From assembly GCA_947497475.1 (NCBI GenBank), contig CANMGS010000001.1:1133747-1197746 (forward strand): a stretch of 64,000 bases of DNA. Reading direction: 5' to 3'. The notes under the pieces are model-generated. The model searched no databases. It was given only the letters and a program-made list of their open reading frames with translations, and had not been told where the DNA came from. Below, in pieces: positions 1-64,000 of the stretch. The translations under genes and the position numbers were made by a program. Every line of letters starts with the position of its first letter. Positions within the stretch are counted from its first letter, which is position 1. Source of the DNA: an uncultured Amylibacter sp. (lineage in GTDB: Bacteria > Pseudomonadota > Alphaproteobacteria > Rhodobacterales > Rhodobacteraceae).

Positions 1-903
1 TAATATTTCTTGACCCACAACTGCGATTGGAACAACAAATAAACACATTAGAAATAGATACAGTGGGAATGCCCAACTTGCGGTTGCTAAGTGGCTTTCG
101 GCATCATTTTCCACGACCACAACTTGGAACATACGTGGCAGGCAAATGATGGCTGTCGCTGACAGAAATGTAAGTGTCACCCACCGCGAATTGAAAACAC
201 CTGCGTCTTTTGGCATCATGCTTTCAGCATTTTCAAGGATGTCTTTTGGGCCGTCTGCTACGAACCAAACAACAAAAATACCAACGGCCAAAAGAGCGAC
301 CAGCTTTACAACAGCTTCTAATGCGATCGCTGTAACTACACCGTGGTGGCGCTCATTAGCATCTAAATTACGTGTACCAAAAACAACCGTAAAAGCGGCC
401 AGCCCGATTGCGATAAGCAATGCTGTGATTGCTGGTGACGGAGCATTTGCATTAGTTTCTGTGAATACAGCAAAGCTGAGTGTTAAGGATTGTAGTTGAA
501 GTGCTATATAAGGTGTTGTGCCTATGACAGCGAGTAAGGTTACGACGACCGCTAGCAGGTTACTTTTGCCATAACGTGATGAAATAAGGTCGGCGATGGA
601 TGTGATGCGTTGGGTGCGTCCGATACGAACCAACTTCCGCAATAGCCACCACCAGCCGATGAAAACTAAAGTTGGACCGACATAAATTGCTAGGAACTCT
701 AAGCCATTTCGTGCAGCTGACCCCACAGCGCCATAAAAAGTCCATGCGGTACAATAAACGGATATAGAAAGCGTGTAGATGATTGGCGACTTTAGAAAAG
801 TCATTTTCTTTTTATGTGCCCATTGTTCGGCAAGAGCGGCCACGCCAAATAGGATTGCCACATAGGCCAAGCAGATGCCTGCAACTATATTAAAAGTTAA
901 CAT
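1..903 (-). CDS. Symporter-type sensor histidine kinase, N-terminal part (cut by window edge)
   Basis: Translating the minus strand from the ATG at 903 gives about 300 open codons running off the window. The protein is almost entirely hydrophobic helices, with SSS (sodium:solute symporter) features such as CTAWTFYGAVGSAARNG near residue 55, TSIADLISSRYG near 105 and FVAD near 225. In bacteria this module followed by kinase domains is the CbrA-type sensor; the kinase part would lie outside the window, so kinase identity is inferred from the family and from the response regulator two genes upstream. A plain solute symporter is the alternative. Its start overlaps the stop of the small membrane gene by one base (TAATG), so the two are translationally coupled. 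Likely input: an external or transported carboxylate. Confidence 0.72.
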   Translation of the reverse strand, partial: MLTFNIVAGICLAYVAILFGVAALAEQWAHKKKMTFLKSPIIYTLSISVYCTAWTFYGAVGSAARNGLEFLAIYVGPTLVFIGWWWLLRKLVRIGRTQRITSIADLISSRYGKSNLLAVVVTLLAVIGTTPYIALQLQSLTLSFAVFTETNANAPSPAITALLIAIGLAAFTVVFGTRNLDANERHHGVVTAIALEAVVKLVALLAVGIFVVWFVADGPKDILENAESMMPKDAGVFNSRWVTLTFLSATAIICLPRMFQVVVVENDAESHLATASWAFPLYLFLMCLFVVPIAVVGQEIL

Positions 904-1157
904 TATTTTTCTCTAATCTCAGGCGCTAAGGCCCTTGATAGAATGTAAGCTGCTGCAATCAGCAGAGCCCAAACGCCAAAGATAAATAAAAGAGTTGGGA
1001 TCAGAAGAGAACTTTCATCATCTCGAATAAACACCTTAAGGATTGGCGTGAGAAGTAGGAAGGTGCCAATGATTGGTAAGATCAACGCAATCTCGCGTTT
1101 TTTGCGGCTTCTGCGGTTGCCTTTATCGATGTTATCAAAGGATGTTTCTTCGCTCAT
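903..1157 (-). CDS. Small two-helix membrane protein, unknown
   Basis: This 84-residue protein starts with a charged, Lys/Arg-rich cytoplasmic stretch (residues 1-23), followed by two hydrophobic helices at about 24-43 and 52-72 and a short charged tail. I do not recognise a named family. It sits between the response regulator (4-base ATGA overlap at 1154-1157) and the symporter-type sensor (1-base overlap at 903). The three genes are therefore made from one message with coupled translation. The position suggests an accessory subunit of the symporter-like sensor, comparable to small membrane partners of SSS transporters, but that role is inference only. Confidence 0.7.
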   Translation of the reverse strand: MSEETSFDNIDKGNRRSRKKREIALILPIIGTFLLLTPILKVFIRDDESSLLIPTLLFIFGVWALLIAAAYILSRALAPEIREK

Positions 1158-1522
1158 GATGACAACAGTTTATTTATGTTCTGTATAATTTCTTTATTTG
1201 AGAACGGCTTCGTCATAAACAAACTAACACCTGCTTCCTCGGCGGCAGTACGGTCTTTTTTTTGGCCTTTGGCCGTTAACATCAGTACAGGTAAATTTGC
1301 GAGGCCATCAATGGCGCGTAATTCCTCTAGTATTTGCATGCCACTTTTGTTGGGCAGCATCATATCCAAAACAACTAAGTCAGGCGTTGTTTTTTGGATA
1401 TGCTCAACACATCCATTACCATCCATAAACGCGGACACATTTATCCCTTCACGGGTTAACAAAAAGGACAAAGCCTCAATAATAAACGGCTCGTCCTCGA
1501 CGAGTAAAACTGATTTAGCCAC
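1154..1522 (-). CDS. Single-domain response regulator
   Basis: The product is a 122-residue CheY-like receiver with no output domain. The acidic pocket (VEDE near residues 8-11), the phospho-acceptor Asp (VVLDMMLP near 53), the Thr of MLTAK near 83 and the invariant Lys of TKPF near 105 are all present, so it should be phosphorylatable. It starts at GTG 1522, preceded by GGGAGGA at a normal distance. It is first in the operon with the small membrane protein and the symporter-type sensor, and is presumably its phosphorylation partner. With no DNA-binding domain it must act through protein contacts or a phosphorelay. Confidence 0.88.
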   Translation of the reverse strand: MAKSVLLVEDEPFIIEALSFLLTREGINVSAFMDGNGCVEHIQKTTPDLVVLDMMLPNKSGMQILEELRAIDGLANLPVLMLTAKGQKKDRTAAEEAGVSLFMTKPFSNKEIIQNINKLLSS

Positions 1523-1586
1523 GCACTCCTCCCAAAATATGCGGCTTGGTTACCCTATAACGAATCTTCATTTAGGCAAGCAGGAA

Positions 1587-2882
1587 CTACTGTAGCAGAT
1601 ATTTTGACCTGCGGGCCGCACAATTGTCGCGGGGGCACACTGGGCACTGCAATCCGACTGCCAAATTGGGTTGTGATGCGATCTGTGGTTTCGTTAGCAG
1701 CATGTCATAATCGGGTGTGAATGCCATAACTGCGCTTGCTCTGGCAGGTAGGCCAATCGCATTGGGTTCATCATATTGCGCAAGGGAATATGTTAGGAAT
1801 CTTTCGCCAGTGGGTGTGTTCATGAAAGCTTTGATCGGTAAATATGGCTGACTTAGGCTGCGGTATATTGGCCATAGGGGGCAGGCGCCGCTGAAGCGTG
1901 GCAGTGAAAGTGTTGGTAGTTTCTTTCGGAAAATCACAGCGCCACTGCCATCGCATTCCATTATGCCAAATCTGGGAATGTCATCCCCGCGTGGCATATG
2001 GGCCAATCGTTTTAAGATTAATGTGAGTGGGATATTTAGCTCTTGGGATAGAGCAATAGGGTCGAATTGGAGCTTTTGTGCGATTGGTAAAAAAGCTTGG
2101 ATTGGCAGCATTTTTGTAATTTCTGTATATCGCTCTAATGTTGCGAGCGTTTCAGACTGTTCGTCATCTGGGATGTTCAGCGTATCCATATAGCGTTGGG
2201 CAGAGGTGTCGTTGTTTTCCAAATCGTCTATATAGTAATCGCATTGCTCTAAAAGCGCCTCTGCTGTCGCGTTATCACTTGTTTGCGTATTGTCTTCGGG
2301 TGAAGGTTCAAAATGTTGCAGGATATCTTCGGCGGTTTGTGCCAGCCGGTTTGCTTCATCGAGCAGGTTTTTCAGAAACTTATCTTTCAAACTATCAGGC
2401 AGAGACTGTTCATCCGATAAAATTTCTGCTGTCGATTTGATGGTGGTGATATTTGACAACATCAGATGCATAGCTTCTGAAAAGAATGGATCATTGTTCA
2501 TTTGATCCGATAGTGCTTGCAACGTTTCACCCTGTGCCGAAGATTGTTCAAACTGCCGCCCAATCAATCTTGCAAAACCGGGAAAGCGTGCGATGAATTC
2601 TTCTGTTCGACTGGTTTCGCATTTTATTGATGGGGTGTTTGCTGCGGCTTGGTTTACGCGGTCAATTAAGGCTTGATCAGCACCCTCTGTGAGTTCTCTT
2701 GGATCAATTTCTAGAACACGCGCTAAAGCCAGTAATGTCTTGCCTCCGATTCCCCGCCTGTTGTGTTCAATCAAGTTTAAATAAGATGCAGAAATGCCAG
2801 CGGTCTTTGCCAATGCAGCTTGGCTAATCTTCTTAGATCGCCTGTTTTCGCGGATTCTGGTTCCTAGAAGAGTGCGCGCCAT
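1587..2882 (-). CDS. ScfR-type XRE regulator (short-chain acyl metabolism)
   Basis: This 431-residue protein has an N-terminal XRE/Cro helix-turn-helix (residues about 7-62, with ISQAALAKTAGIS and SYLNLIEHNRRG) and a long C-terminal DUF2083-type region ending in a Cys cluster, CPVCPRDNC, near residue 418. That architecture is shared by RamB, PrpR and PccR regulators, which control acetate, propionate or acyl-CoA genes, and in Rhodobacterales is annotated as a short-chain fatty acyl regulator. It is divergent from livKHMGF-acs across a 213-bp gap full of GTAAA/TTTAC palindromes, so it very likely controls that operon and itself. The effector, possibly an acyl-CoA, cannot be read from sequence. 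It is about 60 bp from the response regulator gene on the same strand. Confidence 0.85.
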   Translation of the reverse strand: MARTLLGTRIRENRRSKKISQAALAKTAGISASYLNLIEHNRRGIGGKTLLALARVLEIDPRELTEGADQALIDRVNQAAANTPSIKCETSRTEEFIARFPGFARLIGRQFEQSSAQGETLQALSDQMNNDPFFSEAMHLMLSNITTIKSTAEILSDEQSLPDSLKDKFLKNLLDEANRLAQTAEDILQHFEPSPEDNTQTSDNATAEALLEQCDYYIDDLENNDTSAQRYMDTLNIPDDEQSETLATLERYTEITKMLPIQAFLPIAQKLQFDPIALSQELNIPLTLILKRLAHMPRGDDIPRFGIMECDGSGAVIFRKKLPTLSLPRFSGACPLWPIYRSLSQPYLPIKAFMNTPTGERFLTYSLAQYDEPNAIGLPARASAVMAFTPDYDMLLTKPQIASQPNLAVGLQCPVCPRDNCAARRSKYLLQ

Positions 2883-2920
2883 AATCGCTTCCCTTTATTT
2901 TTAAACAAAAAACTGTAGTT

Positions 2921-3010
2921 TAGTAAATATATTTACTATTAACGGATATGTAAATTCAATTAATTTACAAAATAAATAAACAAAAACAGTTATTTATTGT
3001 AAAAGTTACA
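2921..3010. promoter_or_regulatory. Candidate operator cluster between scfR-type gene and livK
   Basis: Three inverted repeats with a common GTAA/TTAC core lie in the divergent promoter region. They are a perfect 18-bp palindrome TAGTAAATATATTTACTA at 2921-2938, GTAAATT-5-AATTTAC at 2950-2968, and TGTAA-3-TTACA at 2998-3010. The surrounding DNA is very AT-rich. The XRE regulator encoded immediately to the left is the obvious candidate ligand; RamB/PccR-type proteins are known to bind palindromic sites at such promoters. Assignment to this regulator is inference. Confidence 0.5.
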
Positions 3011-3095
3011 GATTGTAATATCCTAAGCGCGTCGACAAGACACTGGCACGGCGTTCTGGGAGGTTCAGATCGTGCTAGAACATGGGAGGAAATCT

Positions 3096-4424
3096 ATGTC
3101 TATTTTAACACGTCGTGGTTTGCTTAAATCTGGTGCCGTAATGGGTGCTGGTATGGCTGCCCCTACATTTTTTGTAAATCAAGCACATGCGTATACAAAC
3201 GCGCCAACTGGCGGGTCTGTAACACTTGGCTTTAACGTACCACAATCTGGTCCATATGCGGATGAGGGTGCGGATGAGCTTCGTGCGTATGAGCTAGCTG
3301 TTGAGCACCTAAATGGTGGCGGTGACGGCGGGATGATGAACACTTTCACATCCAAAGCGCTTAAGGGTAATGGTATCCTTGGTAAAAAAGTTGAGTACGT
3401 CACAGGCGATACGCAAACTAAAGCTGATGCAGCACGTGCATCTGCACGTTCTATGATCGAAAAAGATCGCGCAGTTATGATCACAGGTGGTTCATCATCT
3501 GGTGTGGCTGTTGCTGTGCAAGCTCTATGTCAAGAAGCTGGCGTTATCTTTATGGCTGGTTTGACACACTCAAACGACACAACAGGTAAGGATAAGAAAG
3601 CTAACGGTTTCCGTCACTTCTTTAACTCTTACATGTCTGGTGCTGCTTTGGCGCCGATCTTGGGTGCAAACTACGGTAAAGACCGTAAAGCTTATCACCT
3701 AACAGCTGACTATAACTGGGGTTACACAACAGAAGAAGCTGTGCGTACTTCAACAGAAGCGATGGGTTGGGAAACAGTTGCAGCGGTTAAAACACCACTG
3801 ACACAAACAGACTTCTCATCATACATCACACCTGTTCTACAGTCAGATGCTGACGTTCTGGTTCTAAACCACTACGGCGGTAACATGGTGAACTCACTAA
3901 CAAACGCTGTCCAGTTCGGTCTACGTGACAAGCTGGTGAACGGTAAGAACTTTGAAATCATCGTTCCATTGTACTCTCGCTTGATGGCGAAAGGTGCGGG
4001 TGCGAACGTTAAAGGTATCTTTGGTTCAACGAACTGGCACTGGTCACTGTCTGACGAAGGCTCAAAAGCATTCGTTAAGTCATTCGGTGAAAAGTATGGC
4101 TTCCCACCATCACAGGCTGCACACACAACATATGTACAAGCGATCCTATATGCTGATGCATGTGAGCGTGCTGGCACATTCAACCCATGTGGCGTTGCAG
4201 AAGCTCTTGAAGGCTTTGAGTTCGACGGTATGGGCAACGGTCCAACATTGTATCGTGCAGAAGATCACCAGTGTTTCAAAGACGTGCTTGTTGTGAAGGG
4301 TAAAGAGAACCCAACATCTGAGTTCGACCTTCTGGAAATCGTTGAGGTGACACCAGCAGCACAAGTAACATACGATGCTTCCATCTTTGGTGGTGAGCTA
4401 GGTGCTTGTAACCCAGGTGCATAA
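3096..4424 (+). CDS. Periplasmic substrate-binding protein of Liv-type ABC transporter
   Basis: This is a 442-residue type I periplasmic binding protein (Peripla_BP_6). Start ATG 3096 follows GGGAGGA; an upstream in-frame GTG at 3072 has no comparable site. The N-terminus carries a twin-arginine signal (TRRGLLKSG, then a hydrophobic stretch ending AHA at about residue 32), so it is exported folded by Tat. The body has the expected GSSSGVAVAV and DYNWGY segments of this family. It is the first gene of livK-H-M-G-F-acs and is separated from livH by a strong hairpin, a common way to make more binding protein than permease. Family members bind amino acids, amides or small carboxylates; the acs and ScfR neighbours favour a short organic acid, which is inference. 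Confidence 0.88.
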   Translation: MSILTRRGLLKSGAVMGAGMAAPTFFVNQAHAYTNAPTGGSVTLGFNVPQSGPYADEGADELRAYELAVEHLNGGGDGGMMNTFTSKALKGNGILGKKVEYVTGDTQTKADAARASARSMIEKDRAVMITGGSSSGVAVAVQALCQEAGVIFMAGLTHSNDTTGKDKKANGFRHFFNSYMSGAALAPILGANYGKDRKAYHLTADYNWGYTTEEAVRTSTEAMGWETVAAVKTPLTQTDFSSYITPVLQSDADVLVLNHYGGNMVNSLTNAVQFGLRDKLVNGKNFEIIVPLYSRLMAKGAGANVKGIFGSTNWHWSLSDEGSKAFVKSFGEKYGFPPSQAAHTTYVQAILYADACERAGTFNPCGVAEALEGFEFDGMGNGPTLYRAEDHQCFKDVLVVKGKENPTSEFDLLEIVEVTPAAQVTYDASIFGGELGACNPGA

Positions 4425-4433
4425 TTAAATCTT

Positions 4434-4462
4434 GAACCGGACAGGTGTGACCTGTCCGGTTC
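4434..4462 (+). terminator. Intercistronic hairpin after the binding-protein gene
   Basis: A perfect 13-bp stem (GAACCGGACAGGT at 4434-4446, loop GTG, right arm 4450-4462) is followed by TTTAA. The T-run is too short for full termination. It more likely acts as a partial terminator or 3' exonuclease block that raises binding-protein mRNA relative to the permease genes 45 bp downstream. Confidence 0.6.
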
Positions 4463-4506
4463 TTTAACGCCCGAAGGACTTTGGGCAAATCCTTGAGGTA
4501 TGAAAA

Positions 4507-5544
4507 ATGGAACTCAGCGAGTTTATCGCTCAGATAGTTAATGGGCTGGATAAAGGATCAGCGTATGCTCTGATCGCGCTAGGACTTTCTTTGATTTTCG
4601 GCACATTAGGTGTCGTTAATTTTGCGCATGGCGCACTGTTTATGATTGGTGCGTTCTGTGCCGTAACATTAAACAGAATTTTAACGTGGTCTCATGTTGT
4701 TATTGATGAGACGAAAACAGATTTCTTGGGCAATCCACTAAAGGTGAATGTGCCCTATGTGAATGATTGGTTTGGGGTTGAAACAGGGGCTGCGATCATT
4801 GATTGGTCGGTTCCGCTGGCCATCGTATTCTCTATTCCAGTGATGATCCTTGTGGGTATCATCATGGAACGAGGGCTGATCAAGCACTTCTATAAACGTC
4901 CGCATGCGGATCAGATTCTTGTGACATTCGGTTTGGCGATTGTATTACAAGAAATCATTAAGTTTTTCTATGGTGCGAACCCAATTCCAATCGGTGCACC
5001 AGCAGCATTCGCTGGGTCATTTGATTTTGGTACGATGTTCGGATTTGATCCAAACACGATTATCTATCCATATTGGCGGATCATTTACTTCTTCTTTGCT
5101 GCTTTGATCATTGGCGCAGTGTTTGCTTTCTTGCAATTCACAACGTTCGGTATGGTCGTGCGTGCAGGTATGGCGGATCGTGAAACAGTCGGGTTGCTTG
5201 GTATTAACATCGATAAACGTTTCACGCTGATGTTCGGTATTGCCGCTGCTGTGGCGGGACTGGCTGGTGTGATGTACGCGCCGATTAATGCGCCCAACTA
5301 TCATATGGGTATGGATTTCCTCGTTCTCAGCTTTGTTGTGGTCGTTGTAGGTGGCATGGGCTCTTTACCAGGTGCTGTTGCCGCGGGCTTCTTACTGGGT
5401 ATTTTAGAAAGCTTTGCTTCGATGGATACTGTTTTGCAGGTGATCCCAGGGATCAACCAAGTTGTGATCTATCTGGTTGCTATTATCGTTATTTTGACAA
5501 TGCCGCGTGGTCTAATGGGCCGCAAAGGCGTGATGGAGGAATAA
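4507..5544 (+). CDS. livH: Branched-chain-type ABC permease (LivH family)
   Basis: This 345-residue inner-membrane protein has about eight hydrophobic helices and the LivH hallmarks [20 protein letters not shown] at the N-terminus, [12 protein letters not shown] near residue 40, and [16 protein letters not shown] near 225, the cytoplasmic loop that contacts the ATPases. It forms the translocation channel with the LivM protein encoded four bases downstream. A periplasmic insertion of about 35 residues (about 60-95) makes it a little longer than the E. coli protein. The symbol denotes family; the substrate need not be a branched-chain amino acid. Confidence 0.9.
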
Positions 5545-5548
5545 TCCA

Positions 5549-6754
5549 ATGTTTGGATTAAACAAAAAAGACACACGTCTGATGTGGATTGTAATCACTA
5601 TGGTTGTGTTTGCACCTTTCATCCTAAACCCATTCCCTGAAACCTCTGGCATGGCTCAGTTCAACGCAGGTTACCCTGATTTGATGCAGCGTTTTGTGAT
5701 CTTTGGGATTTTTGCGATTGGCTTTAACATTCTGTTTGGTTTGACAGGTTATCTGTCATTCGGTCACGCTGCATTCCTTGGCATAGGATCCTATGCTGCG
5801 ATCTGGATGATGAAACTGCTGACAATGAATGTGATCCCAGCAATTATCGTATCTATTGTCGTTGCTGGTCTTATCAGTCTTGTTATTGGCTGGATTTCAT
5901 TGCGTCGCTCAGGAATTTACTTTTCGATCCTAACGCTGTGTTTTGCGATGATGGCATATGCTTTGGCTTATTCTGTTTTAACACCAATCACAGGTGGTGA
6001 AACGGGTTTGCAGCCAAAACTAAACGATCCTCGTATCTTTGATGCGCCATTGGCAGCAGGAGCTTCGCCAAAAGCAAATCTGTTTGGCTTACAAATGGGT
6101 GCAACCTATGAGTTGAAATTGGGTGGTTGGTTGTTCGTAATCAACGCAGGTTATTACATTGCTGGCTTGTTGATGCTTGCAGCATTTTACCTGTCTATCC
6201 GCATCTTCCGTTCACCTTTCGGTATGATGTTGCGTGCAGTTAAATCAAACCAGCAGCGTGTGAATTATACTGGGCTAAACTCTAAGCCATATACGCTGGC
6301 TGCTTTTGTAATATCTGGCATGTATGCAGGGTTAGCAGGTGGATTACTTGTGGCAATGGACACACAGGCGGGTGCGGAACGTATGTTCTGGACAGCTTCT
6401 GGTGAGGTGGTTTTGATGACCATTCTTGGTGGTGTCGGCACATTGATCGGGCCAGTGCTTGGTGCAGGTTTCATTAAGTATATGGAAAACATTGTATCCA
6501 AGATTAACTCAAAAGTTCTGCATGAATGGTTCGCGTTTTTGCCAGATGGTATGGAAGATTTCCTTGTGGCTGTTTTCTATCCATTCGTGGGTAAAGGTTG
6601 GCATCTGACACTTGGTTTGTTGTTCATGATGATTGTTATCTTCTTGCCTGGTGGTTTGATGGAAGGTGGTCAAAAGATCGCTGACAAATTCCGCAATAAG
6701 AAAAAGAATGACAAAGATGATAGCGCACAAGCTGCTGCTACACCTGCAGAATAA
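5549..6754 (+). CDS. livM: Branched-chain-type ABC permease (LivM family)
   Basis: This is a 401-residue polytopic inner-membrane protein. The family block [20 protein letters not shown] lies near residues 60-80, the cytoplasmic coupling loop [15 protein letters not shown] near 215-230, and [14 protein letters not shown] near 290. It pairs with the LivH-type permease. The C-terminus ends in a highly charged Lys/Asp tail after the last helix (residues about 375-401), which is cytoplasmic and not conserved. The gene begins four bases after livH and ends 11 bases before livG, consistent with one operon. Confidence 0.9.
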
Positions 6755-6765
6755 GGAGAGGGCTG

Positions 6766-7521
6766 ATGGGAATTTTAGAAGTCCAAAATGTGAATAAAAG
6801 CTTCGGTGGTTTGAAGGCGTTGCAAAACGTTAATCTTGATATCGAAGAAGGAACCATTCACGCAATCATCGGACCAAATGGTGCGGGCAAATCTACATTG
6901 CTGAATTGTTTTGTAGGCAAACTTGTACCAGACACGGGCACTGTGATGTTTGACGGCAAGTCCTTGTTGGGCATCAAGCCGCATGAAATCAATCAAGCGG
7001 GTGTAAGTCGCGTGTTTCAAACACCAGAAATTTTCAGCGATCTGACGGTTGCTGAAAATGTACTTATCCCCTGTTTTGCGAAACGTGATGGGGCATTCAC
7101 ATTGAATGCTTTGGCACGTGTGACAGGTGAAACTGATGTACGTGAAAAAGCGGAACAGATGCTGATTGATGTGAACATGCAAGATAAAAAAGACATGTTG
7201 GCGTCATCTTTGTCACGTGGTGATAAGCGTCGTTTGGAAATGGCTATGTGTTTGTCGCAAGATCCCAAGTTGTTGCTATTGGATGAGCCAACAGCGGGTA
7301 TGGCGCGTGCTGATACGAACAATACAATCGAGTTGTTGGCACAAATCCAAGAGCGTCGTCACATCACAATGGCCGTGATTGAGCACGATATGCACGTTGT
7401 GTTTTCATTGGCACAAAAGATCAGCGTGCTTGCACAAGGGACCGTTATCGCGGAAGACTTACCCGAGAAGATCAAAGGCCATCCAAAAGTGCAAGAAGCA
7501 TACTTGGGTGGAGCACACTAA
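6766..7521 (+). CDS. livG: ABC transporter ATPase (LivG family)
   Basis: This is a 251-residue nucleotide-binding protein with Walker A GPNGAGKST at about residues 36-44, Q-loop FQTPEIF near 83, Walker B LLLLDEPTAG near 168-177 and the switch His of VIEHDMH near 206. The signature reads LSRGDKRRLE (about 147-156) rather than LSYGQQRRLE, a mild variation still compatible with activity. It energises uptake with LivF. Its stop overlaps the livF start by one base (TAATG), so the two ATPases are probably made in equal amounts. Confidence 0.9.
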   Translation: MGILEVQNVNKSFGGLKALQNVNLDIEEGTIHAIIGPNGAGKSTLLNCFVGKLVPDTGTVMFDGKSLLGIKPHEINQAGVSRVFQTPEIFSDLTVAENVLIPCFAKRDGAFTLNALARVTGETDVREKAEQMLIDVNMQDKKDMLASSLSRGDKRRLEMAMCLSQDPKLLLLDEPTAGMARADTNNTIELLAQIQERRHITMAVIEHDMHVVFSLAQKISVLAQGTVIAEDLPEKIKGHPKVQEAYLGGAH

Positions 7522-8282
7522 TGTTGGATATGACAGCTATGGCTAAAGAAAAGAACGCAAACCACGCAGCAACGGCACCAGCCTATTTCTCTGCATATGA
7601 TATTCACGCCTATTATGGAGAAAGCTACATCGTACAAGGTGTCAGCATGAATATTCACGAAGGTGAAATTTTGGCTTTGTTGGGTCGAAATGGTGCGGGT
7701 AAAACATCTACATTACGTGCAATTGCGCGGCTAGATGATCCAATGCTGACCAAAGGCGAAGTGTGGTTGGATCATCAACCGCTACACACAATGAAATCCT
7801 ATCAAGCCTCCCAGGCTGGCATCGCTTTGGTGCCAGAGGATCGCCGTATTATCCAAGGTTTGACTGTTGAAGAAAACCTGCAATTGGCACAAATTGCAGG
7901 GCCAATCGGATGGTCGTTGGATCGGATTTATGATCTGTTTCCACGTCTGGGTGAGCGTCGCAAACAAGAAGGCACAACACTTTCTGGTGGTGAACAACAA
8001 ATGTTGGCTATTGGTCGTGCCCTTGCCAGCGATATTAAATTATTGTTGCTGGATGAACCATATGAAGGCTTGGCGCCTGTTATTGTTCAAGAGATTGAGA
8101 AAACGCTTAGACTTATTCGCGAACAAGGCATGACGACAATCATTGTGGAACAAAATGCTGTTGCTGCTTTGAAACTGGCGGATCGCGCGGTGATTTTGGA
8201 CACAGGACAAGTTGTTTTTGACGGTACAGCGCAAGAGGTACTGGACAATGAAGAACTTCGCCACGAATATCTAGCGATCTAA
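7521..8282 (+). CDS. livF: ABC transporter ATPase (LivF family)
   Basis: This is the second ATPase of the Liv-type importer, 253 residues, with Walker A LGRNGAGKT near residue 53, signature LSGGEQQMLAIGRAL near 153 and Walker B LLLLDEPYEGL near 175. All catalytic motifs look intact. It has about 20 extra N-terminal residues before the usual LivF start; ATG 7521 overlaps the livG stop and is the favoured start, though Met codons at residues 4 and 7 could serve. It is followed by 85 bp and then acs, with no obvious terminator between them. Confidence 0.9.
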   Translation: MLDMTAMAKEKNANHAATAPAYFSAYDIHAYYGESYIVQGVSMNIHEGEILALLGRNGAGKTSTLRAIARLDDPMLTKGEVWLDHQPLHTMKSYQASQAGIALVPEDRRIIQGLTVEENLQLAQIAGPIGWSLDRIYDLFPRLGERRKQEGTTLSGGEQQMLAIGRALASDIKLLLLDEPYEGLAPVIVQEIEKTLRLIREQGMTTIIVEQNAVAALKLADRAVILDTGQVVFDGTAQEVLDNEELRHEYLAI

Positions 8283-8367
8283 ACGACCAAGATTTGGGCA
8301 TTAATTTATTACTTAAAGCGGTTTTTCTGATGGTTAATCGGGAAAGCCTGCTATCTGCGAGGGAACC

Positions 8368-10308
8368 ATGACAGATAAAACCTTTCCACCAGCGGCTGAC
8401 GTTTCTGCGAACGCGCATGCTGACCTAGCAAAATACGAAGAGATGTATGCAGCCTCTGTTGCTGACCCAGAAGCGTTTTGGGCAGAGCATGGCAAACGTT
8501 TGGATTGGATGACACCTTATACAAAGGTGAAAAATACAAGCTATGCCTATCCTGATGTATCTATCAAATGGTACGAAGATGGCGTTTTAAACGTTTGTGC
8601 AAACTGTGTGGATCGTCATTTGGAAACGCGTGGTGATCAAACAGCGATCATTTGGGAAAGCGATGAGCCGGGTGGTGATGAAAAGATCACATATAAAAAG
8701 CTGCACGAAGAAGTTTCACGACTTGGTAATGTTTTAAAAGAATTGGGTGTGGGCAAAGGGGATCGTGTTATCCTTTATATGCCTATGATCCCAGAAGCCG
8801 CTTATGCAATGCTGGCTTGTGCGCGTGTGGGAGCCATTCATTCTATCGTTTTTGGTGGTTTCAGCCCTGATGCATTGGCAAGCCGTATTACGGATTGTGA
8901 CGCAAAATTGGTGATCACAGCGGATGAGGGACCACGTGGCGGTAAGGCTGTTGGTCTGAAGAAAAACGTTGATGCAGCTTTGGCGATTAGCGGTGATGTT
9001 ACAACCTTGGTAGTAGCACGCACTGGTGGCGGCCCAGGTAATCAAGAAGGCCGCGATCATGATTATGCACGTATGATGTCAGCGGTATCTGCTGATTGCC
9101 CACCAGAGCCAATGAATGCCGAAGATCCATTGTTCATTCTGTATACATCAGGCTCTACTGGTAAACCAAAGGGTGTTGTACATTCATCTGGTGGATACCT
9201 TGTTTATGCATCTATGACACATCAATACACATTCGATTATCATGAAGGCGACGTATATTGGTGTACCGCTGATGTGGGGTGGATCACGGGTCACAGCTAT
9301 ATCGTTTATGGGCCGCTTGCGAATGGTGCCACGACACTGATGTTTGAAGGCACGCCAACATATCCAGACACTTCGCGTTTCTGGCAGGTATGTGAAAAGC
9401 ATAAAGTGAACCAATTTTATACAGCACCAACTGCGATCCGTTCGTTAATGGGTCTAGGTGATGCGCCAGTTAATAAGTGTGATCTATCATCATTGAAAGT
9501 GCTTGGTACTGTTGGTGAGCCAATCAACCCAGAAGCTTGGAATTGGTATAACGAAGTCGTTGGTAAGGGCACTGTGCCCATCGTGGATACATGGTGGCAG
9601 ACGGAAACGGGTGGGCACATGTTAACACCTCTACCAGGTGCAACAGCAACAAAACCAGGGTCTGCAACGCGTCCATTCTTTGGTGTGCAACCTGTTATTC
9701 TTGATCCACAAACCGGCAAAGAGATTGAAACAACTGTTGCTGAAGGGGTGCTAGCAATCAAAGAAAGCTGGCCAAGTCAAATGCGAACGGTTTACGGCGA
9801 CCACGAGCGTTTTGTGAATACATATTTCCAACAGTACAAAGGCTATTACTTCACGGAAGATGGCTGTCGTCGTGACGAAGATGGTTACTACTGGATCACA
9901 GGTCGTGTGGATGACGTATTAAATGTTTCTGGTCACCGTATGGGGACTGCTGAAATTGAAAGCGCATTGGTTGCACATCCAAATGTGGCGGAAGCCGCTG
10001 TTGTAGGCTTTCCACACGATGTGAAAGGCCAAGGCATATACTGTTATGTATCCTTAAATGCAGGAACAGAAACATCAGAAGACTTGCGACTTGAGCTACG
10101 CAATTGGGTGCGCAAAGAAATTGGCCCGATTGCATCTCCTGACTTCATACAATTCGCCCCTGGTTTGCCAAAAACACGCTCTGGCAAAATCATGCGCCGT
10201 ATTTTGCGCAAAGTCGCAGAAAACGATTATGGATCATTAGGAGACACATCCACATTGGCAGAACCAGAGGTTGTGGATGATTTGATTGAAAACCGCCAAA
10301 ATAAGTAA
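8368..10308 (+). CDS. acs: Acetyl-CoA synthetase (AMP-forming acetate-CoA ligase)
   Basis: The enzyme activates acetate with ATP and CoA to acetyl-CoA, releasing AMP and PPi. The 646-residue length is typical. The ANL-superfamily P-loop [11 protein letters not shown] lies near residue 256, WWQTETGG near 407, the hinge region [13 protein letters not shown] near 510, and the C-terminal SGKIMRR near 604 contains the Lys that is acetylated to switch Acs off in other bacteria. Propionate is often a poorer substrate. It is the last gene of the Liv-type operon, so uptake and CoA activation are probably co-expressed, and a strong terminator follows. Confidence 0.95.
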
Positions 10309-10330
10309 GACAACAACACCGCGAAACGAC

Positions 10331-10362
10331 AAAGACCCAAGGTATAACCTTGGGTCTTTTTT
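10331..10362 (+). terminator. Rho-independent terminator after acs
   Basis: A perfect 13-bp stem, AAAGACCCAAGGT at 10331-10343 and its complement at 10347-10359, with a 3-base ATA loop, runs into a T-run ending at 10362. It lies 22 bp after the acs stop. It could also serve weakly for the convergent gene at 10425. Confidence 0.9.
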
Positions 10363-10424
10363 ATCTCTACTTCTCGGGGAAATGATTTAGACGATCGTGA
10401 CTTATATATCCGAGTTTACTACTT

Positions 10425-10829
10425 TTAATTTAAAGTAAATGTCATTTGCTCTGGTGCATTTTTAGCCTTTGGCTGAGCCTTTAATTTTATAACGTTTTCT
10501 TTAGTTGAAACTTTATAACATGCAAATTTTGCGCCAGGGTTTAACAATGGCTTCATGCAAAATTTCCCTGATTGCATTTCCCATATAAATTTACGTTTTC
10601 TATCTGAACCCGTTTTTGTGAAATCGGCAATGTTTGTCCCATCATTTTGACGAAAGCTAACGCCATCTGGCAGGCGGTCTGCAGGTTTTGTCCCTACCTT
10701 CATCTGTAAAGTGGCAGATTTTCCAATAAGCAACTCTTCTAAATTAATTGTATCTGCTTGCGCGGATTGTGCTGTAGCTATCAATGAGAAAATTGTAAAA
10801 ACCTTCAATGATTGAGATAGTTTTTTCAT
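10425..10829 (-). CDS. Small secreted protein of unknown function
   Basis: This 134-residue protein has a clear Sec signal peptide (MKKLSQSL, hydrophobic core, cleavage after AQA near residue 25). The mature part is about 109 residues and includes WEMQSGKFCMKP and FACYKVSTKEN, giving two Cys about 17 residues apart that could form a disulfide in the periplasm. The pattern W-x-x-x-x-G-x-x-C followed by C-Y/F-x-V recurs in many small alphaproteobacterial secreted proteins of unknown role, but I cannot name the family. It is a lone gene in AT-rich DNA between acs and the OmpV-like gene. Confidence 0.75.
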   Translation of the reverse strand: MKKLSQSLKVFTIFSLIATAQSAQADTINLEELLIGKSATLQMKVGTKPADRLPDGVSFRQNDGTNIADFTKTGSDRKRKFIWEMQSGKFCMKPLLNPGAKFACYKVSTKENVIKLKAQPKAKNAPEQMTFTLN

Positions 10830-10900
10830 AAAATTATGTCCTATATAACTCTGATTTTAAAGATAATTCACGTATAATCATATTTAAATCATCAGTAGAA

Positions 10901-10927
10901 CTCACATCCTTGTGACAAGGGTATGAG
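10901..10927. other. Hairpin between ompV-like gene and small secreted-protein gene
   Basis: An inverted repeat, CTCAcATCCTTG, loop TGA, CAAGGGTaTGAG, forms an 11-bp stem with one mismatch and one G-U pair. No T-run follows on either strand. It could be a weak terminator or mRNA-stability element after the OmpV-like gene; nothing else is seen in this 200-bp gap. Confidence 0.35.
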
Positions 10928-11031
10928 TCAAATGATTGTAGATTAAAGTCAGTTCATACCAGCAGAGCTACAGACTCTTAAATGTATGTCTCAGCAGATT
11001 AAGGTATTTGTATGATTGAGGCTAGATCATA

Positions 11032-11823
11032 CTAAAAATTGAACAGAATCCCTAACGATGCTTCTTGCGTCGTGGATGATCCGTGATCGCGTACAAGCGG
11101 GCTGTCAGAAATAGAAGAACCATATGTTTCAATAGATGCATTCGCAAATAGGACTGTGGAATCCGTTAACGCATAGTCCAAGCCCACACCAAATGAGGCA
11201 CCTTTATACCCACCAGATGCTTTATACTGGCTTAAACCTGAGGCAGTTGCGTCTGCTGCGGTAATTCCTACTTCGGTGTTCATATGCGTGGAATTTGCAA
11301 AGCTAACGTCAAAGTTTGCATTCCAAGACAGACGATCTGTGAGGTACTTCTCATACCCTGCACCAACAAAACCAACGAAACCTTTGCCGCGATTTCGAAC
11401 GTCTTGTTGAAATCCTAAGCCGATTTCAAAGTCACCTAATTCACGTATAATAATGGCCTGAAATTCTACGGTGTCTTCAACTTCTTTAAAGCCTGTCAGG
11501 ATTGGGTCATCTGCATTATCACGACCGAATTCATATTCGAAACTCAACTTAACTTTTGTTGCCTCAAAGGGCTCAAATTCTACGCCAATGCCATCTGTAC
11601 CTGCAAACCACGTTACATTTTTTGCAGTTGTATAGGCGGCCCCTAATACAAAACCTGCTTCGGTTGAATATTCATCTGAGCCTACATAAGCCGCTTCGTA
11701 TTCAGCGCCCAGACCAAGCTTAAAGGACCAACCTTGTTCTTCTGCAAATGCGGAAGGCGCAGCCAGACAAAGGCCTAAAGGTAAAATAAGTAAAGATTCT
11801 TTCCGATAATTTAAGATTCGCAT
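11032..11823 (-). CDS. MipA/OmpV family outer-membrane protein
   Basis: This 263-residue protein has a signal peptide ending SAFA near residue 28, followed by alternating-hydrophobicity strands and a C-terminal Phe (LGILFNF), the sorting signal of beta-barrels. The segments YEAAYVGSDEYS and FGRDNADDPILTG match MipA/OmpV (PF06629), a family of 10-12-stranded barrels; MipA binds murein enzymes in E. coli, and OmpV-like members often respond to osmotic or antimicrobial stress. The gene is divergent from a membrane-bound LuxR regulator across 146 bp, an arrangement suggesting that regulator controls it. Confidence 0.82.
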   Translation of the reverse strand: MRILNYRKESLLILPLGLCLAAPSAFAEEQGWSFKLGLGAEYEAAYVGSDEYSTEAGFVLGAAYTTAKNVTWFAGTDGIGVEFEPFEATKVKLSFEYEFGRDNADDPILTGFKEVEDTVEFQAIIIRELGDFEIGLGFQQDVRNRGKGFVGFVGAGYEKYLTDRLSWNANFDVSFANSTHMNTEVGITAADATASGLSQYKASGGYKGASFGVGLDYALTDSTVLFANASIETYGSSISDSPLVRDHGSSTTQEASLGILFNF

Positions 11824-11969
11824 ATCTGTTTCCTTGTTATTAGATATGCGGCAATTAAATTTTTAAACCGGATCCCGTCATCCAGCATAGGAACTATTTG
11901 GCGTTCATTTTAATCTCATGCGTCAAATGACATATAGTGAAATAGGGTAAACTTCGCTTTATTGTAAGA

Positions 11970-12515
11970 ATGAAAATTCAACAAACACATTCACGAGAGA
12001 AACAGTTCTCTATTTTAGCATTGATATTGCTTTTGCTCGCTATCGCTTTTGATATCTGGGAAGATGTTCAAGAAGGCGAAGCTTTGGCAGAGTTGCTAAA
12101 GGATGTTGTCGTAGTTGCAATGGTATCTCTTTTACTTGCCTACATTTATGTGCTTCAGCCGATGAAGACCAAATCTGATAACAAAGAGTTATCCCGCAGT
12201 AATGATGAGCAAGCCATAGATATTGCGCATTTATCGCACCAAAGACAAATTCAGCTAGAAGGCCTTGCAGCATATATTGATGCACAATTTGATGCATGGG
12301 GCTTAACTGCTGCTGAAAAAGATGTTGCTTTGATGTTGTTGAAAGGTTTTTCAATGAAAGAGATTTCAGAGCTACGCGGCGTTTCTGAGCGGACAACACG
12401 GCAACAGGCGGTTACGATATACAGTAAAGCGGATATTGGCGGGCGTGCAGAGTTGTCTGCATTCTTTCTGGAGGATCTTTTGTTGCCATCTGCTTTTGTG
12501 ACTGCTGCTAAATAA
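11970..12515 (+). CDS. Membrane-anchored LuxR-type regulator
   Basis: This 181-residue protein has two N-terminal transmembrane helices (about residues 13-29 and 42-62), a linker of about 50 residues that could form a short coiled coil, and a C-terminal LuxR/GerE helix-turn-helix (residues about 108-170) containing WGLTAAEKDVALMLLKGFS and SERTTRQQAVTIYSKA. It has no receiver or PAS domain, so signal input probably comes through the membrane part. It is transcribed away from the MipA/OmpV gene; similar pairs occur in marine Proteobacteria, supporting a role in envelope-stress control of that porin (inference). A hairpin terminator follows. Confidence 0.8.
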   Translation: MKIQQTHSREKQFSILALILLLLAIAFDIWEDVQEGEALAELLKDVVVVAMVSLLLAYIYVLQPMKTKSDNKELSRSNDEQAIDIAHLSHQRQIQLEGLAAYIDAQFDAWGLTAAEKDVALMLLKGFSMKEISELRGVSERTTRQQAVTIYSKADIGGRAELSAFFLEDLLLPSAFVTAAK

Positions 12516-12540
12516 AGCAATCTCTTTAAACACAAAAACA

Positions 12541-12575
12541 AAAGGCTCAGCAAATAAATGCTAAGCCTTTGTTTT
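12541..12575. terminator. Terminator shared by luxR-type gene and tRNA-Lys
   Basis: The stem AAAGGCTcAGCA / TGCTaAGCCTTT (12541-12570, one mismatch, loop AATAAA) is followed by GTTTTATT on the plus strand and by TTTTGTTTTTG on the minus strand. It fits termination in both directions: of the regulator gene on the plus strand and of the tRNA on the minus strand. Confidence 0.8.
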
Positions 12576-12577
12576 AT

Positions 12578-12653
12578 TGGTGAGCCGGTCGGGGTTCGAA
12601 CCCGAGACCTACTGATTAAAAGTCAGTTGCTCTACCAGCTGAGCTACCGGCCC
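12578..12653 (-). tRNA. tRNA-Lys (anticodon UUU)
   Basis: The minus strand folds as a complete 76-nt cloverleaf: acceptor GGGCCGG/CCGGCTC with one G-U pair, D-arm GCTC/GAGC with loop AGCTGGTA, anticodon arm ACTGA-CTTTTAA-TCAGT giving anticodon TTT at 34-36, T-arm TCGGG-TTCGAAC-CCCGA, discriminator A and an encoded CCA (12578-12580). It reads AAA and AAG lysine codons. It stands alone, opposite in direction to both flanking genes. Confidence 0.97.
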
Positions 12654-12757
12654 TCCATTGGGCGGGTATTATGCGTCCAGACAGCTTTGGTCAAGTACCT
12701 ATCTAAAGAAAAATGCTACATCTGGAATGATTGTGACGACTCGTCTATATGAGGCCT

Positions 12758-13603
12758 ATGACAAACCAAAACACACATAATGTCGGTTTGCCTTTTTTGA
12801 AAATGCACGGTCTTGGAAATGACTTTGTAATTGTTGATGCAAGAAAGGCTGATAACCCAATAACACCTGCTGTTGCGAAAGCGATTGGCAGCCGATTCTT
12901 TGGTGTGGGCTTTGATCAACTGGCTGTTTTGCGTGAAACGGATGATGCAGATATTGCCGTGGATTTCTGGAATTCAGACGGCTCAACAGCAGATGCTTGT
13001 GGCAATGCAAGTCGATGTGTGGCGCGTTTGGTGATGGAAGAAACGGGTAATGATTCTATTACCTTGCAAACTGGATTCGGGTTGTTGCCCGTTGTACGTG
13101 TGGATACGGATAATTTCAGCGTGAATATGGGGCAACCACAACTGACATGGGATACTGTTCCTTTGGCGCGTGATGTTGATCTGAATGCTTTGCCGATTGA
13201 GGGTGAACCAGGTGCCGCTGGTATGGGTAATCCGCATTGTGTGTTTGTTGTGGATGATGCCGAAGCAGTTGATCTGCCAAAGATTGGCCCTGTGATGGAA
13301 CATCACGAATTATATCCTGAACGCACGAATGTTGAGTTTATCAATATCATTAATCGCAACCACATTCGTATGCGGGTTTGGGAACGTGGTGGCATGATCA
13401 CGCTGGCCTGTGGTTCTGGGGCTTGTGGTGCAGTTGTTGTGGCACATCGCAAGGGCCTGACGGATCGCAATGTTCAGGTCGATTTGGATGGTGGTACACT
13501 GCACATCGATTGGCGTGAGGATGGCGTTTGGATGACAGGGCCAACAGCACTGGTATTCTCGGGCGAATTAAGCGCTGAATTTTTGAGTAGTATTGATGGC
13601 TAA
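12758..13603 (+). CDS. dapF: Diaminopimelate epimerase
   Basis: DapF converts LL- to meso-diaminopimelate for lysine and peptidoglycan synthesis. The two catalytic Cys are present in CGNASRC near residue 80 and ACGSGACG near 217, and MHGLGNDFVIVDA marks the N-terminus. ATG 12758 is preferred because GAGG lies six bases upstream; ATG 12749 would add three residues. Its 3' end overlaps mtaB by eight bases. The same dapF-mtaB pair is common in Rhodobacterales. Confidence 0.96.
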   Translation: MTNQNTHNVGLPFLKMHGLGNDFVIVDARKADNPITPAVAKAIGSRFFGVGFDQLAVLRETDDADIAVDFWNSDGSTADACGNASRCVARLVMEETGNDSITLQTGFGLLPVVRVDTDNFSVNMGQPQLTWDTVPLARDVDLNALPIEGEPGAAGMGNPHCVFVVDDAEAVDLPKIGPVMEHHELYPERTNVEFINIINRNHIRMRVWERGGMITLACGSGACGAVVVAHRKGLTDRNVQVDLDGGTLHIDWREDGVWMTGPTALVFSGELSAEFLSSIDG

Positions 13604-14858
13604 TCCCCCGATCTTTGAAACTTTTGGTTGCCGGTTGAACGCCTATGAAACCGAAGCCATGAAAGACTTGTCCGAACAGGCAGGTCTGGATGGTGCCGTG
13701 GTGGTGAACACCTGTGCTGTGACGGCAGAAGCTGTGCGTCAGTCTAAGCAACGTATTCGCAAACTGCGCCGTGAAAATCCTGATGCGAAATTGATCGTGA
13801 CGGGCTGTGCCGCGCAAACAGAACCCAAAACCTATTCCGATATGGAAGAGGTGGATATGGTTGTGGGCAACATCGAAAAGATGCAGGCGGACACTTGGGA
13901 GAATATTGCCAAAGGCCCAGACTTTATTGGTGACGCTGAAAAGGTTCAGGTCGATGATATTATGTCAGTGACCGAAACAGCTGGCCATCTGATTGATGGG
14001 TTCGGCACACGGGCGCGCGCCTATGTTCAGGTGCAAAATGGCTGCGATCACCGCTGTACGTTTTGTATTATCCCCTATGGTCGTGGTAATTCACGGTCGG
14101 TTGCAGCGGGTGTCGTTGTCGAACAGATTAAAAGGCTAGTCGATAAAGGTTACCAAGAGGTTGTGCTTACGGGCGTAGATATCACCAGCTGGGGTGCAGA
14201 CCTGCCGATGCAGCCGAAACTGGGTGATTTGGTTCAACGGATTTTAACACTGGTTCCTGACTTGCCGCGCCTGCGCATTTCTTCGATTGATTCCGTAGAA
14301 GTTGACCCAGCATTGACCGATGCCATTGGCGGTGATCGTCGTTTGATGCCGCATTTGCATTTATCGTTGCAAGCGGGCGATGATATGATCCTGAAACGGA
14401 TGAAACGCCGTCATTTGCGTGATGATGCCATTCAGTTTTGCGAAGATATGCGTAAGGCGCGCCCTGATATTGTATACGGTGCAGACATTATTGCGGGCTT
14501 CCCGACGGAGACGGAAGAGATGTTTGAGAACTCTTTGAAGCTGGTCGAGGATTGTGGGCTGACTTGGTTGCATGTGTTCCCGTTCTCACCGCGTGAAGGA
14601 ACGCCTGCTGCGCGTATGCCGCAAATGGACCGCAGTATCATCAAAGAACGCGCTGCACGGTTGCGTGCGGCTGGGGATGAACAGGTTAATCATCACCTGA
14701 ATGCTCAGATCCAGAAGCGCCATAATATCCTGATGGAAAACCCGCGTATGGGGCGTACAGAAGGGTTCACGGAAGTGTATTTTGACACTGATCAACCCGT
14801 TGGTAAGATTGTGAAAGCGCAGATTATTGGGCGCAATGATACGCAACTGGTAGCCTAA
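13596..14858 (+). CDS. mtaB: tRNA t6A37 methylthiotransferase
   Basis: This is a radical-SAM enzyme that adds a methylthio group to t6A at position 37 of ANN-decoding tRNAs, giving ms2t6A. The 420 residues comprise the N-terminal UPF0004 domain (FGCRLNAYETEAM, then VNTCAVTAEA and TGCAAQ, whose three Cys hold one cluster), the radical-SAM core with CDHRCTFC near residues 149-156, and a C-terminal TRAM-like tail. ATG 13596 is chosen over TTG 13593. One base separates it from the GST gene that follows. Interestingly, the nearby tRNA-Lys(UUU) is a known ms2t6A substrate in other bacteria. Confidence 0.94.
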   Translation: MANPPIFETFGCRLNAYETEAMKDLSEQAGLDGAVVVNTCAVTAEAVRQSKQRIRKLRRENPDAKLIVTGCAAQTEPKTYSDMEEVDMVVGNIEKMQADTWENIAKGPDFIGDAEKVQVDDIMSVTETAGHLIDGFGTRARAYVQVQNGCDHRCTFCIIPYGRGNSRSVAAGVVVEQIKRLVDKGYQEVVLTGVDITSWGADLPMQPKLGDLVQRILTLVPDLPRLRISSIDSVEVDPALTDAIGGDRRLMPHLHLSLQAGDDMILKRMKRRHLRDDAIQFCEDMRKARPDIVYGADIIAGFPTETEEMFENSLKLVEDCGLTWLHVFPFSPREGTPAARMPQMDRSIIKERAARLRAAGDEQVNHHLNAQIQKRHNILMENPRMGRTEGFTEVYFDTDQPVGKIVKAQIIGRNDTQLVA

Positions 14859-14859
14859 T

Positions 14860-15516
14860 ATGTCACGACCTATCTTATACTCTTTTCGCCGCTGCCCCTA
14901 TGCAATGCGGGCGCGTTTGGCGTTAGAGGCTGGTGGAATTGATGTGGAACTGCGCGAGATTATTTTCAGAGATAAAGCGCCAGAGTTTTTAGCGGCCTCG
15001 CCCAAGGGTACTGTGCCTGTTCTTATGGGTGCTAATAATTTGTTATTAGAGGAAAGTTTGGACATTATCCGCTGGTCTATGGACACATCTAAAGCGGGCG
15101 AATTGTTGAAGCCTGATGCTGGAAGTACAGATAAAGCGATTGCTTTGATCGAGCGTATGGATGCGGATTTTAAGCCGCATTTAGACAAGTATAAATACGC
15201 CAGCCGTTATGAAGATGTAGATGGGATTGCATCGCGTTCAAAAGGTTCGAAATTCATTGAAGAACTTGAAGGTATGTAAGCAGGACAACCCTATCTATAT
15301 GGGCAGAAACGATCCGTTGCTGATATTGGTGTGGCACCATTTGTGCGCCAGTTTGCGCATGTAGATCAGGCTTGGTTTTATGGCCAAGACTGGACGAATG
15401 TCATCAAGTGGTTGGATGCATTTAAAGCGTCGCCAGAGTTTCTGCGTATTATGAAGAAATACCCCAAATGGGTTGCGGGTGATGATGCGATTATTTTCCC
15501 ACCTGAAATTGACTAA
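14860..15516 (+). pseudogene. Glutathione S-transferase interrupted by one in-frame stop
   Basis: Reading frame 1 from ATG 14860 gives a thioredoxin-fold N-terminal half (RRCPYAMRARLALEAGG, PVLMGANNLLLEESLDII), reaches TAA at 15277-15279, and then continues in the same frame with a clean C-terminal GST helical domain (YLYGQKRSVADIGVAPFVRQ, ending near FPPEID at 15516). The total of 218 codons equals an ordinary full-length GST, so nothing is missing; only one codon is changed. TTA (Leu) to TAA is the simplest explanation. Either the gene is newly inactivated, a truncated 139-residue protein is made, or the base is a sequencing error. It follows mtaB by one base. Confidence 0.85.
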
Positions 15517-15657
15517 CCGCGCGGTGCGTTAAGAAATCCCGAAACTGTGAAAAAACGCTGTATGATCCGCGTATGACAAACGTATGCTTTGCGTATGGCA
15601 GTTTGTATGGCACCAAAGGTTAACGGCTTTGGGCTTATTGGTTAAGGAAATGTTAAA

Positions 15658-16281
15658 ATGCACCCAAACCCAATCTTTCGTAAATCAGAGCGTGAAGCGA
15701 ATTTAGCATTCGCACAGCATCGTAGTTTTGGAACTTTATCAATTAATGCGGATGAAGGTCCGTTGGTTTCACATGTGCCGTTTCAATTGTCTGCAGATGG
15801 TCAATCACTGGAAGCGCATTTGGTGCGCTCTAACCCAATCGCGCGTACTTTGAGGAATGGTGAAGCAAAAGCTGTGATCGCGGTCAGTGGCGGGGATGGA
15901 TATATTTCACCCGATTGGTATGAGATTGAGGATCAAGTGCCCACTTGGAATTATGTGGCGGTGCATTTGCGTGGCACTGTGCGGTTGCTGGCTGATGATG
16001 CGTTACACGGTGTATTGGAACGGCTCTCTGCCGCGATGGAAACGCGTTTGTTGCCCAAGCCAATTTGGACGATGGATAAGATGACGCCTGATGCATTGTC
16101 CAAGATGATGCGCCAGATTGTTCCGATAGCGATGGATGTTTCTGATATCGATGGGACTTGGAAGTTGTCACAGAACAAAGTTGATGATGTTCGGATACGT
16201 GCGCATCAGGGGTTGGCATCAACAGGATTTGGATTAGAATATCAGGCAATTGCGGACCTTATGAAAGATCCGCCCTGTTAG
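15658..16281 (+). CDS. FMN-binding split-barrel protein, PaiB family
   Basis: This 207-residue protein matches the PaiB/FMN-binding negative regulator family (PF04299) in length and in its blocks: MHPNPIFR at the N-terminus, VSHVPFQL near 40, ISPDWYE near 82 and VPTWNYVAVHLRG near 92. B. subtilis PaiB affects sporulation and degradative-enzyme genes, but most family members are flavin- or heme-binding proteins without known DNA binding, so a regulatory role is not assured. It lies 141 bp after the broken GST gene and seven bases before the next small gene, with which it likely forms an operon ending in the intact GST. Confidence 0.85.
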   Translation: MHPNPIFRKSEREANLAFAQHRSFGTLSINADEGPLVSHVPFQLSADGQSLEAHLVRSNPIARTLRNGEAKAVIAVSGGDGYISPDWYEIEDQVPTWNYVAVHLRGTVRLLADDALHGVLERLSAAMETRLLPKPIWTMDKMTPDALSKMMRQIVPIAMDVSDIDGTWKLSQNKVDDVRIRAHQGLASTGFGLEYQAIADLMKDPPC

Positions 16282-16287
16282 GAGCGT

Positions 16288-16557
16288 ATGAAAATGGCAC
16301 TACCTATTATCCCTTTGGCAGTTGTTGCGGGTGCAGTTGCACTGGCGCGCAATGTTCATATTTCACCCGTGGATCAACGCGTGGAAGACCGGCTGGATGA
16401 TGTTGGCGAAGGGTTTTCTGTGCACCGCGACCAAGCAGGACAACAATTGAACAGCAGCTATCGATGGAAACGCACTATCCGTTTTGGGAAAAATGGGCAG
16501 GGGTATGAAATTGATGCATCGGCCCTTGGGCGGATTAAATTTAAGAAAGTAGACTAA
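16288..16557 (+). CDS. Small protein with one N-terminal helix, unknown
   Basis: The product has 89 residues, with a hydrophobic helix at about residues 4-21 that may be an uncleaved anchor, followed by a soluble part containing VDQRVEDRLDDVGEG and YRWKRTIRFGKNGQGYEID. GGAG lies just before ATG 16288. It is translationally coupled to the following GST (TAATG, one-base overlap). I do not recognise a characterised family, though co-location with GST genes is suggestive. Confidence 0.7.
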   Translation: MKMALPIIPLAVVAGAVALARNVHISPVDQRVEDRLDDVGEGFSVHRDQAGQQLNSSYRWKRTIRFGKNGQGYEIDASALGRIKFKKVD

Positions 16558-17165
16558 TGCAGTTATATTCAGCGGCACCGTCCCCATTCGTACGCAAAGC
16601 ACGTGTGGTTTTGTTAGAGCTTGGTTTGAGTGATCAGGTTGAGATTGTCGAAGCTATGGGAACGCCCATCAATTCATCAAACATGCCTGTGGATCAAAAC
16701 CCATTGGGTAAAATCCCATGTTTGGTACGTGAAGATGGCCCCTCCATTTACGATAGCCGTGTGATTACGCGTTATTTGAATGATAAAGCGGGTGGTGATC
16801 TGTATCCAACATGCGATCGTCAGTGGGAAACACTGACATTGGAAGCCACGGCTGATGGTATTATGGATGCGGCTGTTTTGATGGTTTACGAAAAACGCGT
16901 GCGCCCTGATGAATTGGTTTACATGGCTTGGATCAATGCGCAGTGGGAAAAGATTTCCCGTACTTTGGATGCTGTTGAGGATCGTTGGATGGATCACCTG
17001 TCTGGCCCATTGGATATGGGGCAAATCGGCTTGGGCATTGCGTTGGAATATCTGGATTTCCGTCATGAAGATCGCAACTGGCGTATTGGACGCGATAAAT
17101 TGGCTGCTTGGCAAGCTGAGTTTGCGAAGCGCGATGCGATGCAGGCGACACAACCAACGGCATAA
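16557..17165 (+). CDS. Glutathione S-transferase
   Basis: This is a full-length 202-residue GST with an N-terminal thioredoxin fold (LYSAAPSPFVRKARVVLLEL, catalytic region Ser-Pro-Phe-Val at about 8-11; PLGKIPCLV and IYDSRVITRYL near 40-70, the glutathione-binding cis-Pro and DS motif) and an all-helical C-terminal domain. The motifs suggest glutathione conjugation or thiol transfer on an unknown substrate. It is the last gene of the operon with the PaiB-like and small proteins; a hairpin with a T-run follows. It could compensate for the interrupted GST 1.7 kb upstream, although the two are not close paralogues by eye. Confidence 0.88.
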   Translation: MQLYSAAPSPFVRKARVVLLELGLSDQVEIVEAMGTPINSSNMPVDQNPLGKIPCLVREDGPSIYDSRVITRYLNDKAGGDLYPTCDRQWETLTLEATADGIMDAAVLMVYEKRVRPDELVYMAWINAQWEKISRTLDAVEDRWMDHLSGPLDMGQIGLGIALEYLDFRHEDRNWRIGRDKLAAWQAEFAKRDAMQATQPTA

Positions 17166-17184
17166 TTCAATTCATCTGTGAGTG

Positions 17185-17230
17185 AGACAAAGTTTCTTGA
17201 CAGAAACTGGCTTTGCTTGTCTGATTTTTT
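17185..17230 (+). terminator. Terminator after GST, just upstream of the demethylase-like gene
   Basis: Nested stems AGACAAAG / CTTTGcTTGTCT (17185-17192 and 17211-17222) and GTTTC / GAAAC (17192-17196 and 17203-17207) are followed directly by GATTTTTT at 17223-17230. It is a normal terminator for the GST operon, but the next gene starts only 25 bp further on, leaving little room for a promoter after it. Confidence 0.75.
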
Positions 17231-17254
17231 CATCCCAAAGCCAATGGAGAGACT

Positions 17255-19291
17255 TTGTCGAACGATCCTTTATTACAGCCCTATAAGCTTAAACATCTGA
17301 CGATTAAAAACAGGATCATGACGACGGCGCATGAACCTGCGTATCCAGAAGATGGTTTGCCCAAAGAACGCTACCGCGCGTATCACGAAGAACGTGCAAA
17401 GGCGGGTGTTGGGATGACGATGACCGCAGGATCGGCAATTGTATCGCGTGACAGTCCACCGTCATTTAACAACATTCTTGCCTATAAAGATGAGGTTGTG
17501 CCTTGGGTGCGGCGGTTAACGGATGCGTGTCATGAACATGGTGCTGCTGTGATGATCCAACTGACGCATTTGGGCTGGCGTACGGGATGGAATAAGGGGG
17601 ATTGGCTGCCGTCTGTTTCATCCACGCAGAATAATGAGCCTGCGCATCGCGCGTTCCCGAAAAAGTTGGAAGATTGGGATATTCAGCGGATCATTCGCGA
17701 TTATGCGGATGCTGCCGAACGGATGCACGCTGGTGGTATGGATGGGATCGAATTGGAAGCCTATGGCCATTTGATGGATGGGTTTTGGTCATCCTATACT
17801 AATACTTTGGAGGGGGACTATAACGGCAGTCTGGAAAACCGTTTGCGGTTTTGTTTGGAAGTTTTGGCGGCGATCCGTGAACGCGTAGGTTCAGAGTTTA
17901 TCATTGGCATCCGATATACGGCGGATGAGGCAGATAAAGACGGGATCACGGCAGAGGATGGTTTGGAGATCGCCAAAATGCTGCGCGATAGTGGCATGGT
18001 GGATTTTCTGAATGTGATCCGCGGGCGCATTCATACGGATGCGGCTTTGACAGGGGTTATTCCTATACAGGGCATGACCTCTGCCCCACATCTGGACTTT
18101 GCGGGGGAAGTGCGACGTTTAACTGGAATGCCAACGTTTCATGCGGCAAAGATTGCGGATGTGGCAACAGCTCGGCATGCGGTGGCAAATGGGCTGTTGG
18201 ATATGGTTGGTATGACCCGTGCGCATATGGCCGATCCTCATATTGTGAAGAAAATCGTTGAAGGTCGAGAGGATGATATTCGACCTTGTGTTGGGGCGAC
18301 CTATTGTTTGGATCGGATATATCAAGGTGGTGAGGCACTTTGTATTCATAACGCGGCAACGGGTCGTGAATTAACCATGCCGCATGAAGTGTTGCCGACA
18401 ACAGTTTCCAAAAAGGTTGTGATTGTTGGCGCTGGACCTGCAGGCTTGGAAGCGGCACGTGTTGCAGCGGAACGTGGGCATAGTGTTGTGGTGTTTGAAG
18501 CGGCTGCGGATGCTGGTGGCCAGATACGACTGGCGGCTTTGTCAGACAGACGTCGCGATATGATCGGGATCGTGGATTGGCGCATGACGCAATGTGCGGC
18601 GCGTGATGTGGAGTTTCGGTTCAATACATGGGCCGAAGCGGCGGATGTGTTGGCAGAGCAACCAGATGTTGTGATTATGGCGACAGGTGGTTTGCCTGAT
18701 ACAGATGTATTGGAGGCTGGCAATGATTTGGTGGTGTCCAGCTGGGATATTATTGCAGGTGATGTGAAACCAGCGGAAACTGTTTTGGTTTATGATGATG
18801 CGGGTGATCATGCTGCATTGCAGGCGGCAGAAGTTGCCGCCGCTGCGGGTGGTGCTGTTGAAGTGATGACGCCCGATCGCAGCTTTTCGCCAGAGGTGAT
18901 GGGGATGAACCTTGTGCCCTATGTGCGGAATTTACAGCAAAAAGATGCAACACTTACAGTTACCCGTCGGTTGATGGGGGTCACGCGTGAAGGTAATCAA
19001 TTAAAGGCTGAGATTGGGACGGATTACAGCGATCATCGCAGTTACAAGATGTATGATCAGGTGGTCGTGAACCATGGGACGCTGCCAATGGATGATTTGT
19101 ATTTTGAGTTGAAGTCACAGTCATCGAATTTGGGTGAAGTTGATTATGACGCTTTGATTGCAGGGCAAGCGCAGACGATTAAATCTAATGCTGACGGCGC
19201 ATTTCAACTGTTCCGCATTGGGGATGCGGTTTCTGCACGTAATACCCATGCTGCGATTTATGATGCGTTGCGGTTGATGAAGGATATTTAA
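17255..19291 (+). CDS. Flavin-dependent demethylase-type oxidoreductase (TMADH/StcD family)
   Basis: This 678-residue protein has an N-terminal Old-Yellow-Enzyme TIM barrel (residues about 6-335, FMN site) and a C-terminal FAD/NAD(P)-binding part starting with KVVIVGAGPAGLEAA near 385. This is the architecture of trimethylamine dehydrogenase, 2,4-dienoyl-CoA reductase and the N-methylproline or dimethylglycine demethylases (StcD/HpbD, DgcA). The iron-sulfur region reads CVGATYC near 345-351 and a third Cys at 363; the usual second Cys is Ala, as I recall for the demethylase subgroup. It is translated from TTG 17255 after GGAGAG. The likely substrate is a methylated amine such as N-methylproline, but this is inference. 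It has no transporter or partner gene beside it. Confidence 0.78.
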   Translation: MSNDPLLQPYKLKHLTIKNRIMTTAHEPAYPEDGLPKERYRAYHEERAKAGVGMTMTAGSAIVSRDSPPSFNNILAYKDEVVPWVRRLTDACHEHGAAVMIQLTHLGWRTGWNKGDWLPSVSSTQNNEPAHRAFPKKLEDWDIQRIIRDYADAAERMHAGGMDGIELEAYGHLMDGFWSSYTNTLEGDYNGSLENRLRFCLEVLAAIRERVGSEFIIGIRYTADEADKDGITAEDGLEIAKMLRDSGMVDFLNVIRGRIHTDAALTGVIPIQGMTSAPHLDFAGEVRRLTGMPTFHAAKIADVATARHAVANGLLDMVGMTRAHMADPHIVKKIVEGREDDIRPCVGATYCLDRIYQGGEALCIHNAATGRELTMPHEVLPTTVSKKVVIVGAGPAGLEAARVAAERGHSVVVFEAAADAGGQIRLAALSDRRRDMIGIVDWRMTQCAARDVEFRFNTWAEAADVLAEQPDVVIMATGGLPDTDVLEAGNDLVVSSWDIIAGDVKPAETVLVYDDAGDHAALQAAEVAAAAGGAVEVMTPDRSFSPEVMGMNLVPYVRNLQQKDATLTVTRRLMGVTREGNQLKAEIGTDYSDHRSYKMYDQVVVNHGTLPMDDLYFELKSQSSNLGEVDYDALIAGQAQTIKSNADGAFQLFRIGDAVSARNTHAAIYDALRLMKDI

Positions 19292-19322
19292 TCCTTGGCC
19301 CTCGGGGAGAACGGCCAAGGAT
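19291..19322. terminator. Inverted repeat between convergent genes
   Basis: A perfect 10-bp inverted repeat, ATCCTTGGCC at 19291-19300 and GGCCAAGGAT at 19313-19322, with a 12-base loop lies between the stops of the flavoenzyme and azoR. It lacks a T-run on either strand, so it is at best a weak bidirectional terminator or mRNA-end stabiliser. Confidence 0.5.
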
Positions 19323-19329
19323 ATATGCC

Positions 19330-19953
19330 TTATTCCGCTGCGATAGCCGCTGCATTTTCAAGGGCATTTGCGAGTTCGCCTTCTGGGTCTGCTGTCACCA
19401 ATGAAGGTTGGAAGCGGACAGTGTGGATGTCTGATATGCCAACAACATTGAGCCACCAATCAAGGTATTCAGAGTGGTAATCGCTCCCGTATTTTGGTGC
19501 GGCACCAGGGGCATAAACACCAGAGGTGTAAAATACGCTGGCTTTTTTGTTTTCCAGTAAACCAAAATAACCCTGTTCTGGGTCGAAGCCGAATAGCAGG
19601 CCAGGTTGTGTGATGATGTCGATATATTGCTTTAGTTTATACGGCACGCCACCATTCCACATTGGTACTGAAAACACATAATGATCGGCTTGTGTGAAGC
19701 GGTTTGTGACTTCTACGACTTGGTCCCATGCTGATTGACGTGTGTTGTCCATTTCGCCCACACCAAAGAACGTCATTTTTGCGGCGGCTTTATCACCGTC
19801 AAAGTCGATTAGATCTTCTTGCCATAGATCAAGCGTGTCTACTTCTAGGGTTGGGTCCGCTTGTTTTAATGCGCCTATATGAGCTTGTGCCAGCTGTGTT
19901 GATTTAGACTCTTCACCGCGCGGGGAGGCGATTATGTAGAGTAGTTTCGTCAT
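19330..19953 (-). CDS. azoR: FMN-dependent NADH-azoreductase
   Basis: This is a 207-residue flavodoxin-fold quinone/azo reductase. It has the N-terminal phosphate-binding loop IIASPRGEESKSTQLA, the FMN contact PMWNGGVPYKLKQYID near residue 97 and the second flavin loop YTSGVYAPGAAP near 146. AzoR reduces quinones, azo and nitro compounds with NADH and protects against thiol and quinone stress. GGAGA sits just upstream of ATG 19953. It is divergent from a CGNR-type regulator with two near-identical 40-bp repeats in the gap, so it is probably that regulator's target. Confidence 0.92.
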   Translation of the reverse strand: MTKLLYIIASPRGEESKSTQLAQAHIGALKQADPTLEVDTLDLWQEDLIDFDGDKAAAKMTFFGVGEMDNTRQSAWDQVVEVTNRFTQADHYVFSVPMWNGGVPYKLKQYIDIITQPGLLFGFDPEQGYFGLLENKKASVFYTSGVYAPGAAPKYGSDYHSEYLDWWLNVVGISDIHTVRFQPSLVTADPEGELANALENAAAIAAE

Positions 19954-19965
19954 CAGAGAATCTCC

Positions 19966-20044
19966 ATATGTAACTTTTAAAATATATTTTTGATGGTTAC
20001 TATATATATGTAACTTGTCAAATACGTTTTTGGTGGTTAACTAT
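19966..20044. repeat. Tandem 40-bp operator repeat between azoR and CGNR gene
   Basis: Two direct repeats, 19966-20003 and 20006-20044, share ATATGTAACTT, AAATA, TTTTTG and TGGTTA blocks in the same order and spacing, with a 40-bp period (about four helical turns). Each also contains GTAAC and GTTA(A)C as an inverted pair. Copy 1 abuts the azoR ribosome-binding site. This looks like a doubled regulator site covering both divergent promoters. Confidence 0.7.
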
Positions 20045-20076
20045 TTTGTGATCTTTTGGATCATAGGAGATTTGCT

Positions 20077-20673
20077 TTGACTGATAATGCGCGCCCTGAA
20101 CCATTTTTGATAGCTGACAATGCGGCTTTGGATTTCATAAACTCTGAATGTTTTTTCGGAGAAGGCATCATTGAATGGATTGATGATGGGTATGACTTGT
20201 TGGATTGGATGGTTCAGGCGGGTTTAATCACCACGACGATTCAGACGTTTTATCGTGAACAGTTTTCTAAAAAATCTCTTGATGATGTCGCAAAGCAAGC
20301 GCGGAAGTTGCGGGATTGGTTGCGCGGCTTTGTCAGTGGTGAGAAGCCTGATTTGAAAATGCTAACCGATATTTTGGCAAAAGATACGCTTCATTGGACG
20401 GTCAAGGAGAATGAAACGAAGCCGTCTTTGGAGTGGATTCAGAAGCGTGAGTATAAGAAGGTAACGGATCTGTTGTTACCGATTGCCGAAGCAATCGGAG
20501 ACTTTATTTGTAATGTTGAAGGAGTGCATACGAAGAATTGTGAAGGACCCCAATGCACACTTTGGTTTAATGATATCACGAAGAACCACAAACGCCGTTG
20601 GTGCAGTATGAGTGTTTGCGGTAACCGTGCAAAAGTTGCCGCGCATCGTGAGCGCAAACGCAAACTTGGTTAG
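20077..20673 (+). CDS. ABATE/CGNR zinc-finger regulator
   Basis: This 198-residue protein has an N-terminal ABATE-type helical domain (LIADNAALDFINSE) and a C-terminal CGNR zinc finger: Cys in NCEGPQC near residues 158-163 and WCSMSVCGNRAKVAAHRER near 180-198, giving a four-Cys site followed by a basic stretch. CGNR proteins are stress-linked DNA-binding regulators. The start is TTG 20077, with AGGAGA six bases upstream; a longer frame from 20056 lacks a ribosome-binding site. It is divergent from azoR and is the likely binder of the duplicated 40-bp site. It ends in a 4-base convergent overlap (TTAG) with the LysE-family gene. Confidence 0.85.
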   Translation: MTDNARPEPFLIADNAALDFINSECFFGEGIIEWIDDGYDLLDWMVQAGLITTTIQTFYREQFSKKSLDDVAKQARKLRDWLRGFVSGEKPDLKMLTDILAKDTLHWTVKENETKPSLEWIQKREYKKVTDLLLPIAEAIGDFICNVEGVHTKNCEGPQCTLWFNDITKNHKRRWCSMSVCGNRAKVAAHRERKRKLG

Positions 20674-21272
20674 TTTTGTGTTAACAAACGCGCACCAAGC
20701 GCGCCCAATATCACAGATGAAATACGGTCGATGTATTTCTTTAAACGCATGTAAAAAGTACTGACTGTTTTTGTGCTCATGCCAATGGCCATAGCTGTGT
20801 AAAATATCCATTCTACGATAAGATGGTTCAGTACAACGGTTGTATTTTCTGCAAAAGTCATACCTTTGGGAAAGATCACAACCAATACAGCGGCCGCAAA
20901 GAGTACAGATTTTGGGTTTAACAGGTTGATTAAAATGCCTTGAAAGAATGCGTGTTTGGATGCTTTGGTTTCGGTTTCCAATACATCATTTGCGCTACGC
21001 CACATTTTGAAGGCGATGTATAAAAGATATATGGCACCTATGATTTTCACAGTCGTATAGGCCCATGGAAATATTTTAAAGACGGTGTCCAAGCCCAATA
21101 ACGCCATTAATGTCCATAAAGCGGCGACAGTTCCCAACCCACATCCAAGAGCGATGCCCGCTGTGCGGCCTGCGTTTAATGTTGTACGGATCATGACCAA
21201 AAAGGCGGGCCCTGGACTGGCCAGTGCTGCTAGAAGGGCAATGTTGAATATGATGAGATGTTCAAGAGTCAT
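20670..21272 (-). CDS. LysE/RhtB-family exporter
   Basis: This is a 200-residue inner-membrane protein with six predicted helices. The LysE family signature region SPGPAFLVMIRTTLNAGRTAG lies near residues 19-39, and LLNPKSVLFAAAVLVVI near 117 is the typical mid-protein motif. Members export amino acids such as lysine, arginine, threonine or homoserine; the substrate here is unknown. Its start overlaps the MmcQ/YjbR gene by four bases (21269-21272), so the two are co-translated. Confidence 0.88.
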   Translation of the reverse strand: MTLEHLIIFNIALLAALASPGPAFLVMIRTTLNAGRTAGIALGCGLGTVAALWTLMALLGLDTVFKIFPWAYTTVKIIGAIYLLYIAFKMWRSANDVLETETKASKHAFFQGILINLLNPKSVLFAAAVLVVIFPKGMTFAENTTVVLNHLIVEWIFYTAMAIGMSTKTVSTFYMRLKKYIDRISSVILGALGARLLTQN

Positions 21273-21628
21273 TCTATAAAACCCAGTTCACGCTGTTTCT
21301 TTTTTGTAAGGCCTTCAATGACCAGTTCGTATGAATAAGTCAGATGTTTTTTCAACTCTTCATCCGATAATCCCGGCTCTTCGTAGTGTTGTATCCACTT
21401 CATGCCGCGTGATGCCAAATAGGGCGCTGGGCGTAATCCTGGCATATCGGGCAGAATCTCAAATGCCATTTCTGTCACTTTGAATGTGAAAGCATCAGCC
21501 CCTTTGTTCCAGCCGCAAACGGCAAAGACTTTACCGCCAACTTTCCACACATCTGAATTGCCCCACTGCATGACATGTGTCGTTTGCGGGAGGCTTTTGC
21601 AAAAAGTGTTGAATTCATCACGGGTCAT
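21269..21628 (-). CDS. MmcQ/YjbR family protein
   Basis: This 119-residue protein contains the family features WGNSDVWKVGGKVFAVCGW near residue 21 and a C-terminal block with SYELVIEGLTKK, matching YjbR (PF04237). The fold resembles a CyaY/double-wing DNA-binding domain. Its molecular role is not established, so a DNA-binding annotation should be read cautiously. It is first in a two-gene unit with the LysE exporter. Confidence 0.88.
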   Translation of the reverse strand: MTRDEFNTFCKSLPQTTHVMQWGNSDVWKVGGKVFAVCGWNKGADAFTFKVTEMAFEILPDMPGLRPAPYLASRGMKWIQHYEEPGLSDEELKKHLTYSYELVIEGLTKKKQRELGFIE

Positions 21629-21735
21629 AACAGCAGCTTAGAAGTGAATTAGATTGTTGCAAAGATGAATTTATAGGTCTTGTAGGATTTTGGTTCTGTT
21701 GATTAGGTGCTTTTAACAAATTAAGGATAAGATTT

Positions 21736-22824
21736 ATGTCAGCACTTTTCACACCGTTCACTATAAAAGACATCACGTTTCGTAATCGTATCGGGGTGTC
21801 TCCGATGTGCCAGTATTCCTCTGTCGATGGTTTGGCGAACGATTGGCACATGGTGCATCTGGGTTCGCGTGCCGTGGGTGGCGCTGGGTTGATTATTGCA
21901 GAGGCTACTGCTGTGCGGGCAGATGGGCGGATTACGCCAAGCTGTGCTGGGTTGTGGAATGATGCGCAAGTCGAGGCATTGATCCCAATCAACCGCTTTA
22001 TTGCTGACCACGGTGCGGTTCCTGCTGTTCAAATTGGTCATGCAGGCCGCAAAGGGTCGTCTGCGCGCCCATGGGATGGGGGTGCGCACCTTAAGGATGA
22101 AGAGGGTGGGTGGCCAATTATTGGACCAGCAGGTGAGGCCTTTGATGATGACGGCGTGCGTTTGTGGAAAACGCCAAGCCAAATGTCCAAGGATGATATT
22201 GCGGATATGCAGAAGGCTTTTGTGGAGAGTGCTAAACGTGCCTTGGCTGCTGGGTATCAAGTTTTGGAAATCCATGGTGCACATGGATATTTGTTGCACA
22301 GCTTTTTCACACCTTTGGTGAATACACGCGATGATGAATACGGCGGTGACACACGTGGGCGCGCCCGCATGATGTTGGAAACGGTTGACGCGGTGCGTGC
22401 TGTGTGGCCTGAAAACCTGCCTTTGGGTGTGCGGTTATCTGCGGCCGATTGGATCGATGGTGGTTTAACAGTTGAAGATAATATTCAGATGTCGAAATGG
22501 CTGAAAGAACGCGGCGTTGATTTTGTGGATTGTTCTGGCGGCGGGGCAACCCCTGCGGCGCGCGCATCTGTTGGGACGCGGACGGCTGATCAGGTTGGGT
22601 TGGCCGCGCAAATTCGGGCAGAAGCGGGTATCGCAACGATGGCTGTTGGAGCGATTACAGATGCAAACCAAGCTGAACAGGTAATTGCAAATGGTCAGGC
22701 GGATATGGTGCTGCTTGCGCGTCAGATGTTACGCGATCCGTATTGGCCAATGCATGCAGCACAGGAACTTGGTGTGGATGCAAAGGCGCAGATACCTGTA
22801 CAAAACGGGTTTTTTGTTGGTTAG
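21736..22824 (+). CDS. NADH:flavin oxidoreductase, Old Yellow Enzyme (YqjM-like)
   Basis: This is a 362-residue FMN TIM barrel that reduces activated C=C bonds of enones with NAD(P)H. Visible motifs are SPMCQYSS near residue 23 (the YqjM-type redox-tuning Cys), HLGSRAVGG near 43, QIGHAGRKGS near 98, HGAHGYLLHSFFTPLVN near 180 (substrate-binding HxxH) and DEYGGD near 203. The features place it in the YqjM (thermophilic-like) class rather than classical OYE. It ends in a four-base convergent overlap with a MarR regulator and probably acts in detoxification of electrophiles. Confidence 0.92.
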   Translation: MSALFTPFTIKDITFRNRIGVSPMCQYSSVDGLANDWHMVHLGSRAVGGAGLIIAEATAVRADGRITPSCAGLWNDAQVEALIPINRFIADHGAVPAVQIGHAGRKGSSARPWDGGAHLKDEEGGWPIIGPAGEAFDDDGVRLWKTPSQMSKDDIADMQKAFVESAKRALAAGYQVLEIHGAHGYLLHSFFTPLVNTRDDEYGGDTRGRARMMLETVDAVRAVWPENLPLGVRLSAADWIDGGLTVEDNIQMSKWLKERGVDFVDCSGGGATPAARASVGTRTADQVGLAAQIRAEAGIATMAVGAITDANQAEQVIANGQADMVLLARQMLRDPYWPMHAAQELGVDAKAQIPVQNGFFVG

Positions 22825-23270
22825 GGTGCGCTGCTTGCTTTGGCTTTGAATGCTTTGACTTGTGCCAATAAAGCCTCTGCTTCATCCGCGTTGGCATTTA
22901 AAGCGCAGCCAAGTTCGTGGGGAACTTGCAATGCTTTTTCGCGGTATCCTTTGCCTTTGTCCGTTAGGAAAATGTGAACGCGACGTTCATCTTGTTTTGA
23001 ACGTTTGCGTTTGATCAGATCGAGCTTTTCCAATCGTTGAACCAGCGGTGTTGTGGTTGCGGGCTCTAATTCCAAGTATTGTGCAAGGGTTTTGATGGTG
23101 ATGCCGTCTTGTTCCCATAAAACAAGTAAGGACAGATATTGTGGATAGGTGATATCCATATCGGCCAGAATGGCTGCGTATTTTTTGGTGATCAAACGGG
23201 ATGTAGAATAGAGTGCGAAACAAAGTTGGTCTTCGAGACGCAGTGGGTTTTGGGAATCGCATTCTGACAT
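22821..23270 (-). CDS. MarR-family regulator, OhrR-like
   Basis: This 149-residue winged-helix repressor has its N-terminal helix reading LEDQLCFALYSTSRL, with a Cys at about residue 17 in the position of the peroxide-sensing Cys of OhrR, and TYPQYLSLLVLWE near 41 is also OhrR-like. The wing is DERRVHIFLTDKG near 100. OhrR proteins repress the organic hydroperoxide reductase gene ohr, but no ohr gene lies in the window; the convergent OYE gene is the only neighbour, and a target is not evident. The last four bases are shared with that gene. Confidence 0.85.
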   Translation of the reverse strand: MSECDSQNPLRLEDQLCFALYSTSRLITKKYAAILADMDITYPQYLSLLVLWEQDGITIKTLAQYLELEPATTTPLVQRLEKLDLIKRKRSKQDERRVHIFLTDKGKGYREKALQVPHELGCALNANADEAEALLAQVKAFKAKASSAP

Positions 23271-23358
23271 CGGTTTGACCTGTTCGTGGTATACTTAGTA
23301 ACTGTAATAATTAGCGCACTAGGTAATGAATGGCAAACTTAGGTCTTAGGGGATGTTA

Positions 23359-23380
23359 GGGGCAGCCCGAAAGCCGCCCC
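23359..23380 (-). terminator. Weak hairpin downstream of the alanine symporter gene
   Basis: GGGGCaGC and GCcGCCCC form a GC-rich stem (one mismatch, six-base loop) 12 bases beyond the symporter stop on the minus strand. No T-run follows, so termination strength is doubtful. Confidence 0.4.
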
Positions 23381-23391
23381 CATCAGGGAGT

Positions 23392-24927
23392 TTAGTGTTC
23401 GAACTTTTTAATCTCGCCAGAAGCAAGACGTTCTTTGTAAGAATCGAACTCTGCTTTTACGACAGACATCAAGAAGTACAGACCTGTGATATTCACAACG
23501 GCCATTGCAAAGATTGCGGCATCAGAGAAGTCGATGACTGGGCCAAGGCTGGCTGCGGCACCGATTACGATGAAGACACAAAAGATGATTTTGAATGTCA
23601 GTTCAGAGTTTTTGCTTTCACCAAACAGGTATGTCCATGCTTTTAAACCGTAGTATGACCATGAGATCATTGTTGAGAAGGCGAACAAGATCACAGCAAT
23701 CGCTAGGATGTATGGGAACCAGCTGAAGGCTGATGCAAATGCTGCTGAAGTTAGAGCCACACCAGATGTGCCGCCAACAGTCGCGATTTTACCTGCTTCG
23801 ATTGCGTAGTTACCAGTTGCTGGATCAACGATCAGCTGACCAGAGATTGTGATCACCAAAGCTGTCATTGTACAGATAACGACTGTATCGATGAATGGCT
23901 CTAGTAGTGATACGAACCCTTCTGTGATTGGCTCTTTGGTTTTCACCGCAGAGTGAGCGATTGCAGCTGAACCAACACCAGCTTCGTTTGAGAATGCTGC
24001 ACGTTTGAAACCTTGGATCAAGGCGCCAACCATACCGCCAGCAACACCTAGGCCAGTGAAGGCACCAGCAAAGATTTGGCCGAAAGCCCAACCGATTTGG
24101 TCGAAGTTTACCAGTAGAATGACCAATGCTGCTGCAACATACATGATGCCCATGAATGGAACGACTTTTTCTGTTACGCGTGCGATTGATTTCACACCGC
24201 CAACAATCACGATGAATACAACGGCAGCGAATACGATGCCTGTGATCCAACCTGGGAAGTCACCTACGATACCAGAGATTTGGGCGTGTGCTTGGTTCGC
24301 TTGGAACATGTTACCACCACCAAGTGCACCTAAAATACAGAAGATCGCAAATAAGACAGCCAGGAATTTACCGCCTGGTAAGCCTTTTTCTGCGAAACCT
24401 TTAGAGATGTAATACATCGGACCACCAGAAACGGTGCCATCTTCGTATTCATTTCTGTATTTCACACCCAGTGTACATTCGGTGAATTTTGACGCCATGC
24501 CCAAAAGACCCGCAAGGATCATCCAGAATGTGGCCCCTGGTCCACCGATGCCGACAGCCACAGCAACACCAGCGATGTTACCAAGGCCAACGGTGCCTGA
24601 AAGGGCTGTTGCTAACGCTTGGAAGTGACTTACCTCACCTGCATCGTTTGGATCAGAATAGTCACCCTTTACCAATGAGATTGAATGTTTGAAGAATCTC
24701 AACTGCACGAAACCAAAGTACAGTGTGAAAACTGTGGCTGCGATTACGAGCCACATCACGATCCATGGAAAGGCTGTTCCTGGAATTGGCGCAAAGATAA
24801 AACTTACGAAAGGGCCAGTGAATGCGGCGAATGCTTCGTTTACTTGTTCGTCTATGCCGGCAAATGCGGGCGTTGCGGATGCAGTGAAGGCGCTTATGCC
24901 TAATGCGTTTTTATATAGATTTCTCAT
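23392..24927 (-). CDS. Alanine/glycine:cation symporter (AGCS family)
   Basis: This 511-residue transporter has about 11 helices. The family motifs are present: [27 protein letters not shown] near residues 108-134 (split here by description only), [11 protein letters not shown] near 165, [17 protein letters not shown] near 310 and [15 protein letters not shown] near 425. AGCS proteins take up alanine, glycine or serine with sodium. The N-terminus resembles a cleavable signal (ending AFA at about residue 23), as in other marine AGCS members. It is followed upstream by a universal stress protein gene and a divergent Lrp regulator, which would fit amino-acid-responsive control. Confidence 0.92.
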
Positions 24928-24938
24928 AATTTTCCCCT

Positions 24939-25376
24939 TTATCCGACAACAGTGACAGGCACGCTGGCACTCATGACAAGATTTGCGGTTGAGCTGCCAA
25001 AAATGCGTTTGGCAAAACCACCCTCAGAAGAACGGCTGACTATGATTTGGTCGGCATTTGCTTCTACTGAGATTGCGTTCAAAGTATCCGCAACATCACC
25101 ATGGCGAACCATTCCTTTGGCTTTCACCCCATCATCTTTCAATGATTTGATAGCTGGATCGATAATGCGTTCCATTGCTGTAGCGATCTCTTCTTCGCGA
25201 CGTTTATGGCGTTGTGCATTTTCTTCTGCGGTTTGGAATGAATATGGGGACCATTCGATAACATATACGATCAATAATTCGCACTTACCGATCAGCCCAG
25301 CCATTCGTTTGGCATAGGCTAAGGCACGATCCCCAGACCCCTGCCCATCTAGGCCTACTACTAAAGTTGTGGTCAT
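24939..25376 (-). CDS. Universal stress protein (UspA family)
   Basis: This is a single Usp domain of 145 residues. The N-terminal [17 protein letters not shown] and the C-terminal [16 protein letters not shown] with VPVTVV form the ATP-binding G-x-x-G-x9-G-S/T type pattern. It lies 11 bases upstream of the alanine symporter on the same strand, so the two are probably co-transcribed; Usp proteins in such positions often modulate the adjacent transporter, but that is inference. Confidence 0.88.
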
Positions 25377-25474
25377 TTCAGTCTCTCCTACTGTTTTCCC
25401 TGTTCAGCCAGTCCGACGGAAAGCAATCAATATTCTTGCTAATATTGTTTTGTACTGGCCACGATAATGTATTG

Positions 25475-25539
25475 GGTATTCTTGCTTCCGACTATAATTT
25501 TAGGTATTATGTCTAGTAATAGGTACTTTAATTGGTATT
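25475..25539. promoter_or_regulatory. Repeated GGTATT motifs upstream of the lrp-type gene
   Basis: Four copies of GGTAYT occur on the plus strand at 25475, 25503, 25522 and 25534 in the divergent 212-bp region between usp and the Lrp gene, in AT-rich DNA. Multiple degenerate half-sites are typical of Lrp/AsnC binding regions. The spacing is not regular, so this is a suggestion only. Confidence 0.35.
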
Positions 25540-25588
25540 ATTATGGGAATAATGGCTTTTAATAGGATTTAATTAGGAAAAAAGACTA

Positions 25589-26074
25589 ATGAGTAGGAAG
25601 TTAGACTTAATCGATAAGAAGATTCTTGATGAGCTTCAAGAGAACGGACGTTTGTCCATCGTTGACCTTGCAGAGCGTGTAAATTTAACCAAAACGCCAT
25701 GTTCTGAGCGTGTGAAGCGTTTGGAGAAAGATGGGATTATTGACAGTTACCGCGCTGTTCTGAATCCATCGATGGTTGGGATGAACCATGTTACCATGGT
25801 CCATATAAGTCTGAGCTCTATTAGTAATGAATTATTACTCGAGTTTAATGAAGCCGTGAAAAAGATTTCTGAAGTTCAAAGCTGTCTTATGATAGCTGGG
25901 CAATTTGATTACATGCTGATGGTGCGTTCGCGTGACATTGCACATTTTAGGGATTTGCTGGGGGAAAAGATCAGCAAACTCCCTGGCGTTAATCAAACCA
26001 ATTCTTTTGCAGTGATGGAAACTGTAAAAGAAAGAGGTGGTATTAATATGATGGATATGCGGTCTGGGGGGTAA
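25589..26074 (+). CDS. Lrp/AsnC-family transcriptional regulator
   Basis: The 161 residues comprise an N-terminal winged helix-turn-helix (LDLIDKKILDELQENGR, then TKTPCSERVKRLEKDGII near 35-52) and a C-terminal RAM/ligand-binding domain (MIAGQFDYMLMVRSRD near 105). The Lrp family responds to amino acids and forms octamers. The divergent alanine symporter-usp pair is its likeliest target besides itself. Its stop abuts the convergent trmL stop with no gap. Confidence 0.92.
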   Translation: MSRKLDLIDKKILDELQENGRLSIVDLAERVNLTKTPCSERVKRLEKDGIIDSYRAVLNPSMVGMNHVTMVHISLSSISNELLLEFNEAVKKISEVQSCLMIAGQFDYMLMVRSRDIAHFRDLLGEKISKLPGVNQTNSFAVMETVKERGGINMMDMRSGG

Positions 26075-26515
26075 TCACCGAACTTGTCTTAATCCTTCTG
26101 ACACAGCCATGCCTGCACACATTGCAACGTTCAAGCTACGCGCTTCGCCAAACATTGGAAGTTTCACTAAAGCATCGCAACGATCGTGCACCTCTTGAGG
26201 GACGCCCGCGCTTTCGCGGCCCATGACGATTGTATCTGTTGGCTGAAATTGGAAATCCCAAAGAGTTTCTGTTGCTCTTGTGGTCATCAATACCAATCGC
26301 CCTTGGGGTTTATCCGATAAATAAGTGTCCCACGAATCGTGGCGCGTCATATCGGCGATATCTGCGTAATCCATGGCTGATCTGCGCAATGCTTTTAAAG
26401 AAAGTGGGAATCCACAAGGTTCAATTATATCTAGAGGGATACCAAAACAGGCTGATAGACGGATCATGGCCCCTAAATTAAGGGCAATATCGGGTTGATA
26501 TGCACATAAACGCAT
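26075..26515 (-). CDS. trmL: tRNA (cytidine/uridine-34 2'-O)-methyltransferase
   Basis: TrmL methylates the wobble 2'-OH of tRNA-Leu isoacceptors using SAM. The 146-residue length and the SPOUT motifs fit: NLGAMIRLSACFGIPL near residue 13, VMGRESAGVP near 97 (motif 2) and SLNVAMCAGMAVSEGLRQ at the C-terminus (motif 3, SAM trefoil knot). The start is ATG 26515 (MRLCAYQP), with AGGA upstream; the longer frame from 26548 adds an unlikely basic extension. It is a single gene between lrp and the petABC leader. Confidence 0.92.
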   Translation of the reverse strand: MRLCAYQPDIALNLGAMIRLSACFGIPLDIIEPCGFPLSLKALRRSAMDYADIADMTRHDSWDTYLSDKPQGRLVLMTTRATETLWDFQFQPTDTIVMGRESAGVPQEVHDRCDALVKLPMFGEARSLNVAMCAGMAVSEGLRQVR

Positions 26516-26571
26516 AAGAAATCCTAATTTCAAGGGTCTGCGGCGCAAAGTCCGCTAGACGTAGAGGGAAA

Positions 26572-26645
26572 CGGGGTGTAGTTACCCCGCAGATTGCTCT
26601 CTTTTTAGTGAGCATGTAAGGTTTAATTATGCCCCGACCTGGGGC
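26572..26645 (+). other. Hairpins in the petABC leader
   Basis: Two short GC-rich stems, CGGGGT-6-ACCCCG (26572-26589) and GCCCC-5-GGGGC (26631-26645), precede petA. The second ends just before the ribosome-binding site GGGAGA at 26653. They may affect translation or mark promoter-proximal structure; function is not shown. Confidence 0.3.
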
Positions 26646-26659
26646 TTGGCAAGGGAGAG

Positions 26660-27220
26660 ATGTTCGTGTCCACTGACAGCGACCCACAAGGTACCCGCCG
26701 CGACTTTTTATACGTCGCAACTGCAGCAACTGGTGCTGTGGCTGGTGGAGCAGCGGTTTGGCCGCTCATCAACCAGATGAATCCAAGTGCTGATGTTCAA
26801 GCGCTTTCATCTATCGAAGTAGATGTAGCTGACGTAGAGCCTGGCACACAGATCACTGTAAAGTGGTTGGGTAAGCCAGTTTTCATTCGTCGCCGTACTG
26901 CGGATGAGATTAAAGCAGCGCGTGCAGACGACGATGCAAGCTTGCCAGACGGCGACAGCCGTAACGCAAACGCGCCAGGTGATGCAGCTGATGTGAACCG
27001 TGCCCTGGATGAAAGCGGCGAATGGTTGGTTATGATGGGTGTGTGTACACACCTTGGCTGTGTGCCATTAGGCGATGCTGGTGATTTCGGTGGTTGGTTC
27101 TGCCCATGTCACGGTTCGCACTATGACACAGCTGGTCGTATTCGTAAGGGCCCAGCTCCAGAGAACTTGCCAGTTCCTGTTGCAAGCTTTGTCAACGAAA
27201 CAACAATTAAACTAGGCTAA
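26660..27220 (+). CDS. petA: Rieske iron-sulfur subunit of cytochrome bc1
   Basis: The product carries electrons from ubiquinol to cytochrome c1 in the bc1 complex. Its 186 residues begin with an uncleaved twin-arginine membrane anchor ([11 protein letters not shown] near residue 11). The [2Fe-2S] ligands are in CTHLGC near residue 129 and CPCHGSHYD near 148. ATG 26660 is very close to GGGAGA; GTG 26666 (giving STDSD after Met) has better spacing and may be the real start, which shortens the protein by two residues. It is the first gene of petABC. Confidence 0.95.
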
Positions 27221-27232
27221 GGGGGAAAGATC

Positions 27233-28594
27233 ATGGCTGGAATTCCACACGATCATTACGAGCCAAAGTCTGATGGCGAAAAATGGCTTCACAAGCGTCT
27301 ACCTATCCTAGGCCTTGCATACGATACATTGATGATCCCAACACCAAAAAATCTGAACTGGATGTGGATCTGGGGCATTGTTTTGACATTCTGTTTGGCG
27401 TTGATGATCATCACAGGCGTAGTGATGGTGATGCACTATACACCGCATGTTGATCATGCGTTTGACAGTGTTGAACACATTATGCGTGACGTAAACGGTG
27501 GTTGGGCGATCCGCTACATCCACATGAACGGCGCGTCCTTATTCTTTATCGCTGTATATGCTCACATTTTCCGTGGCCTATACTATGGTTCATACAAAGC
27601 ACCACGTGAGATCACATGGATCATTGGTATGTTGATCTATTTGGCAATGATGGGCACTGCATTTATGGGTTACGTGCTTCCATGGGGTCAGATGTCTTTC
27701 TGGGGTGCGACAGTTATCACTGGTTTGTTTGGTGCGATCCCTGGCGTTGGCCCAATCATTCAAGAATGGTTGCTGGGCGGACCAGCGGTTGATAATGCAA
27801 CATTGAACCGTTTCTTCAGCTTGCACTACTTACTACCATTCGTGATTGTTGGCCTTGTGGCTGTTCACATCTGGGCTTTCCACACAACGGGTAACAACAA
27901 CCCAACAGGCGTTGAAGTGCGTCGTAAGTCGAAAGCAGAAGCAAACAAAGATACAGTGCCATTCTGGCCATACTTTGTAATCAAAGACTTGTTCGCATTG
28001 GTTGTGATCTTGGTTGGTTTCTTTGCAATCGTTGGTTTTATGCCAAATTATCTTGGCCACCCAGACAACTACATCGAAGCAAACGCTTTGGCGACACCTG
28101 CACACATTGTTCCTGAATGGTACTTCTTGCCGTTCTACGCAATCTTGCGTGCGATCACATTCGACATCCTATTCTTAGATGCGAAATTCCTAGGTGTGTT
28201 GGCCATGTTTGGCTCAATCGCAGTGATGGCTTTGGCGCCATGGTTGGATACATCACCAGTTCGTTCTGGTCGTTACCGTCCATTGTTCAAGAAAGCATTC
28301 TGGATCTTGGGCGTTGTATTCTTCATCCTAATGTGGTGTGGCGCGCAGAACCCTGATTTGGTTCTGATCGGTATGACGGCAGATGGTCACATGATGAAAA
28401 TGGAATTGCCACATGCTGGCGATGAAATGAGCTTCTTTACTATTAACGTTGCACGTTTCTCATTGTGGGCGACAATCTACTGGTTCGCATACTTCCTCGT
28501 TATCTTGCCACTTCTTGGCATGATTGAGAAAACAGATGAAGTTCCTGAAACGATCGAAGCTGACTTCGATTCACATTACCCACCTAAAGCTTAA
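27233..28594 (+). CDS. petB: Cytochrome b of the bc1 complex
   Basis: This is the 453-residue transmembrane core of complex III, holding hemes bL and bH and both quinone sites. Conserved blocks visible are [22 protein letters not shown] (near 88), [21 protein letters not shown] near 140, the Qo-site sequence [14 protein letters not shown] near 295, and His pairs in helices B and D. It is slightly longer than mitochondrial cytochrome b, as in other Rhodobacterales. It lies 12 bases after petA and 20 bases before petC. Confidence 0.97.
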
Positions 28595-28614
28595 GCTAAG
28601 GAAGGATTGAGATT

Positions 28615-29403
28615 ATGATTAAGAAAACACTCCTTACAGCTTTGATTGCCCTAGGCATGAGCTTTGGAACAGGGGCTGCATTTGCGGCTGGTGGTGAAAC
28701 ACATGTCGAAGACTTCGATTTCTCATTCGAAGGCCCATTCGGTAAGTTTGACGAAAACCAGCTTCAACGTGGTTTGAAAGTGTACACAGAAGTCTGTGCA
28801 GCATGTCACGGTTTGCGCCAAGTTGCATTCCGTACATTGGCTGACGAAGGTGGCCCACATTTGCCAGAAGATCAGATGAAAGCTTATTCAGCTGAATTCG
28901 AAGTTTTTGACAAAGAATTGGACGATACACGTTCTGCAAAGCCTTCTGACAAGTTCCCAGGCAGCGCTTTGGAAAACGCACCTGATTTGTCTATGATGGC
29001 AAAAGCGCGTGCTGGTTTCCATGGCCCACATGGCCTGGGTATTAACCAAGTTATATATGGTATGGGCGGCCCAGAGTATATTGCTTCTATTTTGACTGGT
29101 TATACAGGCAAAGAAAAAGAAGAAGCAGGTGCTACACTGTATGAAAACACTGCCTTCCCTGGCGGTTGGATTGCAATGGCCCCGCCATTGGAAGACGAAC
29201 AAGTTGAGTTTGACGATGGTCACGCAAATGATTTGGATCACATGTCAGAAGATGTATCAGCATTCCTAATGTGGACTGCTGAGCCAAAAATGATGGCGCG
29301 TAAGAAACTAGGTTTGCTTGCGGTACTCTTCCTGAGTTTCTTCTCTGTTTTGTTGTATCTTACAAACAAGAAAATTTGGGCGCCTGTGAAACGCAAAGAC
29401 TAA
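28615..29403 (+). CDS. petC: Cytochrome c1 of the bc1 complex
   Basis: The 262-residue product has a Sec signal peptide (cleavage after AFA near residue 23), the covalent heme site CAACHG near 61-66 ([10 protein letters not shown]), the distal methionine region around MAPPL near 187, and a single C-terminal membrane anchor ([19 protein letters not shown] near 236). It transfers electrons from the Rieske cluster to soluble or membrane cytochrome c. It is last in petABC, with a strong terminator 20 bases later. Confidence 0.96.
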
Positions 29404-29424
29404 GCGTTTTCATTCAAGATTTGA

Positions 29425-29452
29425 AAAGGGCGGGTTATATCCCGCCTTTTTT
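29425..29452 (+). terminator. Rho-independent terminator after petC
   Basis: The stem AAAGGGCGGG / CCCGCCTTTT (29425-29434 and 29441-29450, one G-U pair, loop TTATAT) runs into a T-run. It lies 21 bp after petC. Confidence 0.9.
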
Positions 29453-29516
29453 ATTGCGTATAAAGGCTTTTGCTTAAATCAGACTTGCGATAAAGCAGAT
29501 GCAAAGGAGCATTACC

Positions 29517-30617
29517 ATGTCATTTAACAGTTTCGGTCACTTATTCCGCGTCACCACTTGGGGCGAAAGCCACGGACCTGCATTGGGTGCGACTGTGGAC
29601 GGATGCCCACCGAACATTCCGCTAAATGAAGAGATGCTTCAGGTTTGGTTGGATAAACGTAAACCAGGCCAGAATAAATATACCACTCAACGCCGCGAAC
29701 CTGATCAGGTGGAAATTCTATCTGGTGTGTTTGAAGGCAAAACGACGGGTACGCCAATTCAACTGATGATCCGCAATACGGATCAACGGTCTAAAGATTA
29801 TGGCGACATCATCGAAAAGTTCCGCCCAGGGCATGCGGATATTACCTATTGGCAGAAATACGGCATCCGTGACCATCGTGGGGGTGGGCGTTCTTCGGCA
29901 CGTGAAACGGCTGCTCGTGTGGCCGCTGGTGGCGTTGCGCGTGCTGTGTTGGATGTGTTGGTGCCAGAGATTAAGATTTTAGGTTACATGACGCAGATGG
30001 GTGCGAAGCAAATTGATCGTGCGAATGTTGATTTATCTGAGATCAATAACAATCCGTTTTGGTCGCCTGATACAAAGGCAGCTGATGATTGGGCGGCTTA
30101 TTTGGATGAGTTGCGCAAGTCGGGTAATTCTGTGGGTGCCGTAATCGAGGTAATCGCACAAGGTGTACCAGCTGGATTAGGTGCGCCTGTATATGCGAAA
30201 CTTGATACAGATATTTCCACTGCGATGATGTCTATCAATGCCGTAAAAGGTGTCGAGATCGGTGCTGGCATGGGTGCTGCTGAATTAACAGGTGAAGACA
30301 ATGCCGATGAAATTACGATGGGCCCGAATGGCCCAGAATATTCATCTAATCATGCTGGCGGTATTTTGGGCGGTATTTCAACAGGTCAAGATTTGATTTG
30401 TCGTTTTGCAGTTAAGCCAACATCATCTATTTTAAAGACACGCAAAACGATCACGAAATCTGGTGAAGACACAGAGATTATTACCAAGGGCCGCCATGAC
30501 CCATGTGTGGGTATTCGTGCAGTTCCTGTGGGTGAAGCGATGATGGCCTGTGTGGTGTTGGATCATTGGTTGCTGCATCGCGGGCAAATTGGTGAGAACC
30601 AAGGTAAAATCGGATAG
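29517..30617 (+). CDS. aroC: Chorismate synthase
   Basis: This enzyme performs the last step of the shikimate pathway, EPSP to chorismate, using reduced FMN. The 366 residues show [10 protein letters not shown] near residue 13, the [14 protein letters not shown] [15 protein letters not shown] near 100, [14 protein letters not shown] near 123 and [17 protein letters not shown] near 325. The start is ATG 29517 with AAGGAG seven bases upstream; the longer frame from 29499 is not supported. It is a single gene; an inverted repeat downstream could end its mRNA. Confidence 0.96.
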
Positions 30618-30649
30618 GTCTTATTGACAGTCAGCAACGATTAAACGAA

Positions 30650-30685
30650 CCTCCGCAATATATATAAAAAAACTTATTGCGGAGG
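30650..30685 (+). promoter_or_regulatory. Hairpin that occludes the ribosome-binding site of a LysE-type gene
   Basis: A perfect 11-bp inverted repeat, CCTCCGCAATA (30650-30660) and TATTGCGGAGG (30675-30685), has a 14-base A/T-rich loop. Its right arm ends in GGAGG, the Shine-Dalgarno of the gene starting at 30691, and its left arm begins with CCTCC, the anti-Shine-Dalgarno sequence. In RNA the stem would hide the ribosome-binding site. It could instead be a weak aroC terminator, but no T-run follows. Confidence 0.6.
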
Positions 30686-30690
30686 CTTTC

Positions 30691-31317
30691 ATGAGCTTTG
30701 AAACATGGCTTCTATTTCTTATTGTTAGTTTGGCTCCTGTTATGAGCCCAGGACCAGGTATCCTATTTGGAATAACGAACGCGCTTCGGTATGGTGTTAA
30801 GACGACGATCATAATTGGTATTGTGAATGCCTTGGGCATTACTGTGCTTGGTCTAGCTGTTGGGTTTGGCTTGGGTGCATTGATGAAAGCATCTATGTTT
30901 GCCTTTACGATCCTAAAGATTTTTGGTGCGGGCTATCTGATTTGGCTTGGTATTAAAATTTGGAGAGATCGATCTGCCTTTGCGATTGATGCAAAACCTT
31001 CAAAGAAAGCGGCTCCTATGCGTCGCCTGACTGTTCAGGCGTTAGCGATTTCTTTAACGAATCCTAAAGCAATGATTGCAATTGCCGCGCTATTCCCGCC
31101 GTTTATCAATCATGCTTCATCAACAGGCCCGCAGGTTGTTATCTTGGCGGTAAGTTACGGTGTATTATGTGCAGCAAACCATGTTCTGATTGCTTACTCT
31201 GGAAATTGGTTGCGACGGTTTTTAACAACTGAAAAACGGGTAAAAAGATTGCGTCGTGTTACGGGTGGTATGTTTATCAGTTTTGGCACAGCGCTGGCTG
31301 TTAGCAGCCGCCCATAA
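30691..31317 (+). CDS. LysE/RhtB-family exporter
   Basis: This is a 208-residue inner-membrane protein of about six helices with the family motifs APVMSPGPGILFGITNALRYG near residues 15-35 (shortened in meaning to SPGPG), ISLTNPKAMIAIAALFPPF near 120, and a C-terminal Arg-rich loop before the last helix. It exports an unknown amino acid or related metabolite. Translation starts at ATG 30691 directly downstream of a hairpin containing its GGAGG ribosome-binding site, suggesting expression depends on melting or rearranging that hairpin. It is not closely similar to the other LysE protein at 20670. Confidence 0.88.
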   Translation: MSFETWLLFLIVSLAPVMSPGPGILFGITNALRYGVKTTIIIGIVNALGITVLGLAVGFGLGALMKASMFAFTILKIFGAGYLIWLGIKIWRDRSAFAIDAKPSKKAAPMRRLTVQALAISLTNPKAMIAIAALFPPFINHASSTGPQVVILAVSYGVLCAANHVLIAYSGNWLRRFLTTEKRVKRLRRVTGGMFISFGTALAVSSRP

Positions 31318-31336
31318 AACTAGAGATTTTGATATA

Positions 31337-31366
31337 AAAAAGGCCGCATCGATGTGCGGCCTTTTT
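31337..31366. terminator. Bidirectional terminator between lysE-type and HU genes
   Basis: A perfect 12-bp stem, AAAAAGGCCGCA (31337-31348) and TGCGGCCTTTTT (31355-31366), with a 6-base loop carries an A-run on the left and a T-run on the right. It therefore terminates the convergent genes from both sides. Confidence 0.9.
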
Positions 31367-31387
31367 ATTGAATTCTATGTAATTCGC

Positions 31388-31678
31388 TTATGCGTTGATT
31401 ACGTCTTTCAAAGCTTTCGCGATTGTTACTTTTGCAACGCGGTCAGCTGGTTTTTGGAATTGCTCGCCAGTTGCTGGGTTGCGCACCATACGCTCTGGGC
31501 GCGCACGGCATGCGAATTTGCCTAAACCTGGAAGTGTAACTGCACCACCGGCTGCAACTTCGTTTGTGATGATTGATGTCAAAGTGCCAAGAAATGCATC
31601 TGCTGATTTCTTATCTGAACCCATGCCTTCAGCGATTGCTGCTACTAGTTGGGTCTTTGTCATTGGTTTTTGTGACAT
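31388..31678 (-). CDS. HU-family nucleoid DNA-binding protein
   Basis: The 96-residue product carries the HU/IHF fold: MTKTQLVAAIAEGMG at the N-terminus, VTLPGLGKFACRARPERMVRN forming the base of the DNA-binding arm near residue 46-66, and a C-terminal VTIAKALKDVIN helix. The arm sequence ERMVRNPATGE matches HU rather than IHF. GGAGCAG lies before ATG 31678. Next on its 5' side is 238 bp without a gene, in which I see only AT-rich promoter-like DNA. Confidence 0.92.
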   Translation of the reverse strand: MSQKPMTKTQLVAAIAEGMGSDKKSADAFLGTLTSIITNEVAAGGAVTLPGLGKFACRARPERMVRNPATGEQFQKPADRVAKVTIAKALKDVINA

Positions 31679-31916
31679 GTTACTGCTCCTGTTAAAATAC
31701 TTGCTTCGAATTATTGAAGCCTGCCGTAAATAAACTCGATTTTCCAGTAGATATCAACAAAAGACGGCATGAAAATAGGCTAAAAACCACAATATTTAGG
31801 TTTATTCGTGGGTTAAGAGGCTATTTGTTGTGGGGAAAACTATGAAAATAGGACTTTAAGATGATATTTGGATTTATTTCGGCAGCAAAAATGACCACGA
31901 TTTCACCGCAATCCCC

Positions 31917-32768
31917 TTATTTTATAGGCCCATTGGCTAAGTTATTAAGCAGTGGTTTATGTGCAAAACCTGTGCTGGAATAAGATTGACGCAAGATATT
32001 TGACGAGGTTTCGTACCCTTTAATTGAATAAGAAATATGTATATCGAATGGTCGCGTTAATGTGGACACTGTGACAGGTATTTGGTGTGTTCGCGAAGCT
32101 TGTGCAACATCAGATCGGACCGATTGTATTGTTTGTTCTAAGTCAGTTTTTTCCACCATCAACGTGTCTAATAAAGCTCCAGTAAATAAGCTGTGTGATC
32201 CCGTACCATCATATGCGGAGTGCCCATATGAAGTCGCGAAAACCAGTAATGTTTCGAGGTTTAAGTTTGAGGTTATGTTTGTGCTCTGGATTATAGAATT
32301 TTCTGTATCAAGAGGCAGTTCTAAACAAGCGTCTAAAATGATAGCCTTTTGCGCAAATGGGTTATCGAAATAATCTAATAAATCTGCTGTAGATATTGCA
32401 GATGCTCTACCTGCTTGATCGTTTATAGATAAGAGCTCAAGTACGTTACCATTCATGTGACTGTGGCCTGCATAATAGACTATGATCTGATTTGCATGAA
32501 CGGCCTGTTGAGATACAAAAGAGAGAGTACGTTTGAAGTCGCTGCTGTTTGTATTCTGGGTTAAAAAAACGGTGAACCCCATGCTGGATAAAACGCGTGC
32601 GATAGAATCCGCATCGCGAGATGCATTTTTTAATTTTGGTAGGTGCTCATAATCAGAGTTGCCAATAACCAGAGCAATCTTTGAGTTATGCACGTTTGCA
32701 AATGCATAGTTGAAAAAAGCGATTACACAGAGAAGTAGTGTTAGATGGAACAGCTGAGAGCGAAACAT
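31917..32768 (-). CDS. Secreted caspase-like (C14) protein
   Basis: This 283-residue protein has an N-terminal signal peptide (hydrophobic residues about 7-24) and a caspase/metacaspase p20-type domain: KIALVIGNSDYEHLPKL near residue 30, the catalytic His in YYAGHSH (His102), and the catalytic Cys in ILDACLE (Cys148). Later comes SYGHSAYDGTGSHSLFTGALL, matching the substrate-loop region of bacterial orthocaspases. The dyad is intact, so it is probably an active peptidase cleaving after basic or acidic residues in the periplasm, or an anchored one. It ends without an obvious terminator and is co-directional with an OmpA gene 5 bp away. A defence role is possible for cytosolic caspases but not favoured for a secreted one. 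Confidence 0.82.
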   Translation of the reverse strand: MFRSQLFHLTLLLCVIAFFNYAFANVHNSKIALVIGNSDYEHLPKLKNASRDADSIARVLSSMGFTVFLTQNTNSSDFKRTLSFVSQQAVHANQIIVYYAGHSHMNGNVLELLSINDQAGRASAISTADLLDYFDNPFAQKAIILDACLELPLDTENSIIQSTNITSNLNLETLLVFATSYGHSAYDGTGSHSLFTGALLDTLMVEKTDLEQTIQSVRSDVAQASRTHQIPVTVSTLTRPFDIHISYSIKGYETSSNILRQSYSSTGFAHKPLLNNLANGPIK

Positions 32769-32773
32769 TTTTA

Positions 32774-33448
32774 TTAACTTTTGGACTGACAGCCGTTTTC
32801 AACGATCTTTGAAGAAAACTCTACGCGACGATTAAAAGGACTTTCGCCTTTTTTATCTGGCAATGGATATGCTTCACCTGCTCCTAAAATCGACAATCGT
32901 TTTTTATCGACCGAATTAAGTGATACGAGATAAGTATAAACTGACTGCGCACGTTTTTTGGACAAGCCTAAATTGTATTGGTCTGAACCAACTGTATCTG
33001 TGTGCCCTGTAATTTTTATACAGTTATCTTTCATTGAGGGTGAATTTAAAACGACTGTGAGGCGTTTTAAATGATCTTGATATTCTTTGGTTAAAACTTC
33101 TGAATCAAAGGCGAAATGGATATAATATCCATTTTCTGACTTTGCAGCTTTGCGATCTATTTTAGGTGTTTTAACGACAGATTTTTGCGGCGCTGTAATT
33201 TGTATTTTTGGAAGTTGTACAATTTTTTGCTGAGCATCTGGAAGTTCTGCTGTGGAATCTAGATTTACAATTAACCCGCGAGATGTGCCTAAGTGATGTG
33301 TTCCCATGCAGCTTGTTTTATTGTCTGGCTTTAGGGCGTTTAATATTGCGCAATTACTGGCATCTATTGGCAGATTGACCTGTGCAAAACTATGGTTAGC
33401 ATTCAATATTGATAATGCCATAACGATTAAGAAGTTGAAGATCTGCAT
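32774..33448 (-). CDS. OmpA-like peptidoglycan-binding protein
   Basis: This 224-residue protein has a signal peptide ending SFA near residue 22, a Pro/Lys-rich linker (about 70-105) and a C-terminal OmpA domain: IHFAFDSEVL near 110, ITGHTDTVGSDQYNLGLSKKRAQ near 145-167 and FNRRVEF near 206, the peptidoglycan-binding residues (Asp and Arg). It is not a lipoprotein, since no lipobox is seen, and has no barrel, so it is likely a periplasmic or wall-associated anchor. It lies upstream of the caspase gene in the same transcript, and divergent from the acyltransferase operon. Confidence 0.85.
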   Translation of the reverse strand: MQIFNFLIVMALSILNANHSFAQVNLPIDASNCAILNALKPDNKTSCMGTHHLGTSRGLIVNLDSTAELPDAQQKIVQLPKIQITAPQKSVVKTPKIDRKAAKSENGYYIHFAFDSEVLTKEYQDHLKRLTVVLNSPSMKDNCIKITGHTDTVGSDQYNLGLSKKRAQSVYTYLVSLNSVDKKRLSILGAGEAYPLPDKKGESPFNRRVEFSSKIVENGCQSKS

Positions 33449-33617
33449 TGTAATATCCTTTCGCTGTGAACAGGCTTAGAATCTATGAATGAAGATTTCG
33501 TAATCTGATTTATTAAAATTATTAAAGTTTTAAATGGTAACGGTTTGCTAGTGAAGCTGTGAGATTGATTTCCTATCTGCATAGAAAGGTACAATTATCG
33601 CTACTGAAATAAACAGA

Positions 33618-34757
33618 ATGGTATGGATTGACGGGCTTCGCTTGATTGCAAGCATCTCTATGATTGGCTTGCATGCATCGTCTGATATTAATGGCCAACC
33701 ATTTCCTGATTTTACTGCGTCTGATCGGGTAGGACCCGTTATGTTTCGGTCAATTATGTATTTGGCTCGTACCGAATTGTTTTTAATTATCTCGTTGTTC
33801 TTACTCTTCATGTCATTGGACAAACGGCCGCGCGGTTATAGGGCTGTGATTAAAGAGCAATCCAAACGGTTACTACGCCCGTTTTTATTCTGGGTGGTTG
33901 TTTATGCGTTTTATCGGTTAGTTAAAGCTTATTCGTTTGGCTATGAAGCAGCCATTTTTGCAGAGCTTGCAAACCCCATTAATTGGGCGGGATATGTCAT
34001 ATTAGGTGATGTACAATATCATATGCACTTCTTGCCGACATTGTTCGCAATGATTTTGCTTTTCCCGATATGTTTGATTGCAATTGATACGCCATGGATC
34101 GGGTTGGTTGTTCTGATCTGTTTATTCGCAAAGCGCGAAGCAGATGTTTGGTTGTGGGCGCATAAAGATATTATTCCAGCGTTTGATTACGTGATCCGTT
34201 TGGTCAAAGTTGTAACCTATATGGGGTATGGGTTTGTTGCTGCGGCGGCTTATGGCATGTTCAAATCGATTAGCCGTAATCAATTATTGCCGTATTTCTA
34301 TGTTCTTCTGTTTACAGGTGTTCTCTTATATCTGCTGAAACTGGTTTACAGTTTTCGTGTTATTGAGAATGGCGACTGGCAATATAATTACGCGCCTGGT
34401 TTTTGGGCGGATTTTTTGATGCCATGTATTCTCTTTTTGCTATTTATGGCTGCCCCAAAGATTAATAATCATAGCCGTCTGTCTACTCTGGCTCCCTATG
34501 GTTTTGGTATATATCTTGTTCATCCAATTTTCTTAGATATGGCAGAGATTGCCATGTGGAAAACTGCGCTTACACCAATGGTTTTTGTAACTTTGAAAGC
34601 GTTATGGGCGCTAACTGCTTCATCAATATTTGTATGGGTTTTATCTAAAACTACTTTGTTTGGCTGGACCGTTGGTTTGGGTTCTTTTCCTAGTCTTAGT
34701 AAAATCGCAAGTATTTTAAATTTAAAAATGAAACTGAAAATATCGAGGAGCAAATGA
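33618..34757 (+). CDS. Acyltransferase-3 family membrane protein
   Basis: This 379-residue protein has about ten hydrophobic helices and begins WIDGLRLIASISMIGLHA, the usual N-terminal block of acyltransferase-3 (PF01757), with the His of the first helix presumed catalytic; LVHPIF near 305 is the typical last-third motif. Such enzymes O-acetylate or O-acylate extracellular polysaccharides or peptidoglycan. ATG 33618 has no good ribosome-binding site; the frame is closed by a stop at 33582, so the start must lie within the last 36 bases, possibly at a rarer codon. It is the first gene of a six- to seven-gene operon and overlaps the STAS gene by four bases. Confidence 0.82.
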   Translation: MVWIDGLRLIASISMIGLHASSDINGQPFPDFTASDRVGPVMFRSIMYLARTELFLIISLFLLFMSLDKRPRGYRAVIKEQSKRLLRPFLFWVVVYAFYRLVKAYSFGYEAAIFAELANPINWAGYVILGDVQYHMHFLPTLFAMILLFPICLIAIDTPWIGLVVLICLFAKREADVWLWAHKDIIPAFDYVIRLVKVVTYMGYGFVAAAAYGMFKSISRNQLLPYFYVLLFTGVLLYLLKLVYSFRVIENGDWQYNYAPGFWADFLMPCILFLLFMAAPKINNHSRLSTLAPYGFGIYLVHPIFLDMAEIAMWKTALTPMVFVTLKALWALTASSIFVWVLSKTTLFGWTVGLGSFPSLSKIASILNLKMKLKISRSK

Positions 34758-35104
34758 TGAAATTTGAAAGGCAAGAACATGGGGCAATTACCCATATCAA
34801 ACTTGAAGAAACGCGATTGGATGCAGCGCAATCCATTCGCTTTAAAGAAGCAGTCCGTGAAATAGTTGATGAAGGTGCGACCCATATTTTATTAGATATG
34901 GGTGCTGTGAATTTCATGGACAGTTCTGGCTTAGGGGCTTTGGTCTCTATGATGAAGTATATGGGAACCGAGAAAAAGTTCGAACTGACTGGACTGACAC
35001 CCATGGTTGAAAAGGTGTTTAAGTTAACCCGTATGGACGAAGTTTTCCAAGTGTATGGGTCAACACAAGAAGCATTATCCGCTTCTGAAAATACGTTGAT
35101 CTAA
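34754..35104 (+). CDS. STAS-domain anti-sigma factor antagonist (RsbV/SpoIIAA type)
   Basis: This 116-residue single STAS domain has the phosphorylation motif DSSGLGALV near residues 56-63; the Ser pair is where the cognate RsbW-type kinase would phosphorylate it. The preceding strand FMD and HILLDMGAVN match SpoIIAA. It lies directly upstream of an RsbW-like gene (stop and start adjacent), forming a classical partner-switch pair. There is no sigma factor, PP2C phosphatase or RsbR/S in the window, so the target partner is unknown. ATG 34754 overlaps the acyltransferase stop. Confidence 0.88.
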   Translation: MMKFERQEHGAITHIKLEETRLDAAQSIRFKEAVREIVDEGATHILLDMGAVNFMDSSGLGALVSMMKYMGTEKKFELTGLTPMVEKVFKLTRMDEVFQVYGSTQEALSASENTLI

Positions 35105-35554
35105 ATGAATAAAAATATTCGTAAAAATCATGCTTCGCCTAATTTCATATTGCGGCGATGCATGGCTAATCGACAAGAGCTTGTCCCGCATTTGCTGGAT
35201 GATATCCAAGACTGGATGAAAACTGTGGGAGTCTCGGAAGGGAAAACAACAGATGTACAAATTGTATTAGCTGAAGCTTTAAACAACGTTATTGAACATG
35301 GGTTTGAGCATGAAAATATGGGAGAGCTTGAAATCCGAATTGAAGTATTTGGTGAAAGAGTAACAGTGCATGTAAGCGATAATGGTATGGAGTTTACACC
35401 GCCAAGTAATACACAAACGCCACTAAAATTTGAGGACAATTTGGATGAATTGCCTGAGGGTGGTTTTGGATGGTTTTTGATTAAAGAAATCACATCTTCT
35501 TTTGAATTTCACCGAAAAAAAGACCGGAACGAATTGATCTTATTTTTTAATTAA
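35105..35554 (+). CDS. RsbW-like ATP-binding anti-sigma kinase
   Basis: This 149-residue GHKL-fold protein shows the N-box VLAEALNNVIEHGF near residues 54-67 (Glu57, Asn60/61), the G1 box SDNG near 91-94 and a second glycine box EGGFGWFLI near 118-126, all intact, so ATP binding and kinase activity are expected. The family phosphorylates a STAS antagonist and, when free, binds a sigma factor or another effector. It starts one base after the STAS gene. Start ATG 35105 gives an N-terminal extension of about 15 residues; ATG 35162 is the likely alternative. Confidence 0.88.
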   Translation: MNKNIRKNHASPNFILRRCMANRQELVPHLLDDIQDWMKTVGVSEGKTTDVQIVLAEALNNVIEHGFEHENMGELEIRIEVFGERVTVHVSDNGMEFTPPSNTQTPLKFEDNLDELPEGGFGWFLIKEITSSFEFHRKKDRNELILFFN

Positions 35555-35678
35555 ACATTGAGTGGAATTTTAGTGAATTAATCTAGGTAGTTATCAAGAA
35601 ATTTACTGAATCAATTTACTAATAGTGCTGGATGTATTGCTCTTTGATTGAGCGGAATTGGATAAGCACTTGATCTTG

Positions 35679-37502
35679 ATGAATATGGAAATTCGTAAAC
35701 TTTTTATTGGAGTGGGAGCCGTTGTCGTTGCATGCAGTTTCCTCGGAGTGATTGTTGTTCTGGGCGATGCGGTTGGGGAAACGGTAACAAGCAACATAAG
35801 TAAAGAAAAAGAGCGATTAAAACGCGAAGCGGATCGTATAGCAGATGCTAAGAAAGCTCAGGCTAAGCAACCTTTAACCTTAGTAGGACAACATAATCCA
35901 CAAGGTTTGGATGCTGATATTTATAAGGCTTCTGGGTTCGCTTTAGAAACAACAGGTTTATCTAAACAAGCTGAAACAAACTTAAAGCAATTGCCAAGTT
36001 TGATGCGTGGCACAATCCCTGTGCAAACATTATCGTCAGTTTATGGGCAAGAAAAGAAAACCAATGCACCTAGAATGTGCGAAATGGAGGAGGATTATTT
36101 TGAAAAACTCGAATTGGATCAACCTTTAAAATCAGGATATTTAGATGATAATTCATATGTGCGTCGCTTTAAACATCGCCGTGGATTTTTAAATGATAGA
36201 GAGATGGCCGCAGCAAAAGTTGCTTGGGGGTATTTTGAAAAGTTTACTCAAGAGACGACCGGCCTTGCCAACTCAGTTGGAGCTTATCCTTCTACAACCC
36301 TATGGGATACAGCTTCCTATGTAAGCGGAATTGTTGCAGCGTATGAGCTGTGCTTGATCGAGAAACCAGAATTCGACAAACGCATGTTGAAGCTGTTGAC
36401 TACGATTAGGAACCTAAAACTTTTCCGTAATGAAATGCCAAATAAAGTTTACCACACGAAAACGGGTGAGCAGGTTGACTATACAAATAAAGCTGGCGAA
36501 ATCGGATATTCCGCGCTGGATATTGGGCGCTTTTTGGTTTGGATGCGTATCATAAGAAACCGATATCCACATTTAGCAAATACAGTTGATAATATGATTT
36601 TGCGTTGGGATTTTGCGAACGTTATCGATGAAGACGGCGTAATGTATGGCGCTGCTGTTGATAAGGAAACCAAAGAAACAATTTATACGCAAGAGGGGCG
36701 TTTAGGCTACGAAGAATATGCAGCCAAAGGATTTGCGCTGTGGGGATTTAAACCTTATTTTGCGCACCGTGCTGAGCCATATCTAACCACAAATATATTT
36801 GATGTACGTGTGCCTTATGATGGCAGAGATCCAAGAATATTTCATTCACAGAACTACGTCGTAACGGAAAGCTATTTACTTGATGGTTTAGAATTGAATT
36901 GGGATTTGCCGCATGATGATGTGTCTGATGATCGTACCCATACAGATGGCTGGCGCGCTGAATTTGCGGACCGTATTTACGAAGTTCAACATAATCGTTT
37001 TGAAATACAGGGATATTTGACCGCACGATCAGAGCACAATGTAAAAGGCCCTCCGTATTTCACGTACGATACAATTTTTTCGGATGGATACCCATGGAAC
37101 ACCGTAACGCCGCGTGGTGATTATGCCCCAGAACATGCGGCCATTGCAACTAAAGCTGCATTTGGATTGTGGGCTTTGTGGGACACGTATTACACGGATA
37201 TTTTATATGACGCTGTTATTGAATTGTTTGATCCAGATCGTGGGTTTTACGAAGGTTTATATGAAGGCGGTAATGGGCATATAGAAATTCAAACAGCGAA
37301 TAATAACGGCATTCTGTTAGCTGCATTATTACATAAAGTGCAGGGCCGAATTTTCACACCATCTCATGCAAAGTCTGAGGTTTGGTTCACCAAATTTAGG
37401 GATCGCGACCTTAGAATCAAACGCGGCCTGCCTGATCCGCCTCAACAAGCAGATTGGTTGCCAGCCTATAAACACCCAGCACAGATAAAGGAAACACAAT
37501 GA
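35679..37502 (+). CDS. DUF3131 membrane-anchored envelope protein
   Basis: This is a protein of about 607 residues with one N-terminal transmembrane helix (about 7-29), a charged coiled-coil-like stretch (about 38-55), and a large DUF3131 domain (about 150-600) of the alpha/alpha-toroid glycoside-hydrolase-like type. Typical blocks are AYPSTTLWDTASYVSGIVAA near 204, GYSALDIGRFLVWMRI near 270, and FYEGLYEGGNGHIEIQTANN near 530. DUF3131 proteins often accompany surface polysaccharide loci; enzymatic activity is unproved. The start is ATG 35679 (or 35685); the TTG at 35658 lacks a ribosome-binding site. It overlaps the next gene by four bases. Confidence 0.85.
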   Translation: MNMEIRKLFIGVGAVVVACSFLGVIVVLGDAVGETVTSNISKEKERLKREADRIADAKKAQAKQPLTLVGQHNPQGLDADIYKASGFALETTGLSKQAETNLKQLPSLMRGTIPVQTLSSVYGQEKKTNAPRMCEMEEDYFEKLELDQPLKSGYLDDNSYVRRFKHRRGFLNDREMAAAKVAWGYFEKFTQETTGLANSVGAYPSTTLWDTASYVSGIVAAYELCLIEKPEFDKRMLKLLTTIRNLKLFRNEMPNKVYHTKTGEQVDYTNKAGEIGYSALDIGRFLVWMRIIRNRYPHLANTVDNMILRWDFANVIDEDGVMYGAAVDKETKETIYTQEGRLGYEEYAAKGFALWGFKPYFAHRAEPYLTTNIFDVRVPYDGRDPRIFHSQNYVVTESYLLDGLELNWDLPHDDVSDDRTHTDGWRAEFADRIYEVQHNRFEIQGYLTARSEHNVKGPPYFTYDTIFSDGYPWNTVTPRGDYAPEHAAIATKAAFGLWALWDTYYTDILYDAVIELFDPDRGFYEGLYEGGNGHIEIQTANNNGILLAALLHKVQGRIFTPSHAKSEVWFTKFRDRDLRIKRGLPDPPQQADWLPAYKHPAQIKETQ

Positions 37503-38929
37503 AGGTTCGTATACATAAATGCTTTTCAGCAATGATCTTATGGTCTGTGGTGTGTTTAAATGTGGTTCATGCTCAGGATGGGGCAAATGAACGTGTCGCG
37601 ATCTTAGATACTGCTATCCCATTTGCGATTGGTTCAAGAGAAGGGGAGCAAACAATTAGGGGCTCGTTTGGTTGGCCAACTTTTCAAGAGGGTTTCGTGC
37701 AAGGTGTATATTTCCGGTTTGATCCTGATGGCTATGCCCGATTTAGTAAAAGCCCACGTTTAGATGAAGATGTTTTTGAAGTTATCTGTGATGCTGGTAC
37801 AACAAAGTGTATTGCGAAAAAAAATAGTTTAGAAATCGGTTTAACCGCTCAGGGGCAGCCACATTTAAATATCATTGGCTTAACCCCAAACGACCGCTTT
37901 TTTATCTCTGATCGAAAAAGCGAACTCCCTTTGCCACAATCTATCTTAGGACCAATTGATCAGCGATTAGAAGTATTGTTGTCTACTGATGGTGACCTTA
38001 TCGTTCGAAGAGAATTGGAAACATTACAAACATTCTCTTTAGTGGGGTTTTCAGCGACGGTTACATATCTTCGGTGGATTTCTCAAAACCAATCATCATT
38101 TATTTTCCCCAGAGGTTGGCCCGTTCCCAGTCAACAAGGTGCTTTGGGAAACACTGCTGAACCTGCGTTAACAACTGGTTTATCAAATACGCAACAAATC
38201 CAAGCAAATCGTTGGGGGACCGTACCAGTTGCCAATCAACAAAATGGGCAGCAAAAATATTCAGGTTTGTCAACACAGTCGTTAAATGTTCAACCCGTCG
38301 GTACGGATACATATGAACTGCCGGCGAGTGAATTTGCACAACAAGCACAAGGCCGTAGTTTGACGTCTGATGTTAATAAATTTGCATTTCCAGCAGAATC
38401 TGGGCCACTCAATAACTCGTACCGGAATAGTGATGAGATGCTTACAAAAGATGGGCAATATACATCGCAAATCTTACAGCAAGAATTGGCGAAGATTAAT
38501 CGTTCGTTGATGAACTTAGGCATCAAGTTAGACAACTTATCGCAACAGATTAATTACGAGGGAACAGTTGCCATTCGAAGTAACCAAAGTGCGGGCAAGC
38601 CAAATACGCGCCTATTTGAGACCACCAATCAAAACCAGCAACCATCTATGATTGATAAAACGGATGCCGAGCAGACACGAGAAGCTGTTATTAAAAGTAC
38701 CTTGGAGGATGTTCAGAATGAAAAAAGCGCCTCTAGAACAAATCTTAATGGCGTGGAACAAGGCGAAGTTTCGGTGAAGAAGACAATTGTTGAAAGGTTA
38801 CTAGAAGAGTTGAGCAGTACAAAAAAGCCGTCCGATGTTGCACCAGAACCAACAGCGCCGAAGGCAAATGAGTTTATCTCTCTATCCGATTACATCAACA
38901 AAGTGATGCAAGAAGAAGCGCAACAGTAA
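37499..38929 (+). CDS. Secreted Q/N-rich protein of unknown family
   Basis: This 476-residue protein begins with a signal peptide cleaved near residue 26 (VVHAQ). It has a globular part to about residue 205 with two Cys (CDAGTTKC near 90-97) likely disulfide-bonded, then a low-complexity Gln/Asn/Ser-rich region (about 210-310), a short coiled-coil (LQQELAKINRSLMNLGIKLD near 325-345) and a charged tail with a Pro-rich patch. I do not recognise it. Four-base overlap with the DUF3131 gene suggests physical partnership; the Q/N-rich linker and coiled coil suit a periplasmic spanning or scaffolding role beside the HlyD adaptor. Confidence 0.72.
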   Translation: MKVRIHKCFSAMILWSVVCLNVVHAQDGANERVAILDTAIPFAIGSREGEQTIRGSFGWPTFQEGFVQGVYFRFDPDGYARFSKSPRLDEDVFEVICDAGTTKCIAKKNSLEIGLTAQGQPHLNIIGLTPNDRFFISDRKSELPLPQSILGPIDQRLEVLLSTDGDLIVRRELETLQTFSLVGFSATVTYLRWISQNQSSFIFPRGWPVPSQQGALGNTAEPALTTGLSNTQQIQANRWGTVPVANQQNGQQKYSGLSTQSLNVQPVGTDTYELPASEFAQQAQGRSLTSDVNKFAFPAESGPLNNSYRNSDEMLTKDGQYTSQILQQELAKINRSLMNLGIKLDNLSQQINYEGTVAIRSNQSAGKPNTRLFETTNQNQQPSMIDKTDAEQTREAVIKSTLEDVQNEKSASRTNLNGVEQGEVSVKKTIVERLLEELSSTKKPSDVAPEPTAPKANEFISLSDYINKVMQEEAQQ

Positions 38930-38948
38930 ATAGTGATAGGAGTGTGAT

Positions 38949-40883
38949 ATGTTAAATGACTTAGCAGTACCAAAGAAACACGACCTTGCTGTTTCGAAAG
39001 AATATTTAAAAAAAGCAATATCTGCTGGGAAAGATGTACCCATGTGGATGAAAACAGCATCAGCAGTTTTAGGTTTTTTAACAAGCTTTTTGCTGGTTGG
39101 ATTACCTGCAATCGCATTGATTATCTATGATCGGGTTTTACCCTCTGGTAAAGTTGATGCACTGTGGACGTTTTTATATCTTGGCCTAACAACTGTCATT
39201 TGTGTTTGTCTGATTGAATTTATGCGCATGAAGGCTCTTCAAGGTTACGTTGTGAATGTAAGAGGTATGATCTTTTTGCAAGATTCATGCTTTGCTGTTT
39301 TCTGGGCGTTTTTAGTTGGGTTTATTCACCCGTTTTTGGCAGTGCCTTCTATTATATCTGCGAGCCTCCTTTTTATTGCATGGAAATTTCGCAAGCCTTT
39401 AAAAAAAGAAAATACTCAAGATACAGACTTACCTGATTTTGAAGCAGAAAAAATTGATGCTTGTGGGTTGGGTCCAGCATTTTACGAAATGGCCGCACAA
39501 GGTAAGTTTCCATCTATACAAAGGTTGGATTTCCAGACGCTTGGGCAATGGCTTACAACAACCCTGCTGCGTCGCGTTACATTTGTTTGTGTCTTGGTGC
39601 TAAGCGCGTGGCTGGTGATTAATAATAACGTTTCAATTGGAACGGCGATTGCGACAATTTTCTTAAATCAATTGAACTTGGAAGTGTTCATAAGATGTTA
39701 TCAAGTGCAGTCATTATCAACGCCACGGCGTGATGTGAGCCAGCTGGAAAAAATCCTTTTACAACGGGATAAAAACAGTGCCGATATAACAGATTTATCA
39801 CCTATGGCGAATTTTTTATCCATTGATGGATTAAAGGCTGATGGATTTTCACCTATCTCCGCAGATGTGTTTTCTGGATTATGTTTAACATTTATTGGCC
39901 CATCTGGGTGTGGAAAATCGCGAATTTTAAAAGCGATCGCAACGAATGATTTTGAGGCAGGCAAAGTCGAGTTTGGAGGAAAAAGACTTGATCGTTTAGC
40001 CCAAGGAACACGCGTTATCGGATATGTGCCGCCTAGTCCTATTAATCTGCCAGGTACATTTGTGGAAAACGTTACGGGGTTTAATCCACAAGCAGATACA
40101 TTGAGTGCGTTAGAATTATTAATGCAGCTTGATCCATATGAGGACGTTTTCAGAGATGATGATCTATTGAATGAGCGATTAGAAAATAATTTTAGCGCAC
40201 AAGGCCAATTGGTATCCATTGCGAGAGCTTTACATATGGATCCGTCCATTCTGATTATAGATTCACCAGAATTATTTTTGGATAAGGCGTCAAAATCTGC
40301 CTTACTCGCTTTGATTTTAAAGGCGAAGACCGAAGGGAAAATTGTTTTGCTTGCAACAGACGATGATTATCTCATGTCGGCTGCAGATGAAGTCATAAAG
40401 CTGGACCGTGGTATTATTACAGATCGTGGACCAATGGATGAGGTTCTTGAGCGCCATCATGAAAGATGGGTTCGCGTGTCCTTTAAACCGAATAAACGAG
40501 ATGCGTTTCGACTGGGATTATGGCTTGATGCACAACTGGGATACAGATTTGATAAAAACTTTCATGAACGCGTTAAGTTGGCTGTGAGTGATCTACTATT
40601 CTTAGCACCTCGCGATAGCTTTGGGGGTCGTGATGAGAATAGTATAATTGATTTAAAAGTAGGCTTGTCAGAAGTTATTGTTACGCTTCATGACCGCGGG
40701 GAACTATTGGAAGCCGTTGATGCAAATACTCAAGATTCAGATATATCGAGCATGGAAGTATTAAGACTACTTTCGAATACGGATCAATTTCAGCAAAAAC
40801 TGAAGGAAGGCTATCGCCAGATAACAGTTCGCTTTTGCACAGAACGCCCTGAAATCACCGTTGATGCTGCAGTGGGTGCTTAA
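38949..40883 (+). CDS. Degenerate type-I-secretion-like ABC protein with GHKL-like tail
   Basis: This 644-residue protein has a transmembrane domain of PrtD/HlyB kind (YDRVLPSGKVDAL near residues 60-72, about six helices up to 250), then a nucleotide-binding domain with an intact Walker A GPSGCGKS (317-324). However, the Q-loop Gln is Pro (GYVPPSP near 358-364), the signature is FSAQGQ near 415-420, Walker B ends IIDSPE so the catalytic Glu is Ser (about 439), and the switch His is Asp (LATDDDY near 470). Residues about 507-633 match the RsbW layout (VKLAVSDLL; VIVTLHDRGE; ITVRF) without the N-box Asn or glycine box. ATP hydrolysis looks unlikely. Confidence 0.78.
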   Translation: MLNDLAVPKKHDLAVSKEYLKKAISAGKDVPMWMKTASAVLGFLTSFLLVGLPAIALIIYDRVLPSGKVDALWTFLYLGLTTVICVCLIEFMRMKALQGYVVNVRGMIFLQDSCFAVFWAFLVGFIHPFLAVPSIISASLLFIAWKFRKPLKKENTQDTDLPDFEAEKIDACGLGPAFYEMAAQGKFPSIQRLDFQTLGQWLTTTLLRRVTFVCVLVLSAWLVINNNVSIGTAIATIFLNQLNLEVFIRCYQVQSLSTPRRDVSQLEKILLQRDKNSADITDLSPMANFLSIDGLKADGFSPISADVFSGLCLTFIGPSGCGKSRILKAIATNDFEAGKVEFGGKRLDRLAQGTRVIGYVPPSPINLPGTFVENVTGFNPQADTLSALELLMQLDPYEDVFRDDDLLNERLENNFSAQGQLVSIARALHMDPSILIIDSPELFLDKASKSALLALILKAKTEGKIVLLATDDDYLMSAADEVIKLDRGIITDRGPMDEVLERHHERWVRVSFKPNKRDAFRLGLWLDAQLGYRFDKNFHERVKLAVSDLLFLAPRDSFGGRDENSIIDLKVGLSEVIVTLHDRGELLEAVDANTQDSDISSMEVLRLLSNTDQFQQKLKEGYRQITVRFCTERPEITVDAAVGA

Positions 40884-42221
40884 ATGTGGCGGTTTCGAAA
40901 ACGCAAAGATCATTTGCCAAAAGTGCTGCAAAATATTGATGTATTGGTTTCTACTAATGAACGGAAGATTGCTTTTGCCAAGCAAGGGAAAGCTTTTTTA
41001 CTTTTTATAATCGCAACAGGCATATTGCTGTTCGGAGCATTCCTGATGATGCTACAGTTTTATAATGCATCACTGCAATATTCTAAAGCCAGTTGGATAC
41101 AGGTGCGAAACCTTACTCCGATTAAGGTTGTATCAGCACCTTCGATGGGTGTTTTAGATAAAGTGTTCGTAAGCTCAGGACAATTGGTTCAAAAAGGTGC
41201 GCTTTTAGCATCCCTTAGAATGGATGATCTTCAACTAGAACTTGACGAAACAAAAAGAAAGTTTGCCGAAAAAATTGTTGAACTGCATTGTCTTACCTCT
41301 TTAAAAACCAACCGATCCATATTTCAACTTCCGTATGATGCGCAATTACTTGTCGATAAAATGACCCAAATTGAGCGCATTGAATACAAAGTCGCCAAAT
41401 GTGAACGAGAGCTTTTAAAAAACTTACACTTTGATCAAGAATTAGAAGAAATGATTGCGGCATTAGAAGACCAAACTCGTGTTCTGGACAAGATTGTGAA
41501 AATACGTGGAGTGATCGAAGCAGATTTAAGTCAAGAGCCAGAAATTGATTTCCTGTTCGGCATAGATCAACAAGCTCTTCAAAAGGCATATCGAGACCAA
41601 TATTTCCCACTTATGCAGTATGCGATTGTGCAACAAGATTTACATGAGGCAAGGCTTTCATATTTTTCACGACAGTTGGAAAAAGAAAAAGATTTAAGCA
41701 GCGCGATTGATCTGACTACGCAGGAAATGCGTTATTTAAGCCAACGTTTGCGTGATCTAGATAAGCAAATGAAAAGTAATTTTATATATGCGTCTACGAC
41801 AGGTGTGATTGTTGGGGGGGAATTGCCGCAAATTGGATTTGAGTATGCAGCACAAGAAACAATTTTTGAGCTACAGCCTTTGCAAAGCCAATTCCAAATT
41901 GGAATTGTTTTGGGAGAGAATGATGTCTCTCGATTTGGTAAAGGCACGCGAACGCAAATTACCTTGGCCGATGGCCAAAAAACCATTGGCGAACTTTACG
42001 GGAAATCCGCTGGTGTATTCAGGCAGTCAAATGGCCAGTTAGAAGCATTATTAGATTTAGAAGATCGTGCAAAAGATAATGCGAAAGCTATTTTAATGGC
42101 TGGGTACCAAGGTGCTGGTGAACAGCGTATCAAGGCGAATATTACGACGGGTCAGGAAAAAATATGGCATTCTATTCGCAGCAGTATAAATGATGTAATC
42201 CCGTTTGATGTGCGTCTTTAG
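40884..42221 (+). CDS. HlyD-family membrane fusion adaptor
   Basis: This 445-residue protein has a short cytoplasmic N-terminus, one transmembrane helix (about 38-60), a lipoyl half (IKVVSAPSMGVLDKVFVSSGQLVQKG near 85-110, given here as landmarks), long predicted coiled-coil hairpins (about 115-310), the second lipoyl half (STTGVIVGGELPQIG near 315) and a beta-barrel end. It starts one base after the ABC gene and is presumed to partner it in a type-I-secretion-like complex bridging to an outer-membrane TolC encoded elsewhere. It ends in a four-base convergent overlap (TTAG) with cbiB. Confidence 0.85.
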   Translation: MWRFRKRKDHLPKVLQNIDVLVSTNERKIAFAKQGKAFLLFIIATGILLFGAFLMMLQFYNASLQYSKASWIQVRNLTPIKVVSAPSMGVLDKVFVSSGQLVQKGALLASLRMDDLQLELDETKRKFAEKIVELHCLTSLKTNRSIFQLPYDAQLLVDKMTQIERIEYKVAKCERELLKNLHFDQELEEMIAALEDQTRVLDKIVKIRGVIEADLSQEPEIDFLFGIDQQALQKAYRDQYFPLMQYAIVQQDLHEARLSYFSRQLEKEKDLSSAIDLTTQEMRYLSQRLRDLDKQMKSNFIYASTTGVIVGGELPQIGFEYAAQETIFELQPLQSQFQIGIVLGENDVSRFGKGTRTQITLADGQKTIGELYGKSAGVFRQSNGQLEALLDLEDRAKDNAKAILMAGYQGAGEQRIKANITTGQEKIWHSIRSSINDVIPFDVRL

Positions 42222-43135
42222 AAGACTAAGGCGTAGATAAACAAAAAGATGCCAAAGCCAGCCCAAACGATGTTCAATGTAGAAACAGAGCGCCGGATAT
42301 CTTCTGTATCAAGTTGATGGCGCGCATTGCTATTCACATATGGGTAATCAACCTTTTCCCCCTCATAATATCGAGGGCCAGCGAGTGCTATATTAAGAAC
42401 TGCTGCCATAGCCGCCTCTGGCCATCCTGCGTTGGGCGAACGGTGCAATGGTGCGTCGTTTAGCACTATATCAAAGCTGTCACGCGGCTTAGAAGTTAAA
42501 CAAATCAGGGCGCTTGAAATGCGGGCTGGTACCCAGTTCATAATGTCATCTAGTTTTGCTGCGGCATAGCCAAAGTTGCTATATTTTTCTGTCTTATACC
42601 CGATCATACTGTCAGCGGTATTGACCACCTTGTAGATTATGATGCCTGGCAGGCCAAAAAACAGATACCATAATGCAGGCGCCATTACACCATCTGAAAA
42701 ATTTTCAGCAGCGCTTTCAATCGCAGCACGCGATACATCGCTTGGCTGCATATGATCCGTTGTGCGTCCAACTATCTTAGCAACTTCAAAGCGACCCTGC
42801 TTTACGTCTTGGGCAAGTGCAACCGCTACATTCATAACATGTTGTACAAGGCTTTTATGTGCGAGCAATATAGATACGATTATAACTTCTATGATGCCAA
42901 AATCTGGAACTGCCGTTAATGCCCAACCCAATAAGCCAGAAACAATCACAAGAATACTTATTGTGATAAATCCTTTGATTTTAATAATTGGGCCAGTGTT
43001 TAGTTTTTCGTCAAACCACCTGATGCAATCCCCAACGATTTGAATGGGATGCGGGATACGGTTCCAAAGCCATTCTGGTTCTCCAAAAATTGCATCAAGA
43101 ATGATAGCAATTAATAGGATTTCGACGTGGTTCAT
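42218..43135 (-). CDS. cbiB: Adenosylcobinamide-phosphate synthase
   Basis: CbiB (CobD) joins adenosylcobyric acid to aminopropanol phosphate in the cobalamin lower-ligand assembly. The 305-residue integral membrane protein has GEPEWLWNRIPHPIQIVG near residue 19, the loop SAAENFSDGVMAPALWYLFFGLPG near 160 and GWPEAAMAAVLNIAL near 235, characteristic of the family. Its 5' end overlaps cobC by four bases, so they are a coupled pair. Confidence 0.94.
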   Translation of the reverse strand: MNHVEILLIAIILDAIFGEPEWLWNRIPHPIQIVGDCIRWFDEKLNTGPIIKIKGFITISILVIVSGLLGWALTAVPDFGIIEVIIVSILLAHKSLVQHVMNVAVALAQDVKQGRFEVAKIVGRTTDHMQPSDVSRAAIESAAENFSDGVMAPALWYLFFGLPGIIIYKVVNTADSMIGYKTEKYSNFGYAAAKLDDIMNWVPARISSALICLTSKPRDSFDIVLNDAPLHRSPNAGWPEAAMAAVLNIALAGPRYYEGEKVDYPYVNSNARHQLDTEDIRRSVSTLNIVWAGFGIFLFIYALVF

Positions 43136-44088
43136 GTGTATGCTTCCAATGCAGCTTGCACTCTAGATAAATCATCAGCATTTGCAGGTAAACCAAACCT
43201 TATCCAGTTTTTTGAATACGGAAAAACACGTGTTAAGATTTGGTGTCTGCATAAATGACTTTGCAATGCTTTAGCATCATCGCATTCTACGAGGCGGAAT
43301 AGGTCCGTGCCACCTATAACGGATAGGTTATTCTGTGTTAAAACCACATCTAATTTGCGTGTAATCGAATGCAATTCTTCGCGCGTTTGGGTAATCCATT
43401 TTATATCTGACAAAGCTTGAGCACCTATAAACTGTGCTGGCCCTGAGATGTTCCAAGGCCCTAAGTAACTTTGAAGTTTCTCTGCCAAAGTTGGCGATGT
43501 AATTGCAAACCCTAACCGCATACCAGCAAGACCCCAGAATTTACCAGTACCTTTCAGGATTATATAGTTTGGCTTAGAAGCAAGATCGATTAAGCTTTCA
43601 TGAGGGCAGACGTCACAAAAGCTTTCGTCTATAATTGTCAAATGGCTGTGCTGATTTTCGATGTCCGTGCGATCAGAAACAAGCCCATCTGGATTGTTGG
43701 GATGAACGCGTATTTGAACAGGGGCGTTCGGTGTATTTTTCCAACCTTGTTCGGTAAAAGATGCTGCAAATTCGTTATAGGTTGGGTTCTGGATTTCAAA
43801 CTTTGCACCATTTACCAGCTGGGGGAGCATTGCGATTATAGCGGATACACCTGAAGCAGGGACGATCGTTGCATCTGATGGAACATTCCACAACTTACGC
43901 GCGGCATTCAAAAGCTTTTCTGTCGGGTGCGTATCAGGAAGGGTATACCAGAACTTATGTGGTATCTCTGGGATTGGGTATGGGTTTGGATTGATCCCTG
44001 TTGATAGATCAATCCAGTCAGCTGCGCCCCCACCATATTGGTCAATGGCGGCGTTCATTCTGCCGCCGTGATCCTGTTTCGAAGTCAT
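43132..44088 (-). CDS. cobC: L-threonine-O-3-phosphate decarboxylase (cobalamin synthesis)
   Basis: This is a PLP-dependent fold-type I aminotransferase-like enzyme of 318 residues that makes (R)-1-amino-2-propanol phosphate for CbiB. The start region DHGGRMNAAIDQYGG and DLSTGINPNPYP are the family hallmark; the PLP Lys lies in GTGKFWGLAGMRLG near residue 175. ATG 44088 is chosen because it overlaps the DUF1636 stop by four bases; a longer frame to 44151 is a shadow of that gene. It is upstream of cbiB and in the same operon. Confidence 0.92.
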   Translation of the reverse strand: MTSKQDHGGRMNAAIDQYGGGAADWIDLSTGINPNPYPIPEIPHKFWYTLPDTHPTEKLLNAARKLWNVPSDATIVPASGVSAIIAMLPQLVNGAKFEIQNPTYNEFAASFTEQGWKNTPNAPVQIRVHPNNPDGLVSDRTDIENQHSHLTIIDESFCDVCPHESLIDLASKPNYIILKGTGKFWGLAGMRLGFAITSPTLAEKLQSYLGPWNISGPAQFIGAQALSDIKWITQTREELHSITRKLDVVLTQNNLSVIGGTDLFRLVECDDAKALQSHLCRHQILTRVFPYSKNWIRFGLPANADDLSRVQAALEAYT

Positions 44089-44462
44089 GTGTTGTCTGTA
44101 TTCAAGACAGGAATACGTGAAACAAAGTGGCCTTTTACAGCTTGCGGCCATTGTTTGAATGGCACTTGTCCAGATGCACTTTCGCTGTGCAACGTTGCAT
44201 ATTCAACAATTCCATTCGCCGCGTCTTCATTCGGTTCAAAACGGCCCATGACATAAGTCAATTTATCGTCTGCTTGTAATGCAATGTTACATCCTTGCTG
44301 ACATCCCATAAGGCATGAATGGCGGCGTACAATGACCTTTTCATTGCCCTCAGCAGCAGCTTCGATCAGAGCAGCAAGTTGCGCACCATCTTTTTCTGGC
44401 GTGCTTTGTTCAAGCGATGTGTGCGTTTTACAGGTGTCGCATACAGTAATTACAGTTGGCAT
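44085..44462 (-). CDS. DUF1636 ferredoxin-like metal-binding protein
   Basis: The product has 125 residues. The Cys pattern CDTCK near 8-12, CLMGCQQGC near 50-58 is that of DUF1636 proteins, resembling thioredoxin-like [2Fe-2S] ferredoxins. The family occurs mainly in alphaproteobacterial cobalamin and cobalt-transport loci, consistent with its place at the head of the cobC-cbiB operon. The function is unknown; delivery of electrons or metal to corrin ring enzymes is plausible inference. Intact Cys suggest an assembled cluster. Confidence 0.86.
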   Translation of the reverse strand: MPTVITVCDTCKTHTSLEQSTPEKDGAQLAALIEAAAEGNEKVIVRRHSCLMGCQQGCNIALQADDKLTYVMGRFEPNEDAANGIVEYATLHSESASGQVPFKQWPQAVKGHFVSRIPVLNTDNT

Positions 44463-44532
44463 TTCTACGTCCTTATTTCTTTGACCTCTTTAGAGCAGAA
44501 TATTGCTCATAATGACAATTAGAAACGACCTG

Positions 44533-44573
44533 TTTGATCAAAATTAAGAATTTGTTAACGTGTTTTGATCAAA
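44533..44573. promoter_or_regulatory. CtrA-like box flanked by TTTGATCAAA palindromes
   Basis: TTAA-7-TTAAC at 44544-44559 (TTAAGAATTTGTTAAC) matches the alphaproteobacterial CtrA full-site consensus. It is flanked by two copies of the palindrome TTTGATCAAA at 44533-44542 and 44564-44573, centres 31 bp apart. The region lies 35-75 bp upstream of the response regulator start and 70-110 bp from the DUF1636 start on the other strand, so it could govern either or both. Confidence 0.55.
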
Positions 44574-44607
44574 TGTTAAGGGCGGGTGGGAGTGGCGAGG
44601 TGTGCGT

Positions 44608-44973
44608 ATGAAAACGCAGGTATTAATTGTAGAAAAAAATAAAAGCTTAGGGCAAACATGGTTGGGTTTCTTAGAGCGTCATGGTTTTGAAGTAACCTTG
44701 GTATTGACCCAATTAGAAGCATTAGATCATCTAAGATTTAATGGGTGTGATGTTTTAATCATCGACCTGATGATGCCAGATGCAAGTTCTTTGACGATTA
44801 CGGATTTTGCAAGTTACAAAAATCCAGACATTTCAATTATTGTAGTATCCGCAAGCAGTTTCTTTTCTGATGGCTCGGTGTTTAAGATACTACCAAATGC
44901 ACGGGGATTTATGAACCAACCGATTGAACCGGATGATTTAGTGGCCGTCGTGGATCATTGTAGCGGCTCCTAA
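44608..44973 (+). CDS. Degenerate single-domain response regulator
   Basis: This 121-residue receiver has the phospho-acceptor Asp (LIIDLMMPD near residue 53) and the Ser/Thr position (VVSASS near 79). However, the acidic pair at the N-terminus reads VEKNKS with only one acid, and the invariant Lys is Gln (FMNQPI near 104). Such receivers are usually poorly phosphorylated and act by constitutive conformation. The start is ATG 44608 with GAGG upstream rather than GTG 44602. It lies behind a CtrA-like box and ends in a four-base convergent overlap with the hydroquinone reductase gene. Confidence 0.82.
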   Translation: MKTQVLIVEKNKSLGQTWLGFLERHGFEVTLVLTQLEALDHLRFNGCDVLIIDLMMPDASSLTITDFASYKNPDISIIVVSASSFFSDGSVFKILPNARGFMNQPIEPDDLVAVVDHCSGS

Positions 44974-45941
44974 CCGCGTCCGTGGGGGACATCCCAATCA
45001 ATACGCGGTGTGATCGGGATAATGCGATTTGGGCTGATCGTATTGTGGCTGTAATGATAATGGCGAATGATGTGATCGAAGTTCACCGTCTCAGATACGC
45101 CAGCATGTTGATATAGCTCGCGCGTATAGGCCCATAGGTTTGGGAAATCGACAATCCTGTTGCGGTTGCATTTAAAATGCAAAACATAAACGGGATCAAA
45201 TCGCACAAGCGTGGTGAATAAACGCCAATCTGCTTCGGTTATTTGACTACCCGTCAGATAACGATTTTGGCTTAAATGTTCTTCGACCCAATCCAATGCA
45301 TCAAACAAAACATTAACAGCATCATCATATGCCGCTTGCGTTGTGGCAAAACCAGCTTTGTAGACACCATTATTGATCTCAGAATAAATGCGGGCATTGA
45401 CCGTATCGATCTGCTCTCGCAAAGCCACAGGATAATAATCTGCAGTATCCCCAGTTATATCGTTAAACGCAGTGTTAAACATACGGATGATCTCAGAGGA
45501 TTCATTGGACACAATCGTATCGGTTTCTTTGTCCCATAAAATTGGAACAGTTGTGCGCCCCGTCATATCAGGCTTAGCCTTAGTATAGACATCGCGAATG
45601 AAAGAAGAACCAAACAGGCGGTCGCCTTGTGCAATGCCATCATGCTCAAAGGTCCAACCATCATTCAACATATCAGGGTGAACAAAATCGACAGTAATAT
45701 GATTCTCTAGCTTTTTAAGTTTACGGAAAATCAATGTGCGATGCGCCCAAGGACAAGCCGCAGAAACGTATAAATGATAACGGCCGCTTTCTGCTTTAAA
45801 TTCGCCAACACCTGATGGGCCCGCTGATCCGTCCGCAGTGATCCAATTGCGAAACTTGGCAACGTCGCGCACGAACTTTCCATCAGATTTTTTTGTGTCA
45901 TACCATTCGGTTGACCATTTTCCATCTACAAGTTGTCCCAT
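44970..45941 (-). CDS. Glutathionyl-hydroquinone reductase (Xi-class GST)
   Basis: This is a 323-residue enzyme of the YqjG/ECM4 family that removes glutathione from hydroquinones. The active-site Cys is in SAACPWAHRTLIF near residue 57; FVHPDMLNDGWTF near 80 and VPILWDKETDTIVSNESSEIIR near 132 bind glutathione, and the all-helical C-terminal domain includes GSQITEADWRLFTTLVRFDPVY near 240. The start is ATG 45941 with AGGAGA upstream; the frame from 45998 is not supported. It is a lone gene between the cobalamin halves. Confidence 0.92.
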   Translation of the reverse strand: MGQLVDGKWSTEWYDTKKSDGKFVRDVAKFRNWITADGSAGPSGVGEFKAESGRYHLYVSAACPWAHRTLIFRKLKKLENHITVDFVHPDMLNDGWTFEHDGIAQGDRLFGSSFIRDVYTKAKPDMTGRTTVPILWDKETDTIVSNESSEIIRMFNTAFNDITGDTADYYPVALREQIDTVNARIYSEINNGVYKAGFATTQAAYDDAVNVLFDALDWVEEHLSQNRYLTGSQITEADWRLFTTLVRFDPVYVLHFKCNRNRIVDFPNLWAYTRELYQHAGVSETVNFDHIIRHYHYSHNTISPNRIIPITPRIDWDVPHGRG

Positions 45942-46010
45942 GTCATATCTCCTGTTTCCCAGCACGATAGATGAAACAGCCCATGTGTAAATGCGCACAA
46001 ACGCTACATT

Positions 46011-46212
46011 GGATGTCGATTAAACGCGCACATAATTATCCAAAGGATGTCGCTCAAACGCCGCATGTGGGCGTGAAACGGATTGCAACCAAACCACCCT
46101 GCACATATACATCGACTCAACGAAGCCCGCGAGGGTCAGAGAGGAGCGTTTTGGCGCGTTGACCCAAACAGGGGATGCTACAAAACATCGTTATCCAAAA
46201 GACGCCCCTGTT
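46011..46212 (+). promoter_or_regulatory. Structured leader before the cbiX operon
   Basis: A 17-bp direct repeat GGATGTCGNTNAAACGC occurs at 46011-46027 and 46045-46061. Downstream are hairpin GGGTCA-21-TGACCC (46133-46165, with inner GCG/CGC) and hairpin AACAGGGG-30-CCCCTGTT (46167-46212), ending 13 bases before the ribosome-binding site AAAGGAG. No classical B12-box is seen. It may be a regulatory leader for the cobalamin genes, identity unknown. Confidence 0.45.
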
Positions 46213-46236
46213 CTGTTTGAAATTAAAGGAGCGACT

Positions 46237-46455
46237 ATGAAAAACTTTCTCATCATTTCATTCACATTACTGCCGTCCACCGCTTTTGCGCATTACGGAC
46301 ATATCGGTGAAGCATTGGGTCACGATCATTGGCTAGGTGCTGCTGCGATTGGCACAGCGATTGCGCTGGGTTTGTTGAACGCAGTTAAAGGCAGCAAAAA
46401 ACGTGATGAAGAAGAACAAGAAGAAGTCTCAACAGAAGAGGCGCAAGAAGCATGA
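46237..46455 (+). CDS. Small His-containing membrane protein at head of cbiX operon
   Basis: This 72-residue protein has an N-terminal signal-like helix (MKNFLIISF to AFA), a His-rich periplasmic stretch HYGHIGEALGHDHW, a transmembrane helix (about 37-52) and an acidic Glu-rich tail. The start is ATG 46237 after AAAGGAG. It overlaps cbiX by four bases. Similar short proteins precede cbiX in related genomes as far as I recall; a role in cobalt handling is suggested by the His residues and by the neighbouring chelatase but is unproved. Confidence 0.72.
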   Translation: MKNFLIISFTLLPSTAFAHYGHIGEALGHDHWLGAAAIGTAIALGLLNAVKGSKKRDEEEQEEVSTEEAQEA

Positions 46456-47558
46456 GTGACACACAAGAAAAAATTGGTGTGATGATCTGTGGGCATGGTT
46501 CCCGCAGCGAAGACGCTGTACGTGAATTTTCTGTCTTGGCTGAGCGTTTGCCTGCTTATTTGCCACCAGAATGGCCTGTTGAATATGGTTACCTCGAATT
46601 CGCCAACCCAGTGATCCGCGTGGGTTTGGATAGTTTGCGTGATCAGGGATGTACGAAAATCTTGGCCGTTCCGGGTATGCTGTTTGCTGCAATGCATTCT
46701 AAGAATGATATCCCAACAGTTTTGAATAAATACGCTGCTGAAAATAACATCGATGTTTCTTATGGCCGCGAATTGGGTGTTGATCCAAAAATGATCGCAG
46801 CCGCTGGTGGCCGCATTCAAGAAGCTGTTGATAAAGCCAATGCTGAACAGGGTGAAGTGGCAATTGAAGATACAGCTTTGGTCGTAATCGGTCGTGGCGC
46901 ATCCGATCCTGATGCAAACTCTAACGTGTCAAAAATCGCCCGCATGTTGTGGGAGGGTTTCGGCTTTGGCTGGTGCGAAGTTGGCTATTCAGGCGTGACA
47001 TTCCCATTGGTTGAGCCATGCTTGGATCACGTTGCAAAACTGGGCTATAAACGTGCCATCGTTTTCCCATACTTCCTATTCTCAGGTATCTTGATCGACC
47101 GTATCTACGGTTTCACAGATAAATGTGCTGAAAAATACTCAGACATTGAATTTGTTAAAGCGGGCTACTTGAATGACCACGATAAAGTTATCGAAACCTT
47201 TGCTGAACGTGTCACAGAACAAGTCGGTGAAATTCCTCCGCCAAACTGTGCGACCTGTAAATACCGCACACAGATTTTGGGGTTTGAAGATGAAGTTGGC
47301 GCACCACAAGAAAGCCATCACCACCACGTAGAAGGCCAAGGCGCAACAGCACCTGGTTCAAATGTGGGTGATTGCAATTTATGCGATACATTCTGTACGG
47401 GTGAATGCCGCTTGGATATGGATCACCACCACCATTCGCATGATCATTCACACAGCCACGATCATGATCACGGGCATCATCATCACCATGATCACGCACA
47501 CCCTGTTTACCCACATGCAAAACACCCGCATGGGCCAGAAAGCACACGTAAAAAGTGA
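46452..47558 (+). CDS. cbiX: Sirohydrochlorin cobaltochelatase with Cys and His-rich tail
   Basis: CbiX inserts Co2+ into sirohydrochlorin in the early-cobalt route to B12. The 368 residues hold two tandem CbiX half domains (the N-terminal MICGHGSRSEDAV at 11-23 with the metal His, and the C-terminal repeat around VGYSGVTFPLVEP near 175), so it is the long CbiX-L form. The tail adds NCATCKY near 270, CNLCDTFCTGEC near 311-322, and a run of His/Asp from about 326 to 352 (HHHHSHDH, HDHDHGHHHHH). The Cys may hold an Fe-S cluster and the His a cobalt store. It is coupled to cobH by four bases. Confidence 0.95.
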   Translation: MSDTQEKIGVMICGHGSRSEDAVREFSVLAERLPAYLPPEWPVEYGYLEFANPVIRVGLDSLRDQGCTKILAVPGMLFAAMHSKNDIPTVLNKYAAENNIDVSYGRELGVDPKMIAAAGGRIQEAVDKANAEQGEVAIEDTALVVIGRGASDPDANSNVSKIARMLWEGFGFGWCEVGYSGVTFPLVEPCLDHVAKLGYKRAIVFPYFLFSGILIDRIYGFTDKCAEKYSDIEFVKAGYLNDHDKVIETFAERVTEQVGEIPPPNCATCKYRTQILGFEDEVGAPQESHHHHVEGQGATAPGSNVGDCNLCDTFCTGECRLDMDHHHHSHDHSHSHDHDHGHHHHHDHAHPVYPHAKHPHGPESTRKK

Positions 47559-48220
47559 CCAAGGATACACCGCATATCCGCAAGCTGTCTTATGAACGAT
47601 CGCCAGCAGCGATTTATAAGCAAAGCTTTGCCACTGTTCAAAGTGAAGCGAAACTGGATCGTTTTCCAGAAGAGCTTCGCTCTGTTGCAACGCGGTTGAT
47701 CCATGCTTGCGGTATGGTCGAAGTTGCCGATCGTCTAAGCTTTTCACCAGAGGCGGGACAATCAGGACGTAAAGCTTTATTGGCTGGAAAACCGATCCTT
47801 TGCGATTGCGAAATGGTTGGCGCTGGGATTATCCGTCGTTATCTGCCAAAAGATAATCAGGTCATTGTAACATTGAACGATCCATCTGTGCCAGACTTGG
47901 CTAAACAGATCGAAAACACGCGTTCTGCGGCAGCGGTAGAACTGTGGAAAGATCATCTTGATGGCGCTGTTGTGGCAATCGGCAATGCACCAACGGCTTT
48001 GTTCCACTTGTTAGAGTTATTAGATGCAGGTTATCCAAAACCTGCATGTATTCTCGGGTTCCCCGTAGGCTTTGTTGGGGCTGCTGAAAGCAAGGCAGAA
48101 CTTTCCGCCAATCCTCGCGGTTGCGATTTTGTCGCTCTGCGTGGACGTAAAGGTGGATCAGCGATGGCTTCCGCAGCGGTGAATGCACTTGCTGCTGGTT
48201 TGATAGAGATTACACAATGA
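47555..48220 (+). CDS. cobH: Precorrin-8X methylmutase
   Basis: CobH/CbiC moves the C-11 methyl to C-12, giving hydrogenobyrinic or cobyrinic acid. The 221-residue length is typical. Visible are SFATVQSE near residue 23, DVEM-like CDCEMVGAGI near 88 with the catalytic His region RLIHACGMVEVADRL near 47, and the C-terminal GFPVGFVGAAESKAEL near 168. It overlaps cbiX and cobL by four bases each and lies in the core of the operon. Confidence 0.95.
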   Translation: MTKDTPHIRKLSYERSPAAIYKQSFATVQSEAKLDRFPEELRSVATRLIHACGMVEVADRLSFSPEAGQSGRKALLAGKPILCDCEMVGAGIIRRYLPKDNQVIVTLNDPSVPDLAKQIENTRSAAAVELWKDHLDGAVVAIGNAPTALFHLLELLDAGYPKPACILGFPVGFVGAAESKAELSANPRGCDFVALRGRKGGSAMASAAVNALAAGLIEITQ

Positions 48221-49416
48221 CCGCGTGGTTGCACATCGTGGGCATCGGCGAAGATGGGTTGGATGGGTTATCACTCAATGCGCGGACAGCCATTCATAAC
48301 GCAGACTATATCGTTGGCGGTAAGCGCCATCATGCATTGGTGGATGATGTTGCAGCTGAGCGCATCAACTGGCCATCGCCATTCGATGCATTGATTTCTC
48401 AACTACAATCTTTGCGCGGCAAAAATGTTGTGGTTCTGGCAACGGGTGATCCGTTGTGGTTCTCTGTCGGTAATAATATCGCAGCTGCGTTCGATATGGC
48501 AGAAGTTCAGTTTCATGCACATGTAGGTGCATTCCAACTGGCCGCTGCAGAAATGGGCTGGGGTTTGCAAGATGTGGATTGTCTCACAGTGCATGGTCGC
48601 CCGATTGAACGCGTAAAACTGCTTTTGCAAAACGGGCGTAAATTGCTGCTGTTGACCAGCAACGGCGCTGCCGTTTCTGAAGTCGCAGCACTGCTTACTC
48701 AAGCAGGATTTGGTAATAGCAAGCTAACCGCTTTGTCGCATTTGGGTGGCAATAATCAAACCCGCTTTGAAGGTGCCGCAAAAGATTGGTCGCATAAAGT
48801 TGCCGATTTAAACACATTGGCAATTGAATGCTTTGCAGATGCAGATGCGAAGCAGTTTTCACAAACCTCTGGCTTGCCCGATGATGCTTTTGAGCATGAT
48901 GGCACGATGACCAAACAAGAGGTTCGCGCGATCACTTTGGCAAAGCTAATGCCAATGCCAAATGCACTCTTATGGGATGTTGGCTGTGGCTGTGGATCAG
49001 TTGCCGTTGAATGGATGCGCAGTGCACGTAATGCACGCGCTATCGGTATTGAAACCCGCGAAGATCGCCGTGCCTTTGCAAAAGCAAATGCACTGAACTT
49101 GGGTGGTTTCGATTTACCATTGATAGATCAAGCTGTGCCCGAAGCACTAGAAAATTTAGAAGCCCCAGATGCAATCTTCATCGGTGGCGGTTTAAGTGAT
49201 GATACATTCGAACACTGCCTTGCTGCCCTAAAACCAATGGGTCGTTTGGTGTGCAATGCGGTGACACTTGGATCAGAGCAAGTGCTGTTGGCAAAACACG
49301 TACAACATGGTGGTGACTTAACAAGGTTACAGTTTTCCCGTGCAATTCCTGTGGGTAATAAAATGGGTTGGAAACCTGCTATGCCTGCCACCCAATATAG
49401 TTTGGTAAAAAGATGA
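48217..49416 (+). CDS. cobL: Precorrin-6Y C5,15-methyltransferase (decarboxylating)
   Basis: CobL (CbiET) methylates C-5 and C-15 of precorrin-6Y and decarboxylates C-12 acetate, using SAM. The 399-residue two-domain protein has an N-terminal tetrapyrrole methyltransferase half (IVGIGEDGLDGLS near 8, VLATGDPLWFSVG near 75) and a C-terminal Rossmann methyltransferase half (LLWDVGCGCGSVAVEWMRSA near 250, shown here as landmark). It overlaps cobI by four bases. Confidence 0.94.
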   Translation: MTAWLHIVGIGEDGLDGLSLNARTAIHNADYIVGGKRHHALVDDVAAERINWPSPFDALISQLQSLRGKNVVVLATGDPLWFSVGNNIAAAFDMAEVQFHAHVGAFQLAAAEMGWGLQDVDCLTVHGRPIERVKLLLQNGRKLLLLTSNGAAVSEVAALLTQAGFGNSKLTALSHLGGNNQTRFEGAAKDWSHKVADLNTLAIECFADADAKQFSQTSGLPDDAFEHDGTMTKQEVRAITLAKLMPMPNALLWDVGCGCGSVAVEWMRSARNARAIGIETREDRRAFAKANALNLGGFDLPLIDQAVPEALENLEAPDAIFIGGGLSDDTFEHCLAALKPMGRLVCNAVTLGSEQVLLAKHVQHGGDLTRLQFSRAIPVGNKMGWKPAMPATQYSLVKR

Positions 49417-50114
49417 GCGGAAAACTCTACGGAATTGGTCTGGGCCCAGGCGACCCAGAATTGATGACGCTCAAAGCAGCGCGACTTATCGGCAATGCAG
49501 CCTGTATTGCCTATCCAACGTTGGAAAGCGGCAGCAGTTTTGCACGTTCAATCGCCGAAAACCACATTGCAGCTGATACAAAAGAAATCGCAATCGAAAT
49601 TCCAATGTCTGTGGCCCGCAAACCTGCCCAAGATGCTTATGACAAAGGCGCCATTGAAATCCGCACCGTACTGAAAGCTGGCAAAGATGTTGTCGTCCTT
49701 TGCGAAGGCGACCCATTCTTCTACGGCTCGTTTATGTATCTATTCTCGCGTCTATCAGATGACTTTGACGTTGAAATCGTACCGGGCGTAAACTCTGTTT
49801 CTGCGTGTGCCTCTGTTGTTGAACGGCCGTTGGTAGCACGCAGTGAAGTCCTTACAATCGTCCCTGCAACTTTACCCGCCGAAGATCTGGCCCAGAAAAT
49901 CGCAAATGCCGAAGCAATATCCGTAATGAAAGTCGGGCGGCACTTGGGTAAAGTCAAAGACATTCTAACCGATCAAAACCTGATGCAATACGCGCATTAT
50001 ATCGAACGCGCGACGCTTCCAAATCAAAAGGTGATGCCGTTGGCAGATGCGCCAGAAAAAGCACCTTATTTTTCAATGATCCTCGTTTCAAAAGGAAATG
50101 ACCCGTGGCTGTAA
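49413..50114 (+). CDS. cobI: Precorrin-2 C20-methyltransferase
   Basis: CobI/CbiL uses SAM to methylate C-20 of (cobalt-)precorrin-2. The 233-residue tetrapyrrole methyltransferase shows YGIGLGPGDPELMTLKAA at the N-terminus, LCEGDPFFYGSFMYLFSRL near 100 and VPGVNSVSACAS near 125. It overlaps the cbiG-cobJ gene by ten bases. Confidence 0.94.
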   Translation: MSGKLYGIGLGPGDPELMTLKAARLIGNAACIAYPTLESGSSFARSIAENHIAADTKEIAIEIPMSVARKPAQDAYDKGAIEIRTVLKAGKDVVVLCEGDPFFYGSFMYLFSRLSDDFDVEIVPGVNSVSACASVVERPLVARSEVLTIVPATLPAEDLAQKIANAEAISVMKVGRHLGKVKDILTDQNLMQYAHYIERATLPNQKVMPLADAPEKAPYFSMILVSKGNDPWL

Positions 50115-51904
50115 ATCCTGTTATTCTTTGTCTGTCCCGCTCTGGCGAGGCGACAGCCCATAAAATTGCGCAATCCTTTGGCTATGACGTTCATGGTCGC
50201 AAAGACCGTGTTGATCAGGCCGATGCATATTTCGATAATGCGTTGGATCATGTGCGCGATCTTTTTGCCGCGAAAGTGCCTGTAATCGGCGTTTGTGCCA
50301 GTGGTATTCTTGTGCGCGGTGTTGCACCCTTGCTTAATGATAAAACGGCCGAACCTCCTGTTGTCAGTGTGGCGGATGATGGCTCTACAGTTGTGCCCCT
50401 TTTGGGCGGTCATCGCGGTGCTAATCGTTTGGCCAAAGAATTGGCGGATATCTTGTCTGGCCATGCTGCAGTAACCACTGCGGGTGATGTTGCATTAGGT
50501 GTCGCACTGGATGAGCCGCCATTGGGGTGGCGTTTGGCGAACCCTGAAAACGCAAAGGGCGCTATGGCTGCTTTGCTAGCGGGTGATGGTGTAAAGATCG
50601 AGGGTGAAAATATTTGGGATTTGGAAACTGATCCTAAGGGCGCTGTTAAACTTGTAACCACAGATAAGCCTGTCGCAGGGGATGATATGACGTTGGTTTA
50701 TCACCCACAAAAATACACATTGGGTGTTGGGTGCGCACGCAATTGCGATCCTCAAGAACTGTGGGATTTGGTTCAAAAAACATTGACCGATAATAATATT
50801 GCCCAAGGTTCTATCGCCGGGATTGGTTCTCTTGATTTGAAAGCCGATGAACCCGCAATGAACCTACTTGCCGAACGTTTTGGTGTGCCATTCCGTATTT
50901 TCACAGCCGATAAATTGGAAGCGCACGCAGGCAATTTAGCAAATCCATCCGATGTGGTGTTTGCAGAGGTCGGATGCCATGGTGTATCCGAAGGTGCTGC
51001 TTTGGCGCTGGGTAATAATGCATCCTTGCAGATTGAAAAACAGAAAACCAAAAACGCGACATGCGCTTTGGCAGTTTCTTCCGAACCTGTAACAGAATTC
51101 AAAGGCCGTTCGCGTGGTAAACTTTCCATTATCGGCATCGGCCCAGGCCAAGCATCATGGCGCACACCAGAAGCAAGTCAATTGGTGGCAGAGGCTGAAG
51201 AACTTGTGGGTTACGGCCTATATATCGACCTGCTTGGCCCATTGGCTCACGGTAAAACGCGTTCAGATTTCCACCTTGGCGCAGAAGAGGATCGTTGCCG
51301 TTTTGCGTTAGAACAAGCCGCCAAAGGTAAAAATGTTGCACTGATCTGTTCGGGTGACGCTGGCATTTACGCAATGGGCGCACTTGTATTTGAATTGATG
51401 GACCGTGGCCCAGATGAAATGGGTGTTTCAGATGCTGCACACCGCGTCGAAGTTAAATGCACGCCAGGTGTAAGCGCATTGCAGGGGGCAGCCGCTCGTG
51501 CTGGCGCGCCATTAGGGCATGACTTTTGTGCAATATCGCTGTCTGATTTGCTGACACATCGTACTGACATTATCAAACGTTTGAATGCCGCTGCCGAAGG
51601 CGATTTTGTGATTGCGTTCTATAATCCTGTATCAATGAAGCGCCGTACACTTTTGGCCGAGGCGCGCGATATTCTATTGCAACATCGCCCAGCAGATACG
51701 CCCGTTATGTTGGCACGCTCTTTGGGCCGCTCAGATGAAAGCGTGCGCTATCGCAAATTGTCAGAGCTTGAGGTTGATGAGGTCGATATGATGACTGTCG
51801 TTCTTGTGGGCTCATCCAATTCAAAACTAGCACAATTGGGCGAAGGCCCACGTATGTACACACCACGCGGCTATGCGCGTAAAATCGATGGAGATTTATC
51901 ATGA
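50105..51904 (+). CDS. Fused cobalt-precorrin-5A hydrolase and precorrin-3B C17-methyltransferase
   Basis: This 599-residue fusion has a CbiG domain (residues about 1-325) that opens the delta-lactone of cobalt-precorrin-5A, with GVCASGILVRGVAPLL near 57, PLLGGHRGANRLA near 97 and VFAEVGCHGVSEGAAL near 280. It is followed by a CobJ/CbiH methyltransferase domain (about 335-599), which contracts the ring while methylating C-17: IIGIGPGQASWRTPEAS near 340, CSGDAGIYAMGALVFEL near 415 and IAFYNPVSMKRR near 495. Translation starts at GTG 50105 after AAAGGA. Fusion of these two steps is common in Alphaproteobacteria. CbiG implies the early-cobalt route, in keeping with CbiX. Confidence 0.93.
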   Translation: MAVNPVILCLSRSGEATAHKIAQSFGYDVHGRKDRVDQADAYFDNALDHVRDLFAAKVPVIGVCASGILVRGVAPLLNDKTAEPPVVSVADDGSTVVPLLGGHRGANRLAKELADILSGHAAVTTAGDVALGVALDEPPLGWRLANPENAKGAMAALLAGDGVKIEGENIWDLETDPKGAVKLVTTDKPVAGDDMTLVYHPQKYTLGVGCARNCDPQELWDLVQKTLTDNNIAQGSIAGIGSLDLKADEPAMNLLAERFGVPFRIFTADKLEAHAGNLANPSDVVFAEVGCHGVSEGAALALGNNASLQIEKQKTKNATCALAVSSEPVTEFKGRSRGKLSIIGIGPGQASWRTPEASQLVAEAEELVGYGLYIDLLGPLAHGKTRSDFHLGAEEDRCRFALEQAAKGKNVALICSGDAGIYAMGALVFELMDRGPDEMGVSDAAHRVEVKCTPGVSALQGAAARAGAPLGHDFCAISLSDLLTHRTDIIKRLNAAAEGDFVIAFYNPVSMKRRTLLAEARDILLQHRPADTPVMLARSLGRSDESVRYRKLSELEVDEVDMMTVVLVGSSNSKLAQLGEGPRMYTPRGYARKIDGDLS

Positions 51905-52692
51905 AAGTTTACTTTATCGGTGCCGGTCCAGGTGACCCTGATCTAATCACAGTCAAAGCCAAGGGCTTGATTGAAAAATGCCCAGTATGCTTGTTTGCAG
52001 GTTCATTGGTGCCAGAGGCAGTTGTGGCGTTCGCGCCAAAAGATGCAATTGTCAAAGATACGGCCGCAATGACACTGGATGATACGCATGCAGAAATTTT
52101 GGCAGCACGCGACCGTGGTGAAGATGTTGCACGTGTGCATTCTGGTGATCCATCTTTATACGGGGCAATTGCCGAACAAATTCGTCGATTGAAGAAAGAT
52201 GGCATTGAATTTGAAATCATCCCAGGTGTGCCAGCTTATGCAGCAATGGCGGCAACGATTGGTCAAGAATTGACGATCCCAGAAGTGGCGCAATCGATTA
52301 TCCTGACCCGCATGTCGATGCAATCAACAGGTATGCCAGAAGGTGAAACACTAGAAAACTTCGGTCGTACTGGTGCCACGATTGCGATCCACCTTGCGGT
52401 TCGGAATATGCGTGAAATCGAACGTCAGTTGATCCCACATTACGGCGAAGATTGTCCGGTGGTTGTCGGCTACCGCGTGGGTTGGCCTGATCAAATGATC
52501 ATCCGTGGAACATTAACCGATATTCGTAAAAAAGTGCGTAAGGAAAAGATCACACGCACAGCTTTGATCCTTGTTGGTCCTGCGCTTGCAGCATCAATTG
52601 ATTTCAAAGATTCAGCGCTTTATGATCCGAAAATGCCACATGTCCTGCGCCCAGTTGTTGGTGTGGATCTGGTCGAAGATCATAATACTTAA
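51901..52692 (+). CDS. cobM: Precorrin-4 C11-methyltransferase
   Basis: CobM/CbiF methylates C-11 of (cobalt-)precorrin-4. The 263-residue protein shows FIGAGPGDPDLITVKA near residue 5, VHSGDPSLYGAIAEQI near 80, IIPGVPAYAAMAATIG near 107 and LTRMSMQSTGMPEGET near 137. It overlaps the cbiG-cobJ gene by four bases and is the last cobalamin gene; two palindromes follow. Confidence 0.95.
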   Translation: MKVYFIGAGPGDPDLITVKAKGLIEKCPVCLFAGSLVPEAVVAFAPKDAIVKDTAAMTLDDTHAEILAARDRGEDVARVHSGDPSLYGAIAEQIRRLKKDGIEFEIIPGVPAYAAMAATIGQELTIPEVAQSIILTRMSMQSTGMPEGETLENFGRTGATIAIHLAVRNMREIERQLIPHYGEDCPVVVGYRVGWPDQMIIRGTLTDIRKKVRKEKITRTALILVGPALAASIDFKDSALYDPKMPHVLRPVVGVDLVEDHNT

Positions 52693-52698
52693 TCTATC

Positions 52699-52734
52699 GG
52701 CGTATGATAAAAAGTCATACGCCCTGTGCACAGG
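52699..52734 (+). terminator. Tandem palindromes after cobM
   Basis: GGCGTATGA-7-TCATACGCC (52699-52723, perfect 9-bp stem) is followed by the perfect 12-bp palindrome CCTGTGCACAGG (52723-52734). They probably end the cobalamin operon mRNA, but there is no T-run, so rho-dependent termination or 3'-end protection is likelier. Confidence 0.5.
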
Positions 52735-52850
52735 TTGTGCACGCAGGTCATACATACATTTTGAATGAAATATTGTTAACACTACTGTGTCAAAATGTTC
52801 ATTGAAATGTAATATTGATCCGCAATGATGCACCCCATAAGGATGGTGTT

Positions 52851-53195
52851 ATGGATACATATTTCTCAGCAGATGTTTTAGCAGGCATACGCCGCGCAGA
52901 AGATAAAGCACGCCGTAAGAAAAACCGCTTACGGATCAAAGTAGGTGAAGAAGTTTATCCTGTTTTGCGTAGTTGGTCTGGCGGGTTTTCATTGCCTGTG
53001 GAAAAGGCGCCAAATCTGCGTGGGTTTGTTGATTTATACGACGGGGCGAAACATTTATCGCAGTGTTTGATCATCTATTCTGAAATTGAGGCGGGCGAAA
53101 TGATTTACGAATACAAACGCTATACGACCGTTGCTGAAGTTGTTCCTGTGGATTTTGTTCGAGCGCCAAATTCGCCAGTTGCATTATTAAGGTAA
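52851..53195 (+). CDS. Small PilZ-like protein, unknown
   Basis: The product has 114 residues. ATG 52851 follows AAGGA at a normal distance; a longer frame from 52815 is not favoured. The stretch RRKKNRLRIKVGEEVYP then SWSGGFSLPVEKAP resembles the R-x-x-x-R and D/N-x-S-x-x-G motifs of c-di-GMP-binding PilZ domains, with Ser-Gly-Gly-Phe in place of the usual sequence. I am not certain. It stands alone between the cobalamin and D-amino-acid operons. A 180-bp AT-rich gap follows. Confidence 0.6.
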   Translation: MDTYFSADVLAGIRRAEDKARRKKNRLRIKVGEEVYPVLRSWSGGFSLPVEKAPNLRGFVDLYDGAKHLSQCLIIYSEIEAGEMIYEYKRYTTVAEVVPVDFVRAPNSPVALLR

Positions 53196-53345
53196 CGACT
53201 CAGTCTAAGTGAAGAAATCTTCGTTTATTTGGCTATATGCTCAATATATTTGATTTTTAATCGACTTTGTTTGAATAATATTTCAATTTATAGTGCTTTT
53301 GCGCACGACTTTAGAACGTTCGCCCAATAGCTTTTGGTAAACATC

Positions 53346-53366
53346 TCGAGAAACATAAATTCTCGA
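53346..53366 (+). promoter_or_regulatory. Hairpin adjoining the dgcN ribosome-binding site
   Basis: A perfect 7-bp inverted repeat, TCGAGAA (53346-53352), loop ACATAAA, TTCTCGA (53360-53366), ends where the AAGG ribosome-binding site of dgcN begins. It may be an operator for a regulator or a structure that tunes translation; neither is shown. Confidence 0.4.
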
Positions 53367-53376
53367 AGGTATCACC

Positions 53377-54378
53377 ATGATTAAAACTCCATATCTATTA
53401 TTCTTGGGCGACGCGCCTGACATGCTAGCAGCTAAAGTGGCTATCGGTATCAAAGACTGGCGCCCAGAAGCGTCTGTAGGTCAGTTCCGTATGGAGGGCT
53501 GTCAGGCTGATTTAGGCTTAACAGATATGACGATTGATGACGCTGTTGCCGCGGGTGCAAAGACACTTGTGATTGGCGTTGCGAACCGTGGTGGTTATAT
53601 TTCTGATAAATGGAAGTCAGTGTTGATCGAAGCTTTGGAAAAAGGCATGGATATCGCATCTGGTTTGCACAACCTTCTACGTGACGAAGCTGATGTTGCT
53701 GCGGCTGCTATGCTACATGGCCGTACATTGTTTGATGTGCGCGTTCCTATGGTTGAATTCCCAATCGCGAACGGTGTGAAGCGTACTGGTAAACGTTGTC
53801 TGGCAGTTGGTACAGATTGTTCAGTTGGCAAAATGTACACAGGTCTTGCAATGGAAAAAACCATGCACGAACGCAACATGAAGGCGACGTTCCGTCCAAC
53901 AGGTCAAACAGGCATTTTGATCACAGGTGGTGGCATTCCTTTGGATGCTGTTGTTGCTGACTTTATGGCTGGTTCTGTTGAATATCTTACACCTGATAAT
54001 GATGATGATCACTGGGATCTGATCGAAGGTCAGGGCTCATTGTACCACGTGTCATACTCTGGTGTGACAATGGCATTGGTGCACGGTGGTCAACCTGATG
54101 CGTTGGTTCTATGCCACGAGCCAACACGTGCGCACATGCGTGGCTTGCCTGATTATCAACAACCATCATTGCAAGAATTGCGTGATACTGCGTTAACATT
54201 GGCAAAAGTGGGCAACCCGAATTGTAAAGTGATCGGTATTTCGGTGAATACACAGCACTTGTCTGATGATGAATCCGCTGCCTATTTGGCAAAAGTAGAA
54301 GCTGAAATGGGCTTGCCAACAGTAGATCCATTCCGCAATGGTGCAGACCGCCTAGTAGATGCTCTAGCAGATTGCTAG
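53377..54378 (+). CDS. dgcN: D-glutamate N-acetyltransferase-type protein (DUF1611)
   Basis: This 333-residue DUF1611 protein has a P-loop-like GTDCSVGKMYTG near residue 148 and RPTGQTGILITGGG near 172. DgcN proteins of marine bacteria are reported to N-acetylate D-glutamate as the first step of a D-amino-acid catabolic route with the racemase DgcA, encoded ten bases downstream. The three-gene order dgcN-dgcA-transaminase supports that. The symbol is given on family plus context; substrate range is inferred. Confidence 0.85.
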   Translation: MIKTPYLLFLGDAPDMLAAKVAIGIKDWRPEASVGQFRMEGCQADLGLTDMTIDDAVAAGAKTLVIGVANRGGYISDKWKSVLIEALEKGMDIASGLHNLLRDEADVAAAAMLHGRTLFDVRVPMVEFPIANGVKRTGKRCLAVGTDCSVGKMYTGLAMEKTMHERNMKATFRPTGQTGILITGGGIPLDAVVADFMAGSVEYLTPDNDDDHWDLIEGQGSLYHVSYSGVTMALVHGGQPDALVLCHEPTRAHMRGLPDYQQPSLQELRDTALTLAKVGNPNCKVIGISVNTQHLSDDESAAYLAKVEAEMGLPTVDPFRNGADRLVDALADC

Positions 54379-54387
54379 GGTGTCACT

Positions 54388-55365
54388 ATGAGCAAAATTG
54401 AAATCAGCGTAAGCCATGACAGTTTTAAACTTGAAAAGGTTTTCACAATTGCGCGGGGTTCTAAAACTCAAGCGGATGTCATAACCGTTAAGCTAAAACG
54501 CGGCGACCATGTTGGACAAGGTGAATGTTTGCCATATGCGCGTTATGGCGAAAGTATGGACAGTGTAGAGGCAGAGATAAAATCTTTGCCTGATACATTT
54601 GATCGTGAAACTATACAGGACCTTTTACCAGCAGGAGCAGCTCGTAATGCTGTTGACTGTGCATTATGGGATTTGGAAGCAAAAGAAGCTGATAAACGTG
54701 CTTGGGAACTGGCGGGACTTCGTGAACCTGGACCTGAAATCACAGCCTATACACTATCATTAGAGACCCCTGAGATGATGCAGGAACAAGCTGCTGATAA
54801 TGCGTATCGTCCTTTGCTGAAAACTAAATTGGGTGGTGGTGAAGAAGATATTGCGCGTATCAAAGCTGTGCGTGCGGGAGCACCAGATTCTAAGATCATT
54901 GTTGATGCCAACGAAGGCTGGACGCCAGAATTGTATGAAAAGCTGGCACCTGTTTTGGTTGACCTTGGCGTAGCTATGGTTGAGCAACCTTTTCCTGCTG
55001 GAGAAGATGATGCATTGCTCACATTGGAGCGCGTATTACCTGTGTGTGCAGATGAAAGTTGTCATGATGCATCAAGCTTAGCTGGCTTGAAGGGTAAATA
55101 TGATATGATCAATATCAAGTTGGATAAAACAGGCGGTTTGACTGAAGCGTTTGCATTGAAAAAGGCTGCTATTGCGCAAGGTTTTGATGTGATGGTCGGC
55201 TGTATGGTTGGGTCGTCATTAGCTATGGCACCTGCAGTTTTGGTGGCTCAAGGTGTGTCAGTTGTTGATCTTGACGGCCCACTTTTGTTGGGCGAAGACC
55301 GTGACGAACCACTTTATTTCGATGCACGCGGTGTGCATCCGTCTAAACAAAATCTTTGGGGATAA
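54388..55365 (+). CDS. dgcA: N-acetyl-D-glutamate racemase-type enolase-superfamily enzyme
   Basis: This 325-residue member of the dipeptide-epimerase subgroup carries the two catalytic Lys (LKTKLGG near residue 150 and INIKLDKTGG near 248) and the metal ligands in DANEGW near 173, MVEQPFP near 198 and CADESCHD near 223. It would interconvert N-acetyl-D- and L-glutamate, completing the DgcN-DgcA route. A general dipeptide epimerase is the alternative. It lies between dgcN and the D-amino-acid transaminase. Note that dimethylglycine DgcA is an unrelated protein. Confidence 0.86.
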   Translation: MSKIEISVSHDSFKLEKVFTIARGSKTQADVITVKLKRGDHVGQGECLPYARYGESMDSVEAEIKSLPDTFDRETIQDLLPAGAARNAVDCALWDLEAKEADKRAWELAGLREPGPEITAYTLSLETPEMMQEQAADNAYRPLLKTKLGGGEEDIARIKAVRAGAPDSKIIVDANEGWTPELYEKLAPVLVDLGVAMVEQPFPAGEDDALLTLERVLPVCADESCHDASSLAGLKGKYDMINIKLDKTGGLTEAFALKKAAIAQGFDVMVGCMVGSSLAMAPAVLVAQGVSVVDLDGPLLLGEDRDEPLYFDARGVHPSKQNLWG

Positions 55366-55370
55366 GAACG

Positions 55371-56222
55371 ATGGAAAGAACTGTATTTTTAAACGGTGAA
55401 TATTTACCAGAATCTGAAGCAAAGGTTTCTATCTTTGATCGCGGATTTCTTATGGCTGATGCTGTTTACGAAGTGACATCTGTTCTAGATGGTAAGCTTT
55501 TGGAATATGCGGGTCACTCAAAACGCCTTGAGCGTTCTTTGAGTGAATTGGGTATGGGTAAGCCAAAAGATTTTGACAATCTTTTGGACATTCACCGCGA
55601 GTTGGTGAAACGCAATGATCTGAAAGAGGGTGGCGTGTATTTGCAAATCTCTCGCGGTGCGGCAGACCGTGATTTCGTGTATCCAAAAGATGCAGAGCCT
55701 ACATTGGTGTTGTTCACGCAAGCACGCCCAGTGATTGAAGTTCCCGCTGCAAAGACAGGGATGAAAGTAATTTCTGTTGAAGATCAACGTTGGGGCCGCC
55801 GTGATATCAAAACGGTACAGTTATTGTTCCCATCGATGGCAAAAATGATGGCAAAGGCTGCTGGTGCAGACGATGCATGGTTGGTGCAGGATGGTTTCGT
55901 GACAGAAGGTACATCCAACAACGCTTATATTGTGAAGGATGGTAAGATCATCACACGCGAATTGTCGAACGACATTCTACACGGTATCACACGTGCCTCT
56001 ATCTTGCGCGTTGCGCGTGAAGCACAGATGGAAGTTGTAGAGCGTAAGTTCACAGTAGAAGAAGCGCAGAATGCTGACGAGGCTTTCATTACGTCAGCTT
56101 CTGCTTTTGCGATTCCAGTGGTTCAAATGGATGGTGAAACTGTTGGTTCAGGCGCACCTGGCCCAGTAGCTGGTCGTTTGCGTGAGATTTACATCGAAGA
56201 AAGCCGCAACAACGCGATCTAA
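55371..56222 (+). CDS. D-amino-acid transaminase
   Basis: This 283-residue fold-type IV PLP enzyme converts D-amino acids plus 2-oxoglutarate to oxo acids and D-glutamate, which would feed the DgcN-DgcA pair. It shows FDRGFLMADAVYEV near residue 23, RGAADRDF near 95, the PLP Lys in DIKTVQLLFP near 145 and VTEGTSNNAYIV near 175. The start is ATG 55371 (MERTVF), with GGGATAAG upstream; an in-frame TTG at 55356 is weaker. It is last in the operon, followed by a terminator. Confidence 0.92.
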   Translation: MERTVFLNGEYLPESEAKVSIFDRGFLMADAVYEVTSVLDGKLLEYAGHSKRLERSLSELGMGKPKDFDNLLDIHRELVKRNDLKEGGVYLQISRGAADRDFVYPKDAEPTLVLFTQARPVIEVPAAKTGMKVISVEDQRWGRRDIKTVQLLFPSMAKMMAKAAGADDAWLVQDGFVTEGTSNNAYIVKDGKIITRELSNDILHGITRASILRVAREAQMEVVERKFTVEEAQNADEAFITSASAFAIPVVQMDGETVGSGAPGPVAGRLREIYIEESRNNAI

Positions 56223-56241
56223 GCTTCATTGCAAGAGTTAT

Positions 56242-56277
56242 AAAGCCGCCTAAGCATTATGCAGAGGGCGGCTTTTT
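56242..56277 (+). terminator. Terminator after the D-amino-acid operon
   Basis: The stem AAAGCCGCC (56242-56250) and GGCGGCTTT (56267-56275) encloses an inner GCAT/ATGC hairpin and is followed by a T-run. It lies 20 bp after the transaminase and may also serve the convergent DUF1244 gene. Confidence 0.85.
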
Positions 56278-56278
56278 A

Positions 56279-56569
56279 TTATTTATGTGATTTTTCAAAA
56301 GCTGCTTTTTGTTCTGCAGTTGCTTCTGTTTGATATTTCTCTTTCCACTCAGAAAATGGCATGCCGTAAAATGCTTCACGGCCTTGATCTTTGCTCATTT
56401 CGATCCCACGCTCATTGGCTGCTTCTTGGTACCAACGGCTTAGACAATTGCGGCAAAACCCTGTGTCATTCATCATATCGATGTTTTGTACGTCTGTACG
56501 TTTTTGTAGGTGATCACGTAGGCGACGGAATGCAGCGGCTTCGAGTTCAAGTTGTGTTTGTGTGTCCAT
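56279..56569 (-). CDS. DUF1244 protein
   Basis: This 96-residue, highly conserved alphaproteobacterial protein has RRLRDHLQKRTDVQNIDMM near residue 15, FCRNCLSRWY near 38 with a Cys pair, and a tail with MPFSEWKEKYQ. The family structure is a small helical bundle of unknown function; the two Cys may bind metal. ATG 56569 fits family length; an extension to 56599 is not supported. It is a lone gene. Confidence 0.88.
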   Translation of the reverse strand: MDTQTQLELEAAAFRRLRDHLQKRTDVQNIDMMNDTGFCRNCLSRWYQEAANERGIEMSKDQGREAFYGMPFSEWKEKYQTEATAEQKAAFEKSHK

Positions 56570-56856
56570 ATTAAGTCTCTTTGGGTAGGGCCGCGTCAAT
56601 CGTTTGCATGATCAGCGGTGCGAGCTTCTGAGCCCATTTCAAGCTATATCAAAACATGAATGGGGCTGTGCTGCAATGTATGTCAGTACATATCGGTTTT
56701 TAAAAAGCTTAAATCACATCCATCATAGGAAACATTCCATCGTCTGAAATTTAATCTGTCGTGTCTTTGTGACAATTGTCGGTTACTGGTCTTTTTGTCT
56801 GCTGGCAATATTCGTTTAATCACTTTAGAACGGGTATGAAATATTGGAGAGATGAA

Positions 56857-58308
56857 TTGAGACGTCAAAGAAGTTTGAAAATTGTTGCTACATTAGGGCC
56901 TGCGTCCAGCACATATGAAACAATCAAAGCACTGTTTGAAGCAGGTGCTGACGTCTTTCGTCTTAATATGAGCCACAGTGTACCGCCGCATGATGATATC
57001 CGAGAAAAACACCAGATCATTCGTGATTTGGAACGAGATCTTGGTCGCCCAATTGGGATTTTGGCTGACTTGCAGGGCCCTAAACTGCGGTGCGGTGTAT
57101 TCACAAATGAGGCGGAAGATTTGGTCGAAGGCCAGGATTTCCGTTTTGATCTAGACGATGCAGATGGTGATGCTAAGCGTGTTCAACTGCCACATAAAGA
57201 AATTTTCGATGCGTTGAAACCAGACGCCACATTGTTGGTGAACGACGGTAAAATTGCATTAAAAGTCAAAGATTGCGGCGATGATTACGCAAATTGTACT
57301 GTGGAAGTTGCTGGTAAGATTTCAAACCGTAAAGGTGTAAATGTTCCAGATGTAATCCTGCCTGTCGCTGCTCTGTCAGAAAAAGACAAAGGCGATTTAG
57401 AGTTCGTATGCTCCTTAGGTGTTGATTGGCTTGCCTTGTCTTTTGTGCAGCGTCCAGAAGATGTGACAGAAGCACGTGAATTGGCTTCTGGTCGCGCAGC
57501 TATCCTTTCTAAGATCGAGAAGCCTGCTGCGGTTGATAGTTTTGATAGTATCTTAGATGTGTCTGATGGCGTTATGGTTGCGCGCGGTGATTTGGGTGTT
57601 GAATTGCCAGTTTATGCCGTTCCACCAATTCAAAAACGCCTTATCCGTGCGTGCCGTGCTGCTGGTAAGCCAGTTATCGTTGCAACGCAGATGATGGAAA
57701 GCATGATAGAAAGTCCTGTACCTACACGTGCCGAGGTGTCTGATGTTGCTACGGCGATTTATGAAGGTGCTGATGCGGTTATGTTGTCTGCAGAATCTGC
57801 TGTTGGTGATTATGCGACTGAGGCTGTTGGGACGATGAACAATGTCGCCATTCAAGTTGAGCAAGACCCAAACTACCGTAAAGTGATTTCAGCATCACGG
57901 ACGCGTTCAAGCGCCACTATTCCTGAAGCTATTACAGTTGCAGCGCGTGAGATTGCAGAAACAACGGACATTAAAGCGATTTGTTGTTTTACGGAATCTG
58001 GCTCTACGGCTGTTTTAGCATCGCGTGAAAAAGCATTCGTTCCGATTATTGCACTTACGCCTAATGTGGGGACCGCGCGTCGATTGGCATTGGTTTGGGG
58101 ATTGCACACGGTTGTTACAAACGAAGTTGCCAGATTTAAGCTTGCAGTGGTGAGTGCTGCACGGGCTGCACGGCGGTATGATTTCGCCTCGGAAGATGAT
58201 AAGATTGTGGTAATTGCGGGTGTACCGTTTAATACACCAGGATCTACGAATATTTTGCGGGTTGCCCCTGTTGATGAAAAGATGATTTTCGCCGCTGAAA
58301 CGGAATGA
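56857..58308 (+). CDS. pyk: Pyruvate kinase
   Basis: This enzyme converts phosphoenolpyruvate and ADP to pyruvate and ATP. The 483-residue protein shows KIVATLGPAS near residue 5, FRLNMSH near 32, ADLQGPKLRCG near 70, ILSKIEKPAAV near 215 (active-site Lys) and TRAEVSDVATAIYEGADAVM near 290. TTG 56857 is chosen because GGAGAG lies six bases before and the sequence RRQRSLKIVATLG begins as in related genes; ATG 56836 would add seven residues. It is followed by a small membrane protein gene. The 287-bp gap before it has only an AT-rich promoter region visible. Confidence 0.94.
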   Translation: MRRQRSLKIVATLGPASSTYETIKALFEAGADVFRLNMSHSVPPHDDIREKHQIIRDLERDLGRPIGILADLQGPKLRCGVFTNEAEDLVEGQDFRFDLDDADGDAKRVQLPHKEIFDALKPDATLLVNDGKIALKVKDCGDDYANCTVEVAGKISNRKGVNVPDVILPVAALSEKDKGDLEFVCSLGVDWLALSFVQRPEDVTEARELASGRAAILSKIEKPAAVDSFDSILDVSDGVMVARGDLGVELPVYAVPPIQKRLIRACRAAGKPVIVATQMMESMIESPVPTRAEVSDVATAIYEGADAVMLSAESAVGDYATEAVGTMNNVAIQVEQDPNYRKVISASRTRSSATIPEAITVAAREIAETTDIKAICCFTESGSTAVLASREKAFVPIIALTPNVGTARRLALVWGLHTVVTNEVARFKLAVVSAARAARRYDFASEDDKIVVIAGVPFNTPGSTNILRVAPVDEKMIFAAETE

Positions 58309-58325
58309 TGTAAAAAGGACGTAAT

Positions 58326-58550
58326 ATGCAGCAACACGATATATATCTCGTTGTCGGTGTATTATTGTTTTTCCTTGGCCTTGCTGGGTATTTTACAGCA
58401 AAAAGTGAAGGATCGCCAATTTGGTCATCTGTTTTGATGTTTTCTTTGGGAATAAGCGGAGTTGCATATTCTTATGTGTTAAATGACCATGATCTGACTA
58501 TTCGTGGGTTTGTAGACAGCACACTGCGCATTGTTGCAGCGATATTCTAA
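58326..58550 (+). CDS. Small two-helix membrane protein
   Basis: This 74-residue protein with helices at about 8-25 and 33-50 and a short C-terminal amphipathic part follows pyruvate kinase by 17 bases with AAAAAGGA-like spacing, so it is likely co-transcribed. I do not recognise the family. Similar small membrane proteins follow pyk in related Rhodobacterales as far as I recall. Confidence 0.65.
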
Positions 58551-58578
58551 GAGAATCCCTTGCATTCCTAGCAAAGCA

Positions 58579-58635
58579 GGCATATACGACGCGAATTGTT
58601 GGCGCGACCGGCCTATATGGGTATGCCGAGTCGCG
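58579..58635 (+). promoter_or_regulatory. Possible pseudoknot leader of rpmI-rplT
   Basis: GGCATA (58579-58584) can pair with TATGCC (58622-58627), and CGCGAC (58603-58608), which lies inside that loop, can pair with GTCGCG (58630-58635) beyond it, giving H-type pseudoknot topology. It ends 15 bases before the rpmI ribosome-binding site. L20 represses rpmI through a pseudoknot in E. coli, so similar autoregulation is possible. Confidence 0.4.
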
Positions 58636-58663
58636 TAAAAACCAACTCAAAAAGGAGATGGAA

Positions 58664-58864
58664 ATGCCCAAGATGAAGACGAAGTCTGGCGCTAAAAAGC
58701 GCTTTAAAGTGACTGCCTCTGGCAAAGTTAAATCAGGTCAAGCTGGTAAACGCCACGGTATGATCAAACGCTCACGTAAATTTATCCGTAACGCTCGCGG
58801 CACAACTGTGTTGACGAAAGCGGATGAGAATATCGTGAAAAAATATATGCCTTACGCGCGCTAG
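58664..58864 (+). CDS. rpmI: 50S ribosomal protein L35
   Basis: This is a 66-residue L35 ([15 protein letters not shown], ending KKYMPYAR). ATG 58664 is eight bases from AAGGAG, while ATG 58658 is too close. It is co-transcribed with rplT 12 bases downstream. infC, often upstream in other bacteria, is not here. Confidence 0.97.
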
Positions 58865-58876
58865 GAGATTTGAGAT

Positions 58877-59236
58877 ATGGCACGAGTTACATCTGGTAAA
58901 GTCACCCACGCACGTCACAAGAAAGTCATTAAAGCCGCTAAAGGTTATTATGGCCGTCGTAAGAATGCTTTTCGCACAGCTACACAAGCGGTGGATAAAG
59001 CAAACCAATACGCAACACGCGATCGCAAGAATCGTAAGCGTAATTTCCGCGCATTGTGGATCCAACGTATCAACGCTGGTGTCCGTGCGCATGATGAAGC
59101 ATTGAACTATTCAAAATTCATCAACGGTTTGTCAAAAGCGGGCATCGAAGTTGACCGTAAAGTTTTGGCTGATTTGGCTGTTCATGAGCCAGCAGCATTT
59201 AACGCCATTGTCGATCAGGCAAAGGCTGCGCTTTAA
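58877..59236 (+). CDS. rplT: 50S ribosomal protein L20
   Basis: The product has 119 residues with the typical basic N-terminal tail ([29 protein letters not shown]) and C-terminal globular part ([23 protein letters not shown]). It is needed for early 50S assembly and may feed back on the rpmI leader. A terminator follows, before pheS. Confidence 0.97.
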
Positions 59237-59261
59237 TATCTAAAGCGAAAACGTAAGTTTT

Positions 59262-59294
59262 AAAAAGCCCTGCCTGATAAGGTGGGGCTTTTTG
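59262..59294 (+). terminator. Terminator after rplT
   Basis: AAAAAGCCC (59262-59270) and GGGCTTTTT pair through a stem with inner GCCT/AGGT pairing, followed by TTTTTG. It is 25 bp after rplT, separating it from pheST. Confidence 0.85.
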
Positions 59295-59386
59295 TGTTTT
59301 ATACTCAGACATCTGACTGTGGACTGGGTTGCGAATTTAGGGGGCTGTGGTATCCATGCCTTCAAGTAAATAAGGGACGAAAACCA

Positions 59387-60469
59387 ATGGATGGTTTGGA
59401 CGCATTAAAGTCAAAATATCTCGAAGGCATCATGGGTGCTGCCGATGAATCCACACTGGAAGATTTGCGTGTGGCAGCTGTAGGCAAAAAAGGCGAAATC
59501 AGCCTGAAAATGCGTGAACTGGGCAAAATGACACCAGAAGAACGCCAAGTGGCTGGGCCTGCACTGAATGCGCTAAAAAACGAAGTGAACTCTGCGATTG
59601 CTGCAAAAAAAGATGCTTTGGCAGATGCTGCATTGAACGAGCGTTTGCAATCTGAATGGATTGACGTGTCCTTGTCAGGTCGTCCACGCCGCCAAGGCAC
59701 CATTCACCCGATTTCACAGGTGACTGATGAGGTTGTCGCGATCTTTGCATCCCTTGGCTTTGGTGTTGCCGAAGGCCCGCAAATTGAAAACGATCATTAT
59801 AACTTTGATGCGCTGAACATCGCGCCAGAGCATCCTGCACGTCAGGAACATGATACATTCTATATGCATCGTGCGGATGATGATGACCGTCCACCGCATG
59901 TTTTGCGTACACACACATCCCCTGTTCAAATCCGCCATATGGAAAAGCATGGCGCACCGTGCCGTATCATTTGCCCGGGCCGTGTGTACCGCGCTGACTA
60001 CGACCAAACACACACGCCGATGTTCCACCAATATGAGGGTCTTTGCATCGATAAAGACATCAGCATGGCGAACCTGAAATGGACGTTAGAAGAATTCTGC
60101 CGTGCGTTTTTTGAGGTGGATGATGTGGAGCTGCGCTTCCGTGCATCCCACTTCCCGTTCACGGAACCATCTGCCGAGGTTGATATCCGCTGTTCATGGG
60201 ACAAGGGGCAGCTGAAAATTGGTGAAGGCGACGATTGGATGGAAATCCTTGGTAGCGGCATGGTGCATCCAAAAGTGTTGCAAGCGGGTGGAATTGACCC
60301 GAACGAATGGCAAGGCTTTGCGTTCGGCATGGGCATCGACCGTATCGCCATGCTGAAATACGGCATCCCTGATCTGCGCGCGTTCTTTGACAGCGATTTG
60401 CGCTGGTTGCGCCACTATGGCTTTGCTTCACTTGATATGCCGAATTTGCATGGGGGGATTTCACGATGA
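59387..60469 (+). CDS. pheS: Phenylalanine-tRNA ligase alpha subunit
   Basis: PheS holds the class II catalytic core that charges tRNA-Phe, in a heterotetramer with PheT. The 360-residue protein has an N-terminal coiled-coil (residues about 1-90), motif 1 near [15 protein letters not shown] (around 130), motif 2 with [11 protein letters not shown] near 210 and motif 3 [17 protein letters not shown] near 310. ATG 59387 ([11 protein letters not shown]) matches family length; the longer frame from 59282 runs through the terminator. It overlaps pheT by four bases. Confidence 0.96.
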
Positions 60470-62880
60470 AATTCACACTCTCTTGGTTGAAAGACCACCT
60501 TGATACAGATGCATCTATGGATGACATTCTATATGCGCTGACAGACCTTGGTTTGGAAGTCGAAGATGTTGTGAACCCGATGGATACGCTTAAGGATTTC
60601 ACGGTTGGCTATGTGAAACACGCCGAAAAACATCCAGATGCGGATAAGCTGCGGGTGTGTAAGGTCGATACGGATGAGGGCGAGTTGCAGATCATCTGTG
60701 GCGCGCCAAATGCGCGTGAAGGTATTCATGTGGTTGTGGCAAAGCCGGGCGTTTATGTGCCGGGGATTGATACGACGATTGGTGTGGGTAAAATCCGTGG
60801 GATTGAATCCTATGGCATGATGGCATCGGAACGTGAGATGGAATTGTCTGACGAACATGATGGTATTATCGAACTGGCGGGTGAACCTGTGGTTGGGTCT
60901 AAATTCATAGATTATTTGGCTGCAAATGCGCCTGATAAAATTGACCCGATGATCGAGATTGCGATTACACCGAACCGCCCTGATGCATTGGGTGTGCGTG
61001 GTATTGCCCGTGATTTGGCAGCGCGTGGTTTGGGTGTTTTGAAACCTGAACCAACTGCAGAAATCAAAGGTGGGTTTAAGTCTGATATCAACGTGACGAT
61101 TGATGCGGATGTTCAGGCAAAAGGTTGTCCTGTATTCACAGGTCGCTTGATTAAAGGTGTTAAGAATGGCCCAAGCCCTGCATGGTTGCAGGCGCGCTTG
61201 AAAGCGATTGGCTTGCGCCCGATTTCGACATTGGTCGATATCACGAACCTGTTCACATATGAATATAACCGTCCATTGCACGTGTTCGATGCGGATACGG
61301 TCAAAGGTGATCTACGCGTGCATTTCGCGGCTGGCGGTGAAAAACTGATGGCGTTGGATGACAATGAATACACGTTTGATGCGGGTATGATGGCAATTTC
61401 TGATGACAACGGTGTGGAAAGCATTGCAGGTATCATGGGTGGTTTGCCGTCTGGCTGTACGGATGACACGGTGAATGTGTTTCTTGAAAGTGCGTATTGG
61501 GATCCGATCACAATTGCGATGTCAGGCCGTAAGCTGAAGATCAATTCAGATGCGCGTTATCGTTTTGAGCGTGGTGTTGATCCTGCGTTCACACCAGTCG
61601 GCTTGGATTTGGCTGCTGCGATGATTATCGAGCTGTGCGGTGGTGAGGCGTCTGACATGGTTGTGGCAGGTGAAGTGCCTGATACGATACGCAGCTATAA
61701 GCTGGACACAGACCGCGTGAAGTCTTTGGTAGGCATGGATATTGCTGCTGATGAGCAACGCGCGACTTTGGAAGCTTTAGGTTTTGAACTGAAAGGCGAT
61801 GATGCATTCGTCCCAAGCTGGCGTCCCGATGTTTTAGGTGAGGCTGACTTGGTCGAAGAGATTGCACGTGTGGCGTCGATGACGAAGTTGCAAGGCGTGC
61901 CATTGCCGCCAGCTACTGTGGGCGTTCCGCAGCCGATCTTAACACCAATGCAACGTCGTGAAACCATGGCACGTCGTACGATTGCGGCTTTAGGCTATAA
62001 TGAATGTGTGACGTATTCCTTCATAGACAAACCAAGTGCTGAATTGTTCGGCGGAGGCTCTGATGCGGTTATGGTCGGCAATCCGATTTCTGCGGATATG
62101 AGCCATATGCGCCCGTCGTTGTTGCCAGGTTTGTTGCAAGCGGCTGCACGAAATCAAGCACGCGGTATCATGGATATGGCATTGTTCGAGGTTGGCCCTG
62201 TATTCCACGGCGGCGAGCCAGAAGAGCAAGAGGTTTTGGCGACAGGTTTGTTGATTGGCCACACCGGCCCGCGCGATGCACATGGCGCGCGCCGTGCTGT
62301 GGATGCTTATGATGCAAAAGCGGATGCAGAGGCTGTTTTGTCAGCCATTGGTGCACCTGAAAAACTGATGGTGTTACGTGGTGCGCGTGAATGGTGGCAT
62401 CCAGGGCGTTCTGGTAAATTATCATTGGGGCCAAAGAATGTGTTGTGTGCCTTTGGCGAAGTACATCCAAAAGTATTGGCCGCAATGGATGTTAAGGGGC
62501 CAGCGGTTGCCTTTGCAGTGCATGTGGCAAATCCACCGTTCCCGAAAGCAAAATCTGCAACACGCCCTGCGTTGAAGATTTCTGATTTGCAATCTGTTGA
62601 ACGTGACTTTGCATTCGTTGTGGATAGCGAAGTTGAAGTGCTTGCGATGATCAATGCGGCTAAAGGTGCGGATAAAGCGCTGATTACAGATGCATATGTA
62701 TTCGATGTATTTAGCGGTGAAAAAGCCGAAGCACAGATGGGTGAAGGCAAGAAGTCCGTTGCGATTTCTGTGCGTTTGCAACCAACTGATGTAACGTTGA
62801 CTGACAAAGATATTGAAGCAGTCAGTGCTAAGGTGATTGAGAAAGTCAGCAAAGCCACTGGCGGTACCTTGCGCGGATAA
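60466..62880 (+). CDS. pheT: Phenylalanine-tRNA ligase beta subunit
   Basis: The 804-residue product carries the tRNA-binding domain ([14 protein letters not shown] near 60), the B3/B4 editing domain (around 210-390, with [10 protein letters not shown] near 365), B5 and a C-terminal FDX-ACB anticodon-binding domain ([15 protein letters not shown] near 705). Its length is typical. It corrects mischarged Tyr-tRNA-Phe and is co-translated with pheS. Confidence 0.96.
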
Positions 62881-62975
62881 ATCAATGTGGCGTTGTTCTG
62901 ATCGAGTGACGCCACGTTTACCTTCACGAAGATAATACTCCATCTTAACATCCGCCTATTCTGTGGGAGGAATAG

Positions 62976-64000
62976 ATGGAATTTGATTATGTGATCGTTG
63001 GTGGTGGCTCTGCGGGTTCAGTCCTTGCGAACCGTTTAAGTGTTAATCCGAAAACAAAAGTTTGTTTGATTGAAGCGGGCGGTGACGGAAACAGTATCCT
63101 TGTGCGTGCACCTGCCTTGGTTGCGACAATGATTTCTGGACGACCAAAGATCAACAATTGGGCATTTACAACAGAACCACAGAAGCATCTAAACAATCGC
63201 AAAGGGTTTCAACCGCGCGGTAAAGCGCTTGGTGGATCAAGTGCGATGAATGCGATGTTGTATGTGCGGGGTCATCAAAAGGATTACGATGAGTGGCGTG
63301 ACCTTGGCTGTGAAGGCTGGGGTTGGGATGACGTTCTACCCTACTTCTTAAAAGCCGAAGGAAATGAACGCGGCAAGAATGACTTGCATAATGGCGATGG
63401 TCCTTTGAAGGTACGTGACCAATCAGAGCCACGCGGCATTACAGATGCGTTTATTAAAGCGGCAGAGAGCCTGCAAATTCGGTTTAATCCAGATTTGAAT
63501 GGTGCGGATCAAGAGGGGGCATGTATCCCACAAGTCACCCAGCATTTTGAGGGTGATAAAGTCGGCGAGCGTTGTTCGGCGGCATCTGCATATTTGTTTC
63601 CAGTAATGGCTAAACGCCCAAATTTGAGGATCATGACAAAGACGCAAGTGAATAAGGTTGTGATGGATGGGAAGAAAGCAACAGGTGTTGAAATTAAATC
63701 TGGCGGTGGTTCAGAATATATCAAAGCCCGTAAAGAAGTTATCATTAGTGCAGGCGCATTTGGATCACCACAACTATTGATGTTGTCTGGGATTGGCCCT
63801 GCAGAAGAATTGAAACAACACAACATTGATGTTGTTCATCAGCTTTCTGGTGTTGGTCAGAACCTTCAGGATCATTTGGATTATATTATAAGCTATCACT
63901 CGAAACGGTCTGATGTGGTTGGCTTAAACCCTGCGGGTCTTCTGCGCTTAACCAAAGCGATGTTCCAATGGAAACGTGATGGAAGCGGGTTGTTTGCAAC
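62976..64000 (+). CDS. GMC-family oxidoreductase (choline-dehydrogenase-like), cut by window end
   Basis: The open frame from ATG 62976, after GGGAGG, runs off the window (341 codons visible). DYVIVGGGSAGSVLANRL near residue 4 is the FAD-binding Rossmann loop, RGKALGGSSAMNAMLYVRG near 83 is GMC signature 1, and SAGAFGSPQLLMLSGIGPA near 255 is signature 2. Such flavoenzymes oxidise choline, ethanol or other alcohols; betaine synthesis is only one possibility. It lies 95 bp after pheT and is probably separately expressed. The C-terminal substrate-binding part is outside the window. Confidence 0.9.
   Translation, partial: MEFDYVIVGGGSAGSVLANRLSVNPKTKVCLIEAGGDGNSILVRAPALVATMISGRPKINNWAFTTEPQKHLNNRKGFQPRGKALGGSSAMNAMLYVRGHQKDYDEWRDLGCEGWGWDDVLPYFLKAEGNERGKNDLHNGDGPLKVRDQSEPRGITDAFIKAAESLQIRFNPDLNGADQEGACIPQVTQHFEGDKVGERCSAASAYLFPVMAKRPNLRIMTKTQVNKVVMDGKKATGVEIKSGGGSEYIKARKEVIISAGAFGSPQLLMLSGIGPAEELKQHNIDVVHQLSGVGQNLQDHLDYIISYHSKRSDVVGLNPAGLLRLTKAMFQWKRDGSGLFA

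Follow-up and report, generated by a model that had tools for sequence, protein, structure and literature searches.

A degenerate ABC exporter with a predicted RsbW-like tail, encoded with a STAS protein in Rhodobacteraceae, is a candidate receptor for the control of polysaccharide production

Gene organization of the locus

We analysed a 64,000-nt window of DNA from an uncultured Amylibacter sp. (GCA_947497475.1, contig CANMGS010000001.1, positions 1,133,747 to 1,197,746); coordinates below without a locus prefix are positions within this window, not within the contig. An ABC gene was found in an operon with the order acyltransferase, STAS, RsbW, DUF3131, 476-aa protein, ABC, HlyD, next to two divergent genes.

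31917..32768, minus strand: caspase-like (Peptidase_C14) protein (PF00656, 7e-32), divergent, kept beside the operon in Amylibacter relatives
32774..33448, minus strand: OmpA-domain protein (PF00691), divergent, kept beside the operon in Amylibacter relatives
33618..34757, plus strand: membrane acyltransferase (Acyl_transf_3; PF01757, 2.8e-27), in the same operon position in most relatives
34754..35104, plus strand: STAS protein with an intact phospho-serine loop, MDSSGLG (PF01740, 3.3e-17; TIGR00377), proposed ligand of the ABC tail
35105..35554, plus strand: RsbW-type kinase with intact N box and LPEGGFGW box (PF13581, 1.2e-23; PDB RsbW, 3.4e-10), proposed STAS kinase
35658..37502, plus strand: DUF3131 protein (PF11329, 9.6e-113), found near the ABC gene in 18/20 non-Amylibacter loci
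37499..38929, plus strand: 476-aa protein, family not assigned, N-terminal half conserved, with a homologue in 18/20 non-Amylibacter loci
38949..40883, plus strand: ORF of a pseudo-ATPase ABC half-transporter (T1SS/PrtD-like), 644 aa
40884..42221, plus strand: HlyD-type adaptor (TIGR01843, 5.5e-10, below cut-off), with a HlyD-like ORF in 18/20 non-Amylibacter loci

The seven-gene order was kept in 9 of the 12 stretches from relatives, including L030, where the ABC gene is in two frames; two stretches end at a contig end (L032, L038), and L037 lacks the acyltransferase. The N box and LPEGGFGW box columns of RsbW were invariant in nine aligned relatives (alignment A4, using 9 of 12 RsbW rows). 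The 476-aa protein had no Pfam or NCBIfam match.

At 20 loci from other genera, several of them cut by contig ends, a GT2 gene lay near the ABC gene in 13 and a nucleotidyltransferase gene in 11. No RsbW gene was detected around the ABC gene at any of these loci (E<=1e-4), while the same profile did find RsbW in two Amylibacter controls.

Distribution of the ABC family

A first search returned 72 Amylibacter-type relatives at E<=2.6e-103, followed by a gap to PrtD proteins at 3.7e-20. Set A1 contained 31 of the 73 homologues. Of 13 loci from a scan of genome contigs, 12 were true relatives, belonging to Amylibacter or to unnamed members of the Rhodobacteraceae or Alphaproteobacteria; the thirteenth was a distant ABC match from a Lewinellaceae genome. 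The gene is not universal in the genus Amylibacter (14 of 33 genomes). With a profile including two other genera, full-length members were detected in 22 of 394 Rhodobacteraceae genomes with 21 genus labels, counting matches at E<=2.4e-91 that covered most of the profile. A single-protein query of 337 genomes of the class yielded two matches, both in Rhodobacteraceae (E<=1e-25). In the protein database, a single-protein query from another genus gave 61 matches, and the A7 profile, scored against the 7996 candidates sharing most words, gave 19 rows with one clear family member. Named database members include Actibacterium, Shimia, Sulfitobacter, Roseivivax, Pseudoruegeria and Roseicyclus.

The ABC protein keeps an exporter fold and lacks the hydrolysis motifs

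The ABC protein has the half-transporter fold, a transmembrane domain (TMD) followed by a nucleotide-binding domain (NBD). Its nearest NCBIfam model was TIGR01842 (PrtD; 3e-28, 98.7 of 510 bits, far below cut-off), and PrtD 5l22, the top Foldseek row for the full-length AF2 model, was the closest solved full-length fold. The model was of medium confidence (mean pLDDT 74.9, pTM 0.50). Type I exporters usually carry a long cytoplasmic extension between TM2 and TM3. In the model, just six residues separate TM2 (70-97) from TM3 (104-126), and thus this extension, with its coupling helix, is missing there.

One alignment served for counting motif residues. It included 70 Amylibacter-type proteins, among them the one from the window, 57 homologues retrieved from the database for other Rhodobacteraceae and 20 copies from non-Amylibacter loci, and the counts below follow this order; 8 of the 20 are also among the 57, and the sets are not additive. 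Proteins not over 560 aa were omitted (2 of 72 and 4 of 61; in the first motif alignment, 3 of 73 Amylibacter-type matches, P0025, P0028 and P0073). A canonical comparison set contained 23 proteins (7 RTX-linked, 11 PrtD and 5 LssB). The roles of the motif residues follow PMC7756269.

39042..39713, plus strand: transmembrane domain, residues 32-255, six helices predicted in the AF2 model
39807..40463, plus strand: degenerate nucleotide-binding domain, residues 287-505
39897..39920, plus strand: G317-S324 of the intact Walker A, IGPSGCGKS (316-324); Lys kept in 70/70, 57/57 and 20/20
40032..40034, plus strand: Q-loop Gln position, Pro362; Gln in 0/70, 0/57 and 0/20, against 23/23 canonical relatives
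40188..40202, plus strand: signature position, NFSAQ (N414-Q418), aligned to canonical LSGGQ; signature Ser in 2/70 of the Amylibacter type
40260..40271, plus strand: Walker B, D438-S-P-E441, with Ser439 at the catalytic Glu position; Glu in 0/70, 0/57 and 0/20
40359..40361, plus strand: switch His position, Asp471; Asp in 70/70 of the Amylibacter type
40452..40880, plus strand: C-terminal tail, residues 502-644, RsbW/SpoIIAB fold in the predicted model

The Walker B Asp was kept (70/70, 56/57 and 20/20), and the switch His was nearly absent (0/70, 3/57 and 0/20). The canonical proteins kept the catalytic Glu and Q-loop Gln in 23/23 and the His in 22/23. The Amylibacter-type signature was mostly xFSAQ or xNxAQ, with the last Gln in 70/70; in other genera the first Leu of LSGGQ was retained and the Ser was changed to Pro in 12 of the 20 loci. 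Three residues after the Walker B Asp, members of the family have a near-invariant Glu (DxPE; 70/70, 55/57 and 20/20); Asn, Thr or Ser fills this position in the canonical relatives. An earlier note on this DNA had described an intact Walker A together with changes at the Q-loop, signature, catalytic Glu and switch His, and each of these descriptions proved correct. A sequencing or frame artefact was ruled out, the same erosion being common to the counted members (70 Amylibacter-type proteins and 57 other homologues).

The hydrolysis motifs of a T1SS exporter (catalytic Glu, Q-loop Gln, switch His and an LSGGQ-type signature) are therefore missing from the ABC protein. Since the catalytic Glu and Q-loop Gln are lost in all counted members and the switch His in nearly all, we strongly infer that the ABC pseudo-transporter very likely has a dead ATPase. 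With Walker A kept, ATP binding by the NBD may persist and could serve as a structural switch without turnover. The earlier proposal that the protein couples signalling to export, pumping a substrate itself, is not supported, given the very likely dead ATPase and the TM2-TM3 extension missing in the model.

We considered whether the protein might still transport, either by pairing with an intact ABC protein in a heterodimer or through ATP binding without hydrolysis. The Walker A is intact throughout, a HlyD-type adaptor is encoded next door, and heterodimeric exporters with one degenerate site are well known (PMC7756269). However, this protein would contribute its Walker A/B to one ATP site of such a heterodimer and its signature to the second, each of which is degenerate. 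No second ABC gene that could supply a partner was found in the operon. For 12 of the 22 genomes that have a full-length member, the matches listed included a second ABC match at E<=1e-40, few candidates being scored per genome. Together with the missing extension, these points make continued transport improbable.

The C-terminal tail is predicted to adopt an RsbW fold and is shared with RTX-linked transporters

Structure prediction for residues 502-644 gave an RsbW/SpoIIAB fold (GHKL, RsbW subgroup), as the earlier note had suspected. That note also regarded the ATP-binding features of the tail as lost, which was correct in part. At the N-box Asn position, 552 (register by alignment), Asn was found in 0/70 Amylibacter-type tails (Leu in 46, Phe in 24), and residues 585-620 contained no GxG in 70/70, but the G1-like D-x-G (HDRG, D582/G584) was invariant (70/70). 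A GxG was present in this region in 3/20 and 5/57 non-Amylibacter tails.

Pfam searches with two bare tails found no match, and PDB sequence searches with tail profiles returned short, seemingly unrelated matches only. The hhalign comparison of tail with RsbW (P 0.04) was no better than its STAS control (0.021). With larger tail sets, none of 40 column shuffles reached the score of the combined tails or that of the RTX-linked tails, whereas the set of 77 non-Amylibacter tails (13.7) stayed below the shuffle maximum of 18.4. At the profile level, the putative link between tail and RsbW is thus barely visible. Tail set A2 contained 12 of 13 tails (the window and 12 loci), L043 having been missed by the extraction pattern.

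Seven RTX-linked T1SS transporters were found to carry a homologous tail; all have the normal catalytic Glu and Q-loop Gln, and one lacks the switch His. They are encoded in other Rhodobacteraceae, at L039:9589-11517 (minus strand) and in L065-L070; the L039 tail had no Pfam match. RTX-repeat genes adjoined the transporter in 6/6 loci scanned of the seven (the scan omitted L066), and the fetched flanks contained no STAS match. Among eight proteins scanned at the Amylibacter ABC locus, no RTX-type substrate gene was recognised. The RTX-linked and pseudo-ATPase tails matched each other in profile comparison (E 5.9e-4 over 109 columns; control versus STAS 0.63), and Trp525 was invariant in both groups. 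In a tree of 50 proteins, one branch (100/100) set off the pseudo-ATPase form and another (100/99) the RTX-linked tailed form; PrtD and LssB proteins stood apart from both (98/92), at a place where the tree tool warns that long branches meet. The simplest reading is that the pseudo-ATPase family is a tailed T1SS transporter with a single ATPase loss.

Because RTX-linked transporters with a normal ATPase carry the tail without a STAS gene in the fetched flanks, the tail appears to predate its pairing with STAS, and its ancestral job was probably something other than STAS contact. The tail had also been likened to the RsbW protein of the operon. A copy or relic of that gene can be discarded, since the RTX-linked transporters have a homologous tail and the operon RsbW matched the tail in profile comparison no better than the control did.

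The same relatives speak for a different function of the tail: inherited from T1SS transporters and purely structural, it would serve dimerisation or assembly without binding STAS, which would act elsewhere, e.g. on transcription or on the synthase. In favour of this are the tail on normal transporters beside RTX genes, the tail-to-tail similarity and the invariant Trp525 described above. We nevertheless hold this unlikely in view of the STAS gene that accompanies the pseudo-ATPase form and of the charge of tail helix 1, both presented below.

A STAS domain accompanies the pseudo-ATPase

A STAS domain was encoded with the pseudo-ATPase in every readable locus, i.e. 11 Amylibacter loci and 9 fusions elsewhere. 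In the other genera it forms the N-terminal part of the nucleotidyltransferase. This count omits L104 and L105, whose frames were cut, from the 11 nucleotidyltransferases; the Pfam scan did not include L099, one of the nine aligned. PF01740 was detected in 8 of 9 scanned fusion proteins (E 5e-3 to 1.7e-8; six over the curated cut-off), L105 lacking the N-terminus in the fetched piece. The nucleotidyltransferase domain of the fusion no longer matched PF00483 in L064:7720-9207 and L110:17063-18604.

Both elements of a partner switch, a STAS protein with a phosphorylatable Ser and an RsbW kinase, are encoded in the Amylibacter operon. The Ser that we take to be phosphorylated (Ser57, assigned by alignment with SpoIIAA) was kept in 12/12 Amylibacter STAS proteins and replaced in 9/9 aligned fusions, in six of which the following residue was still Ser. 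The window genome has no close homologue of the nucleotidyltransferase; one weak match (33%) was on another contig. The nucleotidyltransferase part thus seems to be eroding while STAS stays, and the fusion partner seems to have been lost in the window genome.

A STAS acidic residue and a basic residue of the tail went together. Asp23 was present in 12/12 Amylibacter STAS proteins versus 1/9 fusions, and tail Arg521 in 69/70 Amylibacter-type proteins versus 1/20 other loci. In the readable loci, L064 was the sole outside genome with either residue, and it has both. P0200, a database protein from outside Amylibacter whose STAS was not in view, also has Arg521 (1/57). Arg517 was confined to the Amylibacter type (70/70 versus 0/20 and 0/57) and is absent from L064. 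The mean net charge of tail helix 1 was +1.0 in the 70 Amylibacter-type proteins, -2.25 in the 20 other loci and -1.71 in the 7 RTX-linked proteins. Relative to the Arg of SpoIIAB that contacts STAS, the register of Arg517 and Arg521 carries an uncertainty of about 2 residues. On the tree, the Asp23/Arg521 association would represent at most one co-loss, not many independent events, and we regard it as support, not proof. In the predicted SypA-SypE complex, STAS Asp residues contact kinase Arg residues (PMC10120452).

The earlier suggestion that the tail docks the STAS protein thus gains indirect support, through the STAS domain encoded in each readable locus and the pairing of the STAS Asp with the helix-1 Arg. 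Against a purely structural tail stand the helix that is basic where STAS has Asp23 and acidic elsewhere, and the STAS domain that goes with the pseudo-ATPase form wherever the locus could be read.

It is also conceivable that the tail or the NBD senses a nucleotide or another ligand directly, apart from STAS, and that RsbW and STAS control a sigma factor as usual. Walker A and DxPE, kept in nearly all members, and the intact RsbW encoded beside STAS would suit such a sensor. Yet no sigma-factor gene was seen among the operon's proteins (ORFs, Pfam scan), and the 20 other loci have kept the tail and, where readable, STAS with no RsbW detected; we consider direct sensing distinctly unlikely.

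A second locus supplies a likely synthase and phosphatase

A second locus, on the same contig about 65 kb before the window, encodes a GT2 synthase, a second DUF3131 protein, an Hpt protein and a phosphatase.

L025:5493-10436 (G000:C1): RR-PP2C (SpoIIE) phosphatase, divergent from the GT2, DUF3131 and Hpt genes

The GT2 gene lies about 104 kb from the ABC gene in the window genome. Across 33 genomes of the genus, GT2 was present in 13 of 14 ABC-bearing versus 4 of 19 ABC-less genomes (Fisher p 5.9e-5). One of these four ABC-less genomes, G009, has stops in the GT2 frame, and no GT2 was found in G011 (ABC-bearing, 79% complete). The phosphatase adjoined GT2 in 15 of the 17 GT2 genomes and was also present in genomes of the genus that lack GT2. 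G249 has a single cluster of synthase, two DUF3131, STAS fusion, acyltransferase, ABC, HlyD and 476-aa-type genes. The ABC gene is thus linked to, or co-occurs with, a GT2 gene, as expected for synthase-dependent exopolysaccharide production. The RR-PP2C phosphatase and GT2 are likely the missing phosphatase and synthase of the ABC/STAS system. Given the co-occurrence and the G249 cluster, kinase, phosphatase, STAS, pseudo-transporter and synthase likely constitute one system.

A proposed receptor for polymer production

We propose that the protein is a non-hydrolysing ABC pseudo-transporter whose RsbW-like tail docks the operon STAS protein at the membrane, and that STAS thereby switches a likely polysaccharide machine on or off; we assign this reading a probability of about 0.5. 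At the level of sequence, its basis (motifs eroded family-wide, the conserved operon and the second locus with GT2, DUF3131, Hpt and RR-PP2C) is established. A signal would reach the Hpt protein and the response-regulator phosphatase; RsbW would phosphorylate STAS on Ser57, and the PP2C protein would remove the phosphate. Unphosphorylated STAS would then bind the paired tails of the ABC dimer, and its binding would alter the ABC-HlyD complex in a way that permits or blocks polymer synthesis, acylation or release by GT2, the acyltransferase and DUF3131. At the loci of other Rhodobacteraceae, the STAS-tail contact may be constitutive, because no RsbW gene was seen at these loci and STAS is fused to the nucleotidyltransferase.

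The ABC protein, of a family found in about 20 genera of Rhodobacteraceae, thus likely receives a signal that governs polymer production and does not act as a pump. More tentatively, a whole ABC exporter may have been turned into a receptor, its kinase-fold tail receiving STAS and controlling polysaccharide production; a kinase-free contact, as in other genera, would be the older state, to which Amylibacter added the kinase.

Like the PrtD-type T1SS (5l22; TIGR01842), its best full-length structural match, the protein combines a six-helix half-transporter with an NBD and adjoins a HlyD-type adaptor. Unlike PrtD, it lacks the catalytic Glu, Q-loop Gln, switch His and a normal signature, and the TM2-TM3 extension is missing in the model; it has an added RsbW-like tail, and the genes around it are likely polysaccharide genes with no RTX gene recognised. 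The tail shares its predicted fold with the anti-sigma kinases RsbW and SpoIIAB, but is fused to a membrane ABC protein and has neither the N-box Asn nor, in the Amylibacter type, the glycine-rich second box. PelD of the Pel polysaccharide system is also a membrane protein in which a degenerate signalling domain acts as receptor for polymer synthesis; its fold differs, and its signal is c-di-GMP, not a STAS protein.

SypA and SypE of Vibrio fischeri likewise place a STAS protein and an RsbW-type kinase in a polysaccharide context (PMC10120452 and PMC8256260), and SypA provides a precedent for a STAS protein as output in such a system (PMC10120452). In the system described here, by contrast, kinase and phosphatase reside in two different proteins, and the operon itself encodes a candidate for the membrane target. 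According to both sources, SypA has no known direct target, and the STAS outputs SypA, HmpV and RbaV act, or possibly act, on unknown targets (PMC8256260, PMC10120452). A STAS domain is also encoded with an ABC protein in MlaB-MlaF, where MlaB binds the working ABC NBD of MlaF directly, a precedent for such contact (PMC7367683); the STAS site proposed here is instead the RsbW-like tail on a pseudo-ATPase.

In the open-access literature searched, no paper was found that brings together a STAS domain, RsbW, an ABC transporter and exopolysaccharide, and the combination of STAS with a pseudo-ATPase carrying a kinase-fold tail was not found; searches for a T1SS with a C-terminal extension or GHKL gave MlaFB and otherwise nothing related. 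If the proposal is true, an output of partner switching has a direct membrane target, likely encoded in the same operon as STAS; many genera retain an ABC transporter as a pseudo-ATPase, whose single chain joins two pseudo-catalytic domains of different fold; and DUF3131, named in three papers of the open-access literature searched, gains a place in a defined envelope system.

Variation among Amylibacter operons and their flanks

PADLOC matches were to ATPase-bearing and caspase models with weak scores, and a defence-system reading was rejected. The OmpA/caspase pair was also seen near the ABC gene in L109 and L112. As assembled, the ABC gene of L030 (L030:2479-4412, G001) is split by stop codons into two frames. 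Identity between the two Amylibacter clades was about 21-25% for the HlyD adaptor, by far the most variable of the three proteins compared, about 43-48% for the ABC protein and about 70-74% for DUF3131, of which one partial copy reached 88%. Following HlyD, one clade carries an additional gene of about 525 aa, whose L033 copy (L033:13075-14649) showed weak pentapeptide-repeat similarity.
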